In this document: positions 1 to 64,000 of the stretch, one piece after another
Layout of the letters: every line of letters begins with the position of its first letter
How positions within the stretch are numbered: position 1 is the first letter of the stretch
Assembly: GCA_018267965.1 (NCBI GenBank)
Contig: JAFDXK010000002.1
Location: forward strand, 248,001 to 312,000
Source: Bacteroidota bacterium
GTDB lineage: Bacteria; Bacteroidota; Bacteroidia; Chitinophagales; Chitinophagaceae
Direction: 5' to 3'
DNA length: 64,000 nt
Notes under the pieces: generated by a model
What the model saw: the letters and a program-made list of their open reading frames with translations, nothing else
The model's database searches: none
Told to the model about the DNA's origin: nothing
Position numbers and translations under genes: made by a program

Positions 1-225
1 GGTAATGAATTTTTAATCGGCCGGGCAGGCGTAATATTCCAGGTAGGATATTATGTAAAACATCATGAAATGAACAGCAAGCCAATGTATCAAAAGTTGG
101 GTGGTTGCTATTACCTGTTACAGCATGAGAAAGGTTCTTTAAAAGAGCTGTTCATTGCAATTCTTCTGAAGACACACACAACAGAAGCCGAGCTTGTAGA
201 GCTGGGTATTGGCGCAGGGTTTTAA
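1..225 (+). CDS. Acyloxyacyl hydrolase / lipid A deacylase (PagL-like), C-terminal fragment
   Basis: Frame 1 is open from the first base and stops at TAA 223-225, giving the last 74 residues of a protein whose start lies outside the window. The tail has the alternating hydrophobic pattern of outer-membrane beta-strands and ends LVELGIGAGF, as in Bacteroidota acyloxyacyl hydrolases of the PagL family, which remove acyl chains from lipid A in the outer membrane. The PagL assignment is inference from this tail only; the catalytic His/Ser region is not expected in so short a piece, so another small beta-barrel is possible. The stop codon overlaps a downstream ATG (TAATG). Confidence 0.5.
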   Translation, partial: GNEFLIGRAGVIFQVGYYVKHHEMNSKPMYQKLGGCYYLLQHEKGSLKELFIAILLKTHTTEAELVELGIGAGF

Positions 226-269
226 TGTTTTATGACAAAACATTAGTTGCAGATTTTTTATCTTTAAGT

Positions 270-1136
270 ATGCGCTTCATCATTATTTGCATAGCGGTTT
301 TGTTCTTGCATTTTGAGGGTTTTGCACAAATCACTATGCAGAACGGCAAGGTTATGAATGGCAATGAAGTTTTTTGCACTTATGAAGAGACAGGGAAGAA
401 AGTGAAAACCATCCCAATGGTGCAGACTTCTTCAATAAATAATCCCGAGAGCAGAAACGATGACTTCAGGGATTATGTTTTCAGCACAATTAATGGCAGC
501 CAGGAAATATTTTGTCGTGCGCGAGTAGCCTCATCAACCATTCGTGGGAGATTGTTGTATTATTATCATGTTGATTTTATTAGTTCGGGAATAACATTAG
601 ATATTGCTTATCACCCTCTCGCAATACAAACTTTCATTGAGGGATTATCTAAATATAATGTGCTTACGAAAGATGGCGCTAATGAAAACGCCGTAGGCGA
701 ATTAGAGAATGTATGGCGTAAAAAAGGACGCATCGTCAGCCCCGAAATATTAGCTGCAGGAGCAAGCAAAAATTATAATAGCTCTGAATACAATATAGAA
801 GGGGAACAGTATAACGAAATCCCTATAAGCGTTAAGAGCAATAATATCTATTATGGCGATAGCCTTATTGCTACATATCGTTTATCTAACCAGGGAAGGG
901 CGGGCAATATGCCCGGCACAGGCAGGGGCTATTTTTATTACATACTGAACCGTCCGAATGGTGGCGCGTATGGAGATTTGCAAGTGATGGAATACAAGTC
1001 ATCAATATATGTATGGCCTGTTGGCACTAAAAACTTTTTTGAAGTGTTTACCCCTGAACGAAATGAGGAAAAGATGATAGCTGTGGCCGCTAAAGTATTA
1101 GTCTCTTATTACAACCACTCCTTAAAGACACAATAA
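270..1136 (+). CDS. Secreted protein of unknown function
   Basis: I do not recognise the family. An in-frame ATG lies at 225, overlapping the previous stop, but the ATG at 270 is preferred: it starts a clean signal peptide (MRFIIICIAVLFLHFEGFAQ, cleavage expected after GFA). The mature part is about 270 residues, has no further membrane segment, and is mixed alpha/beta with many Asn, Tyr and Gly. No metal or nucleophile motif stands out. It is probably periplasmic or outer-membrane associated. Its position just behind the lipid A deacylase fragment suggests co-transcription but does not give a function. If the 225 start were used, 15 residues would precede the signal peptide. Confidence 0.6.
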   Translation: MRFIIICIAVLFLHFEGFAQITMQNGKVMNGNEVFCTYEETGKKVKTIPMVQTSSINNPESRNDDFRDYVFSTINGSQEIFCRARVASSTIRGRLLYYYHVDFISSGITLDIAYHPLAIQTFIEGLSKYNVLTKDGANENAVGELENVWRKKGRIVSPEILAAGASKNYNSSEYNIEGEQYNEIPISVKSNNIYYGDSLIATYRLSNQGRAGNMPGTGRGYFYYILNRPNGGAYGDLQVMEYKSSIYVWPVGTKNFFEVFTPERNEEKMIAVAAKVLVSYYNHSLKTQ

Positions 1137-1161
1137 AGCAGTGCTTTTGGCGGTTTTTTAT

Positions 1162-1169
1162 TAGGTTTG
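1162..1169 (+). promoter_or_regulatory. Candidate -7 box (TAGGTTTG) for lutB
   Basis: TAGGTTTG matches the Bacteroidota housekeeping -7 consensus TAnnTTTG and ends 10 nt before the lutB ATG. No TTG is found at the usual 17-23 nt upstream spacing, so only half of the promoter signature is supported. Confidence 0.4.
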
Positions 1170-1179
1170 TATATCCTTT

Positions 1180-2556
1180 ATGGCCAACAACATCTCTGAA
1201 TTTATAGCCAAAAGCAAGGTTAAAGCTGCAGACCTTGAACATAAACGTAAACTTGCCTTTAATATACAGAAGTACGCAGATACGGTTGTAAAGGGTAAGC
1301 AGCAGTTTTCAAATCTTGACCTTGCTCGCAGAAGGGCCAAGAATACCAAATGGAAAGCGATTGAAAACCTGGACAAACACCTCGAGGAGTTTGAAAAGAA
1401 TTTTACTGCACGTGGCGGTAAAGTGATATGGGCCGAAGATGCTGCAGAGGCATTACAGGCTGTGCTGCAAATATGCCAGGAGAAGGGGACGAAGCAGGTG
1501 GTGAAGTCGAAATCAATGGTGACAGAAGAAATTCACCTGAATGATTTTTTGGCGAAACATAATATTGACTCTGTAGAGACTGACCTTGGAGAGTACATTC
1601 AACAATTAGACGGCGAAGCGCCTTATCATATCGTCACTCCTGCTATGCACAAAAGCAAGGAAGATGTAGCGCGAGTATTTCATGAAAAATTAGGAACGGA
1701 GCCCAACCTATCTCCTTCTGAACTTACTCAAATTGCACGTGTAAATCTTCGTGCAAAATATACTTCATCGGAAGTAGGCATTACAGGTGGCAATTTCTTG
1801 CTGGCTGATGTTGGCGCTGTATGCGTAAGTGAAAATGAAGGTAACGGAAGGTTGAGTACTGCTTTCCCTAAAACACATATTGCTATTGTAGGTATTGAAA
1901 AAGTGTTGCCTTCAATTAATGACTTGCAATTATTCTGGCCGCTACTTGCTACTTATGGCACCGGGCAGAATGTAACGGTTTACAATACCATTTTTACAGG
2001 TGGGCGTACATCAGGAGAAAATGATGGCCCTGAAGAAATGTATGTGATATTGCTGGATAACGGCCGTACCAATCTTTTACGCAAAGAAGTGCGTGAGAGC
2101 ATGTACTGCATCCGCTGCGGCTCATGTCTCAATGCCTGCCCTGTTTATAAAAACATTGGTGGCCATGCGTATGGGGCAACATATAGCGGCCCGATAGGTT
2201 CTGTAATTTCTCCGCACCTGAAGGGGATGGAGGAATTTAAACATCTCAGTTACGCGTCTAGCCTGTGTGGAAATTGTACAGAAGTATGCCCCGTGAAAAT
2301 CAACATTCATGAGATGTTGTTAGAAAACCGCCATATTGCTGTTACCGAAAAGCTGAACGGATTTTCTGAAAACGGCGGATGGAAACTTTGGCGAATTGCT
2401 ATGATGAGCCGCGGACTGATGAATATGACCAGCGGCAATATGAAAGCCCGCGTGATGAATAAACTATTCAAAAGTTCGTGGGTAGCAGAACGCGGCAAAA
2501 TAGATTTCGCACCTCAATCCTTCAACCAAATGTGGAAGGAACGCAATAAGAAATAA
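1180..2556 (+). CDS. lutB: LutB-type iron-sulfur protein (lactate utilisation protein B)
   Basis: A 458-residue protein of the LutB/YkgF family, the iron-sulfur subunit of the LutABC L-lactate oxidation complex in bacteria that lack a flavin-only lactate dehydrogenase. The N-terminal two thirds is the LUD (DUF162) fold with the family motif GITGGNFLLADVGAV. Two ferredoxin-like clusters follow: Cys310, Cys313, Cys316 and Cys320 (CIRCGSCLNACP), then Cys363, Cys366 and Cys370 (CGNCTEVCP). The length is normal for the family. Neither lutA nor lutC lies beside it here; the next gene starts 9 nt downstream and is a polysaccharide deacetylase. The electron donor could therefore be something other than lactate. 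Confidence 0.9.
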   Translation: MANNISEFIAKSKVKAADLEHKRKLAFNIQKYADTVVKGKQQFSNLDLARRRAKNTKWKAIENLDKHLEEFEKNFTARGGKVIWAEDAAEALQAVLQICQEKGTKQVVKSKSMVTEEIHLNDFLAKHNIDSVETDLGEYIQQLDGEAPYHIVTPAMHKSKEDVARVFHEKLGTEPNLSPSELTQIARVNLRAKYTSSEVGITGGNFLLADVGAVCVSENEGNGRLSTAFPKTHIAIVGIEKVLPSINDLQLFWPLLATYGTGQNVTVYNTIFTGGRTSGENDGPEEMYVILLDNGRTNLLRKEVRESMYCIRCGSCLNACPVYKNIGGHAYGATYSGPIGSVISPHLKGMEEFKHLSYASSLCGNCTEVCPVKINIHEMLLENRHIAVTEKLNGFSENGGWKLWRIAMMSRGLMNMTSGNMKARVMNKLFKSSWVAERGKIDFAPQSFNQMWKERNKK

Positions 2557-2565
2557 TAACAGTGC

Positions 2566-3858
2566 ATGAGCGCACCTTTCATTATATATTCTGCAAATGA
2601 CAGCCCGAGGTTGCGTTATGTATTAGATTGGATTTTCAAAGAGCGTTTTCAAAGCGATTATATCATAACTCCAAGCGAGGCAGATGTGCTGCACTTACCT
2701 TTTTTTATCAGCTACGGCAAACAGCTACCCAATAGCTATTATGTTCCTGATGCTGGTTTGCTTTGGCAAACTGAAATAATGGAGCATGATATAAAAACAG
2801 GTGAATGGAAAAATATACCTACGCTATATGCTTCTGATGATAGTAGCAATTCGATTAGTTTCGATGTTTTTTCGGCAGTATTTTTTTTGCTAAGCCGGTA
2901 TGAAGAATATTATTCTGATAAAACAGATAAGCATGGCAGGTATCCTGCAACAGAAAGCATACTATATAAAAATGGCTGGTTAGAAAGGCCGATAGTGGAT
3001 GAGTGGGTTGCCGCATTGGCTGAAGAGCTCAACGCATCCTTACCTGTTTTTTCTTACCTGCCTACTTATGATATAGATATAGCATGGTCGTACAAGCACA
3101 AAGGTTTTGCGCGTAATGCCGGTGGCTTATTAAAAGATTTGTTGTCTCTGAAATTTGATTTAGCAGCAGAACGTGTTGGAGTACTAAATAGCAAATTGCA
3201 AGACCCTTTCGACTGTTTTGAGTGGCTGCAAAGTGTGCATAAAGCAAACAAATACAAGCCTGCTTATTTTTTATTGAGCGCATTAGAAACAGGCCCTTTC
3301 GATAAAAACATCTCGCCGGAACACCCGGCGATGAGGGCGTTGATAAAACAGCTTGATGATGAAGGTGCAGTCGGAATACATCCTTCTTATGATACTTATA
3401 AAGATGAGGCCGCATTTCAATTAGAGAAAGCTACGCTGGAAAAAATTATTCAGAAAAAGATTTTGCTGTCCAGGCAACATTATGTACGTATGTTTTTGCC
3501 TTATACTTACCAGCAATTATTGTCACTTGAAATAACTGATGACTACAGCATGGGGTACGGAACACACATTGGCTTCAGAAATGGCAGTGGCTTTTCTTCT
3601 CTTTGGTATGATATTACAAACGAGACTGTTACATCACTTAAGGTTCATCCGTTTTGTTTTATGGATTCGACAGCGCATTATGAAATGAAACTAGGTGCTG
3701 AAGATGCTTTTACAAGGTTAGCAAAAATGACCGCTATCCTTCGAAAAACAAACAGCAGCCTGATTACTGTATTTCATAATTTTTCCCTAGGAACAGCTAA
3801 TGAGTGGAAAGGCTGGCGAAATAACTACGAGTCTTTTTTGAGAGAGGTTTCTAAATAA
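2566..3858 (+). CDS. Polysaccharide deacetylase family protein (DUF7033-like N-terminus)
   Basis: A 430-residue cytoplasmic-looking protein without a signal peptide. The first ~130 residues resemble the DUF7033 domain that precedes NodB-like deacetylase barrels in Bacteroidota. The deacetylase half starts near residue 165 with the metal-binding TYDIDIAW segment, and the later GIHPSYDT segment matches the histidine-containing strand of the family. Such proteins are found near surface polysaccharide genes and are presumed to deacetylate sugar intermediates; the substrate here is unknown. It follows lutB by 9 nt on the same strand and ends base-to-base with the convergent L,D-transpeptidase gene. 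Confidence 0.75.
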   Translation: MSAPFIIYSANDSPRLRYVLDWIFKERFQSDYIITPSEADVLHLPFFISYGKQLPNSYYVPDAGLLWQTEIMEHDIKTGEWKNIPTLYASDDSSNSISFDVFSAVFFLLSRYEEYYSDKTDKHGRYPATESILYKNGWLERPIVDEWVAALAEELNASLPVFSYLPTYDIDIAWSYKHKGFARNAGGLLKDLLSLKFDLAAERVGVLNSKLQDPFDCFEWLQSVHKANKYKPAYFLLSALETGPFDKNISPEHPAMRALIKQLDDEGAVGIHPSYDTYKDEAAFQLEKATLEKIIQKKILLSRQHYVRMFLPYTYQQLLSLEITDDYSMGYGTHIGFRNGSGFSSLWYDITNETVTSLKVHPFCFMDSTAHYEMKLGAEDAFTRLAKMTAILRKTNSSLITVFHNFSLGTANEWKGWRNNYESFLREVSK

Positions 3859-4566
3859 TTATTTCCGGATATAGACTCTTGTACCTGGTTTTACCCAAGC
3901 ATATAAATCGTCTACGTCAACATTCCTTAATGCTATGCACCCATCTGTCCACCCTACTCCCATTTCTATCATGTCATCACCACGAGGCCAAATACCATGT
4001 ATGCCAACATCTCCGCCTATCCTGGCATTCTTGGGTATTTTGCCTTCGTCTTTTAGTTTATTGAATTGGGCATAGCTCTTTTCGTTAGGATAATCAAGCA
4101 GCATGAATTTGTTGTATTTGCTGCTGTTGTGCTTTTCAACAATCTTAAACCAGCCTTCAGGAGTGCACCTATCGCCTTCCATACATTTGTCTGCCTTGGG
4201 ATTAGGACCAAATACCGCCCTAAACCCTCTAACTAATTTCTTTTTGTAGAAAACCTGTACAACATACTTGGTCTTATCAATTAGCAACCAAACTGAATCT
4301 TTATTTACTGAATCGGGGCTAATCTTTGCTTTAATGCCTATGCCAGTAAATACTTTGGGAACGATTATCATTTCGGTAACCCTCATGGAGCGTTGCTGAT
4401 ATTGTACTTCTCTTATGGTGTTTCCTTTGCCATCGTCGTATTCCGCAATTACTTTCAGGTTGCGAGGGAGGTCGTAATCTTTAATTCTGTCTACTTGTGC
4501 AAAAGAATTCATGCCTGCTAATAGCAGAATGCAACTATATAGTATAATATGAAACGTCCTATTCAC
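3859..4566 (-). CDS. Secreted L,D-transpeptidase family protein (YkuD domain)
   Basis: A signal peptide of about 24 residues (ending MNSFAQ) is followed by a linker and a YkuD catalytic domain from roughly residue 95. The catalytic signature is visible: His189 in GIHGIWP and Cys209 in GWTDGCIALRN, matching HG...SxGCxR with Thr-Asp in place of the usual Ser. These enzymes form 3-3 peptidoglycan cross-links or attach proteins to murein; relatives of the ErfK/YafK group can instead cleave such links. The start codon is GTG, chosen because it begins the signal peptide. The gene is convergent with the deacetylase and divergent from the DtxR-like regulator. Confidence 0.85.
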   Translation of the reverse strand: MNRTFHIILYSCILLLAGMNSFAQVDRIKDYDLPRNLKVIAEYDDGKGNTIREVQYQQRSMRVTEMIIVPKVFTGIGIKAKISPDSVNKDSVWLLIDKTKYVVQVFYKKKLVRGFRAVFGPNPKADKCMEGDRCTPEGWFKIVEKHNSSKYNKFMLLDYPNEKSYAQFNKLKDEGKIPKNARIGGDVGIHGIWPRGDDMIEMGVGWTDGCIALRNVDVDDLYAWVKPGTRVYIRK

Positions 4567-4645
4567 AATATCCTTATTGATTTCGAGGGCTAACGAAACT
4601 AAGAAAAAATCATTGATTATGGTAGATGTTTACTAATTTTCAGCT

Positions 4646-5308
4646 ATGCTTTTGCTGACGTACACAGAAGAGAATTATATAAAAGCTATTTACACCATTC
4701 AGCATGCAAATGTATCTGGAGAGGTATCTGTAAACGAGATAGCCGAGCGCGTTCAAACCCGACCTGCCACCGTAACGGATATGCTGAAGAAATTATCTGA
4801 AAAAGGTTATATACACTATGAAAAATATAAGAAGGTACAGCTTAGCAAAAGCGGCATAAAAACTGCACTCTCTATTTTAAGGAAACATCGCTTATGGGAG
4901 ACCTTTCTTCATAAAAAATTGCATTTTTCCTGGGATGAAGTGCACGAAGTTGCTGAACAGTTGGAGCATATTCATTCGCAAAAACTGATAGAGCGGCTTG
5001 ATGAGTTTTTGGGATTTCCGGAATTTGATCCTCATGGAGATCCTATACCTAAACAAAATGGAGACATGCCAAGCTCCTCTTCCGTTTTGCTCAATGAAAA
5101 AAAACAGGGAGAACACTGTAAGATTGTTGCCGTAAAAGATACTACTACCGCCTTCTTACAACAATTAGAACGTTATGGTATAAAAATTGGCAGTAAAATT
5201 ACTATAACAGAGCTGATGCCATTTGACCATAGCATTGTTATAAAAAATGATAAAGGGGATAGCTTTCAGCTTTCTGAGAAAATTGCAGCTAACCTTCTTG
5301 TTTTGTAA
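4646..5308 (+). CDS. DtxR/MntR-family metal-dependent transcriptional regulator
   Basis: 220 residues with the three-part DtxR layout. Residues 1-70 are a winged helix (TYTEENYIKAIY, then EIAERVQTRPATVTDMLKKL). Residues 70-140 are the metal-binding and dimerisation region, with HRLWETFL and a His/Glu-rich HEVAEQLEHIHS helix. Residues 150-220 are an FeoA-like SH3 domain. Such proteins repress manganese or iron uptake genes when loaded with Mn(II) or Fe(II). No metal transporter gene lies next to it, so the regulon is not shown by context. Its 3' end overlaps the convergent DUF2480 gene by 20 bp. Confidence 0.88.
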   Translation: MLLLTYTEENYIKAIYTIQHANVSGEVSVNEIAERVQTRPATVTDMLKKLSEKGYIHYEKYKKVQLSKSGIKTALSILRKHRLWETFLHKKLHFSWDEVHEVAEQLEHIHSQKLIERLDEFLGFPEFDPHGDPIPKQNGDMPSSSSVLLNEKKQGEHCKIVAVKDTTTAFLQQLERYGIKIGSKITITELMPFDHSIVIKNDKGDSFQLSEKIAANLLVL

Positions 5309-5813
5309 TAGACTTCTTGTAGATAGGTACTGTGGAACATGGTTCGCCGTACATTAGTGATTTAACTACAGGGCGCAACTTATTTGTTACTGCAACATAG
5401 GCGGCATCGGGTATTTGGATATCTCCGCAACCTTTAATCACTACTCTTTTGTCTTCGTAATCCATTGTGTTTATCTCTTCAATACATTTCAACAGAAAGT
5501 ATTTTATCATCTCCTGTTTTGTGCCAAAATATGTAGTTTTTGCAAGAGGCTGAAGATAAGAAGCAGCTAACATATATGCCCATACAGGAATAATAGCATC
5601 TACTGAGCAAAATATAGCTACGGTTTTATTTTTGTATTGTTCCCAATCGTGGGTTTGCAATGAGGCTCTATAGTCTTTCTCTTTCAAAATCATTTCGCGA
5701 AATAAAAAGGGCTTCAGGTCGAACTCTGCGACAATCGTGTCCTCCATCATCATGGTCGACAAATCGAGTGTAATGATTCCGCTTTCCGCTACTTTATTTT
5801 TTATGATATCCAC
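5289..5813 (-). CDS. DUF2480 family protein
   Basis: A 174-residue cytoplasmic protein matching the Bacteroidota-restricted DUF2480 family in length and in segments such as SGIITLDL, LFREMILKEKDYR and KGCGDIQIP. The function of the family is not known. The start codon is GTG at 5813; no ATG is available near it, and a TAAGTTTG-like -7 box (TAACTTTG on this strand) lies only 4 nt upstream, so the mRNA may be leaderless. The 3' end overlaps the regulator gene by 20 bp on the opposite strand. Confidence 0.8.
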   Translation of the reverse strand: MDIIKNKVAESGIITLDLSTMMMEDTIVAEFDLKPFLFREMILKEKDYRASLQTHDWEQYKNKTVAIFCSVDAIIPVWAYMLAASYLQPLAKTTYFGTKQEMIKYFLLKCIEEINTMDYEDKRVVIKGCGDIQIPDAAYVAVTNKLRPVVKSLMYGEPCSTVPIYKKSITKQEG

Positions 5814-5817
5814 AGTG

Positions 5818-5825
5818 CAAAGTTA
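5818..5825 (-). promoter_or_regulatory. -7 box (TAACTTTG) next to the DUF2480 start codon
   Basis: The reverse complement of 5818-5825 is TAACTTTG, a full match to TAnnTTTG. It ends 4 nt before the GTG start. A TTG on this strand at 5843-5841 is 15 nt upstream, slightly shorter than the usual spacing. The position predicts transcription starting at or next to the start codon. Confidence 0.5.
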
Positions 5826-5847
5826 CACATAGTTAAAGCACAAAAAG

Positions 5848-5876
5848 AAACAGTCGCCGTTAACGGCGACTGTTTT
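5848..5876 (-). terminator. Rho-independent terminator after the PpiD-like gene
   Basis: A perfect inverted repeat, ACAGTCGCC-GTTAAC-GGCGACTGT, with an A-tract on its left and a T-tract on its right. Read on the minus strand it follows the stop codon of the foldase gene by about 25 nt and ends in TTTCTTTTT. It lies just upstream of the DUF2480 promoter and separates the two minus-strand units. Confidence 0.8.
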
Positions 5877-5900
5877 TATAAATATGTACTTAAGTATTTT

Positions 5901-8051
5901 TTATAGATTTTTTACGTTGTACTTAATTGTTGCTGCTTTTTTCAGCGCTTCCATATAAGCACCTTGTCCTCCACCACGCATTTGCATGGTCATATTCATT
6001 TGCTGCTCCTTAACCATATTCGGGTCCATTGTAACCGGTTTGGTGAATTTGCTGAGGATGGTTGCAAAATAAACTCCATCTTCTCCTTTGAAAGGCGGTG
6101 TTACAGTATTTGGTTTTGATGACGCAGAGAAGAGATAGCCGATTAATTTTGGAACATAGCCCAGGTGGTTTACATATACTTGTGCCCAGTTGAAAGAATC
6201 TACAGGAACAACCGGTTGTTTTGACGCTTGTGCAATAGACTCAACAGAATTCATTGATTTGTATTTCTCAGCAATCATTTTCAGGCGCTTTTCATTCCTT
6301 ACTATAGATTCTAACGCCGGTCTGTTGTTTGCATCTATTTTCATCAATCCCTTAGGTTGGATGCCAGCTATTTTAGCCACAACATATCTTTGGCCAACGG
6401 TAAATACGGCCGAAACATCTCCTTCTTTTCCTTCGTATAGCCAACGTATGATTTCGCGGCTGTTTCCAATTCCATTAATCATGAAGTCGTTTTCTTTGAT
6501 ATTTTCTGCCACGCGTTTTCCACCAACTTGTTTTTTGGCAGCTTCGTCGAATAATTTTGCAACTCCGTTTTTGCTGGCAAACTCTGATGCCTTTGCATAA
6601 ATATCAGAATTTGTATTTTCTCCGGCATCAAGCGCCTTGGATATTGTAGCTATTTTAGCTGCAGTCTGAATACCTTTTTGATCTACTATTTCTATATAGT
6701 GGTATCCTGAGTATGCATCATTTTTAACTTTAATTGTTTTTTTGTCACCGGCTTTGCCATCAAAAATGAAATCGCCGAACTCTTTTACAAGCCCATCTTT
6801 TTGTTGCAAAGTAAACGTGTATTCACCACCTGTTTTATTACTTCCCTCATCTTCGCTGTATTTTTCAGCAACAGCTTTAAATTCAGCACCGCTATGCAAC
6901 ATAGCCATAGCGCTGTCTAATTTTTTATCTGCTGCAGAATCTGACGCAACCTGGGCACCGCGTTCTTCAGTTTTTACAAGGATGTGCCTGCATATTACAG
7001 AATCAGGGTATTCTCTTTTTTCCACTACTTTAGAAATCTTATAGCTGCCCTGTTCGAAATATGGACCGTAAACGGCACCAGCAGGTAACTTAAGAATAGA
7101 GTCTGCATAGATTGACATGAAAGATCTTTTGTTTACAAAAGATGGTTTGTATTGATCGTCAGAGTTACGATTAACAAGACTTTCAACATCGATTGTGTTT
7201 TCCAAATCTGTTTTAAGTCTTGTCACAGTACCTAAAGATTTCGCTGTATCTTCTGCAGATGGCATTACATCAAACGATACATATTCTATAGAACGTGATT
7301 CTTGTTCCTGAGTATATTGTTTTTCATGCCTCTTCATATAATCAATCATGTCTTCGTCTTTCACAGGCACATCTTTATCTGCGATGGTTACATATGGCAC
7401 TTTTACAAACTTAATGTTTACGTAATCTTTTTGTTCGCGAGCTTTGGCTTCAACCACAAACTTTGGAACGTATGTTGCCTTAGTTATCAAGGCATTATAT
7501 TTTCTGAGCCTGTTATTTTCTACTACGTAAGCTTTGATTGTTTTCCACTCTTCCATCAATTTGCCGGTTGGGTCTATTTCGGCAGCTTGCTGTTCAAACG
7601 CTTTTACATACTGCGGGTTGAATTGTTTTGTATTAGGATCTGCAAACCATTTGTATTGTTGTACCACAGGATCAGGAAATTGTCCGTATATCAATTCTTT
7701 TTCTTCATCAGGGGTTGTGGTAACGCCTGCTTTTTCACAATCAGCATAAGTAAGACGTTTATTAATAAGATCATTCAGCACTTGTTGTTCCAACTGTGCG
7801 CGCATGTTTTCATCCAGTGGTTTTCCATTCTGAGTATATGAATAGAGTATTTCATATTCTTTTTGTTTTTGAGAATACTCTTTAAAATCTATCGGGTCGC
7901 CGTTCACTTTTGCAACACTGCTGTCGTGACCAAACAATTCTCCGAAGCGGCCGCTTGCGGCATCCATTAATATAAAACCTACAAGAGAAAGAGCAATAAT
8001 AAAACCCGCCAGTTTAGCGTACCTACTTCTAATTTTCTGAATTACAGACAT
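5901..8051 (-). CDS. Membrane-anchored peptidylprolyl isomerase (PpiD/SurA-like foldase)
   Basis: A 716-residue protein with one N-terminal membrane anchor (residues ~14-31, FIIALSLVGFILMDAASG) and a long periplasmic part. A SurA_N-like chaperone region covers ~45-200. A parvulin/PPIC domain lies at about 352-455 (RHILVKTEE ... FGDFIFDGKAGDKKTIKV), and a second C-terminal helical segment follows. PpiD-type proteins sit at the Sec translocon exit and help outer-membrane and secreted proteins fold, a job that suits a T9SS organism. A Met/Gln-rich tail near the C-terminus (MTMQMRGGGQG) is unusual. It is transcribed alone from a good promoter at 8081-8109. Confidence 0.88.
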   Translation of the reverse strand: MSVIQKIRSRYAKLAGFIIALSLVGFILMDAASGRFGELFGHDSSVAKVNGDPIDFKEYSQKQKEYEILYSYTQNGKPLDENMRAQLEQQVLNDLINKRLTYADCEKAGVTTTPDEEKELIYGQFPDPVVQQYKWFADPNTKQFNPQYVKAFEQQAAEIDPTGKLMEEWKTIKAYVVENNRLRKYNALITKATYVPKFVVEAKAREQKDYVNIKFVKVPYVTIADKDVPVKDEDMIDYMKRHEKQYTQEQESRSIEYVSFDVMPSAEDTAKSLGTVTRLKTDLENTIDVESLVNRNSDDQYKPSFVNKRSFMSIYADSILKLPAGAVYGPYFEQGSYKISKVVEKREYPDSVICRHILVKTEERGAQVASDSAADKKLDSAMAMLHSGAEFKAVAEKYSEDEGSNKTGGEYTFTLQQKDGLVKEFGDFIFDGKAGDKKTIKVKNDAYSGYHYIEIVDQKGIQTAAKIATISKALDAGENTNSDIYAKASEFASKNGVAKLFDEAAKKQVGGKRVAENIKENDFMINGIGNSREIIRWLYEGKEGDVSAVFTVGQRYVVAKIAGIQPKGLMKIDANNRPALESIVRNEKRLKMIAEKYKSMNSVESIAQASKQPVVPVDSFNWAQVYVNHLGYVPKLIGYLFSASSKPNTVTPPFKGEDGVYFATILSKFTKPVTMDPNMVKEQQMNMTMQMRGGGQGAYMEALKKAATIKYNVKNL

Positions 8052-8080
8052 ATTGACTAATATATTTATTACAGGGACGG

Positions 8081-8109
8081 CAAATTTATAGGAAAAATTG
8101 AGATAACAA
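8081..8109 (-). promoter_or_regulatory. Promoter of the PpiD-like foldase gene
   Basis: On the minus strand TTG (8109-8107) is followed after 18 nt by TAAATTTG (8088-8081), a full -33/-7 pair of the Bacteroidota type. The predicted start of transcription is about 20-25 nt before the ATG at 8051. Confidence 0.6.
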
Positions 8110-8210
8110 AGGTATTAATTAGCCAAAACAGGCTATACTGCTGTATATATACATCAAATAGAATATATATGCTCTCTTAGTTAATACTTATTATCATTTT
8201 ATCTCCAGTA

Positions 8211-8285
8211 TTTTAGGGTGTGGATAGGTGTTGATAATTGTCTAACAAAGTTTCACTTGTTATTTTTTTAGGGTGTGAATAGCTG
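8211..8285 (+). repeat. Pair of 20-bp direct repeats in the candidate origin
   Basis: TTTTAGGGTGTGGATAGGTG (8211-8230) recurs at 8266-8285 with two substitutions (18/20), 55 bp apart. Each copy contains a DnaA-box-like core (TGTGGATAG and TGTGAATAG). The repeat supports an iterated protein-binding array. Confidence 0.6.
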
Positions 8286-8559
8286 AATAGTTTTTATTTA
8301 TCCTTTTTTAAGTTCAGTAATCAACATCGTTCTACGATATTCACATCTTGGTTTTTATGCTCATCATCACTTACTAACAATAAACATTATTATGTGGATA
8401 TGCTTTGTTAGATAGTGTTTGCTTTGGGGATAACAGTTTATTAGTTAGTGGATGAATATTATTCTTTTATTTTGCAAATAGGATTATGTTTTTCTTTCCC
8501 CAAATCCACAGGGGTAATAATAATAATCCTTTATTAATAATTTATAATACTATTATTAT

Positions 8560-9567
8560 ATGATTGTGAATTTTGAGAGTGCAGTTGAGAATTTAAGCAA
8601 GAACGGTTTTTTAGATATTGAGATAGATGTAAGATTAGATTTATTTGATGAGATTGAAAAGCTGAAGAAAGAAAAGAATGCAATCATACTTGCACACTAT
8701 TACCAGGAACCAGATATTCAGGATATTGCAGATTACATAGGTGATAGTTTAGGATTAGCACAAATGGCTGAAAAGACAACAGCTGACATGATAGTCTTTG
8801 CTGGTGTACATTTCATGGCAGAAACTGCTAAGATTCTTAATCCTACTAAAAAGGTTGTTATTCCTGATTTTAAAGCAGGATGTTCATTGAGTGATAGTTG
8901 CCCTCCTGAATTGTTTAAAAGGTTTAAAGAACAACATCCTGACCATATTGTTATTTCATACATTAATTGTTCAGCTGGTATTAAAGCATTGAGTGATATT
9001 ATCTGTACATCATCAAATGCAAAAGTAATTGTTGATAGTTTGCCTAAAGACCAAAAGATAATTTTTGCACCTGATAAAAACCTAGGAGCATATATCAACA
9101 AAACGAGCGGCAGGGAAATGGTTTTATGGAACGGTGCGTGTATGGTACACGAAATATTTTCTTTGGAGAAAATTACGAAACTGAAGACAAGACATCCTGA
9201 AGCAAAATTGATAGCTCACCCCGAATGTGAAGAAGCTATTTTGAGGATTGCAGACTTTATAGGTTCAACGACACAATTGTTGAAATACACACAACAGAAG
9301 GAATTTAATTCATTCATTGTAGCTACAGAATCAGGAATTTTGCACCAGATGGAGAAGCTATCTCCGGAAAAGACATTTTTAGCCGCACCAACGGACAATG
9401 CCTGTGCTTGCAATGATTGTCCTCACATGAAGCTCAATACGCTCGAAAAACTGTATTTATGCATGAAATACGAGCAACCTGAGATAGTAATGGATGAGCA
9501 ACTGAGATTGGCAGCTAAAAAGCCTATAGACAGAATGCTGGAAATGAGTAAAGCGTTAGGAATATAG
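8560..9567 (+). CDS. nadA: Quinolinate synthase NadA
   Basis: NadA condenses iminoaspartate with dihydroxyacetone phosphate to quinolinate in de novo NAD synthesis, using a [4Fe-4S] cluster. The 335-residue protein shows the family hallmarks: ILAHYYQEP near residue 43, Cys108 in [10 protein letters not shown], Cys194 in WNGACMVHE, and Cys284/Cys287 in the C-terminal CNDCPHM. The length is typical of the shorter bacterial form. The ATG at 8560 is the first in frame and sits directly at the edge of the A+T-rich stretch. nadB and nadC are not in the window. A terminator follows at 9589. Confidence 0.96.
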
Positions 9568-9588
9568 ATATTTATATATATATTATAG

Positions 9589-9616
9589 AGTCACCCTATA
9601 TGGGTGACTTTTTTTG
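9589..9616 (+). terminator. Rho-independent terminator of nadA
   Basis: Perfect 8-bp stem AGTCACCC/GGGTGACT with a TATAT loop, followed by a run of T (9609-9615). It lies 21 nt after the nadA stop. Confidence 0.9.
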
Positions 9617-9676
9617 TTTTCTTTAACAAATAAAACTATCTTGTACGTCTATATTTTAAATCTTTAATAGGATTAT

Positions 9677-11587
9677 ATGAAAAGAAAAATTCTACTTACA
9701 CTAGGTATTGTAGCATCAACGCTATTAGCTAGCCCATCAATGGCGCAGTATGCCAATCAAATCATGGGTCCAAGGCTTATAGTTGATGCTCCCTCTTCTC
9801 TTGCAGGAGTAAAGGCGTTTACTTATTCATCAAACACGGCAATGACTGGACCATGGGGTCGTGCATTAGATTCTGTATGGTTAAATGTAGAGGTTGTTAA
9901 GGCAGCTCCGGACATAACAGCTTGCGGTACAATCAATACCGTTTCGGGTAAATGGGTAATAATTATGCGTGGAGATTGTGAATTTGGTTTGAAAGCATTA
10001 AATGCTCAGAACAAAGGTGCAAAAGGTGTTATTATTGTGAACCAACATGCAGGTGAAGGCCCTGTAGGTATGGGTGCAGGCGCATCTGGTAGTTCAGTAA
10101 CTATTCCTGTATTAATGGTTTCGAACATTGATGGTTTAGCAATGCTTGCCGCTTTGAATAATGGCCAGCAATTATTTATATCTCTTGCTAAATGGGGATT
10201 TGGTAATGCTAACGATTTAGCTCTTGTTCCTACATCTACTGCTTGCGGACCTTATGGTGCAGTACCACTTTCACAATTTGCCAGCGGTAGCCCGGCAGCT
10301 TACAGATATTATACGGGTGCATACGTAGCGAATACAGGTACACATAAAGCAACCAACGTTATGGTTAAAAACAACATAACGTTTACTCCTGTAGGTGGTA
10401 GTGCTGCTTCTGTATATACTGACTCATCAATAGCTACAGGTAACTTCAATCCAACAGATTCCATTATTGAAGTATTTAGTCCGAGAACAACAAGTTTTAG
10501 TCCTACACAATTAGGTACTTATACACTTAATTATTCTGTTAGTTCAGACAGCACAGACCAACACCCTACCGATAATACTTTAACTAATACCGTTGATATT
10601 ACAGCTAACGTTTTTTGTAAAGGACGAATTGATCCAGTGACTCAAAATCCGAAAGCTTCTGTTTTTTACAGACTCAACAACAATACTTCAGGCTTTATAT
10701 GGGGGCCGCTTATTTACGTAAATAAAGGCAACTATAAGGCAGATTTTGTTAAACTGGCAGTATATGATGGCGATACCAGCAAGCACTCATTAAATGGTAA
10801 CACATTGGCTGTGCGTATTATGAAATGGGTGGACGGTAGCAATAGCCAGCCATTGGATGGTATCATTGAAGAGAAGGAATTAACGCTGAAAAGCATTGCC
10901 GGACGTGCATTAACTAATGCAGACTCTAATCAGCAAATGATGAATTTGTATTGCTTTGATGCCACTGGCATATCTGGACAATTTGTAACAGAAGACGATT
11001 CTTGGTATTGGTTAGCAGTTGAACTTCCTTACACGAGTAATTTGTGGAGCTTAGGTTGTGACGGTGAATCGAACTATTTCAACAGAACAAAAGCTGGCCA
11101 GGATTTTGCAACAACTAAATTCAGCGACTATGCATCTCCAATGTATAGCAATAGCTATGACGCATTTATACAAACAACTGATTCTGTTCGCATGATTGCA
11201 TTTGGTGCTGCAGGTAATAGAAATGCTTCAATTGCAGATTCGGCTGATTTTACTCAATCTCGTGGCTCTGTGCCAGCGGTTGCATTATTTGTTAGTCCGT
11301 TTAATGTTGGTGTGAATACAGCAAAACCTGCAGGCGAAATTTCTTTGTATCCTAACCCAGCAACAGAAGTTGTAAATGCTAAAATTTCTTTAGCAAATAA
11401 CACCAGCGTTGCAAGCATCAAAGTAATAGATGCATTAGGACGCACTGTTTATAATGAAGAAAGGAAAAACTTCCAACAGGGAGAAATTTCTGTTAGTGTA
11501 AAAGGCTTTGCACCGGGCAACTATCATTTGATAGTTGTAGGTGACATGGGAGCTATTTACAAACAATTTACTGTCGCAAGTAAATAA
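9677..11587 (+). CDS. T9SS-secreted protein with a PA (protease-associated) domain
   Basis: A 636-residue surface or secreted protein. It has a signal peptide (residues 1-23, ending SMAQ) and then a PA domain at about 60-165 (IIMRGDCEFGLKALNAQ, KGVIIVNQ), which often lies next to peptidase domains. The middle is beta-rich and resembles no protease that I can identify: no zinc or serine motif was found. The last ~80 residues are a type A T9SS sorting domain (SLYPNPATEVVNAKI ... DALGRTVY ... GNYHLIVV). The sorting domain predicts export across the outer membrane through the type IX system. It is transcribed alone, between two terminators. Confidence 0.85.
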   Translation: MKRKILLTLGIVASTLLASPSMAQYANQIMGPRLIVDAPSSLAGVKAFTYSSNTAMTGPWGRALDSVWLNVEVVKAAPDITACGTINTVSGKWVIIMRGDCEFGLKALNAQNKGAKGVIIVNQHAGEGPVGMGAGASGSSVTIPVLMVSNIDGLAMLAALNNGQQLFISLAKWGFGNANDLALVPTSTACGPYGAVPLSQFASGSPAAYRYYTGAYVANTGTHKATNVMVKNNITFTPVGGSAASVYTDSSIATGNFNPTDSIIEVFSPRTTSFSPTQLGTYTLNYSVSSDSTDQHPTDNTLTNTVDITANVFCKGRIDPVTQNPKASVFYRLNNNTSGFIWGPLIYVNKGNYKADFVKLAVYDGDTSKHSLNGNTLAVRIMKWVDGSNSQPLDGIIEEKELTLKSIAGRALTNADSNQQMMNLYCFDATGISGQFVTEDDSWYWLAVELPYTSNLWSLGCDGESNYFNRTKAGQDFATTKFSDYASPMYSNSYDAFIQTTDSVRMIAFGAAGNRNASIADSADFTQSRGSVPAVALFVSPFNVGVNTAKPAGEISLYPNPATEVVNAKISLANNTSVASIKVIDALGRTVYNEERKNFQQGEISVSVKGFAPGNYHLIVVGDMGAIYKQFTVASK

Positions 11588-11606
11588 GATTTTTAAACGA
11601 ATATTT

Positions 11607-11639
11607 ATAGGCGAGGTTTATACCTCGCCTATTTTTTTT
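11607..11639. terminator. Strong bidirectional terminator between convergent genes
   Basis: An 11-bp perfect stem ATAGGCGAGGT/ACCTCGCCTAT with a 4-nt loop, followed on the plus strand by eight T. The minus-strand gene stops at 11629 inside the right arm and T-run, so that gene's own last codons form part of the hairpin. On the minus strand the tail is less T-rich. Confidence 0.85.
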
Positions 11640-13266
11640 GATACTTAATTTGTCCCTTTGAAATCGTATAGACTATAGATGTTTTTAGTATTTCGTTTTC
11701 AGGAATAGTCATTATGTCTTTATCAAGTATCACGAAATCTGCATCCATACCTATAGCTACACCTCCTTTTTCTTTCTCCATAAAGACTGATTTTGCAGCC
11801 CAGGTTGTCATCCCCTTTAAAGCTTCTTCTCTGGTTAGTGCTTTTTCTTTCATAAAGCCATTTGGCGGGTTTCCGTTTTTATCTTTTCTGGCGACTGCAG
11901 TATAGAATGTAGCAAGAGGGTTAATATCTTCTACGGGGAAGTCGGTGCCCAAAGCTATCCATCCATTTAGTTTGAGTAGGTTTTTATAGGAGTATGCTTC
12001 AGGCAATCTTTTTTCTCCAAGCCTGTTTACTGCCCAAGGCATATCTGAAATGGCATGTGTAGGCTGTACAGACGGAATAATTGAATAATCACTAAAATAC
12101 ATATAATCATTGTAATTTACAACTTGTGCATGTTCTATTCTCCAGCGCTTATCATTCTTTGTTTTCAAAGCATCAGCGTAAATTTTTAGTACCATACGAT
12201 TGGCACTGTCACCAATTGCGTGTGTACAAACCTGCCAGTTGTGTTTAAGAGCTAATTCAGTTAGTTTTTTTATCTGTTCAGGTTTTGTAAGGATCAAGCC
12301 TCTTTGTCCCGGCATATCTGTGTAATCTTCCAGCAGGCAGGCTCCGCGAGATCCCAGGGCGCCATCTGCGTAAACCTTTATTCCGGCTATTCTTAATTGT
12401 CCTTGTTGGTATGGGCCACTCGGAATGTATGTGTCAAGCGTTGCACTGTCGTTGCCAGCGAGCATAAGGATATTTGCTATTGAGAGGCTATTATTTTCAT
12501 AGCACTTTTTAAGAAGTTCAATATCATTCATTGTAACACCACAATCCACTACCCCTGTAAGGCCCAGGGCGTAACAATTTTTCTCCATTTTTTGAAGGTA
12601 TTTTATTGCATCTTTTTCAGGTAAATTCCCTATTAATTTCTCAACCTTTTCCATAGCATTATCTATCAAAATTCCTGTCAATTTTCCATTCTTCTTCTCT
12701 ACGATTCCGCCATCTATTTTTGATGATATATCAATGCCAGCTTGCTTTAGTGCATAGCTATTACATAATATTGCATGACCATCTACACGTTTTAATATCA
12801 CTATTTTATCAGGAAAAAGACTATCTAAAACTGTATTATTGGGGAAGTCTTTTTTCTCCCAATCATTCTGATCCCAACCGCGTCCGTATATCCACCCAAT
12901 TGTGTTGGTTTTATTGTACTCTATAAGCTTATTTATAACGCCTGAGAATGAGCTGGTTTTAGTCAAATTGCACTGGTATAAGGTTAAACCGTATGGTGTA
13001 AAGTGGCAATGAGCATCAATAAAGCCAGGATAAAGGTATTTTTCGGGTTCTTTTATGTTGTTTGCTGCGACATAGCACTTATTTATTTCTTCTGCTCTAG
13101 CTATAGCGACTATTTTTCCGCCCTTTATCGCTATACAGTTTGCATTCGATGTCGAATCTGTAGCTGTATATATGCCCGCTACTGTTATTATATTGTCTAC
13201 CTGGTTCCGTTGTTGACAGGAGAGCATGGCTATTGCCAACACAAATATGATTAACGAATGTTTCAT
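11629..13266 (-). CDS. Amidohydrolase lipoprotein (YtcJ-like, amidohydrolase_3)
   Basis: A 545-residue metal-dependent hydrolase. The N-terminus is a lipoprotein signal (IAMLSCQQ, lipid-modified Cys17), so it should be anchored in the periplasm. The TIM-barrel signature HCHFTPYG follows PGFIDA near residue 85. A Lys-containing segment and His residues in CTHAIGD and WRIEHAQ, plus the late GTDFPVEDINP, match the YtcJ/amidohydrolase_3 family, whose members hydrolyse varied amide, imide or formamide bonds. The substrate is unknown. A promoter lies 4 nt before the ATG and overlaps a parS site, so ParB spreading or binding could influence it. Confidence 0.87.
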   Translation of the reverse strand: MKHSLIIFVLAIAMLSCQQRNQVDNIITVAGIYTATDSTSNANCIAIKGGKIVAIARAEEINKCYVAANNIKEPEKYLYPGFIDAHCHFTPYGLTLYQCNLTKTSSFSGVINKLIEYNKTNTIGWIYGRGWDQNDWEKKDFPNNTVLDSLFPDKIVILKRVDGHAILCNSYALKQAGIDISSKIDGGIVEKKNGKLTGILIDNAMEKVEKLIGNLPEKDAIKYLQKMEKNCYALGLTGVVDCGVTMNDIELLKKCYENNSLSIANILMLAGNDSATLDTYIPSGPYQQGQLRIAGIKVYADGALGSRGACLLEDYTDMPGQRGLILTKPEQIKKLTELALKHNWQVCTHAIGDSANRMVLKIYADALKTKNDKRWRIEHAQVVNYNDYMYFSDYSIIPSVQPTHAISDMPWAVNRLGEKRLPEAYSYKNLLKLNGWIALGTDFPVEDINPLATFYTAVARKDKNGNPPNGFMKEKALTREEALKGMTTWAAKSVFMEKEKGGVAIGMDADFVILDKDIMTIPENEILKTSIVYTISKGQIKYQKK

Positions 13267-13270
13267 AGGC

Positions 13271-13300
13271 CAAAGATATAAAAGGTTCCACGTGAAACAA
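13271..13300 (-). promoter_or_regulatory. Promoter of the amidohydrolase, overlapping parS
   Basis: On the minus strand TTG (13300-13298) is followed after 19 nt by TATCTTTG (13278-13271), ending 4 nt before the ATG at 13266. The parS site at 13284-13299 fills the spacer between the two boxes. The tight spacing to the ATG predicts a leaderless transcript. Confidence 0.6.
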
Positions 13301-13336
13301 TCACAAGCTTAGCCAGCAACCGTTTCACGTGGAACA
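13284..13336. promoter_or_regulatory. parS: Pair of parS (ParB-binding) sites
   Basis: GGTTCCACGTGAAACA at 13284-13299 and CGTTTCACGTGGAACA at 13321-13336. Each matches the widely conserved parS consensus TGTTNCACGTGAAACA at 15 of 16 positions (the second on the minus strand). The cores form a perfect 14-bp inverted repeat of each other with a 23-nt spacer. parS is bound by ParB/Spo0J and clusters near chromosomal origins. They lie in the 94-bp gap between the amidohydrolase and the first beta-barrel gene. A terminator role for the same inverted repeat cannot be fully excluded. Confidence 0.85.
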
Positions 13337-13360
13337 AAGAGATAATTTATTGAAAATGAA

Positions 13361-14023
13361 TTAATTAAGAGAATATGAAAGGCCTAAGCGAGCACAGAAT
13401 TTAGAATTATTCCCCCTTGGAGAAAATCCACTGAGAACCTTTGTGGGGTCTATGTTAGCTTGAAACGCTGCCGATATTGATAAACTCTTGTTGATTTTAT
13501 AAGAAGAGTATGCATTTATGCCAGAATATAAAGAGCAGTTTTTAGTTTTATTAGAACGCGTCTGAACGCTATTATCATCATATATATCATGCTCGAAATA
13601 GGCATCCTGAAATGTTTGTATCGTTGTATTAACCCCAAGATATTGACTAAAAGCTTTCGCTTTTACAATTAAGTATTCAGTAGATATGCCCCAATCTATG
13701 CTTTTACGTGTATCGGAAGCATAATAATGATAAGAACCGAAATCAAAAGGAACAATATAGCCTTGATCAGTATTGGTGTTACTATAATAATCGGCAGTTA
13801 TCATAAATGCCCAATTATTATATTCCATGCGAACAAATAGTCCATTTTCCCAGGAAGTGCCAGGGTTTGAGGCTAGATACTCTTCGCCTTCATGAGCTGT
13901 GCCTCCATCGTTAGTGTTTAAATAATACCACTTACTATATCCGGTACGCATGCCCAACGCTACACTTTGCGAATAGCTTACTTGCGAAAATAATAATAAT
14001 GCTACTAGTGCTATTTTGTTCAT
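13361..14023 (-). CDS. Small outer-membrane beta-barrel-like protein, paralogue 1
   Basis: 220 residues with a signal peptide (ending SYSQ after ~18 residues). The mature part alternates short beta-strands rich in Tyr, Trp and Ser, and ends CARLGLSYSLN, like an 8-stranded outer-membrane barrel. The N-terminal ALGMRTGYS resembles LQAGVRTGS in the neighbouring gene, so the two look like diverged tandem copies. I know no function. It is downstream of its paralogue with a 25-nt gap and probably co-transcribed. The parS pair lies just beyond its 3' end. Confidence 0.6.
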   Translation of the reverse strand: MNKIALVALLLFSQVSYSQSVALGMRTGYSKWYYLNTNDGGTAHEGEEYLASNPGTSWENGLFVRMEYNNWAFMITADYYSNTNTDQGYIVPFDFGSYHYYASDTRKSIDWGISTEYLIVKAKAFSQYLGVNTTIQTFQDAYFEHDIYDDNSVQTRSNKTKNCSLYSGINAYSSYKINKSLSISAAFQANIDPTKVLSGFSPRGNNSKFCARLGLSYSLN

Positions 14024-14048
14024 AACCTAACCAATTGATTTACAATAA

Positions 14049-14729
14049 TTAAAAGCGATATCCAACGCCAAATGCGATTATGAAACGAACTTTTGAGGAG
14101 TGTAATACATCGAATGCGCCGAAGCTATTGATAAATGGAATGCTTTGAATAGCCATTGTGTTACTGAATACAATATGCTTAGACAGGTTAACGTATAAAG
14201 TATTTGATAGGCTTATTTGAGGATCCATAGAGTGCCCATATCCACTACGATTGTTTGTTGTATTTGGGTCGTCGTCAAAATGATAGTAGGTAGTTTCTTT
14301 ACTGTAGGTTCTCAAAATGCCTAAGGAGTATCCGAAATAATCTGAGAATCTCGGGTTTTTGCGGTGTGCATTTGTTATCGCTCTTTGAGCAGATATATTC
14401 AATTCAAATACATCTTCCTTTGCACGTATTTTATCATCGGTATATAATCTACCTGATATATTGGGCTCCTGCCATGGAGCACAGTAAGATACCCAAGGAC
14501 CGTGTTCGTACGTATAGCTGTAATGCGATGAGTTCAGTTCAAACGCCCACCCATTTTTAGTTTCATACCGGGCATATATCCCTTTATTCCAAACAGTGTG
14601 TTCTGCCTGCATAGAATTGTCTATACTATTAAGATAGCCGCTACCTGTCCTAACGCCGGCCTGTAAGCCTTGCGCATAAAGGGTTTGGAAGGAAATTAGT
14701 AACGCAGGAATTAATAATAATCTTTTCAT
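14049..14729 (-). CDS. Small outer-membrane beta-barrel-like protein, paralogue 2
   Basis: 226 residues: signal peptide (MKRLLLIPALLISFQTLYAQ), then repeated amphipathic strands and a C-terminal strand ending in aromatic residues (VGYRF), the usual signal for BAM-assisted barrel insertion. It is related to the next gene downstream by its N-terminal pattern, GNW/GWAF strands and length. The function is unknown. It is divergent from mnmG, with 97 bp between the start codons. Confidence 0.6.
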   Translation of the reverse strand: MKRLLLIPALLISFQTLYAQGLQAGVRTGSGYLNSIDNSMQAEHTVWNKGIYARYETKNGWAFELNSSHYSYTYEHGPWVSYCAPWQEPNISGRLYTDDKIRAKEDVFELNISAQRAITNAHRKNPRFSDYFGYSLGILRTYSKETTYYHFDDDPNTTNNRSGYGHSMDPQISLSNTLYVNLSKHIVFSNTMAIQSIPFINSFGAFDVLHSSKVRFIIAFGVGYRF

Positions 14730-14808
14730 AGCTTATGATTGATTCTTGAGATTAAAGGATTTTGTATTTCAATAAGACAGATAACGCAAATTATAAGTTG
14801 GTAGTATG

Positions 14809-14816
14809 TAACTTTG
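14809..14816 (+). promoter_or_regulatory. -7 box (TAACTTTG) for mnmG
   Basis: A full TAnnTTTG match ending 10 nt before the mnmG ATG. A TTG exists upstream (14798-14800) but only 8 nt away, too close for a -33 element. The 5' leader would be very short. Confidence 0.55.
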
Positions 14817-14826
14817 CCGTCCATTT

Positions 14827-16695
14827 ATGTTTAGGGAATACGATGTCATAGTGGTAGGTGCTGGTCACGCCGGCTGCGAAGCAGCAGCAGCGGCAGCCAA
14901 CATGGGTTCAAAAGTACTTTTGATAACCATGAATATGCAGACTATTGCCCAAATGAGCTGTAATCCTGCAATGGGTGGTATCGCGAAGGGACAAATTGTG
15001 AGGGAAATTGACGCAATGGGCGGATATAGTGGTATTGTCAGCGATAAGAGCATGATACAGTTCCGTATGCTCAACAAGTCCAAAGGACCGGGAATGTGGA
15101 GTCCACGCACCCAAAACGACAGGATGCTCTTTGCCCAAACATGGAGGGATATGCTGGAGGCAACCCCTAATGTGGACTTTTGGCAAGACATGGTGAAACA
15201 AATTATTGTTTCACGTGAAACTGTTGTAGGTGTAGTGACGGGTATGGGACAAGAAGTGCGAGCCAAATCTGTGGTTTTGACAAATGGAACTTTCCTCAAT
15301 GGGGTGATTCATATTGGCGAAAAACAATTTGGAGGAGGACGTATTGGAGAAAAAGGCGCGACCGGTTTGACCGAACAATTAACCGAATTGGGTTTTGAAA
15401 GCGACAGATTAAAAACAGGAACACCGCCGAGGATTGATGGACGAAGCCTTGACTATAGCAAAATGGAGATTCAGGATGGGGATGAAGAGATTGTAGGGTT
15501 CTCTTATTTACCTATTGAACGAATTAAACCACAGCAACAAAGGGGATGTTGGGTAACTTATACCAGTCCTGAAGTACATGAAATACTGAAAAGCGGTTTT
15601 GATAAATCACCGATGTATCAGGGAAGGATACAAGGAAGCGGGCCGCGGTATTGCCCAAGTATAGAAGATAAGGTGACAAGGTTTGCCGAAAGGGAGCGCC
15701 ACCAACTGTTTGTAGAACCTGAAGGCTGGAATACTGTAGAGATCTATGTGAATGGCTTTAGCACATCATTGCCGGAAGAAGTACAATACAAGGCACTGCA
15801 GATGGTGCCCGGTTTTGAGCATTGTAAGTTTTTCAGACCAGGATATGCTATTGAGTACGATTATTTCCCACCAACACAGCTGCAATTCACATTAGAAACA
15901 AAGCTAATAAAAAACCTGTTTTTTGCCGGTCAGATAAATGGAACAACGGGTTACGAAGAAGCAGCTTGCCAAGGTTTGATGGCTGGAATCAATGCGCACA
16001 GAAACGTTCACGGGTTGGAGCCTGTAGTATTACAAAGAAGTGACGCCTATATAGGCGTATTGATAGACGACCTGATCAATAAAGGAACAGATGAACCTTA
16101 CCGTATGTTTACCAGCAGGGCTGAATTCCGTACGTTATTAAGACAGGATAATGCAGATTTGAGATTGACAGAGTTGGGACATAAAATTGGTTTGGCCAGC
16201 GATGAACGCTTGGCATTGATGCAAGCAAAAAAAGAAAAAGTAGAAAAAGTAAAAAATACACTTGCTGATTTTCCTGTGGAACCAAATGACGCAAATCCAT
16301 TTTTGGAAACAGTTGGTAGTACGCCACTAAATGAAAGGAGCCGTGCTTTGAAATTGTTATTGCGCCCGGGAATAAGCATAAAAGAAATGCAGGATGCATT
16401 GCCAGCTTTAAAAGAAGCACTAAACGAAGATGACGCATTGGTACTGGAGCAAGCAGAGATACAGCTGAAGTATGATGTGTATATAGAAAAGGAAAAAGAG
16501 TTGGTGAAAAAAATGGCTACACTCGAAGACCTCATCATACCTGCTTCATTCAACTATGATAACCTGCAAGCCTTGTCTACAGAGGCGCGTCAGAAGCTGA
16601 AGAAAATAAAACCACATACATTAGGACAAGCAAGTCGTATAAGTGGTGTTAATCCGAGTGATGTACAAATTCTCATGGTATTTATGGGAAGATAA
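14827..16695 (+). CDS. mnmG: tRNA uridine-5-carboxymethylaminomethyl modification enzyme MnmG
   Basis: MnmG (GidA) works with MnmE to place the carboxymethylaminomethyl group on U34 of several tRNAs. At 622 residues it is full length. It has the FAD-binding GAGHAGCEAA (residues 11-20), SCNPAMGGIAKG, RRGCW-like QQRGCWVTYT, and the late NGTTGYEEAACQGLMAGINA segment, all family hallmarks. gidA is a classic origin-neighbouring gene in many bacteria. A perfect 14-bp parS core lies within the coding sequence at 15208-15221, encoding part of the IVSRETVV stretch. recX follows after 5 nt, so the two are probably one operon. Confidence 0.98.
   Translation: MFREYDVIVVGAGHAGCEAAAAAANMGSKVLLITMNMQTIAQMSCNPAMGGIAKGQIVREIDAMGGYSGIVSDKSMIQFRMLNKSKGPGMWSPRTQNDRMLFAQTWRDMLEATPNVDFWQDMVKQIIVSRETVVGVVTGMGQEVRAKSVVLTNGTFLNGVIHIGEKQFGGGRIGEKGATGLTEQLTELGFESDRLKTGTPPRIDGRSLDYSKMEIQDGDEEIVGFSYLPIERIKPQQQRGCWVTYTSPEVHEILKSGFDKSPMYQGRIQGSGPRYCPSIEDKVTRFAERERHQLFVEPEGWNTVEIYVNGFSTSLPEEVQYKALQMVPGFEHCKFFRPGYAIEYDYFPPTQLQFTLETKLIKNLFFAGQINGTTGYEEAACQGLMAGINAHRNVHGLEPVVLQRSDAYIGVLIDDLINKGTDEPYRMFTSRAEFRTLLRQDNADLRLTELGHKIGLASDERLALMQAKKEKVEKVKNTLADFPVEPNDANPFLETVGSTPLNERSRALKLLLRPGISIKEMQDALPALKEALNEDDALVLEQAEIQLKYDVYIEKEKELVKKMATLEDLIIPASFNYDNLQALSTEARQKLKKIKPHTLGQASRISGVNPSDVQILMVFMGR
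15207..15222. promoter_or_regulatory. parS: parS site inside mnmG
   Basis: TGTTTCACGTGAAACT: a perfect 14-bp palindrome GTTTCACGTGAAAC and 15/16 to the parS consensus. It lies in coding sequence; intragenic parS sites are common near bacterial origins. With the pair at 13.3 kb it makes a cluster of three within 2 kb. Confidence 0.87.
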
Positions 16696-16700
16696 TAACC

Positions 16701-17153
16701 ATGTCAGCAAGAGAATCTATTTATCGTTATTGCAATTATCAACCACGTAGCCACCAGGAGGCACGCAATAAATTATATGATTTAGGTTGCAAGACTACGG
16801 AGGTAGAAGAACTGATTTCTGAACTGATAGAAAAGGGGTTATTAAATGAAGAGCAATATGCACGCGCCATTGCCCGAGGAAAATTTCGAATGAAACAATG
16901 GGGCAGAATTAAAATTACACAACAATTAAAACTGCAAAAGGTTTCTGATTACTGCATCAAAAAAGCGATGACAGAAATTGATGCTGATGAATATTATGAA
17001 ACCCTGAAAAAATTAGCAGAGAAAAAATGGGCAGAACTTAAATCTGAGAGACTGCAACCTGTGAAAAAAAACAAAACCTTTCGTTATTTGGCACAAAAAG
17101 GATATGAGACTTCGTTAATAACAGAAGTCCTTAACGAAATATTAAATAAGTAA
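16701..17153 (+). CDS. recX: Regulatory protein RecX
   Basis: RecX binds RecA filaments and limits recombination. The 150-residue protein is all-helical and has the three-repeat RecX layout, with the family segments RSHQEARNKL, LIEKGLLNEEQYARAIARGK, KWGRIKI-like QWGRIKITQQL, and a final KNKTFRYLAQKGY ... ITEVL. The length is normal. It starts 5 nt after mnmG, which suggests translational coupling. recA is not in the window. Confidence 0.88.
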   Translation: MSARESIYRYCNYQPRSHQEARNKLYDLGCKTTEVEELISELIEKGLLNEEQYARAIARGKFRMKQWGRIKITQQLKLQKVSDYCIKKAMTEIDADEYYETLKKLAEKKWAELKSERLQPVKKNKTFRYLAQKGYETSLITEVLNEILNK

Positions 17154-17193
17154 CCTGAACTTCATATCTGTAACAATCGTTATTTTTACATAC

Positions 17194-17589
17194 ATGCCCA
17201 ACATGGTTCAACAGGTAACAGAAGGTGTAAGTGTATCTGTAGAAACATTTTATCAGCCAACCCAATCCAACCCGCTTAATAGCGAGTACCTGTTTGCGTA
17301 CCGTATAACTATAGAAAACCTGAGCACTATGCCTGTGCAGTTAATAAGCAGACACTGGTATATAGTTGATAGCAATGGAAGTACGCGAGAAGTAGAAGGA
17401 GAAGGTGTGGTGGGAGAACAACCTATAATTGAGCCAGGCGATAGTTACCAATATGTTTCAGCGGCAAACCTCCGTAGCGATATAGGTAAGATGTACGGCA
17501 CCTATAGTATGGTCAACCAGTACAATAAGAAAAGTTTCACGGTAAACATACCGGAGTTTCAGCTCATAGCCCCTTTCAAGATGAACTAA
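17194..17589 (+). CDS. apaG: ApaG family protein
   Basis: A 131-residue single-domain protein with the ApaG immunoglobulin-like fold. The conserved FAYRITIENLS, QLISRHWYIVDSNG, the glycine-rich GEGVVGEQP loop and the GTYSMVN strand are all present. The biological role of ApaG is uncertain; mutants in enteric bacteria affect Co/Mg efflux and Ap4A levels. It follows recX by 40 nt on the same strand and ends 2 nt from the convergent YciI-like gene. Confidence 0.93.
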   Translation: MPNMVQQVTEGVSVSVETFYQPTQSNPLNSEYLFAYRITIENLSTMPVQLISRHWYIVDSNGSTREVEGEGVVGEQPIIEPGDSYQYVSAANLRSDIGKMYGTYSMVNQYNKKSFTVNIPEFQLIAPFKMN

Positions 17590-17591
17590 TT

Positions 17592-17993
17592 TTATTTGAA
17601 TACACTATTCTTGGCTGTCCACCATGGGTGTATTTCGTAGTCTAGCCTCCCGGCTGAAACTGCCGGATCAGATTGCAATAATTTTTCCACCTCTTCCACT
17701 GTTTCACAATCAAAAATGAATATGCCTCTCCAATTACTGTCATCACCAAAAGGTCCGGCAACCAGTATTTTACCTTCTTTTGCAAGCCGCCCAATATTAG
17801 CCAAATGTCCTTGCTGTATCTTGTTTATAATAGCAGTATCTGTTATTTCATTGCGTCGCGCACCTTTAGTTAGCATAACGAAATAGTATTGTTTCATTTC
17901 ATATTCACCACTCTTAAAAGTCTTAGTTTTTTTCTCCTGTGCAGATGCAGGCAGCGAAAAAATGACAAGAATAACTAAGAGGACTTTTTTCAT
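17592..17993 (-). CDS. Secreted YciI-like protein
   Basis: The start is placed at the ATG at 17993, which begins a signal peptide (MKKVLLVILVIFSLPASAQ); an upstream in-frame start at 18053 would put 20 extra polar residues in front of it. The mature ~115 residues match the YCII ferredoxin-like fold: VMLTKGA, HLANIGRLAKEGKILVAGPFG, FIFDCETVEEVEKLL, DPAV and a final EIHPWW. YciI-domain proteins are possible small enzymes of largely unknown reaction. A periplasmic version is less usual than a cytoplasmic one. Confidence 0.8.
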   Translation of the reverse strand: MKKVLLVILVIFSLPASAQEKKTKTFKSGEYEMKQYYFVMLTKGARRNEITDTAIINKIQQGHLANIGRLAKEGKILVAGPFGDDSNWRGIFIFDCETVEEVEKLLQSDPAVSAGRLDYEIHPWWTAKNSVFK

Positions 17994-18124
17994 TGAATGT
18001 GTATTTATTTTAAAGATAGAATTAACCTGGTACAGAGAAAATATATCAGGCAACTAACCCTTAGTTAATTTAATAAATCTAAAAAATGTATTAGGTTTAA
18101 TAAGGATAAACCAACACCCTTTAT

Positions 18125-19606
18125 ATGCCAAAGCAAGCCATTTTACAGCAACATGAAAAATCAAAAGCGCCTTTTGATTTTAATTCTTTGTCATGGCTGT
18201 TGTGGTTGACATTCGCAATATATATAATTGCTTCGTGCTATTGTATGCTGAATCACGAGCAATGGCGCGATGAGGCTCAAAGTTGGCTGATAGCTAGAGA
18301 TAATTCAATAACAAGCCTGTTTAAATTTTTGCCTTCTGAGGGTCATCCACCTTTGTGGTATTTGCTTATCATGCCATTGGCAAAATCCGGAGCAGCATAC
18401 GCATCACAAAAATGGCTAGCGCTTCTAATAACCATCATAGCGGTATACCTATTAATATTTAAATCAAGATTACATTTTATTGTAAAAATATTGTTGCCGT
18501 TTAGCTATTTTCTTATTTATGAATATTCCTGCTTTGCCCGCAGCTATTGTCTTGTAGTGCTATTTGCAGCATTCATCATCTGGTTATATCCTAAACGATT
18601 TGAAAAACCTTTTTTGTTTGCCTTGTCGGTTGTCGGATTATTTAATGTACATGTCCTTACGTTTTCATTTGCTTTATGCTTAACCCTTTTGTATGTATGG
18701 GATACAGTACAGTTTAAAAAAGGCAACCGCAAAATATATATTGCAATAGCGATGATGCTGTTTGGCGGACTTTATTTAATTCCATACCTGGCAACGTCAA
18801 AAATGACCGGAGCGTTTTCCAACCTTATTGAAGACAATGGCGAGCAAATGATGCTCACCATATCGGATGCAATGATTATAAATGGTAGCACTACAACCGG
18901 ATTGTTGGTTTTCATTCTGGCTATTGCGTTGATAAGTAATCGTACGAAGTTGACAGTCTTATTGGTGGCAGGAGCCACAGGCATAGTTTATATATTAGGG
19001 TATAAACTTCTGGGCTCATTACGACATGAAGGAATATTGTTTGTAGAGTTGATAACTATTTATGCTATAAAAGATGAGTACAATGAAGACCGGTATAATT
19101 TTCTAAAAGGAGAGAACAACTTGTTTAAATACAACTACATAGCATTAACGTTAATGCTGCTATTACAATTAAAACCTACTACAGAATACTATTTTAAAGA
19201 GATTGACGAAAATTTTTCGGATGCAGAAAATGTGGCAAACTATTTAAAGGAACACCACCTTGAAGATAAAATATTAGTAGGCCACCAGGCATGGGCAACA
19301 TCAGCTGTTTTACCTTATCTAAGCAAACCTCGAAAATTTTTTACAGCAGAATGTGAACGCTATTTATCTTATTACATCAATGACAGCTGCTATGCAAAAA
19401 AAGAATGGGGTTATCCGCCAGACTTTGCAGTAGATATTGCACATAGCAAATTTCCCAATGAACTTAATAATATTGTATTCATTTTCAATGCCCCATTGCA
19501 AGAGAGAACACTTAAATATCTTGACTTGCTTTACGTTACTCCTGAAATGTCCATAAGAAAGGATGAAAGCTATGCGGTTTATAAATTTAAACCCGGAGTT
19601 AAATAA
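18125..19606 (+). CDS. Polytopic GT-C-like membrane glycosyltransferase
   Basis: A 493-residue integral membrane protein with about ten hydrophobic segments. The first periplasmic loop holds EQWRDEAQSWLIA and the next EGHPPLWY, matching the acidic DE motif and the HPPL-like motif of lipid-linked-sugar-dependent GT-C enzymes (ArnT/PMT type). A soluble C-terminal domain of about 130 residues follows. The sugar and acceptor are unknown. It is alone on its strand, 118 nt before the next secreted-protein gene. Confidence 0.75.
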   Translation: MPKQAILQQHEKSKAPFDFNSLSWLLWLTFAIYIIASCYCMLNHEQWRDEAQSWLIARDNSITSLFKFLPSEGHPPLWYLLIMPLAKSGAAYASQKWLALLITIIAVYLLIFKSRLHFIVKILLPFSYFLIYEYSCFARSYCLVVLFAAFIIWLYPKRFEKPFLFALSVVGLFNVHVLTFSFALCLTLLYVWDTVQFKKGNRKIYIAIAMMLFGGLYLIPYLATSKMTGAFSNLIEDNGEQMMLTISDAMIINGSTTTGLLVFILAIALISNRTKLTVLLVAGATGIVYILGYKLLGSLRHEGILFVELITIYAIKDEYNEDRYNFLKGENNLFKYNYIALTLMLLLQLKPTTEYYFKEIDENFSDAENVANYLKEHHLEDKILVGHQAWATSAVLPYLSKPRKFFTAECERYLSYYINDSCYAKKEWGYPPDFAVDIAHSKFPNELNNIVFIFNAPLQERTLKYLDLLYVTPEMSIRKDESYAVYKFKPGVK

Positions 19607-19724
19607 TCCGTTTCATCTGTTACATCTCCCGTTAGGTAGCAATTTAATGAGATTATAATACTGTATAATATACCTTAAGCTCTTGACACAAAATGAAAAC
19701 GACATTTTAAACCGTAAAAGGAAT

Positions 19725-22700
19725 ATGAGATCATTTACCCAATGGCTGTTGGCCACATCACTTTTGATGTTGCCTGTTGTAGCTTTCTCGCAGCAACCAT
19801 GTATGCCTATTTTGCAAACGGATACATCCGAAATCCTTTTTGACGGTACGGTTTTTAAAGTTGCTACAGGCGATAGCACATTGTACATTGGTGGTAATTT
19901 CAGAAGTGTTGGTAAGCACAGTGGTGGCGCCATTTATATTGATAAGAATAATGGTAAACCTATTGGCCGATATGCATGGCCTAAAATATATGGTACAATA
20001 AACTCTGTGCCCGATGGCAGCGGGGGTTGGGTATTATATGGCTCATTCAGAAGGAAGGATGATACTACCAGATATTGTTTAGCAACATTAAATAACGCCG
20101 GATTTCTGCAATTATATTATACAACCACAGATGGAACAATCAATTCGGCTGCTGTAAATAATGGTGTGCTTTATATCGGGGGCAGTTTTACTAAGGTAAA
20201 CGGGGTTAGCAGAAACAGACTTGCAGCTTTAAGTATGACCAACCAGGCATTAACGTCGTGGAATCCAAACATTACTAATGCCGGACAACTTGTACCTCAA
20301 GTACTGAGCATGTTTTATTATAACAACAATCTGTACATAGGTGGCATCTTCACACATATAGGTGCCGCCGTAAGAAGAAACCTTGCCGCTGTTGACATTT
20401 CAACAGGGGTAGCAACATCATGGAACCCGGCTGTCTATTTTACTACCAGTCCTTTAGATGGTATAGTAAACCGGATATTGAAAGTAGGTAACCTGGTTTA
20501 TGTTGCCGGACGTTTTGATAATGTGGGCGGGAATGCCAAAAACAATCTTGCTGCTGTTGATATTTCAACAGGGTCAGCAACATCATGGAACCCCGCACCT
20601 GATTACAATGTATTTGCACTTGCTAATAAAGGGGATACACTTTATGTGGGCGGGAATTTTAAAACTATTAGCTCAACGCCTAAAAATGGCTTTGCAGCAT
20701 ATTCTATAGTAAGCGGTAATTTATTACCTATAAATATTGATGTGAAAATTATTTTCACAGAGCGAATCAATGATATTGCTGTTTTAGGAGATAGCCTATA
20801 TATAGGTGGTGGTTTCGATACTATCAATAATCAATACAGAAGAAATATAGCTGCTTTCAACAGGCTTACAGGTGCAATGTTACCATGGACAAGCCATACC
20901 AATGATGAAGTGCTTGACGTATATGCAGATAACGGACAAATTTTTGTATCAGGAAATTTCAGTAGCGTAGCCAGAAAACTACGCAACAATATTGCTGAAT
21001 TGGATTTGAAGTCCGATACAATCACAAAATGGAACCCGATAGTAAACGACAGCGTGTTTGCCATAAATGTGATAGGAAACAAAGTTTATATAGGAGGTGC
21101 TTTTTCTAACGTAAACGACTCTGCCAGAAATTACAACGCGGCACTTGATGCTGTAACAGGTAATACATTAGCATGGAACCCTAAGGCGGATGGAGCCATT
21201 TATAGTATAGTAAAAAACAGTAGCAATCAATATTATGCAGGCGGAGTATTTGCAAAAGTGAATGGTATGAACAAAAATGGTATAGCTCAACTGGATTCTA
21301 TGGGAATGCCTGCATCATGGACGGGTATTAACACTGCAGGGTCAAAGGTATATTGTTTGTTAATAAATAATGGTAAGTTGTTTGTAGGTGGAGAGTTTAC
21401 TGATATTACCGGCACAACAAGAACCAATCTCGGCGCAATTAATTTATCTACAGGTCTATGTGATGTGTTTAACCCAGTTTTATTAATAGCCAATACACAT
21501 ACATTTACGATACCGCCTGTAAAGAATATACACCCTTGGGGTGCAGGAATTGCTGTACCAGGAAGAATATTTACTCAAAGTGGCATGAATGGCTTAGGGA
21601 ATTATTATATTCTTGGTTTTGTTACTACTAGTCCTTCTACGGGATCATATTTGTACGCTTCTGTGCCTGAGCCTATAAATGATTTTCAGATATCGGGAAT
21701 CAGAACGATAGTTGCAGGAGATTTCAAAACAATAATTGATACACCTACTGTACATATTCAAAGAACACAAACATCTAAACTGCTTGCTTTAATAGATATT
21801 GCTACAGGGTTTTCTTCGCCATTTACCTCTCCTTTTAATTGGGGGGATCATGCCAATACAATAGGTATTTATGGCAATAAGATGTATGTAGGTGGCGATT
21901 TTCACGATGGTTATTTAGGAAGCTTTTCAGGATTGTCATTCTTTAATTTGAGCTACACAATGCCGCAAATTAGTATCAAGTCAGACACTAATAATTTTTG
22001 TGATGGCTACCCTGTAACATTAACTGCGTCAAGTAATATCAGTTATGGCGCTTCTTTGCATTGGACAAAGAATGATACGGTAGTAGGCAATAACACCAAA
22101 ACATATAGTTATGTTCCTAAAAATGGAGATTGGGTGTATTGTATATTGGATTATCCAAATAATGGTTGTTACGCAAACATCATGATGCCAAGCGACACAG
22201 TAAAATATAAGGTAATGGGCTATGTCACCCCTGAAATAACTATCTCTTCAGTAAACGTTGCTGATATTAATGCAACGGTAGTAGTACGGGCAAAAGTAAA
22301 AAATGCTGCTACAGGGTATAGCATAGAGTGGTTTAACAATAAAACTAGTATGGGTAAAACGACGGTAGATAGTTTTGTTTATTTCAAGACAACAGGTATA
22401 GACAGTATATGGGCTGTAATTACACCAAGAACTGACACCTGTTATGTTACAGATACATCAAATGCTATGTGGATAGTACCGACAGCTGTAACCCGCGTAA
22501 GTGGTAATGATGACATAAAAATATACCCCAATCCGTTCGACAGATATGTAATAATAAATGAATTGAGTGCCGGCGATGTCATTTTACTATATGATATTAC
22601 TGGTAAGGGTATCAAAGAAGCCACAGTTATAGCCAATAATACAACCAACTATGTATATGAAATTAATGATGTGACTAAAGGCACGTACAATATTCAGATA

Positions 22701-22751
22701 AAGGATAAACGAGGTCAACTGAAGAAGACCGCCCTCTTACAGAAACATTAG
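19725..22751 (+). CDS. T9SS-secreted beta-propeller-repeat protein
   Basis: The start is set at ATG 19725, which begins a signal peptide (MRSFTQWLLATSLLMLPVVAFSQ); a TTG at 19683 is in frame but adds a polar stretch. From about residue 50 to 620 there are roughly ten imperfect repeats of ~50-55 residues with the pattern LYIGGxFxxVxGxxRNxLAAxDxxTGxxTSWNP, forming propeller blades (delta-60/kelch-like). A beta-sandwich region follows, then a type A T9SS sorting domain (IKIYPNPFDRYVII ... GTYNIQI). Two neighbouring blades are nearly identical at DNA level, which suggests recent duplication. It is probably a cell-surface binding or adhesion protein. Confidence 0.82.
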   Translation: MRSFTQWLLATSLLMLPVVAFSQQPCMPILQTDTSEILFDGTVFKVATGDSTLYIGGNFRSVGKHSGGAIYIDKNNGKPIGRYAWPKIYGTINSVPDGSGGWVLYGSFRRKDDTTRYCLATLNNAGFLQLYYTTTDGTINSAAVNNGVLYIGGSFTKVNGVSRNRLAALSMTNQALTSWNPNITNAGQLVPQVLSMFYYNNNLYIGGIFTHIGAAVRRNLAAVDISTGVATSWNPAVYFTTSPLDGIVNRILKVGNLVYVAGRFDNVGGNAKNNLAAVDISTGSATSWNPAPDYNVFALANKGDTLYVGGNFKTISSTPKNGFAAYSIVSGNLLPINIDVKIIFTERINDIAVLGDSLYIGGGFDTINNQYRRNIAAFNRLTGAMLPWTSHTNDEVLDVYADNGQIFVSGNFSSVARKLRNNIAELDLKSDTITKWNPIVNDSVFAINVIGNKVYIGGAFSNVNDSARNYNAALDAVTGNTLAWNPKADGAIYSIVKNSSNQYYAGGVFAKVNGMNKNGIAQLDSMGMPASWTGINTAGSKVYCLLINNGKLFVGGEFTDITGTTRTNLGAINLSTGLCDVFNPVLLIANTHTFTIPPVKNIHPWGAGIAVPGRIFTQSGMNGLGNYYILGFVTTSPSTGSYLYASVPEPINDFQISGIRTIVAGDFKTIIDTPTVHIQRTQTSKLLALIDIATGFSSPFTSPFNWGDHANTIGIYGNKMYVGGDFHDGYLGSFSGLSFFNLSYTMPQISIKSDTNNFCDGYPVTLTASSNISYGASLHWTKNDTVVGNNTKTYSYVPKNGDWVYCILDYPNNGCYANIMMPSDTVKYKVMGYVTPEITISSVNVADINATVVVRAKVKNAATGYSIEWFNNKTSMGKTTVDSFVYFKTTGIDSIWAVITPRTDTCYVTDTSNAMWIVPTAVTRVSGNDDIKIYPNPFDRYVIINELSAGDVILLYDITGKGIKEATVIANNTTNYVYEINDVTKGTYNIQIKDKRGQLKKTALLQKH
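20382..20593 (+). repeat. Nearly identical 47-bp direct repeats within the propeller gene
   Basis: Bases 20382-20428 and 20547-20593 encode LAAVDISTG(V/S)ATSWNP and differ at only a few positions, mostly silent. The offset is 165 bp (55 codons), exactly one repeat unit. Other blades are much more diverged. Confidence 0.75.
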
Positions 22752-22795
22752 TGGAATTAACTCATTAATGACGTTTATATAAGATATTATTTCCG

Positions 22796-22803
22796 TACCT
22801 TTG
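22796..22803 (+). promoter_or_regulatory. -7 box (TACCTTTG) for typA
   Basis: A full TAnnTTTG match 65 nt before the typA ATG. It is followed by a GC-rich start (CGCGCG) and a hairpin leader. No clear TTG at -33. Confidence 0.6.
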
Positions 22804-22818
22804 CGCGCGAAACGGAGT

Positions 22819-22850
22819 CCCTTCCTTATTTCTGTGAGGAAGGGTTCTTT
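22819..22850 (+). promoter_or_regulatory. Terminator-like hairpin in the typA 5' leader
   Basis: An 8-bp perfect stem CCCTTCCT/AGGAAGGG (22819-22826 and 22837-22844) with a 10-nt loop, followed by TTCTTTATT. It sits between the typA promoter and ATG, so it could act as an attenuator or as a stabilising 5' hairpin. The T-run is broken by a C, which weakens a terminator reading. Confidence 0.55.
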
Positions 22851-22868
22851 ATTAATAAGGTATAAATT

Positions 22869-24677
22869 ATGAATATTCGTAACATAGCAATTATTGCACA
22901 CGTTGACCATGGTAAAACGACGTTGGTTGACAAAATTATCCACGCGACAAAGGTTTTTCGTGATAACCAGGAGACAGGTGAATTAATAATGGATAACAAT
23001 GACCTAGAGCGTGAAAGAGGCATTACTATCCTGAGCAAAAATATTTCTGTTAACTATAAAGACGTTAAAATCAATGTTATAGATACTCCTGGTCACAGTG
23101 ACTTTGGCGGTGAGGTAGAACGCGTTTTGAAAATGGCTGACGGTGTTTTGTTGTTGGTGGATGCTTTTGAAGGTCCTATGCCGCAAACGCGTTTCGTGTT
23201 GCAAAAAGCATTGCAACTGAATCTGAAACCAATCGTTGTTATCAACAAAGTAGACAAACCAAACTGTCGCCCTGATGAAGTGCATGATGCAGTGTTTGAA
23301 TTATTCTTCCAACTGGATGCAACAGAAGAACAATTGAACTTTACAACATTGTACGGTTCTTCAAAACAAGGCTGGTTCAATACAAGTAATACTCCTGTAT
23401 CTGATATCACACCGTTGTTAGATACAATACTAGAAAAAGTACCGGAACCACAAGTATCAGAAGGTACTGTACAGATGCAGATAACATCTCTTGATTACTC
23501 TTCTTTCCTTGGCCGTATAGCAGTTGGTAAAGTGATACGTGGCACATTGAAAGAAAACCAACCTGTTCAACTGTGTAAAATTGATGGCAGCTTTGTAAAG
23601 AGCCGTATCAAAGAATTGTACACATTTGAAGGTATGGGTAAGAAGCGTGTGACTGAAGTACCTGCAGGTGATATATGCGCAGTAGTAGGTATCGAAGGTT
23701 TCCAGATAGGTGAAACAATCGCAGACTTTGAAGCTCCTGAAGCGCTTGATGTTATTGCTATTGATGAGCCTACGATGAACATGCAGTTTAGCATTAACAA
23801 CTCACCATTCTACGGTCGCGAAGGTAAATTCGTAACCAGCCGTAACATACGCGACAGGCTCTATAAAGAACTGGAGAAAAACCTGGCATTGCGTGTTCAG
23901 GATACTGACGATGCGGATAAATTCCTTGTTTACGGACGTGGTATCCTCCACTTAAGTGTATTAATAGAAACAATGCGCCGTGAAGGTTTTGAATTGACAG
24001 TAGGACAACCTCAGGTAATAACAAAAGAAATAGATGGCCGCAAATGTGAGCCTTATGAGATATTGGTTGTTGACGTACCATCTGAATTCAGCGGTAAGGT
24101 GATAGACTTGGTTACGCAACGCAAAGGGGAAATGATGGTGATGGAAACGAAAGGTGAAATGCAACATCTGGAGTTTGACGTGCCATCTCGTGGTTTGATA
24201 GGTTTGCGTTCAAACATGCTGACAGCTACAGCCGGTGAAGCCGTTATGGCGCACCGCTTTAGCGAATATAAACCATGGAAAGGGCCGATACCTGGCCGTA
24301 ACAATGGCGTACTGCTTTCTAAAAATACAGCATCTACTACTGGCTACTCTTTAGATAAATTACAAGACCGTGGCTCTTTCTTCGTTGATCCGGGAGAAGA
24401 AGTATATGCCGGCCAGATAATAGGTGAGCATATCAAACCGGGTGACCTGATTGTAAATGCTACTGAACCTAAAAAATTGACCAACATGCGTGCCAGTGGT
24501 AGTGATGATGCTACTCGCATAGCGCCTAAAGTACAAATGAGCCTTGAAGAATGTATGGAATACATACAACAAGACGAGTGTATAGAGGTAACACCGCAAA
24601 GTATACGTCTACGTAAGATAATGCTGGACGAAAACGACCGCATACGCTACCAAAAAATGCTGAAAGCCGAAGCTTAG
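22869..24677 (+). CDS. typA: Ribosome-associated translational GTPase TypA/BipA
   Basis: A 602-residue EF-G-like GTPase that acts in 50S ribosome assembly and stress or cold adaptation. G1 is AHVDHGKTTLVD (residues 10-21), G2/switch I has RERGITILSKN, G3 is DTPGHSDFGGEVERVL, and G4 is INKVDKP. A beta-barrel domain, the FYGREG and VYGRGILHLSVLIE EF-G domains and the BipA-specific C-terminal domain (TNMRASG ... LEECMEYIQ) follow in order. The length is normal. It is monocistronic, with a long leader containing a hairpin. Confidence 0.98.
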   Translation: MNIRNIAIIAHVDHGKTTLVDKIIHATKVFRDNQETGELIMDNNDLERERGITILSKNISVNYKDVKINVIDTPGHSDFGGEVERVLKMADGVLLLVDAFEGPMPQTRFVLQKALQLNLKPIVVINKVDKPNCRPDEVHDAVFELFFQLDATEEQLNFTTLYGSSKQGWFNTSNTPVSDITPLLDTILEKVPEPQVSEGTVQMQITSLDYSSFLGRIAVGKVIRGTLKENQPVQLCKIDGSFVKSRIKELYTFEGMGKKRVTEVPAGDICAVVGIEGFQIGETIADFEAPEALDVIAIDEPTMNMQFSINNSPFYGREGKFVTSRNIRDRLYKELEKNLALRVQDTDDADKFLVYGRGILHLSVLIETMRREGFELTVGQPQVITKEIDGRKCEPYEILVVDVPSEFSGKVIDLVTQRKGEMMVMETKGEMQHLEFDVPSRGLIGLRSNMLTATAGEAVMAHRFSEYKPWKGPIPGRNNGVLLSKNTASTTGYSLDKLQDRGSFFVDPGEEVYAGQIIGEHIKPGDLIVNATEPKKLTNMRASGSDDATRIAPKVQMSLEECMEYIQQDECIEVTPQSIRLRKIMLDENDRIRYQKMLKAEA

Positions 24678-24700
24678 AATAAATTTTACATTAAGATTAT

Positions 24701-24731
24701 GGTTATTCTCAACAAAAAATTGAGAATAACC
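24701..24731. terminator. 12-bp perfect inverted repeat after typA
   Basis: GGTTATTCTCAA (24701-24712) and TTGAGAATAACC (24720-24731) with an A-rich 7-nt loop, 23 nt after the typA stop. There is no T-run behind it, so it is a possible factor-dependent or structural terminator only. Confidence 0.45.
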
Positions 24732-24806
24732 TCCCTAATCGGTAAATTTATATTCCCATTTAAGCGAAATTCTGGAGTTGATTACATGGAACTAACTTAG
24801 TGAACC

Positions 24807-27305
24807 ATGCTTAAAAAAATAGCCGCCTATTTCATACCGGTGGTCGTGTTATTGGCGGTATTAAAACCCGAATCTGTTAAAGCCAGCCATGCTGCCGGTG
24901 GCGAATTGATTTATGAATGGGTGAGTGATTCAACTTATCGATTCACCTTCAAATTCTATAGAGATTGTACAGGTGCTACAGAAGGTTCTTCTGTGACAAT
25001 GTGTTATGCTAATAGCTGTAATTCTTCAATAGGCAGCGTATTGCTAAATAAAATTATAACATTGCCCAATGGCTTGCCTAACGGCAGTCCTGTGGCAATT
25101 GGCTGCTCTGCTTATCCCACAACTTGCGATATTAAAACATCTAATTTGCCGGGATACAGGGAGTGGTGGTATACCGGTTTAATGACCTTACCATATAGAT
25201 GTGATTTCTGGCGCTTTGGGGTAAGCATTAATGCACGAAATCCAAGCATGAACTTAGTACCTAATGGTAATAACACTTTATACATTGAGGCTACATTAAA
25301 TAACAAAGATGCCCAGGGAAACTCATCTCCTTATTTTTCTGTCAAACCGGTACCTTACGTTTGTATAGCCACGAGCTATACATATAACAACGGAGCCGCT
25401 GACCCGAATAATGATTCCCTTTCTTTTGAGATTGTGCAACCACAATCAAATAACGGGTGCAACTTCAATACCTATACATCATTTGTTGCCGACTCGCCGC
25501 CTTTAAATCTTACCGATAATCCTTTTCAGACAAATAATACATTTACACTGAACCCACAGACTGGGCAAATAAGTTTTGTACCCTATTTGATAGGAGCAAA
25601 CACTATAACTATTAAAGCCAGCGAATACCGTAATCAGAAGCTAATAGGTAGTGTAATGAGAGATATTCAAGTGCGGGTTTTGGATTGTAATTCTGTGCAG
25701 CCTACTGCAGATGTTGAACAACCAAGCCTTTATAAGGATTCAATCGACAACAATAATACTATTTATGCTTGTGCGGGCGTGCCGATGTCATTTTGTTTTA
25801 CTGCAAAGTCTACAGACACTGATGCAATTTATATCGTCACAGATAATCATAGCCTAACTATACCAGCTGCAGGGGTGAGTTATTCATCCCAGAAGACAGA
25901 TTCTATCAGAGGGTGCTTTAGTTGGCTGCCTACGTACAATGATGTTGGCTTAAAAATTTTTACAGTTACTGTTAAAGATTCAACATGTAAACCTCCTGGC
26001 ATTTCCATATCACAAACATTCTCTTTCCCAATTAATGTTATCAAAGCTGAGAATGTTTTGTTTGATACGGCCATTTGTATTGGTGACACTGTTCAAATTC
26101 GCCCACCAGCTGGCGGAGCAGCCTATTCATGGCGTGTGTTATATGGTAGCCCCGAAACGTGGATGAGCTGTACTAAATGTTATAATCCGAGAGTTTGGCC
26201 TAATATATCAACTGTGTATTTGGTAACAACGGGTAAAAATGTTTTTTGCGATAGAAATATTGACTCTGTTCGGGTAAGCATAAAAACAGAAATTCCACCA
26301 ACACCAAGCGCTTCAAGTAATACACCTGTTTGCTATGCAGATACTATAAAATTACATGCTTCTGATATTCCTAATGCCAAATATGTATGGCAGGGCCCTA
26401 ATGATTTTGCATCAGACCAACAAAACCCCTTTATACCTGATGTTACATGGGACAACCAAGGGTATTATAAGGTTTGGTCCATTTCAACAATTAGCGGCTG
26501 TTGGTCTGGCAAGGATAGCACATATGTAAAGTTATTGGTCACCCCACATGCATTCTTTGATTACGTGCAGGATGTTTGCATTGACCAAATAGAAATTGTA
26601 CATCCGGACAGAACGAACAAAACCGAATATTACTGGAATTTTGCAGATGCCAATTATGTTGATACCTCTTCTTACGTGAAATATAAATTAGGATGGGCAG
26701 CATCGGGCGATAAAAAAATAACCCTGATAACAAAAGGTGAAAATGGCTGTTATTCAAAACCATTTATTGGCAATATTACTGTGCATGATAAACCGGATGT
26801 GAAGATCAGCACAACTTCGAATACAGAGATATGTGCTTATGATACATTAACAGTGTCAACAGGTAGTAGTTTGTATTATTATCAATGGTCGCCTGAAAGA
26901 TATTTCGAAGATTATAGAGCCGTATCTACAAAAGCTGCAGTCGGCAAAACAGGATATATATATCTGCAGGCTACAGACGCTTGGGGCTGTACCAATACAG
27001 ATAGTTTGTTCGTAAAAGCGGATCCGTGTTGCATCATCTCATTGCCGGATGCTTTTACTCCTAATAATGATGGCAAAAATGATGTATTTAGAGTATTAAC
27101 TACGGGACACCATTTTGTGAGTAAATTTGCTGTTACTAATAGATGGGGACAAATCATATTTCAAACTACCAATGAACACGATGCTTGGGACGGTACCTTC
27201 AAAGGTGTGCCGCAAGATGCAGGCAATTATTTCTACTACATAAAATACAAGTGTAGCGACGACAAGGTATATGAAAAGAGCGGCGATGTGATGCTTATAC
27301 GTTAG
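24807..27305 (+). CDS. Large T9SS surface protein with a gliding-motility-type C-terminal domain
   Basis: An 832-residue protein with a signal peptide (processing near SVKASHAAGG). The mature start SHAAGGELIYEWVSDSTYRF matches a group of Bacteroidota adhesin-like proteins. Several Ig/PKD-like beta domains follow, with paired Cys (for example YRDCTG, MSCTKCYNP). The last ~90 residues are the gliding motility-associated (CHU_C, type B) sorting domain: LPDAFTPNNDGKNDVF ... NRWGQIIF ... WDG ... GNYFYYI. It should be exported by the T9SS and held at the surface. Its ligand is unknown. Confidence 0.85.
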   Translation: MLKKIAAYFIPVVVLLAVLKPESVKASHAAGGELIYEWVSDSTYRFTFKFYRDCTGATEGSSVTMCYANSCNSSIGSVLLNKIITLPNGLPNGSPVAIGCSAYPTTCDIKTSNLPGYREWWYTGLMTLPYRCDFWRFGVSINARNPSMNLVPNGNNTLYIEATLNNKDAQGNSSPYFSVKPVPYVCIATSYTYNNGAADPNNDSLSFEIVQPQSNNGCNFNTYTSFVADSPPLNLTDNPFQTNNTFTLNPQTGQISFVPYLIGANTITIKASEYRNQKLIGSVMRDIQVRVLDCNSVQPTADVEQPSLYKDSIDNNNTIYACAGVPMSFCFTAKSTDTDAIYIVTDNHSLTIPAAGVSYSSQKTDSIRGCFSWLPTYNDVGLKIFTVTVKDSTCKPPGISISQTFSFPINVIKAENVLFDTAICIGDTVQIRPPAGGAAYSWRVLYGSPETWMSCTKCYNPRVWPNISTVYLVTTGKNVFCDRNIDSVRVSIKTEIPPTPSASSNTPVCYADTIKLHASDIPNAKYVWQGPNDFASDQQNPFIPDVTWDNQGYYKVWSISTISGCWSGKDSTYVKLLVTPHAFFDYVQDVCIDQIEIVHPDRTNKTEYYWNFADANYVDTSSYVKYKLGWAASGDKKITLITKGENGCYSKPFIGNITVHDKPDVKISTTSNTEICAYDTLTVSTGSSLYYYQWSPERYFEDYRAVSTKAAVGKTGYIYLQATDAWGCTNTDSLFVKADPCCIISLPDAFTPNNDGKNDVFRVLTTGHHFVSKFAVTNRWGQIIFQTTNEHDAWDGTFKGVPQDAGNYFYYIKYKCSDDKVYEKSGDVMLIR

Positions 27306-27363
27306 CATATACATTGATTATAGTGCTATTGATACATTCCTGTGTTAATATTAACTGATTCCT

Positions 27364-27371
27364 TAATTTTG
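27364..27371 (+). promoter_or_regulatory. -7 box (TAATTTTG) next to the metH start codon
   Basis: A full TAnnTTTG match that ends 4 nt before the ATG at 27376. Transcription starting 4-7 nt downstream of the box would give a leaderless or nearly leaderless mRNA. No alternative downstream start fits the family, since the GAMGSMIQ catalytic strand begins at residue 20. Confidence 0.55.
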
Positions 27372-27375
27372 CAGT

Positions 27376-28392
27376 ATGACAACAGAACAAAGGCTGCGAG
27401 GTATTCTTGAGAAAAGGATAATGATAATTGATGGTGCAATGGGTAGTATGATTCAAACATACAAATTGCAGGAAGAAGATTACCGTGGCGAGAAGTTTAA
27501 AAACTGGCATAAGGATGTTAAGGGCAATAATGATATGCTTGTTATTACGCAACCGCATATTATCAAAGAAATCCACCGTAAATACTTAGACGCAGGTGCA
27601 GATATTATTGAGACAAATACTTTCAGCGCACAGGCAGTAGCATTGGCAGACTACGATATGCAGGAGTATGCCTACGAAATAAGTTATGAAGCTGCTAAGG
27701 TTGCCAAGCAGGCAGTTGAAGAATATGTAAAAGACAATCCCGGTGCAGAGAAATTCGTAGCAGGTGCCATAGGCCCTATGAATAAGACATTATCACTCTC
27801 GCCCGATGTAAATAACCCGGGCTATCGTGCAGTGACTTTTGATGAAGTGGCTGATGCTTATTATGAGCATATTAAAGGACTGGTAGATGGTGGTGCCGAT
27901 ATATTGCTCATAGAAACCATCTTCGATACGCTGAATGCAAAAGCTGCTATCTATGCAGTAGAAAAATATTTTCGAGATACTAACAAGCGCTTACCTGTGA
28001 TGATATCAGGTACTATTACTGATGCATCCGGCCGTACATTGAGCGGGCAGACACTGGAGGCATTTTATATTTCCGTATCGCACGCTAATCCTTTAAGCAT
28101 TGGTTTGAACTGCGCATTGGGCGCAGAGCAAATGCGTCCTTATGTAGATGAGCTTTCTGATATAGCAAGTTGCTATGTTAGTTGCTATCCTAATGCCGGA
28201 CTGCCAAATGCTATGGGCGAATATGATGAGTCGCCTGCTATGACTGCATCGATTGTTTCTGAATTTGCGAAGAATGGCTGGGTAAACATAGTAGGAGGTT
28301 GTTGCGGTACAACACCAGCACACATCAAAGCTATAGCAGATGCAATGAAAGGAATTGCGCCAAGGAAATTACCTGAAGTAGCAATGGCTTAA
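27376..28392 (+). CDS. metH: MetH homocysteine S-methyltransferase module (split methionine synthase, N-terminal part)
   Basis: A 338-residue barrel matching domain 1 of cobalamin-dependent methionine synthase: [15 protein letters not shown] at the start, [10 protein letters not shown], the zinc ligand Cys in [15 protein letters not shown], and the two zinc Cys in [11 protein letters not shown]. It transfers methyl from methylcobalamin to homocysteine. The folate, cobalamin and reactivation domains are absent; the gene ends and a strong terminator follows. In many Bacteroidota MetH is split this way, but the second part is usually adjacent, and here it is not. A free-standing BHMT-like role is the alternative. 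Confidence 0.9.
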
Positions 28393-28415
28393 CAGCGCTA
28401 TGATATTTATTTAGT

Positions 28416-28440
28416 AAAAGCCCGGTTATACCGGGCTTTT
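28416..28440 (+). terminator. Rho-independent terminator of metH
   Basis: A 10-bp stem AAAAGCCCGG/CCGGGCTTTT with a TTATA loop, followed by CTGATTTTT, 24 nt after the stop. Confidence 0.9.
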
Positions 28441-28553
28441 CTGATTTTTAACAGGATTACAACAAAAATAACATCATTACAATGTATTCTTAACATTGTG
28501 GTAATATTTAATTCGTCACTTTGCATAACCAAATGCCCTCACCGGGCTAATAG

Positions 28554-29438
28554 ATGGCAAAAAGAGAAGTGGATATTGTAGTGCTGTCAGACATTCATTT
28601 GGGAACTTATGGTTGTCATGCGAAGGAACTACTGCAATATCTTAAAAGCATTAAACCCAAGGCCGTAGTACTTAACGGCGATATCATCGACATCTGGCAA
28701 TTCAGCAAAAGATACTGGCCTGCAACACATATGATGGTGATAAAACACCTTGTTGGCCTTATTGCTAAAGACATACCTGTATATTATATACCCGGCAACC
28801 ACGATGAGATGGTGCGCAAATTCAAAGGGTTTCAATTAGGCTCATTGAAGATTACCAATAAATTATCGCTTAAAATTGACGGCGCTAACGTATGGATATT
28901 CCATGGTGACGTATTTGATGTGGTGATGCAACATAGCGCATGGCTTGCCAAATTAGGAGCAATTGGATACGATACATTAATACTCATCAATCGTATGGTG
29001 AATTTCATTTCCGAAAAAATGGGTAGGGGCAAAGTGTCACTATCCAAAAAAATAAAGAATAGTGTAAAGGGTGCAGTTAAGTTTATCAACAAATTTGAAT
29101 CGACGGTATGTAACATTGCCGCTGATAATCAATATAAGTATGTAATCTGTGGTCATATACATCAACCTGAAATAAGGACTATAGTTTCTGAAAATGGCAC
29201 AGTTGTATATATGAACTCAGGAGACTGGATTGAAAATCTTACAGCCTTAGAATACAACGATAATAAATGGAGTATCTATCGATATGCAGATGATGCAGTA
29301 GCACAGTCTATTGAAATCAACAAGAAAAAGCACGTAAAAGAATCTTCAAAAGAGTTGATGGCAAGCCTGATGCAGGAGTTTAACGTAAAGAATAATAGTA
29401 ACTCGGGTAATCATGCCGAATCAATAGAAGCAGCATAA
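28554..29438 (+). CDS. LpxH-like metallophosphoesterase
   Basis: A 294-residue calcineurin-type phosphoesterase. All metal motifs are visible in order: LSDIHLG, LNGDIIDIW, PGNHDEM, FHGDVFD and CGHIHQPE. The pattern and spacing are those of UDP-2,3-diacylglucosamine hydrolase (LpxH) and its Bacteroidota relatives, which release lipid X in lipid A synthesis. The extra ~60 C-terminal residues and the pairing with a glycosyltransferase leave open a different phospho-lipid or phospho-sugar substrate. Its stop overlaps the next ATG by one base (TAATG), implying translational coupling. Confidence 0.8.
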   Translation: MAKREVDIVVLSDIHLGTYGCHAKELLQYLKSIKPKAVVLNGDIIDIWQFSKRYWPATHMMVIKHLVGLIAKDIPVYYIPGNHDEMVRKFKGFQLGSLKITNKLSLKIDGANVWIFHGDVFDVVMQHSAWLAKLGAIGYDTLILINRMVNFISEKMGRGKVSLSKKIKNSVKGAVKFINKFESTVCNIAADNQYKYVICGHIHQPEIRTIVSENGTVVYMNSGDWIENLTALEYNDNKWSIYRYADDAVAQSIEINKKKHVKESSKELMASLMQEFNVKNNSNSGNHAESIEAA

Positions 29439-30466
29439 TGAAGATATTATTTGCTATACAGGGTACGGGTAATGGACACCTGAGCAGGGCCAGAGATATA
29501 TATCCTGAGTTGGTGAAATACGGTGAAGTAGATGTGTTGATAAGCGGTATACAAGCTGATGTAAAAGTGCCATTTCCTGTTAAGTATAAATACTACGGCA
29601 TGAGTTTCATCTTTGGCAAAGGTGGAGGTGTTGATATGCTGCAAACAGCAAAAACATTGAAACTGTTCAGACTCATAAAGGACATTCGCAATTTCCCTGT
29701 TGAAGATTATGATTTAATCATCAACGATTTTGAGCCTGTAACTTCGTGGGCCTGTAGACTGAAAAATAAACCTTGTATAGGACTAAGTCATCAGAGTGCT
29801 GTACTTGCCCCGGGTGCACCAATTGCAGAAAAAAGTGACTGGAAAGGTAAAACAGTATTAAAATATTATGCTCCTGTTACTGATTTTTATGGTTTTCATT
29901 TCAAAGCATACACCGATAAAATTTTTACGCCTGTTATTCGTAAAGAGGTAAGGGATATGATGCCAACAGACAAGGGGCATTATACTGTTTATCTGCCGTC
30001 TTATGACGACAGTGCATTAGTAGAACACTTATCGCAGTTTGATGCACAATGGCAGGTGTTTTCTAAACATAACAAAAAAGCGTTCAGTTCCAAGAACGTA
30101 CATATACAACCCATAGAAAACAATGCTTTCATAGAAAGTATGGCAAACAGTACTGGTGTGTTATGTGGAGCTGGTTTTGAGGGTCCTGCAGAAGCTTTGT
30201 TCCTGGGCAAGAAGGTAATGGTGATACCTATGCAAGACCAGTATGAACAGCAATGTAATGCGGCAGCAGCTGCCACATTAGGTGTGCCTGTAATAAAAAG
30301 TTTAAGTAAGAAATTCTATCCCGAAATAAAAAAATGGATAGAAGAGGATAATAAAATAAAAGTTGATTTCCCCGACCAAACCGAAGCTATTGTTAAACAA
30401 TTAATAATGCGCCATGCACCGCAATATAATAATAGCCTATCGCAAGCATTACCTGTTGTTAGTTAA
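29438..30466 (+). CDS. Glycosyltransferase, GT-B type (MGT-like)
   Basis: A 342-residue protein starting MKILFAIQGTGNGHLSRA, the N-terminal nucleotide-sugar GT-B motif of the Glyco_trans_1_3 group. The donor-binding C-terminal half has GVLCGAGFEGPAEALFLGKKVMVIP, the glycine-rich loop seen in UDP-glycosyltransferases and MurG-like enzymes. There is no membrane segment. It is coupled to the LpxH-like phosphoesterase by a one-base overlap, so both probably act on the same lipid or sugar intermediate. The exact substrates cannot be read from the sequence. Confidence 0.8.
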   Translation: MKILFAIQGTGNGHLSRARDIYPELVKYGEVDVLISGIQADVKVPFPVKYKYYGMSFIFGKGGGVDMLQTAKTLKLFRLIKDIRNFPVEDYDLIINDFEPVTSWACRLKNKPCIGLSHQSAVLAPGAPIAEKSDWKGKTVLKYYAPVTDFYGFHFKAYTDKIFTPVIRKEVRDMMPTDKGHYTVYLPSYDDSALVEHLSQFDAQWQVFSKHNKKAFSSKNVHIQPIENNAFIESMANSTGVLCGAGFEGPAEALFLGKKVMVIPMQDQYEQQCNAAAAATLGVPVIKSLSKKFYPEIKKWIEEDNKIKVDFPDQTEAIVKQLIMRHAPQYNNSLSQALPVVS

Positions 30467-30510
30467 CAGTGTATATAAAGTTGGTATGCTGATAGAAAAA
30501 TGGGTTGCTG

Positions 30511-31290
30511 CTATTTTCCTGTAAATAGTGGTTTACGTTTTTCAAGGAAGGCATTTACACCTTCTTTAAAATCCTCACCTTTGCCTGCTTCTACCTGCAC
30601 TTCTTTTTCGCGATCAAGTTGTTCTACTAAAGTATTGTTGAAAGTTTCGTTCAGTAAACGTTTGGTAAGCCCTATACCTTTAGTAGGCATTTGAGCTAAG
30701 GTAGATGCTACTTGTTTGGTTTCAGCCTCAAAACTTTCATCTGCAAATGCCTTGTAAATCATACCCATTGCAACAGCATCATCGGCACTTACTTTGTCAC
30801 CCAACATCATCAATGCTGAAGCCCGTTGTAAGCCAACAAGGCGTGGCAAAGTATGAGTACCACCACTGTCAGGTATCAATGCTATTTTGCTGAAAGCTTG
30901 TATGAAAGATGCGCTTTTTGTTGCAAGCACTACATCGCAAGCCAAAGCCATATTAGCGCCTGCGCCTGCAGCTACACCATTAATAGCTCCAACTATTGGT
31001 TTTTCAATTTTACGCAAGCGTAGTATTATCGGGTTATAATGTTCTCTTACTATTGTTTCCAGTTCAGGACCTTGAGGGTCCATTGCTTCTGCTAAGTCTT
31101 GTCCTGCACAAAATGCCTTACCGTTACCTGTGATATAAATGCAGCGTATAGCTTCATCGTTTTCGCAATCATCTAAAGCTTCTTGGAAAGCCATTGCCAT
31201 TTCGCGGTTGAAGCTATTGAATTTATCAGGACGGTTAAGGGTGATAAAACCTATACCGTTTTCTTTAGTAAAAAGAATCGTTGAACTCAT
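30511..31290 (-). CDS. Enoyl-CoA hydratase/isomerase, PaaG-like
   Basis: A 259-residue crotonase-fold protein. The oxyanion-hole segment GNGKAFCAGQDL and the second glycine pair GAINGVAAGAGANMALACD are standard. The active-site strand AFSKIALIPDSGGTHTLPRLVG carries the Asp typical of PaaG (ring-1,2-epoxyphenylacetyl-CoA isomerase) rather than the Glu of classical hydratases. Other phenylacetate genes are absent nearby, so a role in general acyl-CoA isomerisation is also possible. The downstream gene on this strand is none; a membrane protein lies 17 nt upstream and may be co-transcribed. Confidence 0.82.
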   Translation of the reverse strand: MSSTILFTKENGIGFITLNRPDKFNSFNREMAMAFQEALDDCENDEAIRCIYITGNGKAFCAGQDLAEAMDPQGPELETIVREHYNPIILRLRKIEKPIVGAINGVAAGAGANMALACDVVLATKSASFIQAFSKIALIPDSGGTHTLPRLVGLQRASALMMLGDKVSADDAVAMGMIYKAFADESFEAETKQVASTLAQMPTKGIGLTKRLLNETFNNTLVEQLDREKEVQVEAGKGEDFKEGVNAFLEKRKPLFTGK

Positions 31291-31307
31291 GTTGTAAAAT
31301 TAATGAA

Positions 31308-32306
31308 TTAAGCTGTAGCAGGTTTTATCAATCTTTCTTTGACTGATTTACCGATACCTATTATGCTTGTCACATTCAATGGGAATTCGAGTAATACATG
31401 CAGGAAGCTGAGGAATACCAACCATTGCAAACCTATACCATAATCATACAGGTATAAAGCAATGCTAATGAGCCATGTTAATATAACTGCCACAAAACGT
31501 ATTTTAGGAATATTATGCCATTGAATGATTTTTGTTTTAGAAAACCAATTGAGATAGTGGTAAGTATATGCAAAAGCTATAAAACGCATTAATAATATGC
31601 CACCACGAGAATGATAAATGAGTTTATCCCAATCAGCGAAACTGTTCTGATTAGGCACGCCACTCATCTGCTGCATCCAGTGTATATTCACTACTTTGAA
31701 TTTATCATAAGCATTCATGCTGTACGCTGTAGGCTCAAAGAAGGCTTTGTTCGGGAATAAAAGCGTTAATATTACAGGACAAAGTGCAAGGACCAAAACA
31801 GATATAATACCAAACCTGCTTTTACTTTTTAGCGCACCATATAACATAAACAAAGCAGTAAACAGATAGACATGCACCAGAGTTGGAATAAATACCGTTA
31901 GGAATAAGAATGCATGCTCTGAAAGTTGTGAAGTAAATATTATCAGTATGATACCCCCAATACGATATAGTTTATTTTTTACCGTGACAAAAACGATAGA
32001 GCATAATAATGCTATATACAACAACTTGGCATCGAAGTGCATTGGCATTTCAAGCTCTAACTTTGGAGCAAAAAACTGAAGCGTAATCAGTAAGCCAATA
32101 ATGATTAGAATGAAGGCATCATACTTTTCTTTGGTATAATATTTTTTATCGTGCAGCCATGATATTTCTGTCAAATAGTGTAGCGGACCCAGAATGGCAT
32201 ACGAAAAAAGGAACAACTCAAAAGGTATGACCATAGCTACACAACAGGCAACGAGCATCAACCCAATATTAACAACATCAATTTTTTCAGTAGCAGTAAG
32301 AGACAT
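31308..32306 (-). CDS. Polytopic membrane protein of unknown function with conserved-looking His/Asp
   Basis: A 332-residue protein with about nine hydrophobic segments and no signal peptide. The first loop has GPLHYLTEISWLHD, and a late helix has FAYTYHYLNWFSK. The grouped His, Glu and Asp near membrane borders are suggestive of a metal site, as in Brp/Blh carotenoid oxygenases or fatty-acid hydroxylases, but I see no full motif of either, so this is only a hint. The C-terminus is short and basic. It is upstream of the crotonase gene on the same strand (17-nt gap) and divergent from the YifB gene. Confidence 0.6.
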   Translation of the reverse strand: MSLTATEKIDVVNIGLMLVACCVAMVIPFELFLFSYAILGPLHYLTEISWLHDKKYYTKEKYDAFILIIIGLLITLQFFAPKLELEMPMHFDAKLLYIALLCSIVFVTVKNKLYRIGGIILIIFTSQLSEHAFLFLTVFIPTLVHVYLFTALFMLYGALKSKSRFGIISVLVLALCPVILTLLFPNKAFFEPTAYSMNAYDKFKVVNIHWMQQMSGVPNQNSFADWDKLIYHSRGGILLMRFIAFAYTYHYLNWFSKTKIIQWHNIPKIRFVAVILTWLISIALYLYDYGIGLQWLVFLSFLHVLLEFPLNVTSIIGIGKSVKERLIKPATA

Positions 32307-32389
32307 ATCGTTTTGTTTAAAGGCACTTCGTACTATGCTCTTAAAATTATGAAATTAGACAGCATTTATGTTATAAATTTAGGGTTAAT

Positions 32390-33931
32390 ATGCTGGTTAA
32401 AGTTTTCGGTAGTGCGGTATATGGAGTTAATGCACTTACCATCACCATAGAAGTAGATACACCCGGTGGCAAAAATGATACTATCATTGTAGGCCTGCCC
32501 GATAATGCTGTAAAAGAAAGTATTGAGCGAATTACATCTGCAATAAAGAATACCAATTATGAACGTCCACGTACTAGGATAGTAGTGAACATGGCTCCCG
32601 CAGATATTAAAAAAGCAGGAGCCGCCTATGATTTGCCTTTAGCAATTGGTTTACTTGGAGCATCTAAACAAATACCATCCGAGAACTTTTACGAATATGT
32701 AATAATGGGAGAGCTATCATTAGATGGCTCACTGCAACCTATAAAGGGTGCATTACCAATTGCTATACAGGCACGTGCTGAGAAATTCAAAGGGTTGATA
32801 TTGCCTAAAGCCAATGCACGTGAAGCAGCGATGGTGAATAACATAGAAGTATATGGCCTAGAGCACATTTCTGAAGTAATAGGATTTTTTAATAAAACGA
32901 CTGAATTAAAGCCTCTTACTGTTAACACCCGTGAAGAGTTCTTTCATAGCCAGTATGAATTTGATATTGATTTTAATGATGTAAAGGGTCAGGAAAATGT
33001 AAAGCGTGCTTTAGAGATAGCAGCAGCAGGTGGGCACAACGCCATTTTGATCGGACCTCCGGGTGCGGGTAAAACAATGCTGGCCAAACGCCTGCCAACA
33101 ATATTACCCCCTCTTACTTTGCACGAAGCATTAGAAACTACCAAGATTCATTCTGTTGCAGGCAAACTACCTACCAACACATCGTTAATATCCCGGAGAC
33201 CATTTCGCTCTCCGCACCATACCATAAGTGATGTGGCATTAGTTGGAGGAGGAACAATTCCACAGCCGGGAGAAATATCACTTGCACATAACGGGGTATT
33301 GTTTTTGGATGAACTGCCTGAGTTTAAGCGTACTGTACTGGAAGTAATGCGCCAACCTATGGAAGAAAGGAGTGTAAATGTGTCGAGAGCAAAGGTGAGT
33401 ATTGATTTCCCGGCAAGCTTTATGTTGATTGCATCCATGAATCCATGTCCTTGTGGCTATTTTAATCACCCAGAAAAGGAGTGCACCTGTACATCGCAAA
33501 TGGTACAAAAGTACCTGAACAAAATTTCGGGACCTTTATTAGACCGTATAGATTTGCATGTAGAAGTAACCCCGGTGTCGTTCAATGAACTATCATCCAG
33601 GCAAAATTCCGAAACAAGCAATAACGTTCGCGAGAGAGTAATAAAAGCTAGAGAAATTCAGGCTAAACGCTATGAAGACACTGATGGGGTTTACTCTAAT
33701 GCACAAATGAGCAGTAAACAGCTAAAAGAGATTTGTGTTATCAACAATGTGGGGCAAACGCTTTTAAAAACAGCTATGGACAGACTTAATCTTTCTGCAC
33801 GGGCTTATGACAGGATATTAAAAGTTAGCCGCACTATAGCAGACCTATCAGGGAGTGAGGAAATCAAACCGGAACACCTGGCAGAAGCTATTCAATATCG
33901 TAGCTTAGATAGAGATGGCTGGGCAGGATAG
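32390..33931 (+). CDS. comM: YifB/ComM family Mg-chelatase-like AAA+ ATPase
   Basis: A 513-residue protein with the ComM layout. An N-terminal Lon-protease-like (ChlI) domain covers residues 1-~180. The AAA+ domain has Walker A GPPGAGKTML at 222-231 and Walker B VLFLDELPEF. A Cys-containing insert MNPCPCGYFNHPEKECTC follows, and the protein ends with the C-terminal Mg_chelatase_C helices. In competent bacteria ComM is a branch-migration helicase that aids integration of foreign DNA; elsewhere its role is less clear. The length is normal. Its 3' side is the unusual A+T-rich spacer. Confidence 0.93.
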   Translation: MLVKVFGSAVYGVNALTITIEVDTPGGKNDTIIVGLPDNAVKESIERITSAIKNTNYERPRTRIVVNMAPADIKKAGAAYDLPLAIGLLGASKQIPSENFYEYVIMGELSLDGSLQPIKGALPIAIQARAEKFKGLILPKANAREAAMVNNIEVYGLEHISEVIGFFNKTTELKPLTVNTREEFFHSQYEFDIDFNDVKGQENVKRALEIAAAGGHNAILIGPPGAGKTMLAKRLPTILPPLTLHEALETTKIHSVAGKLPTNTSLISRRPFRSPHHTISDVALVGGGTIPQPGEISLAHNGVLFLDELPEFKRTVLEVMRQPMEERSVNVSRAKVSIDFPASFMLIASMNPCPCGYFNHPEKECTCTSQMVQKYLNKISGPLLDRIDLHVEVTPVSFNELSSRQNSETSNNVRERVIKAREIQAKRYEDTDGVYSNAQMSSKQLKEICVINNVGQTLLKTAMDRLNLSARAYDRILKVSRTIADLSGSEEIKPEHLAEAIQYRSLDRDGWAG

Positions 33932-34701
33932 TAATTTCAAATACTCTTTATTGAAAAATATTGCACGACGATTTGTCATGCATTATTTTATATTTATAAT
34001 TTTCACATTAAATATTATTGCTTTTTGTTTTAATTATTTGTCGATTTACATTAAGAGCATATTGCAAATAATACCTTCAATTTGCGATATAATTATATGT
34101 ATATATTATGCTTAATGTTTTGCGAGCTTATGAACACACTATTCAAATATTAAACATTGTATCATCCATTATTATACTTTCTTAAGAATCTATAGAATAA
34201 AATTTCACAGAAAACAGGATAAATTAAAAGCGATACTATAAATTAATAATAATATTTATTAATATAAATAATATAATAATTAAATTATTTAAAAAATAAA
34301 ATAATTTATAATAATATTTATTTTGTTGTTAACTGTCAATGGGGAGTATCTATAGGTGACATTAATTAATAATTATTTATATTATTAATTAATAAAAATA
34401 ATTAATATAAAATGTGTTTATTTTATTAATAGTTCAATAACTACTACATATTTTATTTTATTTATGTTAAATAATTATATTATACATTATATTTTTTTTG
34501 TTTTGAATAATTTTTCTGTTATTTATTCCAATAACAGTAATAAAAGTCTAATTATTGGAACTAAATGTTCAAAATGATAATTTAATGAATTTAAAACGTG
34601 AACTAAAATAATAAAATGAACAGTTATTATTGAATATTAATATTTTAGTACAAATTATAAATTACCCACAAAAAGTAGCAGTAATTAAATTTTTTGTTAT
34701 G
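33932..34701. other. 770-bp A+T-rich non-coding spacer between convergent genes
   Basis: No convincing gene is present. By hand count 34141-34680 has 79 G or C in 540 bases (about 15%). Bases 34237-34324 are 88 consecutive A/T, and 34361-34413 another 53. Within it are an 8-bp stem CTGTTATT/AATAACAG (34516-34537) and an overlapping 9-bp inverted repeat TTCCAATAA/TTATTGGAA (34526-34534 and 34552-34560). One DnaA-like TTACCCACA occurs at 34662. Since both flanking genes end here, promoters are not required, which makes the length and composition notable. An unrecognised small RNA or decayed insertion is possible. Confidence 0.7.
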
Positions 34702-36015
34702 TTATTTTTTTCCTGCTAACGTTAAGGCAGACTTATAAACTTTAAGACATCTTTCTCTAGCTTCATTATGCATAACTATAGGTGATGGGTACGTTAACTC
34801 CTCATACTCCGGTACCCATTTTTTTATATACTCATGTTTGGGGTCAAATTTTTCTGTCTGCAGATAAGGGTTGAATATCCTAAAATAAGGTGCCGCATCA
34901 CAGCCACATCCTGCTGCCCATTGCCATCCTCCATTATTACTGGCAATATCGAAGTCCAAAAGTTTTTTAGAAAAATAGGCTTCGCCCCACCTCCAGTCTA
35001 CCAGCAGGTGTTTGGTTAAGAAGCTGGCAACCACCATCCTCACTCGGTTGTGCATATAGCCTGTTTCATTAAGCTCACGCATGCCGGCATCTACTATCGG
35101 ATAGCCAGTTTTGCCCATACACCACTTTTCAAACTCCGATTCATTATTGCGCCACTTAATATTATCAAATTCTTCATGAAAAGAAGTGTTTACTACTTTA
35201 GGAAACTGCCAAAGTATCATATGGTAGAAATCTCGCCATATTAATTCATTAAAAAGCTTTTCATTTATAGGTAGTATTTGTCTGGCAAGTCTCCGTATGC
35301 TTATAGTTCCAAATCTTAAATGTGTACTAAGTCGAGTTGTCCCTTTTATAGAAGGAAAATCCCTAGTATTATGATAATTCTCTGCAATCCCTTTTTCCAA
35401 TTCAGGGAGCGTGTACACTATCTCAGTTTTTTTAAAACCAACCTCCTCTATTGAAGGCATAGATTTAGCATCTGATTTATAAAAATTTTTATAATATTTT
35501 TCTGTCGGATATGATTTCAGATAGAATGATGAAAGAGTCACTTTAAACTTTCTGCTATACGGAGTGTATACAGTATAAGGTTCTCCGTTATCCTTAAGGA
35601 TCTCATCTTTTTCAAATAGTACCTGGTCTTTGTAGGTTTGAAACCTGATGCCATTATAGTTCAAATAATGTGAAATTTCGGCATCTCTCTTTTTTGCATA
35701 AGGTTCATAATCATGATTAGTATAGACTGAGCTTATATCGTATTCTTTACATATTTTCTTAAAACAATCTATCGGCCTACCTATATATATATTTAAGCAA
35801 CTACCCATTTTCTGTAATTCATTATTAATTGATGTTAAAGCCTGATGAATAAAATCAACTCTTTTATCATGTTTATCCTCTAAATCATTAAGGATGTCAG
35901 TATCAAAAATGAATATGGGTAAGACAGGATGTTTACCTTTCAAAGCATGAAATAATCCGGCGTTATCATTAAGCCTAAGGTCCCTTCGAAACCAAAAAAT
36001 AGATACGGTACGCAT
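34702..36015 (-). CDS. phrB: Deoxyribodipyrimidine photolyase (class I CPD photolyase)
   Basis: A 437-residue cryptochrome/photolyase family protein. The N-terminal Rossmann domain begins WFRRDLRLNDNAGL. The FAD-binding domain has TTRLSTHLRFGTIS, ELIWRDFYHMI, GYPIVDAGMRELNETGYMHNRVRM, KHLLVDWRWGEAYF, and the FAD-contacting DFDIASNNGGWQWAAGCGCDAAPYFRIFNP. It repairs UV-induced pyrimidine dimers using light. The length is slightly short but complete. It is flanked on its 3' side by the A+T-rich spacer, which could mark recent insertion of this gene; that is inference. Confidence 0.95.
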   Translation of the reverse strand: MRTVSIFWFRRDLRLNDNAGLFHALKGKHPVLPIFIFDTDILNDLEDKHDKRVDFIHQALTSINNELQKMGSCLNIYIGRPIDCFKKICKEYDISSVYTNHDYEPYAKKRDAEISHYLNYNGIRFQTYKDQVLFEKDEILKDNGEPYTVYTPYSRKFKVTLSSFYLKSYPTEKYYKNFYKSDAKSMPSIEEVGFKKTEIVYTLPELEKGIAENYHNTRDFPSIKGTTRLSTHLRFGTISIRRLARQILPINEKLFNELIWRDFYHMILWQFPKVVNTSFHEEFDNIKWRNNESEFEKWCMGKTGYPIVDAGMRELNETGYMHNRVRMVVASFLTKHLLVDWRWGEAYFSKKLLDFDIASNNGGWQWAAGCGCDAAPYFRIFNPYLQTEKFDPKHEYIKKWVPEYEELTYPSPIVMHNEARERCLKVYKSALTLAGKK

Positions 36016-36117
36016 ATATTGTTAACAAAAACAACAGGTATTAGTTTGATGTTTTGAAAATAAGCGTGTAACTATTATGAATTTTAATTTGCTTTGCAAT
36101 CTAAACAACAACCTCTG

Positions 36118-37074
36118 ATGACTAACGGAAATAATATAGCATTATCGATTGTAGTACCGGTTTTCAATGAAGAACAAATCATTGACCAATTGGTAAAGAG
36201 GATGTCTGATGCTGCAAAATCTGTAACCGAAGATTTTGAGATCATTTTCGTGAATGATGGTAGCAGGGATAATACTTTGGTTAAGTTGAAAGAAGCCTGC
36301 AAAGCAGATTCGAGATTGCATTATATAGCATTTGCACGAAATTTTGGTCATCAAATAGCTATTACAGCAGGAATGGATTATGCCAAAGGTGATGCTATTG
36401 TAACTATAGACGGCGACTTGCAAGACCCACCGGAACTGATTCCTGAAATGTATAAAGAGTACCAAGAAGGCTTCAAAGTAGTATATGCTAAAAGAAGCAA
36501 AAGAAAAGGGGAAACTTTTTTTAAACTCTTTACTGCAAAAATGTTTTACAGGTTGATGGCGCGCTTGGTTTCTTTTGAAATTCCGCTGGACGTAGGCGAT
36601 TTCAGATTGATAAGTAGAGATGTGTTGGAATACCTGAAACAAATGAAAGAGTATGATAAATATATACGTGGGCAAATTGCATGGCTTGGTTTTAAAAGTA
36701 CGTATGTAATGTTTGAACGTGATGAACGCAAATACGGGAAGACTAATTATCCTTTCCGAAAAATGCTCAGGCTTGCATTCAATGGAATCACAGCATTTTC
36801 TGATTCACCTTTGAAGATTGCCACAACAATGGGTTTTATCGTATGTATCATTTCTTTCTTCATTGCCATGTATGCTTTGTATGGTTATTATTTTGAACAA
36901 AGCACATTACCCGGCTGGGCATCAACAATTATTAGTATCACTTTCTTAGGAGGTGTGCAATTATTATCGCTGGGTATTATTGGCGAATATATAAGTCGTA
37001 TTATCAATAATGTGCGTAACAGGCCGTTGTACGTTATAGATGAAAACACCGCCGAAGATAAAGACAGCGAGTAA
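36118..37074 (+). CDS. Family 2 glycosyltransferase with C-terminal membrane segments (DPM1/ArnC-like)
   Basis: The start is set at ATG 36118; an in-frame TTG at 36094 would add eight residues. The GT-A domain shows LSIVVPVFNEEQ, EIIFVNDGSRD, the DXD-like TIDGDLQDPPEL and DVGDFRLISRDV. Two hydrophobic helices follow (FIVCIISFFIAMYALYGYYF and FLGGVQLLSLGIIGEYISRI) with a short tail IINNVRNRPLYVIDE. This is the layout of GT2 enzymes that charge undecaprenyl or dolichyl phosphate with a sugar for use by GT-C enzymes, of which two candidates are in this window. The sugar is not known. A terminator follows. Confidence 0.88.
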   Translation: MTNGNNIALSIVVPVFNEEQIIDQLVKRMSDAAKSVTEDFEIIFVNDGSRDNTLVKLKEACKADSRLHYIAFARNFGHQIAITAGMDYAKGDAIVTIDGDLQDPPELIPEMYKEYQEGFKVVYAKRSKRKGETFFKLFTAKMFYRLMARLVSFEIPLDVGDFRLISRDVLEYLKQMKEYDKYIRGQIAWLGFKSTYVMFERDERKYGKTNYPFRKMLRLAFNGITAFSDSPLKIATTMGFIVCIISFFIAMYALYGYYFEQSTLPGWASTIISITFLGGVQLLSLGIIGEYISRIINNVRNRPLYVIDENTAEDKDSE

Positions 37075-37095
37075 TGTCATAAAAATATCATTTTC

Positions 37096-37129
37096 AAAAG
37101 CCACTACCCGTTTCGTAGTGGCTTTTTCC
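37096..37129. terminator. Rho-independent terminator after the GT2 gene
   Basis: A 12-bp stem AAAAGCCACTAC/GTAGTGGCTTTT with a CCGTTTC loop, followed by T. It also has A-rich flanks on the other side, so it could work in both directions. Confidence 0.9.
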
Positions 37130-37149
37130 ATTTTAAGGATTTTTTAACC

Positions 37150-37383
37150 ATGATTTACAAACGGTTTGGCACGATTTTCCGTTTATCTATAGGTAAACGA
37201 CATTTTATGAAAAGAAGGACAAAAGATTACATGAAAAAAACCAAGGCAATGAAAATCATGACTCATGTTAATGATGTAGATCTTGGTACATTTCTTAGCG
37301 CAACATTCCAATTAGCAAAAAGTAATGTTGTAAAGAAGCATATACAAATAGCACTGAATAGTTTTGCTCTGCCTGCGGCGTAA
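37150..37383 (+). CDS. Small basic hypothetical protein
   Basis: A 77-residue reading frame between two terminator-bounded genes. It has an AGGA motif 10 nt before the ATG. The first half is Lys/Arg-rich; the second half (THVNDVDLGTFLSATFQLAKSNVVKKHIQIA) looks like two amphipathic helices. A second ATG at 37207 would give a 58-residue protein. I do not recognise the family. Coding status is uncertain; the ordered helical C-terminal half is the main point in favour. Confidence 0.35.
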   Translation: MIYKRFGTIFRLSIGKRHFMKRRTKDYMKKTKAMKIMTHVNDVDLGTFLSATFQLAKSNVVKKHIQIALNSFALPAA

Positions 37384-37389
37384 TAAAAC

Positions 37390-39234
37390 TTAAAGTAATT
37401 CGCTTATGGCAGATACTAATTCTGCTCTTGTAATAGGCGTGCCTTTAATTTTATTAAAGCCCTTCGCATCCACAAGATATTTGTCGCGTATGATTTTGAT
37501 GAGCTGTCCGTTATTAATTTCCGGTATCAATACTTTTTTATAGCTGCTTAATATTTCTCCAAGATTTTTCGGGAATGGGCGCATATGTCTCAAATGTGCG
37601 TGCGCAACCGATTTACCTTGTGACTGTAATTCTGCACAAGCACTTTTAATTGCACCATAAGTAGAACCCCATCCTAATACTAAAACATCTCCTTTATTAG
37701 GTCCGCTGTCTAATGTTTGCAAAGGAATATAATCCGCAATCTTATCAACTTTAGCTTCACGCGTTTTTACCATATGCTGGTGGTTCTCTGCATCATAAGA
37801 TACATTACCGGTAATATCTTCTTTTTCCAAGCCACCTATGCGATGTTCCAATCCTGCAGTGCCTGGTATTGCCCACGGGCGCACTAATTTTTCATCACGT
37901 TTATAAGGCTGGAATTTTTCTTCATTTGCATCTAACTCTTTTTTGAAATGAACTTCAATTTCTTGCAAATCATCACTCTGAGGATATTTCCATGGTTCAG
38001 CACCATTAGCAATATAACCATCACTAAGAAGAATTACGGGAGTCATGTGTTGCACTGCTATGCGCACTGCCTCATAGGCCGCATAAAAGCAGTCGTTGGG
38101 AGTTGAAGCGGATATGACAGGCATAGGGCATTCGCCATTACGCCCATAATATGCTTGTAGTAAATCGCTCTGCTCAGTTTTAGTTGGTAAACCTGTTGAA
38201 GGGCCTCCACGTTGAATATCTACAATAACTAATGGTATTTCCAGCATTACAGCTAAGCCCATTGCCTCGCCTTTTAATGCCATGCCCGGTCCGGATGTAG
38301 TAGTAATGCCTAAGCTGCCACCATAAGCAGCGCCAATTGCAGATGTAATTCCGGCAATTTCATCTTCAGCCTGGAAGGTACGTATACCAAAGTTTTTATA
38401 ACGTGCCAGTTCGTGCAATATATCTGATGCAGGAGTGATGGGATATGTTCCCAGAAAAATCGGTAAGCCCGATTTTTCACCTGCTGCTATAAGACCATAA
38501 GACAATGCAGTATTACCAGTGATACCACGATATTTACCGGCTGGCAGTTTTGCTTTTTCAACTTTGTAGCGTGAAGGAATAGCCTCTATTGTATCACCAT
38601 AGTTATACCCCGCCTTTAGAGAGAGGATATTACTATCAAGTATATCTTGTTTTTTGCCAAACTTTTCTTTCAGGAAGGAAATAGTCACTTCCATGTCGCG
38701 GTTATATAGCCAATATAAAAAGCCAAGCACAAACATGTTTTTTGCTCGGTCCTTTTCTTTGGTACCTAACTGTATTTCTTTTAGTGCTTCTCTCGTAAGT
38801 TTGGTTACATCTATTTTATAAAGTTGATATGCATGTAAAGAGCCATCTTCTATAGGGTTTACGCCATCGGGGTAATTAGCCAGCCTGAGGTTTTTAGAAT
38901 CAAAGCCATCTGTATTAGCAATAATGATACCACCGGGTTTCAATGATTTCAGATTGACCTTTAAAGCGGCAGCATTCATAGCTACTAAAACATCACAACT
39001 ATCGCCGGGCGTATAAATACGATTGCTGGAAAAATGTAACTGATACCCACTGACACCAGGTAGGGTGCCCTGAGGGGCACGTATCTCAGCTGGGAAATCC
39101 GGGAATGTAGAAAGGTCATTTCCTAAAAGTGCTGTGCTATTAGTAAACTGGCTTCCGGTTAGCTGCATACCATCACCACTATCACCTGCAAATTTTATTA
39201 CTACATCTTCAATTATCTGGGTAGATACTGCCAT
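37390..39234 (-). CDS. korA: 2-oxoglutarate:ferredoxin oxidoreductase, fused gamma-alpha subunit (KorA)
   Basis: A 614-residue subunit of a 2-oxoacid:acceptor oxidoreductase that decarboxylates 2-oxoglutarate to succinyl-CoA and reduces ferredoxin. The N-terminal gamma domain (to ~residue 195) has KFAGDSGDGMQLTG; the alpha domain has the pyrimidine-binding TYPITPASDILHELAR, ATSGPG-like TTSGPGMALKGEAMGLA and DIQRGGPSTGLPTKTEQSDL. The length and fusion are typical for Bacteroidota. The beta subunit gene (korB), which carries thiamine pyrophosphate and the iron-sulfur cluster, usually follows, but is not next to it here. It has its own promoter at 39255-39286. Confidence 0.93.
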   Translation of the reverse strand: MAVSTQIIEDVVIKFAGDSGDGMQLTGSQFTNSTALLGNDLSTFPDFPAEIRAPQGTLPGVSGYQLHFSSNRIYTPGDSCDVLVAMNAAALKVNLKSLKPGGIIIANTDGFDSKNLRLANYPDGVNPIEDGSLHAYQLYKIDVTKLTREALKEIQLGTKEKDRAKNMFVLGFLYWLYNRDMEVTISFLKEKFGKKQDILDSNILSLKAGYNYGDTIEAIPSRYKVEKAKLPAGKYRGITGNTALSYGLIAAGEKSGLPIFLGTYPITPASDILHELARYKNFGIRTFQAEDEIAGITSAIGAAYGGSLGITTTSGPGMALKGEAMGLAVMLEIPLVIVDIQRGGPSTGLPTKTEQSDLLQAYYGRNGECPMPVISASTPNDCFYAAYEAVRIAVQHMTPVILLSDGYIANGAEPWKYPQSDDLQEIEVHFKKELDANEEKFQPYKRDEKLVRPWAIPGTAGLEHRIGGLEKEDITGNVSYDAENHQHMVKTREAKVDKIADYIPLQTLDSGPNKGDVLVLGWGSTYGAIKSACAELQSQGKSVAHAHLRHMRPFPKNLGEILSSYKKVLIPEINNGQLIKIIRDKYLVDAKGFNKIKGTPITRAELVSAISELL

Positions 39235-39254
39235 ATGAATGAGAGAATAGACAA

Positions 39255-39286
39255 CAAAGGTATGTTATTAAAGACTGTATAGTCAA
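39255..39286 (-). promoter_or_regulatory. Promoter of korA
   Basis: On the minus strand TTG (39286-39284) is followed after 21 nt by TACCTTTG (39262-39255), ending 20 nt before the korA ATG. This is a full -33/-7 pair. Confidence 0.65.
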
Positions 39287-39375
39287 TATTTTAGAGTAGA
39301 TAAAGGGTATTTTTAATGCGTATTTTGAAAAACTATAAATCACACCCATGGGGTGAAAACTTAAGCCTAATCTTC

Positions 39376-39396
39376 ACGCTTTTTAGCGTAGGTTTG
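39376..39396 (+). promoter_or_regulatory. -7 box (TAGGTTTG) with an adjoining inverted repeat, VWA operon
   Basis: TAGGTTTG at 39389-39396 ends 20 nt before the VWA gene ATG. A 5-bp inverted repeat ACGCT-TTTT-AGCGT (39376-39389) touches its left edge and could be an operator, though five base pairs is short enough to occur by chance. Confidence 0.45.
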
Positions 39397-39416
39397 CGAC
39401 AGAGCAGTATTACAGT

Positions 39417-41219
39417 ATGCAGATTCTAAGAAGGCTATTATTAGGTTTATTATTAAGTTTTAGCATAACTGTGTATGCTCAAAAGGATAAAGAAGATCTT
39501 CAGCCGCGTATTCTTATATTATTAGACGGTTCATCCAGCATGAATGCTGAATGGCAAAACGGCGAAACACGCTTTAAAGTAGCCTCACGAATCATACTGA
39601 AGCTAATAGACAGTATTTATTCTGTAAATAAAAATGTAGAATTTGCTCTGCGCGTTTACGGGCACCAGCAACCATCGCAGTTCAATAATTGCTATGATAC
39701 CAAACTGGAAGTAATGTTTAGTAAAGACAATTATACTCAAATGTCTTTGCGCCTTGCAGCATTACACGCCATTGGTGTTTCTCCCATCGCATTCTCATTG
39801 CAGGAAGCTGCAGAAAATGATTTGATTGACCAGCATAGAAATATTTACAGCTTGATATTAATAACCGATGGAGAAGAAAGCTGCGGAGGTAATATTTGTG
39901 ATGTTGTAAAAAAACTGTTATCCAAAAAAATTGAATTCAAACCTTATGTACTTGGCCTTGTAGATAATGTTGGGCTAAAATCACAGTACGATTGTTTGGG
40001 TGATTACCTGACTGTTGCCTCAGAAAAAGATTTGCGCCCCTCGGTGGGTAAAATAGTTGAGGCCTATAGGCCTATGCTATCACTCACAAACATACAACGC
40101 AAGATATTGCAAACTACAGTGATACAGGCACCAAGTGTGTTGAATGTAGATGTACCTAAGGTTAAGGTAGAAAAAGAAGTAATAGTAACGGAACCTGTGA
40201 AAAAAGAGCCGCCACCGGCAAAACTGTTACCTAAAGATGCTGTAACAGGCAGGCTTGCAACTTACCCTCTCAAGACGATACAACTTTATATTTTTACTCA
40301 AGGTTTTAAGCGGGTGCCATTACCAAAGTACGTACTGAAGCCAATAGCTGATGAAATTGTATCAATTCCTAAACCACTACCAGCACCCAAACCAATAGCA
40401 CAGCCTGTAATAACTGCAAAGACAGAAACGGTTAAGCCACCATCAATTGAAATTGTAAAACCAAAGGAACTAAAGAGACAACCTGCAACAGAAAGTACAT
40501 TGCAAATATATTTTGCTGACGACAATGGAGTGTATTATCAAACTACCCCGGAAATGGTATTGTTGGACATGAACACAAAAAAGCCGATTCAACGTTTTTT
40601 CAGAACAGTAGGCCCTAATGGCGCACCAATACCTCAAAAATTACCAGCAGGTAAATACTATCTGACATTTGTCAAAAAAACAAACATGTTGTATGATATT
40701 GAAATAGTAGCTAATGAAAACAGGGCATATACATTATCTGTAAGCGATGGCTCTCTTTACTACAGATATAGTGGAAATGAAAACCGACCGGTAGAGTATA
40801 CAGCTACTGTTACACCACGATTTTCAAATAATACAACTGTAGTTCGTCAGAAATGTACAGAAGAGTTAAAATATGCACCGGGCACATATCTTTCTGTAAT
40901 TAACACTTTGCCTCCATTCAAATCAAGTTTTGATATAGACCCTGGATTCCCCTATGCAATATTTATTCCTGAGGAGGGGGAATTGATAATACCCAATACG
41001 CAAAATCTCGGTAAGGTAACGCTATACTATCCCTTTGGCGACCAGTTCAGACCGTTTCATAGCATTGTATTAGATGGTACAGGCGGAGAAATAAAGTTAA
41101 AGGTACTACCAGGAACATATAAAGCAGGCTATAAAACACCCGGAATGGCAAGCGGAGAACAAACTACAATACCGTTTGTTATTACAAGCAATAATGTTAC
41201 TAACTTAGCGATTCAATAA
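39417..41219 (+). CDS. Secreted von Willebrand factor A (VWA) domain protein
   Basis: A 600-residue protein with a signal peptide (ending TVYAQ near residue 22). The VWA domain (~30-205) has the MIDAS motif Asp37-Ser39-Ser41 in LLDGSSSM and ITDGEESCGG later. A Pro/Lys/Val-rich linker with repeated KP motifs (about 240-360) follows, then beta-rich modules with LPAGKYYLTF and LPGTYKAGY, as in carboxypeptidase-regulatory-like folds. No sorting domain or TM anchor is visible, so it is probably periplasmic or surface-associated by protein contact. It heads a tight four-gene unit with two acyltransferases and a GT-C protein. Confidence 0.78.
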   Translation: MQILRRLLLGLLLSFSITVYAQKDKEDLQPRILILLDGSSSMNAEWQNGETRFKVASRIILKLIDSIYSVNKNVEFALRVYGHQQPSQFNNCYDTKLEVMFSKDNYTQMSLRLAALHAIGVSPIAFSLQEAAENDLIDQHRNIYSLILITDGEESCGGNICDVVKKLLSKKIEFKPYVLGLVDNVGLKSQYDCLGDYLTVASEKDLRPSVGKIVEAYRPMLSLTNIQRKILQTTVIQAPSVLNVDVPKVKVEKEVIVTEPVKKEPPPAKLLPKDAVTGRLATYPLKTIQLYIFTQGFKRVPLPKYVLKPIADEIVSIPKPLPAPKPIAQPVITAKTETVKPPSIEIVKPKELKRQPATESTLQIYFADDNGVYYQTTPEMVLLDMNTKKPIQRFFRTVGPNGAPIPQKLPAGKYYLTFVKKTNMLYDIEIVANENRAYTLSVSDGSLYYRYSGNENRPVEYTATVTPRFSNNTTVVRQKCTEELKYAPGTYLSVINTLPPFKSSFDIDPGFPYAIFIPEEGELIIPNTQNLGKVTLYYPFGDQFRPFHSIVLDGTGGEIKLKVLPGTYKAGYKTPGMASGEQTTIPFVITSNNVTNLAIQ

Positions 41220-41232
41220 ATTTCTTGCTCCC

Positions 41233-41679
41233 TTGGAAGACGGTATAGTCATAAACAGGTTAGAGATTACAGATAAGAAATACCAGCAGGTATATAACCT
41301 TCGCGAAGAGATTCTCCGCAAACCGATTGGTTTAAGTTTGAAAGACGAAAACCTTTCTACAGATGCATTAAACATCATTTTTGTAGCAGAAAAGGAAGAC
41401 ATCGTAATTGGCTGTGTTATGTTGTATCCAATAGCCGATGAAGACAAAATAAAATTGCGCCAAATGGCTGTCTATGATGAGTGGCAAGGGAAAGGCATAG
41501 GGCGTAAGCTGGTAGAGGCGGCCGAGGCGTTTGCAAAAGAACAAGGGTACTCATCAATAATATTACACGCTCGGAAGATATCAGAAGGATTCTATAAGAA
41601 CTTAGGCTACGACACTACCAGCAGCATATTTACTGAGGTAGGCATTCCGCATGTTGTAATGGAAAAAGACATATTTTGA
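41233..41679 (+). CDS. GNAT family N-acetyltransferase
   Basis: A 148-residue GNAT protein. The acetyl-CoA binding motif A is RQMAVYDEWQGKGIGRKLVEAAEAFAKEQG, preceded by a GCVMLYP strand and followed by ILHARKISEGFYKNLGY. No ATG lies at the 5' end; TTG at 41233 is the best start, giving the expected N-terminal EIT-K-QQVYNLREEILRKP strand and helix. It begins 13 nt after the VWA gene and its end overlaps the next gene by 4 bp. The substrate is unknown. Confidence 0.85.
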   Translation: MEDGIVINRLEITDKKYQQVYNLREEILRKPIGLSLKDENLSTDALNIIFVAEKEDIVIGCVMLYPIADEDKIKLRQMAVYDEWQGKGIGRKLVEAAEAFAKEQGYSSIILHARKISEGFYKNLGYDTTSSIFTEVGIPHVVMEKDIF

Positions 41680-42830
41680 CGGGTTGTAAGACAAAAGAGA
41701 TAAACTATCAGTTTTATAATCGTGCTGCTGACTTGCCTGCAACATGGAATACGTTATTACCATCGTCACATTTTTTAAGAACTGAAAATATTACAGTTAC
41801 AGAACAAACCAACTTGCCCGATGTTTCTTTCGTTTATGCGCTAATCTGTAAAAATAACAAAGCTATAGCTGCAGTTTATTTTCAGGTATTGGAGCTAAAG
41901 AAGCAGCATCTTGACACAACAACCCTCAACCCCATATTAAGAATGAGTTGGAGTGCATACGCTAATATCGCTAAGCCTAAATTATTGGTAGCTGGACACC
42001 TCTTCAGGCATGATGTAGAATCCTACTATTATGCGCCATCTCTGTCATCATTTGATGCATATAAAATGTATATAACAGCTATCAACGCTGTTAAAAAACA
42101 AACATGTGCTTCTGCAGTTTTAATAAAAGATGTAAATGTTTCTTTAACGGAGTACTTTGCTAATTATAATCCAAAATACATCCGACTACGTAATGATATT
42201 TCTATGGAATTAGAAATAAAACAAGAATGGGAAAGTATGGCGGATTATGAAAAAGCTTTAAAGCACAAGTACGCACAACGATATAGAAAAATTAGAAGCA
42301 GTTGGAAAGATATAGAAATAAAAGAATTGAATGCTGATGAAGTAACGGCAAACAAAGCAACTATTTACGACTTGTATAAGAAAGTATGTGAGAGACAGCC
42401 CGCAAGAATAGGTTATCTGAGCGCAGATTATATTCCTGCATTAAAAAAGGCTTATCCTGAACAACTGAAAGTTTGGGGCATATATAAAAATGGAACGCCA
42501 ATTGCTTTTTTCAGTGCATGGCTGAATGATGAGGTGTTTGACATGTTTTATATCGGCTTTGATTATAAACTCAATAATGAAGTAAATCTCTATTTTAATA
42601 TACTATACAGCACAATAGAACATGCGATTTTATTCAAAAAGAATAAGTTGGTATTAGGTAGAACTGCTCTTGACGCAAAGGCTAGATTGGGATGCAAGCC
42701 GCATTACCAATCAACCTTTGTATACATCAGCAATCGTGTATTACGCCAGGCAGTTAGCTTCATACAACAGCGCAACCAGTCACAAGAGGGTGAATGGGAG
42801 CAAAAGCACCCGATGAAAAGTAATTTTTAG
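41676..42830 (+). CDS. BioF2/FemAB-like GNAT acyltransferase
   Basis: A 384-residue protein with two GNAT-like halves. The C-terminal half (KHKYAQRYRKIRSSWKDIEI ... GTPIAFFSAWLNDEVFDMFYIGFDY ... LGRTALDAKARLGCKP) matches the acetyltransferase domain common in peptidoglycan-bridge (FemAB/BioF2-like) and exosortase-linked genes. The start TTG at 41676 overlaps the previous stop (TTGA), which implies translational coupling; no ATG is close. It could transfer an aminoacyl or acyl group onto a surface glycan or peptide. The substrate is not shown. Confidence 0.7.
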   Translation: MTGCKTKEINYQFYNRAADLPATWNTLLPSSHFLRTENITVTEQTNLPDVSFVYALICKNNKAIAAVYFQVLELKKQHLDTTTLNPILRMSWSAYANIAKPKLLVAGHLFRHDVESYYYAPSLSSFDAYKMYITAINAVKKQTCASAVLIKDVNVSLTEYFANYNPKYIRLRNDISMELEIKQEWESMADYEKALKHKYAQRYRKIRSSWKDIEIKELNADEVTANKATIYDLYKKVCERQPARIGYLSADYIPALKKAYPEQLKVWGIYKNGTPIAFFSAWLNDEVFDMFYIGFDYKLNNEVNLYFNILYSTIEHAILFKKNKLVLGRTALDAKARLGCKPHYQSTFVYISNRVLRQAVSFIQQRNQSQEGEWEQKHPMKSNF

Positions 42831-42850
42831 TGTTTATTTTCGTTCTTTAA

Positions 42851-44395
42851 ATGCCACATATGAAGAACTCGGACCGTCAACCCTTAGTCATATTCATGCT
42901 TGCTATGATAGTTATTTCTGTATGCTATTATTCAGGCATTATAGGCCAGTACCCTAATGGCATACATTCCTGGGCACAATCAGATCGATTGTCCTTAGCA
43001 ATACAGTTTTATGACCATGGTATGAACTTATTCATGCCACGTACATTCAGTATTACTGCAGGCGATAATTTTACAGGTGTTGAATTCCCAATACAGGCAT
43101 ACATTGCAGCAGCAATTGGCAAAATATTTGGCAGGAACTCAATTAGTATTGCATTCAGATTGCTCGATACGATCATTTCTATTATCGGATTCTGGTTTTT
43201 ATTCAAAGCAGTTTTTAAACGCACACAGGATTATGTTATTTCATTTTTTCCGGTAGTATTTATTTTCTGCTCACCGGTCTTTATTTATTATACCTGTAGC
43301 TATATGCCTGACACTGCAAGCGCTTCGCTTGCATTTATGTCTTTTTACTTCCTGCTAGAATACATGGATAAACCCAATAATAAACATGCTATCATAGCCT
43401 TATTGTTGCTCATATTAGGTACACTGATTAAAACATCTGCTATCATTTATTTCGGCGGCGCATTATCGTTCATACTTATTCAGAAATTCTTTACCGAAGA
43501 AAAATTCAAGATTACATCCTATCTGCCAGTCATGTCAGTAGCGTTGGCTGGACTTTATGTTATCTATAAATACTTTCAATACAATAATGTTTTGAATGCA
43601 AAATATAATTCAGGTATTTTCCTCGCTGCAGCAAAGCCTTTTCATGACCTTGACGCGCTAAAATATTATTTGACTACCCAGCTAATGGACGTATGGATAG
43701 GCGAATACTTTTTGATGCCTGAATATTACATGTTGTTCCTGTTAATAATTGTTGGTTTTATTTTTATCAGAAAACAGCCTGCAAACAAAAAACAATTGTT
43801 ACTGGCAATGTTTTTTGTATACCTCTCCATTATTATTGGCTATTTGATGGGAGCCCAATTCATGGCTCATGATTATTATGTGATTGTGATATTTTACCCT
43901 ACGATATTATTTATTGTTACAGTTTTTACAATAGCTATACAGAAAGGTATTAATAACAGCAAAGCATTGAAGCCAGTAAGGATATTGTTTGGTACAGCTT
44001 CTGTAGTGCTTTTAGTGATGGCAACTATAAAAATTCATCAAAGATATCGCCCCGATTACGAACCATTTCATCCCGGAAGGCCTTGGATGGAAAATGATAC
44101 TAAGTTATTTGATAATATGGGCGTACCAAAGTCTGAGAGGATATTGGTGTTGAATGAGGAACCAACAAACCTGGCGCTTCTTTATTTTGACAGAACCGGG
44201 TTTTGCATGAGCAAAGAAAGATGGAACAATGATGTGCACAACATCACCAGCATGATGGATGAGAAAAATCTTACCCTTCTTGTAATGCAAAAAAAATACG
44301 TTGAAGAGATGAAAGCAGTAGACTCTGCATTTGCACCCCATTTCAAATTTCTGAAAGCTTCAGATAGTTCTGTAGTTTACAGGTACGTAAAATGA
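42851..44395 (+). CDS. GT39-like polytopic membrane glycosyltransferase
   Basis: A 514-residue membrane protein with about eleven hydrophobic helices. The first large loop has GIHSWAQSDRLSLAIQFYDHG and a FTGVEFPIQAYIAAAIG segment, the acidic and Phe-Pro motifs of PMT/ArnT-like GT-C enzymes in Bacteroidota. A short soluble domain ends the protein (KSERILVLNEEPTNLALLYFDR). It lies 20 nt after the acyltransferase on the same strand and ends 5 nt from the convergent polA gene. Sugar and acceptor are unknown. Confidence 0.78.
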   Translation: MPHMKNSDRQPLVIFMLAMIVISVCYYSGIIGQYPNGIHSWAQSDRLSLAIQFYDHGMNLFMPRTFSITAGDNFTGVEFPIQAYIAAAIGKIFGRNSISIAFRLLDTIISIIGFWFLFKAVFKRTQDYVISFFPVVFIFCSPVFIYYTCSYMPDTASASLAFMSFYFLLEYMDKPNNKHAIIALLLLILGTLIKTSAIIYFGGALSFILIQKFFTEEKFKITSYLPVMSVALAGLYVIYKYFQYNNVLNAKYNSGIFLAAAKPFHDLDALKYYLTTQLMDVWIGEYFLMPEYYMLFLLIIVGFIFIRKQPANKKQLLLAMFFVYLSIIIGYLMGAQFMAHDYYVIVIFYPTILFIVTVFTIAIQKGINNSKALKPVRILFGTASVVLLVMATIKIHQRYRPDYEPFHPGRPWMENDTKLFDNMGVPKSERILVLNEEPTNLALLYFDRTGFCMSKERWNNDVHNITSMMDEKNLTLLVMQKKYVEEMKAVDSAFAPHFKFLKASDSSVVYRYVK

Positions 44396-44400
44396 TTCCG

Positions 44401-47265
44401 TTAGTGTGCTGCAAGCCAATTTTTCCCGGTTCCTGCTTCTGCATTTACAGGTACATTATGTGGTAATACCATCGCGCTTTCCATACCTTCCTTTATAAGC
44501 AGTGTAACAGCATCCATTTCGTCTTCAGGTACATCGAATACCAATTCATCATGCACTTGCAAAATCATTCGTGTACGCATATTTTCTTTTTTAAGGGCAG
44601 TATGTACTTTTTTCATAGCTAATTTTATCATTTCTGCAGCTGTGCCTTGTATTGGTGAGTTAATAGCATTTCGCTCTGCATACCCACGCACAGTTTGATT
44701 GGTGGAAGTGATATCACGTAGGTAACGTTTACGTCCCATTAGGGTTTCTACGTAGCCTGTTTCACGAGCAAAGTTGATGGTATCGTCCATATATTTCTTG
44801 ATAGACGAAAATTCTGTGAAGTAGTTATCTATAATGGTTTTAGCTTCTGTGCGACTGATTCCAAGTGATTCGGCTAAGCCAAATGCCGATTGCCCGTAAA
44901 TGATGCCGAAATTTACCGCTTTAGCAGCGCGACGTTGAGCGCTTGTAACGTCTGCTTCTGCCACACCATAAACTTTAGCCGCTGTCGCTGTATGGATGTC
45001 TTTATTTTCAACGAAAGCTTTTATCATATTCTCATCACCACTGATAGCTGCTACGATACGCAATTCTATTTGTGAATAGTCAGCAGATAAAAGTGTCCAA
45101 CCATCTCCTCTCGATACAAATGCTTTGCGTATTTCTTTACCCCTGTCTGTACGAATAGGAATATTTTGCAAATTAGGGTCTACGCTGCTCAAACGACCCG
45201 TAACTGCAATAGCTTGGTTGAAGTTGGTATGCACCCTGCCGGTACGAGGGTTTATCATAGTTGGCAGAGCATCCACATAGGTGCTTTTCAGTTTGCTCAG
45301 TTCCCTGAATACAAGAATATCATCTACTACCTGGTGTTTATTGCGAAGCTTTAATAACACATCTTCTCCTGTTGCATATTGTCCTGTTTTTGTTTTTTTG
45401 GCTTTTTCGTCCAGCTTCATTTTATCAAACAGTACTTCTCCCAATTGCTTTGGTGAACCGAGATTGAAAACTATACCAGCGTGTTTATAAACGTTATCTT
45501 CAGCTATTCTTATTTCACGTTCTAGTTCTTTAGAGTATTCTCTTAAAAAGTTTACGTCAATGCCTACACCTTCATACTCCATGTCTACTAATACATTCAC
45601 TAGAGGATTTTCAACCTCCTCAAATACTTTGCGAACATCACGTTTATCTAACAGCGGATTAAATACCTGCTTAAGTTGGAATGTCACATCTGCATCCTCT
45701 GCAGCATATTCTTTTACAGCTTCGATAGGCGCATCGCGCATATTGCCCTGATTCTTCCCTTTCTTGCCAATCAGTGTCTCAATTGATACAGGTTCGTAAC
45801 CCAAATATTTAGCACTCAGCACATCCATACTGCGCTTCCCTTCGGGTTCTATTACATAATGAGCAAGCATGGTATCGAATGTCTTGCCCTTCAATGTGTA
45901 TCCATACCATTTAAGTATGGTTAAATCATACTTAATATTCTGTCCTATCCATAAAATATCTTCCTTGTCAAATACTGGTTTAAATTGTTCAAGTATTTTC
46001 AGTGCTGCATCTTTACCTTCAGGAATATATACGTAATAAGCTTTCCCGTTTTCCCAGCAAAAGCTCATACCAATAATATCAGCAAGGTGTGGGTCTACGT
46101 TTGTGGTTTCAGTATCAAAGGCAATTTCTTTTTGTTGTAACAGTTTTGCTACAAGATCTTTTACTGCAGCATCATTATCAACCAAATGATATTCATGTGG
46201 CGTGTTGTTGATATTTTTATTAGCCGATATTGGAGCATCATCCTCTGCAATATCTATTACAGTAGGCTCTGCTATACCTGCCACAGGTATTTTTTGTGCA
46301 ATTGGTTGGCCGAATAAATCTGTATAAACAGATGAAGCAGCAGGAGCAACACCCGCTATTGCAGTATTTGCGCCGGTTACCACTTCTTCGCCCAATATAC
46401 GTTTGCCAAGTGTTTTAAATTCGAGCGCATTGAATATTTCTTTCAGAGCTTCTTTATCCATTTCTTTTACTCTGAAATCCTCTTCGTGAAATTGTACCGG
46501 AACGTTGGTAATAATTGTTGCTAGTTTTTTTGAGAGAATTGCATTTTCTTTTCCATTGCGTACCTTCTCTCCTAAAGCTCCCTTTATTTTATCTGCATTT
46601 GCTAAAACATTTTCAAGGGTATCATATTCGGCTAAAAGTTTCGCGGCAGTTTTTTCACCTACACCGGCAATGCCAGGTATATTATCTACAGCATCTCCCA
46701 TTAAACCTAATATGTCTATCACTTGGTCTACACGTTTGATGTTCCATTTTTCGCAAACTTCTTTAGGGCCAAGTATTTCTACGCTACCACCCTGATATGC
46801 TGGTTTATATATCAGTACATTATCTCGTACTAACTGCCCATAGTCTTTATCTGGCGTTACCATATATACAGTATAACCCATGTCGCTTGCTTCGTGGGCT
46901 AACGCACCAATTACGTCATCAGCTTCATACCCATCACTTTCCATTACGGGCAAGTTGAAGCCCTTGATTATTTTTTTGATATCAGGTACTGCAGATGAAA
47001 TATCTTCAGGAGTCTCCTGCCTGTTGGCTTTATAGGCTTCAAAATCGGTATGCCTTTCGGTAGGTGCGCTGGTATCAAACACTACAGCAAGATGTGTAGG
47101 TTTTTCTTTATTGATTAAATCCAGCAGCGTTGTAGTAAAACCGAATTGTGCATTTGTATTACGACCTGTGCTTGTGATGCGCGGTGCACGTATTAGTGCA
47201 TAATAAGCACGGAAGATTAATGCAAATGCATCAAGCAGGAAGAGTTTCTTTTCATTTTCAGCCAT
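44401..47265 (-). CDS. polA: DNA polymerase I
   Basis: 954 residues with all three PolA domains. Residues 1-~290 are the 5' nuclease (LLDAFALIFRAYYALIR, ESDGYEADDVIGALA, NIPGIAGVGEKTA). A linker of low conservation follows, then the 3'-5' proofreading domain with Asp384 and Glu386 (FDTETTNVDP), IGQNIKYDL and YAAEDADVTFQL, so the exonuclease looks active. The polymerase domain has LLSADYSQIELR, RRAAKAVNFGIIYGQSAFGLA and LQVHDELVFDVPE. It fills Okazaki gaps and excision-repair tracts. It is the only gene in its strand block between convergent neighbours on the left and the cysteine-cluster gene on the right. Confidence 0.97.
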   Translation of the reverse strand: MAENEKKLFLLDAFALIFRAYYALIRAPRITSTGRNTNAQFGFTTTLLDLINKEKPTHLAVVFDTSAPTERHTDFEAYKANRQETPEDISSAVPDIKKIIKGFNLPVMESDGYEADDVIGALAHEASDMGYTVYMVTPDKDYGQLVRDNVLIYKPAYQGGSVEILGPKEVCEKWNIKRVDQVIDILGLMGDAVDNIPGIAGVGEKTAAKLLAEYDTLENVLANADKIKGALGEKVRNGKENAILSKKLATIITNVPVQFHEEDFRVKEMDKEALKEIFNALEFKTLGKRILGEEVVTGANTAIAGVAPAASSVYTDLFGQPIAQKIPVAGIAEPTVIDIAEDDAPISANKNINNTPHEYHLVDNDAAVKDLVAKLLQQKEIAFDTETTNVDPHLADIIGMSFCWENGKAYYVYIPEGKDAALKILEQFKPVFDKEDILWIGQNIKYDLTILKWYGYTLKGKTFDTMLAHYVIEPEGKRSMDVLSAKYLGYEPVSIETLIGKKGKNQGNMRDAPIEAVKEYAAEDADVTFQLKQVFNPLLDKRDVRKVFEEVENPLVNVLVDMEYEGVGIDVNFLREYSKELEREIRIAEDNVYKHAGIVFNLGSPKQLGEVLFDKMKLDEKAKKTKTGQYATGEDVLLKLRNKHQVVDDILVFRELSKLKSTYVDALPTMINPRTGRVHTNFNQAIAVTGRLSSVDPNLQNIPIRTDRGKEIRKAFVSRGDGWTLLSADYSQIELRIVAAISGDENMIKAFVENKDIHTATAAKVYGVAEADVTSAQRRAAKAVNFGIIYGQSAFGLAESLGISRTEAKTIIDNYFTEFSSIKKYMDDTINFARETGYVETLMGRKRYLRDITSTNQTVRGYAERNAINSPIQGTAAEMIKLAMKKVHTALKKENMRTRMILQVHDELVFDVPEDEMDAVTLLIKEGMESAMVLPHNVPVNAEAGTGKNWLAAH

Positions 47266-47320
47266 AGGGCTAAGTTAAGCCAATGTGCTGAAGTGTTACA
47301 ATTATACTAGGAAGAAAAAA

Positions 47321-47821
47321 TTACCATTCATATTCCTTCTCTACCCTTTTTCTCAATCGATTGACCAGCATAAACGTGGCAGGGCAGCGATGAACATTCT
47401 GTATAAATGTATCGTTGTACATATCGAACGGTTTTTTGTTATGATGCGGGAATTCAGCACAGTCTTTTGGACGTACTTCGTAGATAGAACATTTATTATC
47501 AATAAGAAACTGGCAAGGTTGTTTTTTGTTCATCCAGTCGCCGTTATCAGGGTCTTTTTCAAGCCATTTATCAGTAAATTCTTTCGGCGTCATTTTCAGG
47601 TGCTCAGATATACGTACTATATCCTTGCGTGTATAAGTCGGTGTCATGGTCTTGCAGCAGTTAGCGCAGTTCATGCAGTCTACTTCCTCCCATACAGTTT
47701 TGTCAACCTCTGCTACCAGCTTAGGCATATCTTCAGGAACTATCTTATCCAGCTTTTTGAGAAATTTCGTCAGCTCTTTTTTCTTGCTTGCCGCTTTCCG
47801 GTTAAATTTTTTCAAATCCAT
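47321..47821 (-). CDS. YkgJ-type cysteine cluster protein
   Basis: A 166-residue protein of the CxxCxxCC zinc/iron chelating (YkgJ) family: DCMNCANCCKTMTPTYTRKD, then CSIYEVRPKDCAEFPHH and a last Cys in HRCPAT. The N-terminal ~50 residues are Lys-rich and helical. Function is unknown; members may bind a metal cluster. It lies 55 nt upstream of polA on the same strand and may be co-transcribed with it. Confidence 0.85.
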   Translation of the reverse strand: MDLKKFNRKAASKKKELTKFLKKLDKIVPEDMPKLVAEVDKTVWEEVDCMNCANCCKTMTPTYTRKDIVRISEHLKMTPKEFTDKWLEKDPDNGDWMNKKQPCQFLIDNKCSIYEVRPKDCAEFPHHNKKPFDMYNDTFIQNVHRCPATFMLVNRLRKRVEKEYEW

Positions 47822-47955
47822 AGAAGGTTGTAAATATAAGGTATTGACGAATAGGTGTAGTATTTTTACCTACTTTTTTAAACTACATTAAACAATAGCC
47901 CTTAAATGGTATCAAACCGAAAAGAGGCAGTGTTTTATAGCCGTAGCCGTTAAAT

Positions 47956-50556
47956 ATGAAACGAAAGTGTATTATATATCTCTATTTGCTGTTAACTGTG
48001 TTAACTGTAAATCGTATATATGCACAAACACTTGATTCGTTAAGGCTGGCAGTTGATAATATTGATACTTCTACCGATATCGCTAAACCTGTTCAGAAAT
48101 ATAAGGTTAGGGGTACGATAAGGGATAAGCTAACAGGCAATCCGGTAGAGTTTGCAACAATCTATTTGTCGAATACAGGCATTGGAACACCAGCAGATAC
48201 CAATGGTAATTTCGATTTGTTCTTTGATGCGTTACCAAACGACACACTCAAAGCTCAGGCGTTGGGATACAAGACATTTGTAAAAATATTAGATAGCAGT
48301 GAGCATGATTTCCAATTATATATCCAATTGGAGGCCAGCACTAATAATCTAAAAGATGTAGTAGTGCATGCAGGAGAAGACCCTGCTATTATGCTGGTAA
48401 AAAAAATAATTGCAGCAAAACCCCGTAATAATCCAGAGCGTTTTGATAACTATGGATATGTAGCATATAATAAAGTTGAACTGGATATATTGAACCTCAG
48501 CAAAAAACAATTTGAAGAGCTTCCTGTGCCATATTTAAAAAACCTGAGCTATATATACCGAAATATCGACAGTACATCAGAGAAAAAACCTTTTCTACCA
48601 TTCTATTTAACAGAAACTATATCTGACAATTATTATCAGGATAAGCCACGAATAAAAAGAGAATATATAAGGGCCAGCCAGATAAAAGGCATTAACAATG
48701 AAAATATAAATAAGAGCATTACCCAGTACGTTGGTAATATGTACCTCCCAATCAATCCGTATAATAATTATATCGTCTTTTTCTTTAAGCAATATATCAG
48801 CCCAATCAATAATGCCGGACCTACCTTTTACAAGTATAAGATTATTGATACAGTAAAACTGAATGGTTATAAGTTAATAACAGTATCCTTTAAAGCATTG
48901 CGTGAGGGAGAGAATTGTTTTGAAGGTAGTTTTCGTGTAGTAGATTCTGTCTATGCATTGCAGCATATAGAAGCAGATATTCCTAAGGAAGCTAACATTA
49001 ACTGGCTTAAAGATGCAAAGTTCTATAAAGACTACTCGCTTGTAAATGACTCAGTTTGGTTTTGTACAAAAGAAAATTTCACAACTGAATTATTACTTGC
49101 AGGAGATTTATTAAAGACAATAGGACTGAAAGCAAGGAAAACAAACATTTATACGAACGTAAAATTTAACGATGCTACAGTACAGCAAGTATTGAGTAGC
49201 AAAAAATACAAAAGAGATGTAGTGATTGCCGAAGATGCACTTGATGCTACAGAAGATTTTTGGGTATCTGAGCGACCGGAATTACTAAGTAAAAATGAAC
49301 AAGGTATTTACAACATGTTCGATACACTGGAGAGAGATCCTAAATTCAGGAAATTCAGAAATACAATGAAGATTGTAGCAAGTGGCGTTTGGAAAGTCGG
49401 ATGGTTTGAATTTGGTCCATACTGGAATATATACAGTTATAATAACATTGAAGGAACTGCACTCTGCTATTCAATGGGTACTACTCCTAAGCTTTCAAAA
49501 GACGTGTATATCAATGGATATGTGGCATACGGTTTTAGAGACAAGGAAGTGAAGTATAACGTAAATGGACTGTGGTTATTGAAAAATGATTTTCCGCGTA
49601 CTTATATCGCTGCTTCTTACACACATGATATTGATTTATCGGTAAATTATTACGACCGCGTAACATTTGATAATGCACTTAGTTTTGCCGTTCGCAAGCC
49701 GGGCATACCTGCGAAATTTATGTTTGCAAACGATGCCAGGTTTGAGTTTTACAAAGAACATAACAGCGGGTTTAGCTATATGCTCACTTTTTTAAGGAAG
49801 ACCTATGACCCGTATGCCCCACTTCCTGACGCAAGTATATTTAATGATGAAAATGGATTGCCTTCTACAAACATTACACAAACAGAAACGAACATAAGGT
49901 TACGTTATGCATACAAAGAGCGTTTCCTTAATGGCAACTATTTCAGAAGCAGCTTAGGCAGTAAATATCCAATAATAGAATTGAGGTATTCAAAAGGAAT
50001 TAAAGGTGCTTTAAACGGCGGCTATGATTATAATAAGTTGAGAATAAGTATTTCTCAAACCAATCTCAAAATAGCACCTTTCGGCTCTTTATACATCAAC
50101 TTATTTGCAGGTAAATATTTTGGAACACTCCCTTATCCGTTGCTTGAAGTGCATCCAGGAAATGAAACTTATGTGTATAATAAGTATGCTTTCAGCATGA
50201 TGAACCAATACGAGTTTATCAGCGACCAATATGTTGGATTTAATTTGGAACACTCCCTGGGTGGAGGATTCCTTAAATATATTCCGGGTGTAAAAAAATT
50301 AAAGCTACGGCAGTTTTGGACAGCAAAAGGTGTAATGGGAAGCCTCAACGATTCTAATACAGCCCTAAATATGAATAAAGGTTTTGCCTTTAAGACTTTA
50401 GCGAGCACACCATACATAGAAGTTGGCACAGGTATTGAAAATATATTGAAAGTCTTCAGGGTCGATTTTATATGGAGGGTTGCTCCACAGCCGGTGGCAA
50501 CAGACCCTCGTCAATCTTATTTTGGAATTTTCGGTAGTATGAAACTTACTTTTTAA
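47956..50556 (+). CDS. DUF5686 outer-membrane protein with carboxypeptidase-regulatory-like domain
   Basis: An 866-residue protein with a signal peptide (MKRKCIIYLYLLLTVLTVNRIYAQ cut at the end). A carboxypeptidase-regulatory-like beta domain at ~48-125 (VRGTIRDKLTGNPVEFATIYL) is followed by DUF5686 (KDVVVHAGEDPAIMLVKKIIAAKPRNNP ... NNYGYVAYNKVELDI-like). The long C-terminal half shows alternating aromatic strands consistent with an outer-membrane barrel, ending GSMKLTF. The family is Bacteroidota-specific, and its role is not established. The last 11 bp overlap the convergent bcp gene. Confidence 0.85.
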   Translation: MKRKCIIYLYLLLTVLTVNRIYAQTLDSLRLAVDNIDTSTDIAKPVQKYKVRGTIRDKLTGNPVEFATIYLSNTGIGTPADTNGNFDLFFDALPNDTLKAQALGYKTFVKILDSSEHDFQLYIQLEASTNNLKDVVVHAGEDPAIMLVKKIIAAKPRNNPERFDNYGYVAYNKVELDILNLSKKQFEELPVPYLKNLSYIYRNIDSTSEKKPFLPFYLTETISDNYYQDKPRIKREYIRASQIKGINNENINKSITQYVGNMYLPINPYNNYIVFFFKQYISPINNAGPTFYKYKIIDTVKLNGYKLITVSFKALREGENCFEGSFRVVDSVYALQHIEADIPKEANINWLKDAKFYKDYSLVNDSVWFCTKENFTTELLLAGDLLKTIGLKARKTNIYTNVKFNDATVQQVLSSKKYKRDVVIAEDALDATEDFWVSERPELLSKNEQGIYNMFDTLERDPKFRKFRNTMKIVASGVWKVGWFEFGPYWNIYSYNNIEGTALCYSMGTTPKLSKDVYINGYVAYGFRDKEVKYNVNGLWLLKNDFPRTYIAASYTHDIDLSVNYYDRVTFDNALSFAVRKPGIPAKFMFANDARFEFYKEHNSGFSYMLTFLRKTYDPYAPLPDASIFNDENGLPSTNITQTETNIRLRYAYKERFLNGNYFRSSLGSKYPIIELRYSKGIKGALNGGYDYNKLRISISQTNLKIAPFGSLYINLFAGKYFGTLPYPLLEVHPGNETYVYNKYAFSMMNQYEFISDQYVGFNLEHSLGGGFLKYIPGVKKLKLRQFWTAKGVMGSLNDSNTALNMNKGFAFKTLASTPYIEVGTGIENILKVFRVDFIWRVAPQPVATDPRQSYFGIFGSMKLTF

Positions 50557-51013
50557 AGCCCCAGGCTTTCAATATCTGGTCGGTATGTATTTTGGATAAT
50601 GCACGTTTAATTATATGTGCAATGTTACCTTTTTCGTCTATGAGAAATGTACTGCGAACAATACCCATATGATGATGTCCATATAATACTTTTTCTGCCC
50701 AAACGCCGTATTTATTTGCGATTTTCAAATTATCATCGACCAAAAGAGGGAACGGAAGTGAAAACTTTTGTTCAAACTTTTTGTGGCTTTTTTCATCGTT
50801 AGGGCTAACGCCTAGTATGGTAATGCCATGTTGTTTTAATAAGCTATAATTGTCGCGAATATTACAAGCCTGAACTGTACATACTTCTGTATCATCTTCA
50901 GGGTAAAAGTATAGCGCAACTTTTTTGCCTTTAAAGTCCTTAAGAGCAATTGTGTTGCCATCCTGATCGGTAGTTTTAAAATCCGGTGCTTTGTCGCCTA
51001 CTTGTAATGCCAT
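50546..51013 (-). CDS. bcp: Thioredoxin-dependent thiol peroxidase (Bcp/PrxQ)
   Basis: A 155-residue atypical 2-Cys peroxiredoxin. The signature PxxxTxxC is present (YPEDDTEVC) with peroxidatic Cys45 and resolving Cys50, spaced as in PrxQ. GVSPNDEKSHKKFEQKFSLPFPLLVDD and STFLIDEKGNI complete the fold. It reduces H2O2 and organic hydroperoxides in the cytoplasm using thioredoxin. The M23 peptidase gene lies 2 nt upstream on the same strand, so the two are likely one transcript. Confidence 0.95.
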   Translation of the reverse strand: MALQVGDKAPDFKTTDQDGNTIALKDFKGKKVALYFYPEDDTEVCTVQACNIRDNYSLLKQHGITILGVSPNDEKSHKKFEQKFSLPFPLLVDDNLKIANKYGVWAEKVLYGHHHMGIVRSTFLIDEKGNIAHIIKRALSKIHTDQILKAWGFKK

Positions 51014-51015
51014 AG

Positions 51016-52692
51016 TTATCTGATAAAAGTATAGTTAAGTGTTTGACTATTTTTATTTTCATCTGTTGCCGTAAGGCTAAGTATATGTTTTCCCTTTGGA
51101 CAATGTTCATCAAAAGTATAAAAGAAAATATCACCATGCTGCTCTACACAAAGCCATTTACCATCCAGCATTGCCCTATAGCTTTTTATTGAAGTAATAT
51201 CGTCGGTTATTTTAAAACTAATGCGATTTGCTTTTATCAGTTTGGAGCTTGTCTTTTGTAGAGGAACAATTCGGGGTGGTTGTATATCAGCTACCAGCCT
51301 ATATTCGCCAAAATTACGTACCGCAGTTTTGTACCAGCCATTTTCAATAATCGCTGCTTTGCCTGTTTCTTCTTTACCATCATTATACACTAAAGCAATT
51401 TTATCTTTTAAGTTGAATTGTATTGCTTTATTAGGTTTGATAAACAAATCGAAATAAGTATGTACCGGCACATAACTACGGTGTATCATATACCTGTCTG
51501 AATAACTACTAGCATCAGGTGTACTACTATAGTTAAAACATATATCATCATACAATGCTTTATCATTTAACACAAAACGTAGATTAGGATTATCATGGCG
51601 GTTTTCTTCATTTGCGTTAAATAACGGGTTGCATTTTTCACCTACCAATACTCCGATTTTTTGTATCATGAATGAAATAACGGTTTCATTACCTTCAACA
51701 TCTGTGAGTGTAATGCCAATATGATGTGGTTTCATGTCTGCAATATTCATCGTGCCCTTAGTGTCTTGCCAGCTGTAGATATGATCAAGTCTATTGTTCT
51801 TTAACTGGAACATCAACTGCATATACTCTCCTGCGGTCTTTTTCATCTTATAATCTATATAGGCATGCTGGTAGCGCGTTTCTTCATAGCCTATATCATC
51901 CAGTGTTATTGTTCCTATCAACATACTGTCTAAACGGATCGTAGCTGTATAGAACGTTAGTGAATTATCACTACCATTCATAAAATCATTTACAGCAATG
52001 CCGATACCACATTGTCCGGCAATAGTTTCTATTGAGTCAGTAGTATATACATTTCCTTTCTTCTTCAAAGATGCAACAACGGGTATTTGTTGATAAAGGC
52101 TTTGTTCTGCATCGTATATAGCAACTTTAGTTGGCACAGGCGCAATGTTATCTATAATCGGCAACCCGAATAATGCAGGATTAAGAGGGTGTTCTGTTTT
52201 ATTATCGCGTATCTCAAAATGCAGATGCGGTGCTGTAGAAGAACCTGTATTGCCACTCCATGCTATTTGCTGCCCTTTCTTTACAGGAAATTGAGATGGT
52301 GGAAACTGCATATCAATTGTCCAGCTTTCTTTTTTGTATTGCTCTGCTTTTACATACCGTTGCAAATCAGGCATAAAATCATTGAGGTGGGCATACAATG
52401 TTGTATAGCCATTTGGGTGTGTTACATAAATAGCATGGCCAAAGCCGCCTGATTCTAATTTAATGCGTGATATATAACCATCGGCAGCAGCATGTACAGC
52501 AAGATTTTCTTTGCCATTAGTTTTTATATCTAATCCGCTGTGAAAATGATTAGGACGACATTCGCCGAAATTGCCAGCGAGTAAAATGGGAATGTCAAGT
52601 GGGTTGCGGAAATAATCGGTGGGGTAGTTAGGTTGCGCCATAACACGAATAAATCCTATAACAAACAGTAATATAGAAGCTATTTTTCTCAT
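51016..52692 (-). CDS. Secreted M23-family metallopeptidase
   Basis: The start is placed at ATG 52692, giving a signal peptide (MRKIASILLFVIGFIRVMAQ); an in-frame start at 52725 adds 11 residues. The LytM/M23 domain is N-terminal (~30-170) with zinc ligands in PNHFHSGLDIK and APHLHFEIRD and the usual GGFGHAIYVTHPNGYTTLYAHL. The remaining ~380 residues are beta-rich and resemble Ig-like modules. Such enzymes cut peptidoglycan cross-links or act as degenerate amidase activators; the complete ligands here suggest activity. It is upstream of bcp. Confidence 0.88.
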   Translation of the reverse strand: MRKIASILLFVIGFIRVMAQPNYPTDYFRNPLDIPILLAGNFGECRPNHFHSGLDIKTNGKENLAVHAAADGYISRIKLESGGFGHAIYVTHPNGYTTLYAHLNDFMPDLQRYVKAEQYKKESWTIDMQFPPSQFPVKKGQQIAWSGNTGSSTAPHLHFEIRDNKTEHPLNPALFGLPIIDNIAPVPTKVAIYDAEQSLYQQIPVVASLKKKGNVYTTDSIETIAGQCGIGIAVNDFMNGSDNSLTFYTATIRLDSMLIGTITLDDIGYEETRYQHAYIDYKMKKTAGEYMQLMFQLKNNRLDHIYSWQDTKGTMNIADMKPHHIGITLTDVEGNETVISFMIQKIGVLVGEKCNPLFNANEENRHDNPNLRFVLNDKALYDDICFNYSSTPDASSYSDRYMIHRSYVPVHTYFDLFIKPNKAIQFNLKDKIALVYNDGKEETGKAAIIENGWYKTAVRNFGEYRLVADIQPPRIVPLQKTSSKLIKANRISFKITDDITSIKSYRAMLDGKWLCVEQHGDIFFYTFDEHCPKGKHILSLTATDENKNSQTLNYTFIR

Positions 52693-52708
52693 ATTCCCGA
52701 ATAACATC

Positions 52709-52716
52709 CAAATATA
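52709..52716 (-). promoter_or_regulatory. Candidate -7 box (TATATTTG) for the M23 gene
   Basis: The reverse complement of 52709-52716 is TATATTTG, 16 nt before the preferred ATG at 52692. Its position supports that start over the one at 52725, which lies upstream of the box. No suitable TTG at -33. Confidence 0.4.
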
Positions 52717-52740
52717 CAACTCCACTTGGCTATAATTCCT

Positions 52741-52765
52741 TAGGTTTGCACGCGCAAAGCAAACC
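52741..52765 (+). promoter_or_regulatory. -7 box (TAGGTTTG) overlapping an inverted repeat, DUF6787 gene
   Basis: TAGGTTTG at 52741-52748 ends 19 nt before the ATG. GGTTTGC (52743-52749) and GCAAACC (52759-52765) form a 7-bp inverted repeat that covers the box and most of the leader. It could be a binding site or a 5' hairpin. Confidence 0.45.
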
Positions 52766-52767
52766 GG

Positions 52768-53046
52768 ATGTTCGAAAAGCTGAAAAACAAATGGAATGTA
52801 AATAATGGGCAGCTCCTGCTGATTATATGCTGTTTTGCATTGGGTGGAACACTTTGCGGCAGAACCGGCAAAATGATTCTTGATGCGCTGGGAATGGAGA
52901 AAGGTATTTTCTGGGTTATCTGTTATTTGTTGTTAATAAGCTTATTATGGCCTGTTTGCGTTTTACTTGTTAGTATCCCTTTAGGCCAATACAAGTTTTT
53001 TAATGCGTATGTGAAACGCATACTCAAAAAAATAGGCGGACGTTAA
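52768..53046 (+). CDS. DUF6787 family small membrane protein
   Basis: 92 residues: a Lys-rich N-terminal helix (MFEKLKNKWNVN), two membrane helices (LLLIICCFALGGTLCG and GIFWVICYLLLISLLWPVCVLLVSIPLG) and a basic tail (YKFFNAYVKRILKKIGG). The layout and the WPVCVLLVSIPLGQ segment match DUF6787, a Bacteroidota family of unknown function. Its last 4 bp overlap the convergent recO gene. Confidence 0.8.
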   Translation: MFEKLKNKWNVNNGQLLLIICCFALGGTLCGRTGKMILDALGMEKGIFWVICYLLLISLLWPVCVLLVSIPLGQYKFFNAYVKRILKKIGGR

Positions 53047-53777
53047 TGTAGTACCGCCCTCAATACTTCCAGCGATTTTATGGTGCTTAAATGTTGTGTA
53101 TGCTGATGCAAAAACTCAATATACCAATCCAGTAGCCTATACCGCATTTCTGCATTTAATACTATTGATTTCAATGAAGCCATATCATCTGCCAATAGAA
53201 ATGCATTTAATACTCTGGCATCTTCGTCTAATACATAAGGTGCTGCAACTGGTGCAAGTGACATATATGCCCCTTCATGTAGGTTGAGGTGTGGGGTATC
53301 GGCACTATAATTACCCCTTATTTCATAGCCTAATATGCGGCTGCAATGAATGATAAAATAGAGTGGAAGATTTGCGACATCTGTTACCGGCATTTTATCC
53401 AGCTCGCAGAAATAATCGAACGAAAAAGCAAATAATTCCGGTTGTTGTGCTTGCTCCGGTAATAAACGTAATAGTAATTCTGCTGAAAATAAAGCAATAC
53501 TGTTTTTAACTACTTCTTCCTGCAGCGATGTATAAATATGCGCAAATTGAAATTCTTTTATTTGCTGCAGTTTAGTTTGTGGTTTGTGATATACTACTAA
53601 ATCCAGTAATGTAGCAGGTTGCAATAAGGCTGCTTTATTGCTTTTTGCTTTGCTGCTACGGGCGCCTTGCACCATATAGCTCTGTATGCCCTGTTTTTCT
53701 GTAAACAGCGTGCTGATAAGGCTTGTGTCGCCATACTTAACTGACCTGAGAACAATAGCTTTTGTGTGTTGCAGCAT
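53043..53777 (-). CDS. recO: DNA repair protein RecO
   Basis: 244 residues. The N-terminal OB fold is clear: LQHTKAIVLRSVKYGDTSLISTLFTEKQGIQSYMVQGAR, followed by the helical C-terminal domain (VVKNSIALFSAELLLRLLPEQAQQPELFAFSF). RecO loads RecA onto SSB-coated DNA in the RecFOR pathway. The CxxC zinc motif found in many RecO proteins is not visible, as is common in Bacteroidota. It starts 2 nt after the stop of the porZ-like gene, so the two form an operon. Confidence 0.9.
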   Translation of the reverse strand: MLQHTKAIVLRSVKYGDTSLISTLFTEKQGIQSYMVQGARSSKAKSNKAALLQPATLLDLVVYHKPQTKLQQIKEFQFAHIYTSLQEEVVKNSIALFSAELLLRLLPEQAQQPELFAFSFDYFCELDKMPVTDVANLPLYFIIHCSRILGYEIRGNYSADTPHLNLHEGAYMSLAPVAAPYVLDEDARVLNAFLLADDMASLKSIVLNAEMRYRLLDWYIEFLHQHTQHLSTIKSLEVLRAVLH

Positions 53778-53779
53778 AG

Positions 53780-56080
53780 CTACTCCATAAAAACAACCTT
53801 ACCAACATGGGTTTGAGAACCGTCTTTATTGGTAATAAATATTAAGTATACACCAGACTGGGGCCTATGCCCGGTGTAATCAGTACCATTCCAAACCGCC
53901 TGGCCGCCATAGGCCTTAGTTCTATAAACCAATTGTCCGGAGATATCAGTAATACGCACATCGGCGTTCTCTACTACACCCTTTATAGCTATTGTGCCTT
54001 TGTAGCCAGATGGTACCGGATTTGGGAAAGCAGTGACATTTTTATTTTCTTCCCCGCCTTCAGTAGCAGTTCCTCTATAGCTTACTAAACCTTCTTGTGT
54101 ACCAATATAAACATCGCCTGTAACAGGGTCGATTGCAATTTTCTGTACCAAGTCTGAAGGCAGCGGACTATTTGCAGCATTGAATCGGTTGATAATTTTA
54201 TCGCCTTCCGCTGATACTAACCAAACTCCATTGTTAGTACCAATCCATTTACGGTTAGCGCCATCTACTGCAATGGTATTCACCTGCTCTCCATTAAAAA
54301 GATACCCCGCAAACTGGTCGTATTGCACTACACGTATCTCTGCTTCACAAGCACCGGTAATAGCTTGTGCAGGACAGCTAACTATGCCTATACCATTTTT
54401 TGTACCTATCCATATAGAGCCATTTTTATCTTTGGCAAGGCTTAGTGTTTCATTATCAGGCAGGCCACCAGTTCCTTTTCCTGATAAAAGTTGTTTATAT
54501 CTATCGTCATTAGGGTTTTCAGGAGTGTTGTTGTCGTCGTAAATAATGACACCGCTATTTGCTCCCATGGTGGTATACCATTTATAGCCATTGTCGTCAA
54601 TAATTAGTTTATCAGCTGCATTTGGGAATGTACTTCTTACAAAAGGAACAGTATAACGATACCATTGTCCGGATTTGGTTTTTACTACAAGTTCGTGTTG
54701 CCCTGCATAAACTGTCATCCATAGATTTTGTTTATTGTCTAATGCTAGCCCTCCTATACGATACCAGGAAGGCGACATCGCCGTAGGATCTATAAATGAA
54801 TTTTGTTTATAATTTTCTGTAGAACCATCAGGATTCAAAATGAATAACCCACTTTGTGAGGAGCCTACATATAACTTGCCGTTATAGTCGTCTTTAAGAA
54901 TACGCGTGAAGTCAACTAATGTATCGCCAAACCCTTTATACTTGAAAGTGCGGTACTTTGTCCATTTATCATTCTTCAACTGTGAAAACCCTGCCGGATT
55001 GCCTAACGATGCAAGCAGATCATTATACCCGCCATGAGTTACCCACACTTCTTTATCTTTAGCATATATGTCATAACATGAATAGAAACTAGGCCCATCA
55101 GGTTCTGGTGAATAGAATGGTTCACCGCCGCCACCTTGTTGTCTCAATCCGTTATTTTCGTCAGCAATCCATCTTACACCCTCAGAACAAGCTATTTGTT
55201 TACAAAATCCTTCTGTGGGATATTGAGCAGTAATTTGATAATCGGGAGTCATTTTTTTTATTTTCCCGTCGAATGTTTTCTTATAATTTTCGCTTATCCA
55301 TATACAATCTTCACCAGCATCAATATGCCTGGTACAGGTATCAGACTTGTATACAAATTTTAATTGTCCATTCTCCAATGCAAACAAACTATCACTGCCT
55401 GTTACAAATACTTTGTTGCTGACAGAAGCGATACTGATAAAATTTCTGGTTGAATCAATCTTTGTCCAGGTATTAAATGCTTGTAAAAATGGACTGGATT
55501 TAGATGCGCTATACAATCCCTTTGGAGTGCATGCGTATATTGTATTATTAGCTACCGTTAACCCGGTAATTGATAATGATTGACTATTGAGCGTAAAGTA
55601 ATAAGTTTCTTTTACTTCATATTTAGAAAGATTAATTACAATAATGCCTAGGTCGCTGCTGACATAAGCCAATCCATTATCGGTGTATATGTGATTAATG
55701 CTTTTGCTTCCTGCAACAGCCTTATTTTTCAGGTCGGGAATATTATAAAAGCTGCCATCTTTAAATAGGTCAATATTACCATCAGCATAACCAAGTATAG
55801 CAATGCCTGTTTTATCATCAACTGCCACATATGCCATTCCAACACCAGCCATACCATCTACTTTGCTATATCCGATGGTTTCTTTTGATACTATATCTAA
55901 TGTGAAAAATGCTTTTTCGCTGGCTACGTACACCAACTTATTATCTGTGGCTACGCTTATAGCAGTATTATAAGCCATATGGGCACGCCAATAACCTATA
56001 GGTTGGTCTTGCGCAAAGGCAATAGGCTGGTTTACTGCAAAAACTAATAAAAATAAGGCTGATAAATATCCTGCTTTCAT
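53780..56080 (-). CDS. porZ: PorZ-like T9SS attachment-complex beta-propeller protein
   Basis: The start is ATG 56080 (signal peptide MKAGYLSALFLLVFAVNQPIAFAQ); an in-frame TTG at 56098 is less likely. Two seven-bladed propeller domains follow. The N-terminal GYWRAHMAYNTAISVA ... KVDGMAGVGMAYVAVDDKTGIAILGYADGNIDL ... SKSINHIYTDNGLAYVSSDLGIIVINLSKYEVKETYYF is the PorZ signature. The later IGTKNGIGIV and WIGTNNGVWLV are two-component-regulator-like blades, and a C-terminal sorting domain (AFPNPVPSGYKGTIAI ... SGVYLIFI) ends the protein. PorZ binds A-LPS for the T9SS attachment complex. The downstream recO gap is 2 nt. Confidence 0.8.
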   Translation of the reverse strand: MKAGYLSALFLLVFAVNQPIAFAQDQPIGYWRAHMAYNTAISVATDNKLVYVASEKAFFTLDIVSKETIGYSKVDGMAGVGMAYVAVDDKTGIAILGYADGNIDLFKDGSFYNIPDLKNKAVAGSKSINHIYTDNGLAYVSSDLGIIVINLSKYEVKETYYFTLNSQSLSITGLTVANNTIYACTPKGLYSASKSSPFLQAFNTWTKIDSTRNFISIASVSNKVFVTGSDSLFALENGQLKFVYKSDTCTRHIDAGEDCIWISENYKKTFDGKIKKMTPDYQITAQYPTEGFCKQIACSEGVRWIADENNGLRQQGGGGEPFYSPEPDGPSFYSCYDIYAKDKEVWVTHGGYNDLLASLGNPAGFSQLKNDKWTKYRTFKYKGFGDTLVDFTRILKDDYNGKLYVGSSQSGLFILNPDGSTENYKQNSFIDPTAMSPSWYRIGGLALDNKQNLWMTVYAGQHELVVKTKSGQWYRYTVPFVRSTFPNAADKLIIDDNGYKWYTTMGANSGVIIYDDNNTPENPNDDRYKQLLSGKGTGGLPDNETLSLAKDKNGSIWIGTKNGIGIVSCPAQAITGACEAEIRVVQYDQFAGYLFNGEQVNTIAVDGANRKWIGTNNGVWLVSAEGDKIINRFNAANSPLPSDLVQKIAIDPVTGDVYIGTQEGLVSYRGTATEGGEENKNVTAFPNPVPSGYKGTIAIKGVVENADVRITDISGQLVYRTKAYGGQAVWNGTDYTGHRPQSGVYLIFITNKDGSQTHVGKVVFME

Positions 56081-56095
56081 AACTGCTATACACTT

Positions 56096-56103
56096 CAAAT
56101 GTA
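56096..56103 (-). promoter_or_regulatory. Candidate -7 box (TACATTTG) for porZ-recO
   Basis: The reverse complement of 56096-56103 is TACATTTG, 15 nt before the ATG at 56080. It overlaps the TTG at 56098, supporting the ATG as the real start. No TTG at the expected -33 position. Confidence 0.45.
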
Positions 56104-56201
56104 CTGAAATTAACGCAGGCTCATGTTTGATTATTGTAATGAGTAACGCATTAATATAAATAAAGAATAATATTCATTACCTTGCTGATAATACATATAG
56201 C

Positions 56202-56591
56202 ATGGAACCACTTATTGATTTTAGCTACCTAAACGAACTTTCAGGCGGAGACTCAAAATATTTATATGAGTTACTGAATATATTTCTGGATAGTACGCCC
56301 GCAGGAATAATAACTTTGGATGAATTGATACAAAAAGGCGAAGACTGGGAAGCCATTTGGAAACAGGCGCATTTTCTGAAATCAAGTGCCGGTATTGTAA
56401 GAGTGCGCGGCTTGTATGCACAACTGCTTTTGATAGAACAAAAAGGCAGAAAACATGAGGGGCTTGATGAGATAAAAGCTGCGATGGCTGAGATCAAAAC
56501 TACATTCAATGAAGCGCACAAAATTTTAATTGAAGAAAAGGAAAAACACAAAAAACTTGCAGGTATTACCGATGATGCGCCGCAAGTATAA
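56202..56591 (+). CDS. Histidine phosphotransfer (Hpt) domain protein
   Basis: A 129-residue all-helical Hpt protein. His57 in KQAHFLKSSAGIVRVRGL is the phospho-acceptor, within the HxxKSSA motif that is near invariant. FSYLNELSGGDSKYLYELLNIFLDS is the first helix pair. It would relay phosphate between a hybrid sensor kinase and a response regulator, but neither is in the window. It stands alone before a strong terminator. Confidence 0.9.
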   Translation: MEPLIDFSYLNELSGGDSKYLYELLNIFLDSTPAGIITLDELIQKGEDWEAIWKQAHFLKSSAGIVRVRGLYAQLLLIEQKGRKHEGLDEIKAAMAEIKTTFNEAHKILIEEKEKHKKLAGITDDAPQV

Positions 56592-56598
56592 TAATAAA

Positions 56599-56617
56599 AG
56601 CCCCTCATTGAGGGGCT
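56599..56617. terminator. Bidirectional terminator between Hpt and beta-barrel genes
   Basis: An 8-bp stem AGCCCCTC/GAGGGGCT with a 3-nt loop. The plus-strand tail is ATACATTTTT and the minus-strand tail is TTTTATTATTAT. It is shared by two convergent genes. Confidence 0.85.
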
Positions 56618-56641
56618 ATACATTTTTAAGACAATTATTAT

Positions 56642-57472
56642 TTAGATGCCACCAAAACGTAAGCCTATACAGAATGGATGCTGATCCAGTCCTGTTTTAG
56701 TTTGATACATATTGGTTAGTTGATAGCTGGCATACAATCGGAAGTAATTATCTAATCCAAATTCTGCCGTCACAGTACTGTTAAACGGATTAAGGTCAAA
56801 ATCAGCATGATCTTTTTGTTTGCCGTATTGGTCAGATTTTAATTTAGTGTAAGAATTTATCCTAAAGCCACCTGTAATACCAACTCCGTATACCAGCCAA
56901 AGTTTATTAGCCATTTTTGTTTTAAAAGTGAAGTTAATGGGCACACTTAGATAATTAATAGTAAGTTTATTTTTTTCGTATTTGATGCTGTTATCTAAGC
57001 TAATATGAGACTTGCCAGAATCTGAATATCTCAGACTATTTGAATATCTGAAGTTGTAAATCTGTAACCCCACTCCGGTAGAAAAATAGATTTTTTGGTT
57101 TTTGGTTTTTAAAATTCTTGCTTTACCTAATATAGGCCATAAATTAACATTTATAGATTTACCTGTACGTAGATCAAATAAGCCACTATTGGCAGACGAT
57201 GTAGGTACAAATAAGCCACCACTAGTTAGGGCAGTTGTATAGTTGGTATTATCTTGTATAGCATTGAATCCTAAATCAACCCCGCAGAATGTTACATCGA
57301 TAGCCTTGTCTGCTTTTACTTTTGTATTGCCACTTTCTACGCGTATGCCATCTGTACCAAGTGAAATGCTCTTTTGCAATTTTTCGTTTTTCTCATCTTT
57401 TTTGTCTTCTTGTGCAATAGCAGCGTAATTTATTGTCATTGCTGCGATTAAGCCTAAAACTATTGGTTTCAT
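56642..57472 (-). CDS. Outer-membrane beta-barrel protein, last gene of the ECF sigma operon
   Basis: 276 residues with a signal peptide (MKPIVLGLIAAMTINYAAIAQ), a Lys/Glu/Asp-rich short linker, then a beta-barrel with strands such as LWLVYGVGITGGFRI and YFRLYASYQL, ending HPFCIGLRFGGI. It resembles the PorT/outer-membrane-barrel group (OMP_b-brl) of Bacteroidota. It starts 10 nt after the anti-sigma gene and is likely co-regulated with it, so it may be a target or a partner in envelope sensing. Confidence 0.72.
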   Translation of the reverse strand: MKPIVLGLIAAMTINYAAIAQEDKKDEKNEKLQKSISLGTDGIRVESGNTKVKADKAIDVTFCGVDLGFNAIQDNTNYTTALTSGGLFVPTSSANSGLFDLRTGKSINVNLWPILGKARILKTKNQKIYFSTGVGLQIYNFRYSNSLRYSDSGKSHISLDNSIKYEKNKLTINYLSVPINFTFKTKMANKLWLVYGVGITGGFRINSYTKLKSDQYGKQKDHADFDLNPFNSTVTAEFGLDNYFRLYASYQLTNMYQTKTGLDQHPFCIGLRFGGI

Positions 57473-57482
57473 TTTTATGTTT

Positions 57483-58358
57483 TTAAAGTCTTACTAATAA
57501 TATTTCTTTATTACCGATCCTGAATTTTACATCGGTATCCTTAAGGTTATTTTTTACTTCTTTTATTTTTTCAATTTTATCGTTTACTACATCAGCCAGT
57601 GCTGTAAAGCCTTCTGTTTTTTCTTTGATTGCCAGTTTCGACAAGATGCCTTTGTTTTCTTTTACTGATGCCAGTTTTACCTCTTCTATTCCATGCGCGG
57701 CAGGTGATATTTTTTGTTCTTCAACAACAGGTTGAGTTTCCGTTTTTACAATCACAGGTTTTTCTTCCTGTGGTTGAATATCAGGCTGTGTTTGGGTTTC
57801 AGGTTGTTTGATAATTTTTGGTTCTTCTTTTTTTGCAACTTGTATTTCTTCTTTTGAGATTTCTCTTTGGTGATTTGTTATTTGTGGTTGAGGGTTTAAG
57901 ATTTGTTTTTTAGGACTTAGTTTTTCTTTATTCGCTATAGCGTTTTCATGGCTAACAGAATTTACAGGATTTGAATGGATGTCTTCTTTTGGAGTATCCA
58001 ATACAGGAGTTGTTTTAGGTTGTTCGTTTATAGCTACAGATGTAGAGTCTATAGTATTTGTATCATTGTTTCTGAAGATCATTACAGCAAATAACAGTAC
58101 ACAAGCAGCAGCGGCATACATCCACCAATTGCCCAATGCAATGGTTCTTCCTCCGCCTGATGATTTCATCAGTTGTTCTTTGTGTTCATACACCATTGTA
58201 GTATCGGGCACCAGGCGAGTAGCATTATAAGCTTCCAGTTCACTCTTTAATTCCGGGTGTTCATCTACAAATGCAAGCAAGGCTTTTGTCTCTGCTTCAC
58301 TCAGCTCGCCATCTGCATATAGCAGCATGTATTCCTCGTAGTTTTCCTTGTTTACCAT
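57483..58358 (-). CDS. Anti-sigma factor-like membrane protein
   Basis: A 291-residue protein with a soluble N-terminal domain (EEYMLLYADGELSEAETKALLAFVDEHPEL, a DGELS/zinc-less anti-sigma motif), one membrane helix at ~78-95 (WMYAAAACVLLFAVMIF), a ~150-residue periplasmic stretch rich in Pro, Gln, Lys and Glu, and a short folded C-terminus. It follows the ECF sigma gene by 6 nt and would hold that factor inactive until an envelope signal releases it. The specific signal is unknown. Confidence 0.82.
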   Translation of the reverse strand: MVNKENYEEYMLLYADGELSEAETKALLAFVDEHPELKSELEAYNATRLVPDTTMVYEHKEQLMKSSGGGRTIALGNWWMYAAAACVLLFAVMIFRNNDTNTIDSTSVAINEQPKTTPVLDTPKEDIHSNPVNSVSHENAIANKEKLSPKKQILNPQPQITNHQREISKEEIQVAKKEEPKIIKQPETQTQPDIQPQEEKPVIVKTETQPVVEEQKISPAAHGIEEVKLASVKENKGILSKLAIKEKTEGFTALADVVNDKIEKIKEVKNNLKDTDVKFRIGNKEILLVRL

Positions 58359-58364
58359 AGTTAT

Positions 58365-58847
58365 TTATATTACGTTTTCTACACTTACCAAATAATCCTT
58401 CAATATCTTCCTCGCACGGTGTAGGTAAACTTTTACCTGTGATTCATTTAAACCCGTTATTTGTGCTATCTCGTCATAGCTATACCCTTCATAATCTTTC
58501 AACAGCACCAGCGCCCTTGCCTGTTCATCAAGTTTGGTAAGTGCACGTTCCAAAACTTGTTTCAGGTCGCTGTTACGGTTTGTGGTACTGCGGTTATCAT
58601 CTGCTTCTTCTTTTAAAACCACTCTGCTGCGCTTCCTGTAATTATCTACCGACTGGTTATACGCCACCTGAAAGAGAAACGCCTTTGCCTTGGCAGGAAC
58701 TACATCCTTTCTTTTTTGCCACAATACCTCGAAACTGTTTTGAACTACATCCCTTGCGTCCTCCTCGTGGCCGGTGCATTTGCAGGCAAATCGGAAAAGT
58801 GCATCAGCCCAGTCTTGAACACAATTGTTGTAATCAATAAGCTCCAT
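58365..58847 (-). CDS. ECF-type RNA polymerase sigma factor
   Basis: The start is set at ATG 58847, as the family begins close to DYNNCVQDWADALFRFA; an in-frame start at 58958 would add 37 residues that look untranslated. Region 2 has FACKCTGHEEDARDVVQNSFEVLWQKR and region 4 has LDEQARALVLLKDYEGYSYDEIAQITGLNESQVKVYLHRARKIL. It is 160 residues, normal for ECF. It heads a sigma, anti-sigma, beta-barrel operon and probably controls its own expression. It is divergent from rluB. Confidence 0.9.
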   Translation of the reverse strand: MELIDYNNCVQDWADALFRFACKCTGHEEDARDVVQNSFEVLWQKRKDVVPAKAKAFLFQVAYNQSVDNYRKRSRVVLKEEADDNRSTTNRNSDLKQVLERALTKLDEQARALVLLKDYEGYSYDEIAQITGLNESQVKVYLHRARKILKDYLVSVENVI

Positions 58848-58921
58848 TCGTAAGTATATCGGCGGCAAAACAAAAATGTTACAGTTTTTTTGAAAAAAAT
58901 CTACTCCCGCTCTAATAATTG

Positions 58922-58929
58922 TACCTTTG
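58922..58929 (+). promoter_or_regulatory. -7 box (TACCTTTG) for the rluB-like gene
   Basis: A full TAnnTTTG match 29 nt before the ATG at 58959. No correctly spaced TTG was found. Confidence 0.55.
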
Positions 58930-58958
58930 CAGACTATTATATTGAATAAATCTAACAA

Positions 58959-60659
58959 ATGAGGAATAATCCATCTTTGGGAAAAGGCAGGTCTGGCGAT
59001 AAGAAAGGCTTTGGTAAGGATACAGGAGGCTTTAAAAAGAAGTCATTTGGCAAGCCTATTGACAGGAAAAAGTCAGGTGACGACCATACCGGACGCTCAT
59101 TTGATAAAAAAGATGATCGTCCTAAAAGGTCATTTGCCAAGGATGGTGAAGACCGCCCGAAGAGGAAGTTTGATAAACCATTTGATAGCGAGCGTTCAGG
59201 ACGTTCATTTAAAAATAATGAAGACCGTCCGAAGCGTTCCTTCGGCAGGAGTGGTGATGACAAACCTAAACGCTCATTTGATAAGGATAAAAAATTTGGA
59301 GATAAAAAATTCGACAAACCATTCAATAAAGACAGGAAACTCGATAGTGACCGCCCGGCACGCTCATTTAATAAAGATGAAGGTCGGCCTAAGCGTTCAT
59401 TCAGTAAAGATGGCGAGGATAAACCTAAAAGAAGTTTTGATAAGCCATTTAATAAAGACAGGAAATTTGACAGTGACCGTCCTAAACGTTCATTTGATAA
59501 GGATAAAAAGTTTGATGGAGAACGTCCGAAACGTTCTTTCGATAAACCATTTAATAAAGACAAAAAATTTGGCGACAAAAAAGGTGGCAAGTTTGCCAAA
59601 GACGATAGACCTGAAAGCAAAAAGCGTTTTTCTGAACGCAACGTATTTAAAGAAGATAAGCCCGTAAAAGAAACACCTGACTACGAAAAGAATTTTATTA
59701 CGCCTAAAGAATTTGAAAAAGGGCTTGAAGACAAGCCAAAGCTGGCAGTAAAAGGTAAAAAGCAGGATGAGAATTTTGATAAACCTTATCCGTTGGGTAG
59801 CCGCAAAGTAAGTGGTCCATTTCGTAAAGATGATGCGGAGCGTTTTGAAAAAGAGAAGAAAGCCTATTTCGAAAAGAAAGTAAAACCTAAGAAGCGTTAT
59901 GACGACGATGATGTGGAAGAAGATGAAGTAGAAGCTGTTGCAGAGCTTAAAGAAATGACGCTGAATAAATACATCGCTCACAGCGGTGTTACTAATCGTC
60001 GCGAAGCAGGAGAAATGGTGAAGCAGGGAAAGGTGAAAGTAAATGGTGAATTAATGCTGAACCCCGGATATCGCGTGCAGCCTTATGATGTAGTGAGTAT
60101 TGCAGGTAAAAAACTGACTCCACAAAAAGGCCGCGTGTATGTGTTGCTTAACAAACCTAAAGGATACATTACTACTACCGACGACCCCCAGGGCCGCGAA
60201 ACGGTAATGGATTTACTTGACGGTGTAGAAGCTGATAGGTTATACCCCGTAGGTCGTTTAGATAGGAATACAACAGGTTTGTTATTGCTTACTAATGACG
60301 GCGACCTGGCACAGCGTTTATCACACCCAAGCTACGAAACTAAGAAGGTGTACCAGGTAACACTCAATAAAGCATTATTGAAAAAAGATTTCGAAGCTAT
60401 ATTAGCAGGTCTCACATTAGAGGATGGAGCTGTGCAGGTAGATGCTTTATCATACCTTGATGAGAAGAACGAATTAGGGGTTGAGATACATAGCGGCCGT
60501 AATCGTATTGTACGCCGCATATTCGAGTCGCTGGGTTATGAAGTAGAAAAGCTGGACCGTGTAATGTACGCAGGGCTTACCAAAAAAAATCTGCCGCGCG
60601 GCAAATGGCGTTTGCTGGCTGAGAAAGAAATTATCCTGCTGAAACATTTTAAAATCTAA
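58959..60659 (+). CDS. rluB: 23S rRNA pseudouridine synthase (RluB-like) with long basic repetitive N-terminal extension
   Basis: 566 residues. The first ~310 are low-complexity, Lys/Arg/Asp-rich and probably disordered, with eight [RK]PKR[SK]F units plus Phe-Asp-Lys spacers. From ~335 there is an S4 domain (LNKYIAHSGVTNRREAGEMVKQGKVKVNG), then the RsuA/RluB catalytic domain with VLLNKPKGYITTT, the active Asp in PVGRLDRNTTGLLLLTNDG, and EIHSGRNRIVRRIFESLGY. It isomerises a uridine in 23S rRNA. Bacteroidota homologues often have such extensions. Translation of the next gene begins 4 nt later. Confidence 0.93.
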   Translation: MRNNPSLGKGRSGDKKGFGKDTGGFKKKSFGKPIDRKKSGDDHTGRSFDKKDDRPKRSFAKDGEDRPKRKFDKPFDSERSGRSFKNNEDRPKRSFGRSGDDKPKRSFDKDKKFGDKKFDKPFNKDRKLDSDRPARSFNKDEGRPKRSFSKDGEDKPKRSFDKPFNKDRKFDSDRPKRSFDKDKKFDGERPKRSFDKPFNKDKKFGDKKGGKFAKDDRPESKKRFSERNVFKEDKPVKETPDYEKNFITPKEFEKGLEDKPKLAVKGKKQDENFDKPYPLGSRKVSGPFRKDDAERFEKEKKAYFEKKVKPKKRYDDDDVEEDEVEAVAELKEMTLNKYIAHSGVTNRREAGEMVKQGKVKVNGELMLNPGYRVQPYDVVSIAGKKLTPQKGRVYVLLNKPKGYITTTDDPQGRETVMDLLDGVEADRLYPVGRLDRNTTGLLLLTNDGDLAQRLSHPSYETKKVYQVTLNKALLKKDFEAILAGLTLEDGAVQVDALSYLDEKNELGVEIHSGRNRIVRRIFESLGYEVEKLDRVMYAGLTKKNLPRGKWRLLAEKEIILLKHFKI

Positions 60660-60663
60660 GGCT

Positions 60664-61818
60664 GTGTTCATCACTGCACCTAAAATACATGACGGCATCA
60701 GTTGGCTGCCCGAAGGTAGCGTTATAGAAATAGCAGATGATGGTACGATTATAGCCATACACGATACACTGCAAGATGGCACCATTCATTACGATGGCAT
60801 TTTAACGCCTGGTTTTGTGAATGTGCATTGCCATCTAGAGCTTTCGCATATGAAAGGTGCTATTCCTGAGCATACAGGACTTGTCCCTTTTCTGCAGCAG
60901 GTAATGCAAAAACGTTTCGGTTTTACTGATGAACAAAAAGCAGCAGCACGCGAACAAGCCATTAATGAAATGTATGCTAACGGCATCGTAGCTGTAGGTG
61001 ACATTTGCAATACAACTGATGTAGTCGATTTGCGTGCCAGTGGTAAAATGCACTTTCACAGTTTTGTTGAAGCTATCGGTTTTAATGAAATGCCTACTAA
61101 GCAATACGATTATGCAGTGCAGGTATATAATGAATATGCAAAGCAACCTGTAAGCAATACTATACTCCGTCAGTCTAATATACCACATGCACCTTATTCC
61201 GTATCGCATGCACTGTTCAAATTGATAGATGCGCACAATCCTGATGCGCTGATTTCTATTCACAATCAGGAAAGCGAAGCTGAAGATGAATTTTATATAA
61301 GGAAAGAAGGCGCTATACGTACTCTGTTGAGTAGTTTGGGCATTGATGATAGCTTCTTTCATCCATCAGGTAAATCATCCTTGCAAACCTATATGCGCTG
61401 GATGTCACCTACACATCCACTGATATTGGTACATAATACCTATACACCGTCAGCTGATGCTATAGCTGTACAGCGATTATATGAAAATGTGTATTGGTGT
61501 CTCTGCCCTAATGCCAATTTGTACATTGAAAACAAATTACCTGATATCAATATGTTATTACTGGATGCTAATAATATTTGTATCGGTACCGACAGCCTTT
61601 CTTCCAATCATCAGCTATCTGTATTAGCTGAGCTGCAAACGATTAAACAACATTATTACAATATTGACTGGGCGACACTGCTCCGCTGGGCTACTTATAA
61701 TGGTGCTAAAGCTTTGCAAATGCAAGATACCATAGGCAAAATAGAAGAAAGTAAAAAGCCGGGTATAGTACAGGTTACTGACCTTGAAACAAACCCCATT
61801 GCTAAGCGAATTATCTAG
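60664..61818 (+). CDS. Amidohydrolase (deaminase/chlorohydrolase-like)
   Basis: A 384-residue amidohydrolase, probably cytoplasmic. The metal motif is NVHCHLELSHMKG after LTPGF; later come PHAPYSVS, SIHNQESEAEDEF and a metal Asp in IGTDSLSSN, all like the ATZ/TRZ deaminases (cytosine, S-adenosylhomocysteine, guanine or aminofutalosine deaminases). Which substrate is used cannot be read out. The start GTG at 60664 lies 4 nt after rluB, with coupled translation likely. It ends 56 nt before the DUF5989 gene. Confidence 0.82.
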   Translation: MFITAPKIHDGISWLPEGSVIEIADDGTIIAIHDTLQDGTIHYDGILTPGFVNVHCHLELSHMKGAIPEHTGLVPFLQQVMQKRFGFTDEQKAAAREQAINEMYANGIVAVGDICNTTDVVDLRASGKMHFHSFVEAIGFNEMPTKQYDYAVQVYNEYAKQPVSNTILRQSNIPHAPYSVSHALFKLIDAHNPDALISIHNQESEAEDEFYIRKEGAIRTLLSSLGIDDSFFHPSGKSSLQTYMRWMSPTHPLILVHNTYTPSADAIAVQRLYENVYWCLCPNANLYIENKLPDINMLLLDANNICIGTDSLSSNHQLSVLAELQTIKQHYYNIDWATLLRWATYNGAKALQMQDTIGKIEESKKPGIVQVTDLETNPIAKRII

Positions 61819-61861
61819 ATATTCAAACCTGTAAATAGTCTTTATAATAAATCAGATAACC

Positions 61862-61869
61862 TATTTTTG
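61862..61869 (+). promoter_or_regulatory. -7 box (TATTTTTG) next to the DUF5989 start codon
   Basis: A TAnnTTTG match that ends 5 nt before the ATG at 61875. No TTG at -33 was found. The spacing would give a leaderless mRNA. An RBS is not visible, which fits. Confidence 0.45.
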
Positions 61870-61874
61870 AAGCA

Positions 61875-62021
61875 ATGGAATTTTTAAAGGACCTATGGCA
61901 GTTTCTGAAGGAGCGTAAAAAATGGTGGCTCACGCCTATCATCATTGCGTTATTATTAGTAGCTATTTTGATAATAGCAGCAAGTACAGGTTTAGCACCA
62001 TTTATTTACACATTATTCTAG
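61875..62021 (+). CDS. DUF5989 family small membrane protein
   Basis: A 48-residue protein. MEFLKDLWQFLKERKKWWL is a cytoplasmic amphipathic head, then one membrane helix (TPIIIALLLVAILIIAAST) and a short tail (GLAPFIYTLF). This matches DUF5989 almost end to end. In other genomes DUF5989 sits beside SxtJ and a carbamoyltransferase in glycan or toxin modification clusters. The next gene (SxtJ) starts on the base after its stop codon. Confidence 0.85.
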   Translation: MEFLKDLWQFLKERKKWWLTPIIIALLLVAILIIAASTGLAPFIYTLF

Positions 62022-62378
62022 ATGAAAGAACAGGTAAAAATAAAAGAGAGTTTACTGGCAATTGTATTGCTAGGCATACTACTTTATTTCCTGTTCGGCT
62101 GGAAACAAGCCTTGTATGTTGTTTTTACTATCGGTATCCTTGGCTTAGTATCTAATGCATTTGCTGCTTTTGTATATACTTGGTTTAGTAAGCTTACCGG
62201 TATTTTAGGAAAGATTAACAACGTTATTTTGCTTAGTGTCATATATTGGGTTATTCTTACACCTGTTGCATTTTTTATGAAAAGCAAAAGCGGTGTAAAG
62301 CTGAAAAAACCAGCAGTTGGTAATTTTGTAGAACGCGATCATTTGTTCTCAAAAAATGATTTACAAAATCCATGGTAA
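62022..62378 (+). CDS. SxtJ family membrane protein
   Basis: A 118-residue protein with three membrane helices (LLAIVLLGILLYFLFGW, ALYVVFTIGILGLVSNAFAAF, INNVILLSVIYWVILTPVAFFM) and a polar C-terminus FVERDHLFSKNDLQNPW. Both the ILTPVAFFMK segment and the RDH-F-xxxDLxNPW tail are typical of the SxtJ family, known from saxitoxin and surface polysaccharide clusters. No carbamoyltransferase follows in the window. The stop overlaps the hydrolase start by 7 bp. Confidence 0.82.
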   Translation: MKEQVKIKESLLAIVLLGILLYFLFGWKQALYVVFTIGILGLVSNAFAAFVYTWFSKLTGILGKINNVILLSVIYWVILTPVAFFMKSKSGVKLKKPAVGNFVERDHLFSKNDLQNPW

Positions 62379-63295
62379 ATAAATATGCACTTGCAATATT
62401 CTTGTTTTGTTTAGGCTTTTACGCAAATGCACAAGAACCTCAACGCATTGATGTAAATCCTGTAGAAGAAATCAGTGGACATTATTTGGCCATCGTACCC
62501 AATGGAGAGATAAAAGCTGTTCTGGTATTGCTTGCAGGTTATAGCCAGGGTCCTGAGAACACTTTACCTGAAACTAAACTGGATAGTTTAGCTTATGATA
62601 ATAACATACTTACTATATCATTTGCTGCTGGCTACGAAGTATATGCCCGAGAACGTGTAGTTAATAATCTTACAGCTGTATTGAAGGATGTAGTTAAGCG
62701 TTATAAAGTCGACCCAAGCAAATTTGTTCTGGGAGGTTTTTCTGCAGGGGGCACTATTGCACTAAGATATGTTGAGCTATGCAATCAATATCCGGATAGA
62801 TACCCTGTTCACCCTAAGGGTATATTCACAGTTGATTCACCCATCGATATATTCAGCTGTTGGGAATTGTTTGAACAAATTGTAAAAGACAATTTCTCAA
62901 AACTAGCGGTTGATGAAGCTAACAGCGCTATGCAGATGATGCGTGAAGACCGTGGTGTGCCGAGAGATAACGTGGCGAAGTATGCAGAAGTAGCTCCTTT
63001 TAGCATGAACCCTGCTTACTGTAATAATGAAAAATACCTGAAAGAAATTGCTGTAAGGACCTATCATGAAATAAATGTAGAGTGGCGATTGGTGAATAGG
63101 CTGCAAACCGTTCATAATTCGAATTATGAGTTTTCTGCTGAGCTTGTAAAACGCCTGATGGTGATGGGCAATAAGAAAGCACAGTTTATACAATCGAAAA
63201 GACCGGGTATAAGGGCAAATGGTATGCGTCATCCACATTCCTGGTCTATTGTAGACGAAGAAGAATGTATTCAATGGATAAAATCTATCATATAA
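62372..63295 (+). CDS. Secreted alpha/beta hydrolase
   Basis: A 307-residue protein with a signal peptide (MVNKYALAIFLFCLGFYANAQ). The alpha/beta-hydrolase core shows VLVLLAGYSQGP, the nucleophile elbow GGFSAGGTIALRY (Ser near residue 128) and an Asp-containing TVDSPIDI strand. A late GMRHPHSWSIVDEE segment carries the catalytic His. It would act on an ester or similar substrate in the periplasm. The 7-bp overlap with SxtJ suggests one unit. The substrate is unknown. Confidence 0.75.
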   Translation: MVNKYALAIFLFCLGFYANAQEPQRIDVNPVEEISGHYLAIVPNGEIKAVLVLLAGYSQGPENTLPETKLDSLAYDNNILTISFAAGYEVYARERVVNNLTAVLKDVVKRYKVDPSKFVLGGFSAGGTIALRYVELCNQYPDRYPVHPKGIFTVDSPIDIFSCWELFEQIVKDNFSKLAVDEANSAMQMMREDRGVPRDNVAKYAEVAPFSMNPAYCNNEKYLKEIAVRTYHEINVEWRLVNRLQTVHNSNYEFSAELVKRLMVMGNKKAQFIQSKRPGIRANGMRHPHSWSIVDEEECIQWIKSII

Positions 63296-63323
63296 TAGTC
63301 GTTGATAGCCAATTCGCATTTTC

Positions 63324-63356
63324 TTGCACCTTTTTGAGCCGAAAACTATAATTTTG
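63324..63356 (+). promoter_or_regulatory. Promoter of carB
   Basis: TTG at 63324-63326, a 22-nt spacer, and TAATTTTG at 63349-63356 form a -33/-7 pair. The box ends 6 nt before the carB ATG. Confidence 0.6.
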
Positions 63357-63362
63357 CAGCTC

Positions 63363-64000
63363 ATGAGTGCGGCGTCTTCAATTCTCCACAACGAGTCAAT
63401 TCCCGGTAGTAAGAAAAAGATTATTGTATTAGGTTCAGGTCCCAACCGAATAGGTCAAGGCATTGAATTTGACTATTGTTGTACACACGGCCTGATGGCA
63501 ATTAAAGATTGCGGTTATGAAGCCATTATGGTGAACTGCAATCCCGAAACGGTATCAACGGATTTTGATATAGCGGACAAGCTGTATTTCGAGCCCGTTT
63601 ATTGGGAACACCTTTGGGAGATAATAGAGCACGAACAGCCTTATGGCGTAATTGTTCAGTTGGGTGGACAAACAGCCCTGAAGCTTGCCAAACGATTGCA
63701 CGAAAAAGGTGTGCGTATCATCGGTACATCATATGATGATATGGATATCGCCGAAGATCGCGGACGCTTCAGCGATATGCTGAAGGAACTCAACATCCCT
63801 TATCCGCGTTATGGTACTGCTTACACTACTGATGAAGCTATTGAAGTAGCTAATGAAGTAGGTTATCCTGTGTTGGTTCGTCCTTCTTATGTATTGGGCG
63901 GGCAAAGAATGCGTATCGTTATCAATGATGAAGAACTGGAAAAAGGTGTGGTAAGTTTATTAAAACACCTGCCTGGTAATAAGATATTGATTGACCATTT
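63363..64000 (+). CDS. carB: Carbamoyl phosphate synthase large chain, free-standing C-terminal synthetase half (partial)
   Basis: The frame opens at ATG 63363, 57 nt after an in-frame TAG, and runs off the window end (212 residues seen). After 14 residues it enters KKKIIVLGSGPNRIGQGIEFDYCCTHG, NCNPETVSTDFDIADKLYFEP, IVQLGGQTALKLA and the ATP-grasp RPSYVLGGQRM. In full-length CarB these motifs start the second synthetase half (around residue 555 of ~1070), which phosphorylates carbamate. The first half is not in front of it, so the protein either is a split CarB subunit or is permuted with the other half downstream. It has its own promoter. Confidence 0.9.
   Translation, partial: MSAASSILHNESIPGSKKKIIVLGSGPNRIGQGIEFDYCCTHGLMAIKDCGYEAIMVNCNPETVSTDFDIADKLYFEPVYWEHLWEIIEHEQPYGVIVQLGGQTALKLAKRLHEKGVRIIGTSYDDMDIAEDRGRFSDMLKELNIPYPRYGTAYTTDEAIEVANEVGYPVLVRPSYVLGGQRMRIVINDEELEKGVVSLLKHLPGNKILIDH

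Follow-up and report, generated by a model that had tools for sequence, protein, structure and literature searches.

A very probable chromosomal centromere (parS cluster) beside and within mnmG in a Chitinophagaceae-like bacterium of the phylum Bacteroidota

Three parS sites lying within 2 kb, two of them intergenic and one inside the coding sequence of mnmG, very probably serve a ParABS system as its chromosomal centromere (parS cluster). The organism is a Chitinophagaceae-like bacterium of the phylum Bacteroidota, and its ParB is predicted to bind the sites. The site inside mnmG, hereafter the inner site, is the most strongly conserved part of the cluster, a fact that was not noticed at first reading.

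The parS sites and their predicted reader

In the window (the whole analysed stretch of 64,000 nucleotides), site 1 (GGTTCCACGTGAAACA, 13284..13299, plus strand) and site 2 (TGTTCCACGTGAAACG, 13321..13336, minus strand) are intergenic and inverted relative to each other. They occupy a 94-bp gap that separates the start of an amidohydrolase gene (11629..13266, minus strand; Pfam Amidohydro_3), whose start codon lies 17 bp downstream of site 1, from the 3' end of an ORF (13361..14023, minus strand). Site 3 (TGTTTCACGTGAAACT, 15207..15222, plus strand, with a match on both strands) falls within codons 128–132 of mnmG (gidA; 14827..16695, plus strand), which encodes a tRNA uridine 5-carboxymethylaminomethyl modification enzyme with matches to Pfam GIDA and C-terminal domains and to solved MnmG homologues. 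The motif scan and the gene map thus bear out the original prediction as regards three 15/16 matches within 2 kb, two intergenic and inverted and the third in mnmG; its mention of a perfect 16-mer match has to be corrected, since each site departs by one mismatch from the 16-bp palindrome TGTTNCACGTGAAACA. When up to three mismatches to TGTTNCACGTGAAACA were allowed, the window scan gave nine strand-matches (2.4 expected; maximum of 8 in 100 shuffles). In the organism's own assembly (3,744,029 bases, 13 contigs), no site other than these three comes within one mismatch of the palindrome, and places with two mismatches are dispersed on contigs C5, C6, C9 and C10. The core GTTNCACGTGNAAC is found in three copies in the assembly, with none for the backward control and about 0.17 expected from base composition if the GC content is 39%. 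The motif is therefore limited to one 2-kb region and not spread around the genome, as expected for the cluster originally proposed.

The prediction also called for a ParB gene, and the genome has one, in a parA–parB operon located on another contig than the parS sites. ParB matches TIGR00180 at 5e-54 in a profile search, contains ParB_N, HTH_ParB and ParB_C domains and also matches solved ParB/Spo0J chains; ParA is an AAA_31 protein encoded directly upstream. A full-length SMC gene is present as well. The available text of PMC7383237 opposes R173 and G201 of parS-type recognition to Q173 and R201 of the Noc type, and the ParB of this genome agrees with the parS-type reader described there at R173, N178 and G201. 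Noc-NBS (nucleoid occlusion) sites are described as scattered over the chromosome (PMC4331003). Noc-type sites are ruled out here, as the sites are confined to one region and the recognition positions of ParB are occupied by R and G.

Chromosomal ParABS–parS systems include Bacillus Spo0J/Soj, Caulobacter ParB and the like. The present system resembles them in its 16-bp palindrome, its origin-near cluster, its parA–parB operon, the recognition residues of its ParB and the matches of the latter to solved ParB/Spo0J chains. It differs from them in that parAB is unlinked from parS (on another contig here, and with at least about 300 kb between parB and the parS–mnmG region in all eight single-contig genomes of the same phylum) and in that parS is anchored at mnmG, in this clade partly within the mnmG codons. 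In the mechanism that we propose, ParB, encoded beside ParA on another contig, would be loaded onto every parS palindrome in the form of a clamp and slide into the DNA around mnmG. ParB would then be both the cargo of ParA and the loader of SMC, with the result that segregation would begin with the newly copied origin, which is probably the ppiD–nadA gap described below.

Position relative to the replication origin

A location of the parS cluster near the replication origin is supported by the GC skew, the sign of which changes about 50–80 kb from the parS sites on the same contig (the switch lies on contig C6 near 180–210 kb, not at 261 kb), on the coarse scale of 20-kb samples. In three single-contig relatives, the skew minima fall in the sampled stretch or at most about 210 kb from it: the minimum of G004 is about 163 kb from parS, and that of G018 is 210 kb away for the whole sequence and within the mnmG stretch for third codon positions. 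The position of the switch and the distances seen in G004 and G018 weigh somewhat against the reading. In G004, G018 and G032, which are the three genomes with sampled skew among five in which dnaA is distant, parS is closer than dnaA to the skew minimum. The genome studied here, where dnaA is on another contig (C7), gives no support to an origin next to dnaA. The skew, the minima of the relatives and a cluster of DnaA boxes some 5 kb from the sites support the origin proximity that had been proposed for the window; the statement that the window is centred near the origin is better replaced by the statement that it contains a likely origin near its left end.

This DnaA-box cluster resides in a 508-bp AT-rich gap (8052..8559, 27% GC) between two divergent genes, one for a PpiD/SurA-like peptidyl-prolyl isomerase (5901..8051, minus strand; Pfam SurA_N_2 and Rotamase) and nadA, for quinolinate synthase (8560..9567, plus strand; Pfam NadA). 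The gap contains four 9-mers that resemble DnaA boxes with one mismatch each, all on the minus strand: CTATCCACA (8219..8227), TTATCAACA (8229..8237), ATATCCACA (8393..8401) and TTATCCCCA (8425..8433). The ten homologous ppiD–nadA gaps that we examined have two to five DnaA boxes each, i.e. 36 boxes for 1.9 expected and a maximum of 6 in 300 shuffles, and G032 has 12 upstream of nadA. The gap may be oriC, with the reservations that the window's own boxes are inexact and that not every relative agrees: the homologous gap of G004 has two boxes only, which is not above background, and neither nadA nor a box cluster was found near mnmG in G018 and G035. Note that over the whole window such 9-mers are not in excess (27 for 21 expected). 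As a phylum-wide rule, a DnaA-box cluster beside mnmG fails, for among six further single-contig stretches only G060 has one near mnmG, the other five (G018, G061, G063, G087 and G098) having none within about 6–8 kb on either side of the gene.

Linkage of parS to mnmG across the phylum

The parS core is present in 52 of 59 genomes in the search of relatives and in 111 of 118 in the phylum search, both counts including the genome studied here. Of the 30 loci given by the core search of relatives, 27 have it at most 1 kb from mnmG; the same is true of 26 among 30 distant genomes of the same phylum, all selected for having parS, the other four having no core beside mnmG. Conversely, an exact core is missing from the surroundings of 15 of 79 mnmG loci; one-mismatch sites lie at most about 230 bp upstream in six of them, but not in the other nine. 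In the literature searched, by titles and abstract openings, parS at mnmG in Bacteroidota is not reported. The 2007 study of Livny et al., the main parS survey, may already record some of these sites.

One explanation of this linkage is that parS is found here only through mnmG being an ancestral origin-linked gene, i.e. that the gene order was inherited without a function of its own. To this explanation, which concerns why the sites are there and not what they are, we give somewhat less than an even chance, and it may be partly true: gidA is listed among the 'origin genes' that perhaps once formed an ancestral cluster (in the available part of PMC2099444), and in three of the eight single-contig genomes the distance from dnaA to mnmG is still no more than about 60 kb. 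It accounts less well for the fact that parS and mnmG stay together while parAB is distant in all eight genomes and dnaA in five (about 580 kb or more from the parS–mnmG region), and for the base-for-base conservation of the inner-site core. It is very unlikely that the cluster is instead a regulatory operator near mnmG, read by a transcription factor that recognizes the same palindrome: the sites do cluster around a single gene, and a second gene has its start codon shortly after sites 1 and 2, but the sequence is that of the parS consensus, the genome has a parS-type ParB and the region is near the skew switch. Moreover, depending on the family, parS is found upstream of mnmG, downstream of it, inside it or, in several cases, on both sides, which would be odd for an operator.

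The inner site and its significance

The core of site 3 is at base offset 381 from the mnmG start codon, and codons 128–132 read GTT TCA CGT GAA ACT (V S R E T). A site is present at the same codons in 32 of 80 mnmG genes (31 of the 79 loci plus the window), and the 32 rows make up one side of a tree branch (SH-aLRT 98), corresponding to one change on the tree. In the 27 inner-site genes that were aligned, the residues V128, S129, R130 and T132 are invariant and the longest identical DNA run is 10 bases (GTTTCACGTG). Invariant residues would also be expected if the inner site were a by-product of protein-level selection for V-S-R-G/E-T with an incidental parS match in the DNA, an extremely unlikely explanation that a controlled codon test rejects: V128, S129 and R130 are each written with one codon throughout, although GTT, TCA and CGT account for just 24%, 12% and 20% of the codons that these genes use for V, S and R; no other of the 199 invariant columns with at least fourfold degeneracy uses a single codon; most relatives without the inner site have other residues at codons 128–132; and 30 of the 31 named inner-site mnmG genes also have this core upstream. 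In the control, 27 genes lacking the inner site were drawn 200 times and no draw gave any single-codon invariant degenerate column, the control set being somewhat more diverged (median codon identity of 34% versus 39% in the inner set, and about 113 invariant columns versus 199). Judged from these alignments, the inner site is not a chance match in a gene and appears to be held by DNA-level selection, having also changed the MnmG protein. The S-R-E-T of the window's MnmG aligns, on sequence alone, with E-N-D-R of the solved MnmG chain 9hip, which we take to be that of E. coli. The inner site would have arisen once, on the branch that separates the clade, replacing K-D-G-R-type residues by S-R-G/E-T, and would have been maintained since then as an element of the DNA that is translated as well.

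Altogether, we consider it likely that mnmG is the ancestral centromere anchor of Bacteroidota, from which parAB and dnaA moved off, and that one Chitinophagaceae clade wrote the centromere once into mnmG codons, altering the protein, with DNA-level selection keeping one 16-bp stretch as both centromere and coding sequence. The location of parS within coding genes has parallels in Pseudomonas aeruginosa PAO1, where nine of ten predicted sites are inside such genes (PMC4368675), and in Caulobacter, where sites are found in essential or costly genes (PMC5815017). What differs here is a clade-wide site at the same codons, with invariant codons and an altered peptide, a comparison that does not appear in the available portions of either account. 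As for the origin, the accessible text of PMC10197239 indicates that in gut bacteria, including Bacteroidetes, a parS cluster and the GC skew mark ori, and that dnaA, though typically used for defining the origin, is not always there, the two not always coinciding. Our results agree with the use of these two markers and add two elements, the candidate oriC next to nadA and the link of parS to mnmG; mnmG and gidA have no occurrence in the main text of that paper. Since parS is nearer than dnaA to the skew minimum in the three relatives compared above, parS next to mnmG could be used to mark the origin. In the inner site, nature offers a clean example of selection acting on a segregation element within conserved coding sequence.

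parS sites and partition proteins of the genome

Three 16-mers, each with one mismatch to the parS consensus, lie where they had been predicted, at 13284–13299 (+), 13321–13336 (−) and 15207–15222 (+). Across all 13 contigs of the assembly (3,744,029 bases), no other place comes within one mismatch, which bears out the original prediction that the motif is confined to this region; two-mismatch matches are dispersed across four contigs. The core of the palindrome, GTTNCACGTGNAAC, occurs in 3 copies in the assembly, with ~0.17 expected at 39% GC, and its backward control in none. The first two sites, inverted relative to each other, share a 94-bp gap that lies upstream of an amidohydrolase gene; the third, referred to as the inner site, lies within mnmG (gidA; 14827–16695, +), a tRNA-modification gene. 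Two tandem minus-strand ORFs (13361–14023 and 14049–14729), ~34% identical across ~85 residues and without a Pfam match, separate the pair from mnmG. Elsewhere in the window, GC drops to 0.285 at 34001–36000 (versus ~0.36–0.40 in most neighbouring samples), a stretch overlapping ORF 34702–36015 that is possibly acquired DNA.

The ParB gene that the prediction presupposed is present in one copy, on contig C5 (TIGR00180, E 5e-54), downstream of an ORF encoding a ParA with AAA_31. The protein contains the ParB_N, HTH_ParB and ParB_C domains and equivalents of R173 and G201, which the available text of PMC7383237 describes as parS-type recognition residues. The spacing from N178 to G201 is 23 residues, as expected, and positions 179 and 184 are Y and R, where Noc has lysines at both. 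The dnaA gene sits on a third contig, apart from those of parB and parS. The genome also encodes a full-length SMC; such a protein scored above the family cut-off in all six genomes searched (G000, G004, G018, G032, G060 and G061), in contrast to two gut Bacteroidetes, for which the available text of PMC10197239 reports no known condensin homologue.

The inner site in mnmG

In named genomes with MnmG, 578 stretches were confirmed, of which the best 80 entered the comparison; the sample therefore consists of close relatives; L151, whose 5′ end is missing, was excluded. Among the 79 remaining loci, the core lies at offset 381 from the mnmG start in 31 (378 in L142, which has one codon fewer) and within 2.5 kb upstream of mnmG in 63, while 15 have neither. 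With the window included, 32 genes carry the core at codons 128–132, and all 32 read GTT TCA CGT there. A tree was built from 80 MnmG proteins after removal of the site region (quick method, LG+G4, no bootstrap, unrooted). The inner-site trait requires one change on it, versus an average of 25 for shuffled labels, and the 32 genes fall on one side of a branch with an SH-aLRT of 98. The inner site was probably gained on this branch; in support, none of 29 distant genomes with mnmG mapped has a site at these codons. Exact upstream sites vary in position and number within the clade (none in L122, up to three, and four in L041), and of all the parS sites compared the inner one varies least. L147, which falls outside the inner-site group, encodes V-S-S-S-G at codons 128–132, the first two codons being GTT TCA, and resembles a decayed or nascent site.

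Codon usage was compared in the 27 inner-site genes of 622 codons, the five of differing length being excluded. Pairwise codon identity among them has a median of 39% and spans 31–85%. In 199 columns the amino acid never varies and could be specified by four codons or more; in just three of these is the codon fixed as well, namely V128 (GTT), S129 (TCA) and R130 (CGT). As a control, 27 genes at a time were drawn, 200 times over, from the 47 full-length genes lacking the site, and no draw contained such a column; these genes have diverged slightly further (median 34%) and provide ~113 eligible columns versus 199. We read this pattern as selection acting on the DNA. The longest DNA run identical in the inner-site genes, GTTTCACGTG (ten bases; the runner-up has eight), is at the site, where 23 of 27 genes have the 16-mer TGTTTCACGTGGAACA and each of four variants occurs once. 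Genes without the site have differing residues there, most commonly V-K-D-G-R (13 of 47), indicating that the site altered the protein in frame.

Linkage of parS to mnmG across the phylum

The relatives that carry a name belong to the Bacteroidota, most of them being Chitinophagaceae or unclassified Bacteroidetes MAGs, although some labels look wrong (e.g. Azovibrio). The core was found in 52 of 59 genomes in a search of relatives and in 111 of 118 phylum-wide, our genome included in both. Seven relatives lack it: G008 gives no more than a weak match to MnmG, of 87 residues, and G041 none; the other five have mnmG, with one-mismatch sites up to ~310 bp upstream. Six of the seven have a ParB match, the exception being G048 (93% complete), where TGTTCCACGGGGAACA, a one-base variant of parS, is present in three copies directly upstream of mnmG (L218); altered ParB specificity or an overlooked ParB is possible there. 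CACGGG variants also occur in G018 and G037.

From the phylum search, 30 core-bearing genomes were picked, one each for 28 families and two of a 29th. In 26 of them no more than 1 kb separates the core from mnmG, whether it is upstream, downstream or on both sides; the other four have no core in mnmG plus 1.5 kb on each side. In L238 (G151), from another family, the core falls within about the last dozen mnmG codons, a possible second instance of parS inside this gene. Distances computed from gene positions and contig sizes in eight single-contig genomes place parB ~300 kb (G060) to 2.2 Mb (G018) from mnmG in all eight, and dnaA within ~60 kb of mnmG in three (G060, G061 and G087) and at least ~580 kb away in five.

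Probable position of the origin and a candidate oriC

Along contig C6, which carries the window, each of the five samples as far as 198 kb has a negative third-position GC skew; from 208 kb onwards the values are positive or close to zero, the final sample (−0.038 at 912 kb) being the exception. The contig has its parS sites at 261–263 kb. For three single-contig relatives, skew was likewise read at 20 or 40 points. The cumulative-skew minimum of G032 lies in the parS-bearing stretch itself; in G018, the mnmG-bearing stretch contains the third-position minimum, and the whole-sequence minimum is 210 kb off; in G004, the minimum is ~163 kb from parS, within a flat zone ~400 kb wide. The dnaA genes of G032 and G018 lie ~1.9 and 1.8 Mb from mnmG, in the direction of the skew maximum: ~0.3–0.6 Mb from it in G032, and ~0.1 Mb from the third-position and 1.7 Mb from the whole-sequence maximum in G018.

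With 27 near-matches to the DnaA box versus 21 expected, the window as a whole is unremarkable; four of them lie in the 508-bp ppiD–nadA gap (8052–8559), our candidate oriC. Among 15 sequences compared (the window and 14 stretches), ten have the complete gap; left out of this count were L302 (cut in nadA), L304 (without a nadA match), and L306 (G035) and L291 (G018), where mnmG is the sole match and there is no box cluster, L266 (G032) being handled separately. Counting boxes with up to one mismatch gives 36 in the ten gaps versus 1.9 expected, and 300 shuffles reach 6 at most. Upstream of nadA, G032 has 12 boxes, five of them exact, and G060, from another family, has six; four boxes per 500 bp were reached in one of 97 other 20-kb samples from four genomes. 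The homologous gap of G004 has two boxes only, and no cluster was found near mnmG in G018 or four distant genomes. Promoters may account for part of the gap conservation. At the ppiD-side end, GGACGGCAAATTTA is identical in all ten aligned sequences (the window and nine relatives); this block may belong to a promoter or leader and not to oriC.

In the proposed mechanism, ParB would load on the parS sites and then spread, the resulting complex would be acted on by ParA and SMC, and the origin region would depart first. ParABS, origin-near parS and parS within genes are already known (available text of PMC10197239, PMC4368675 and PMC5815017). In searches of the open literature, which did not cover the main survey (Livny 2007), we found no report of parS anchored at mnmG or of a parS site conserved codon by codon. 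The two together are well supported as an unusual detail within known ParABS biology.
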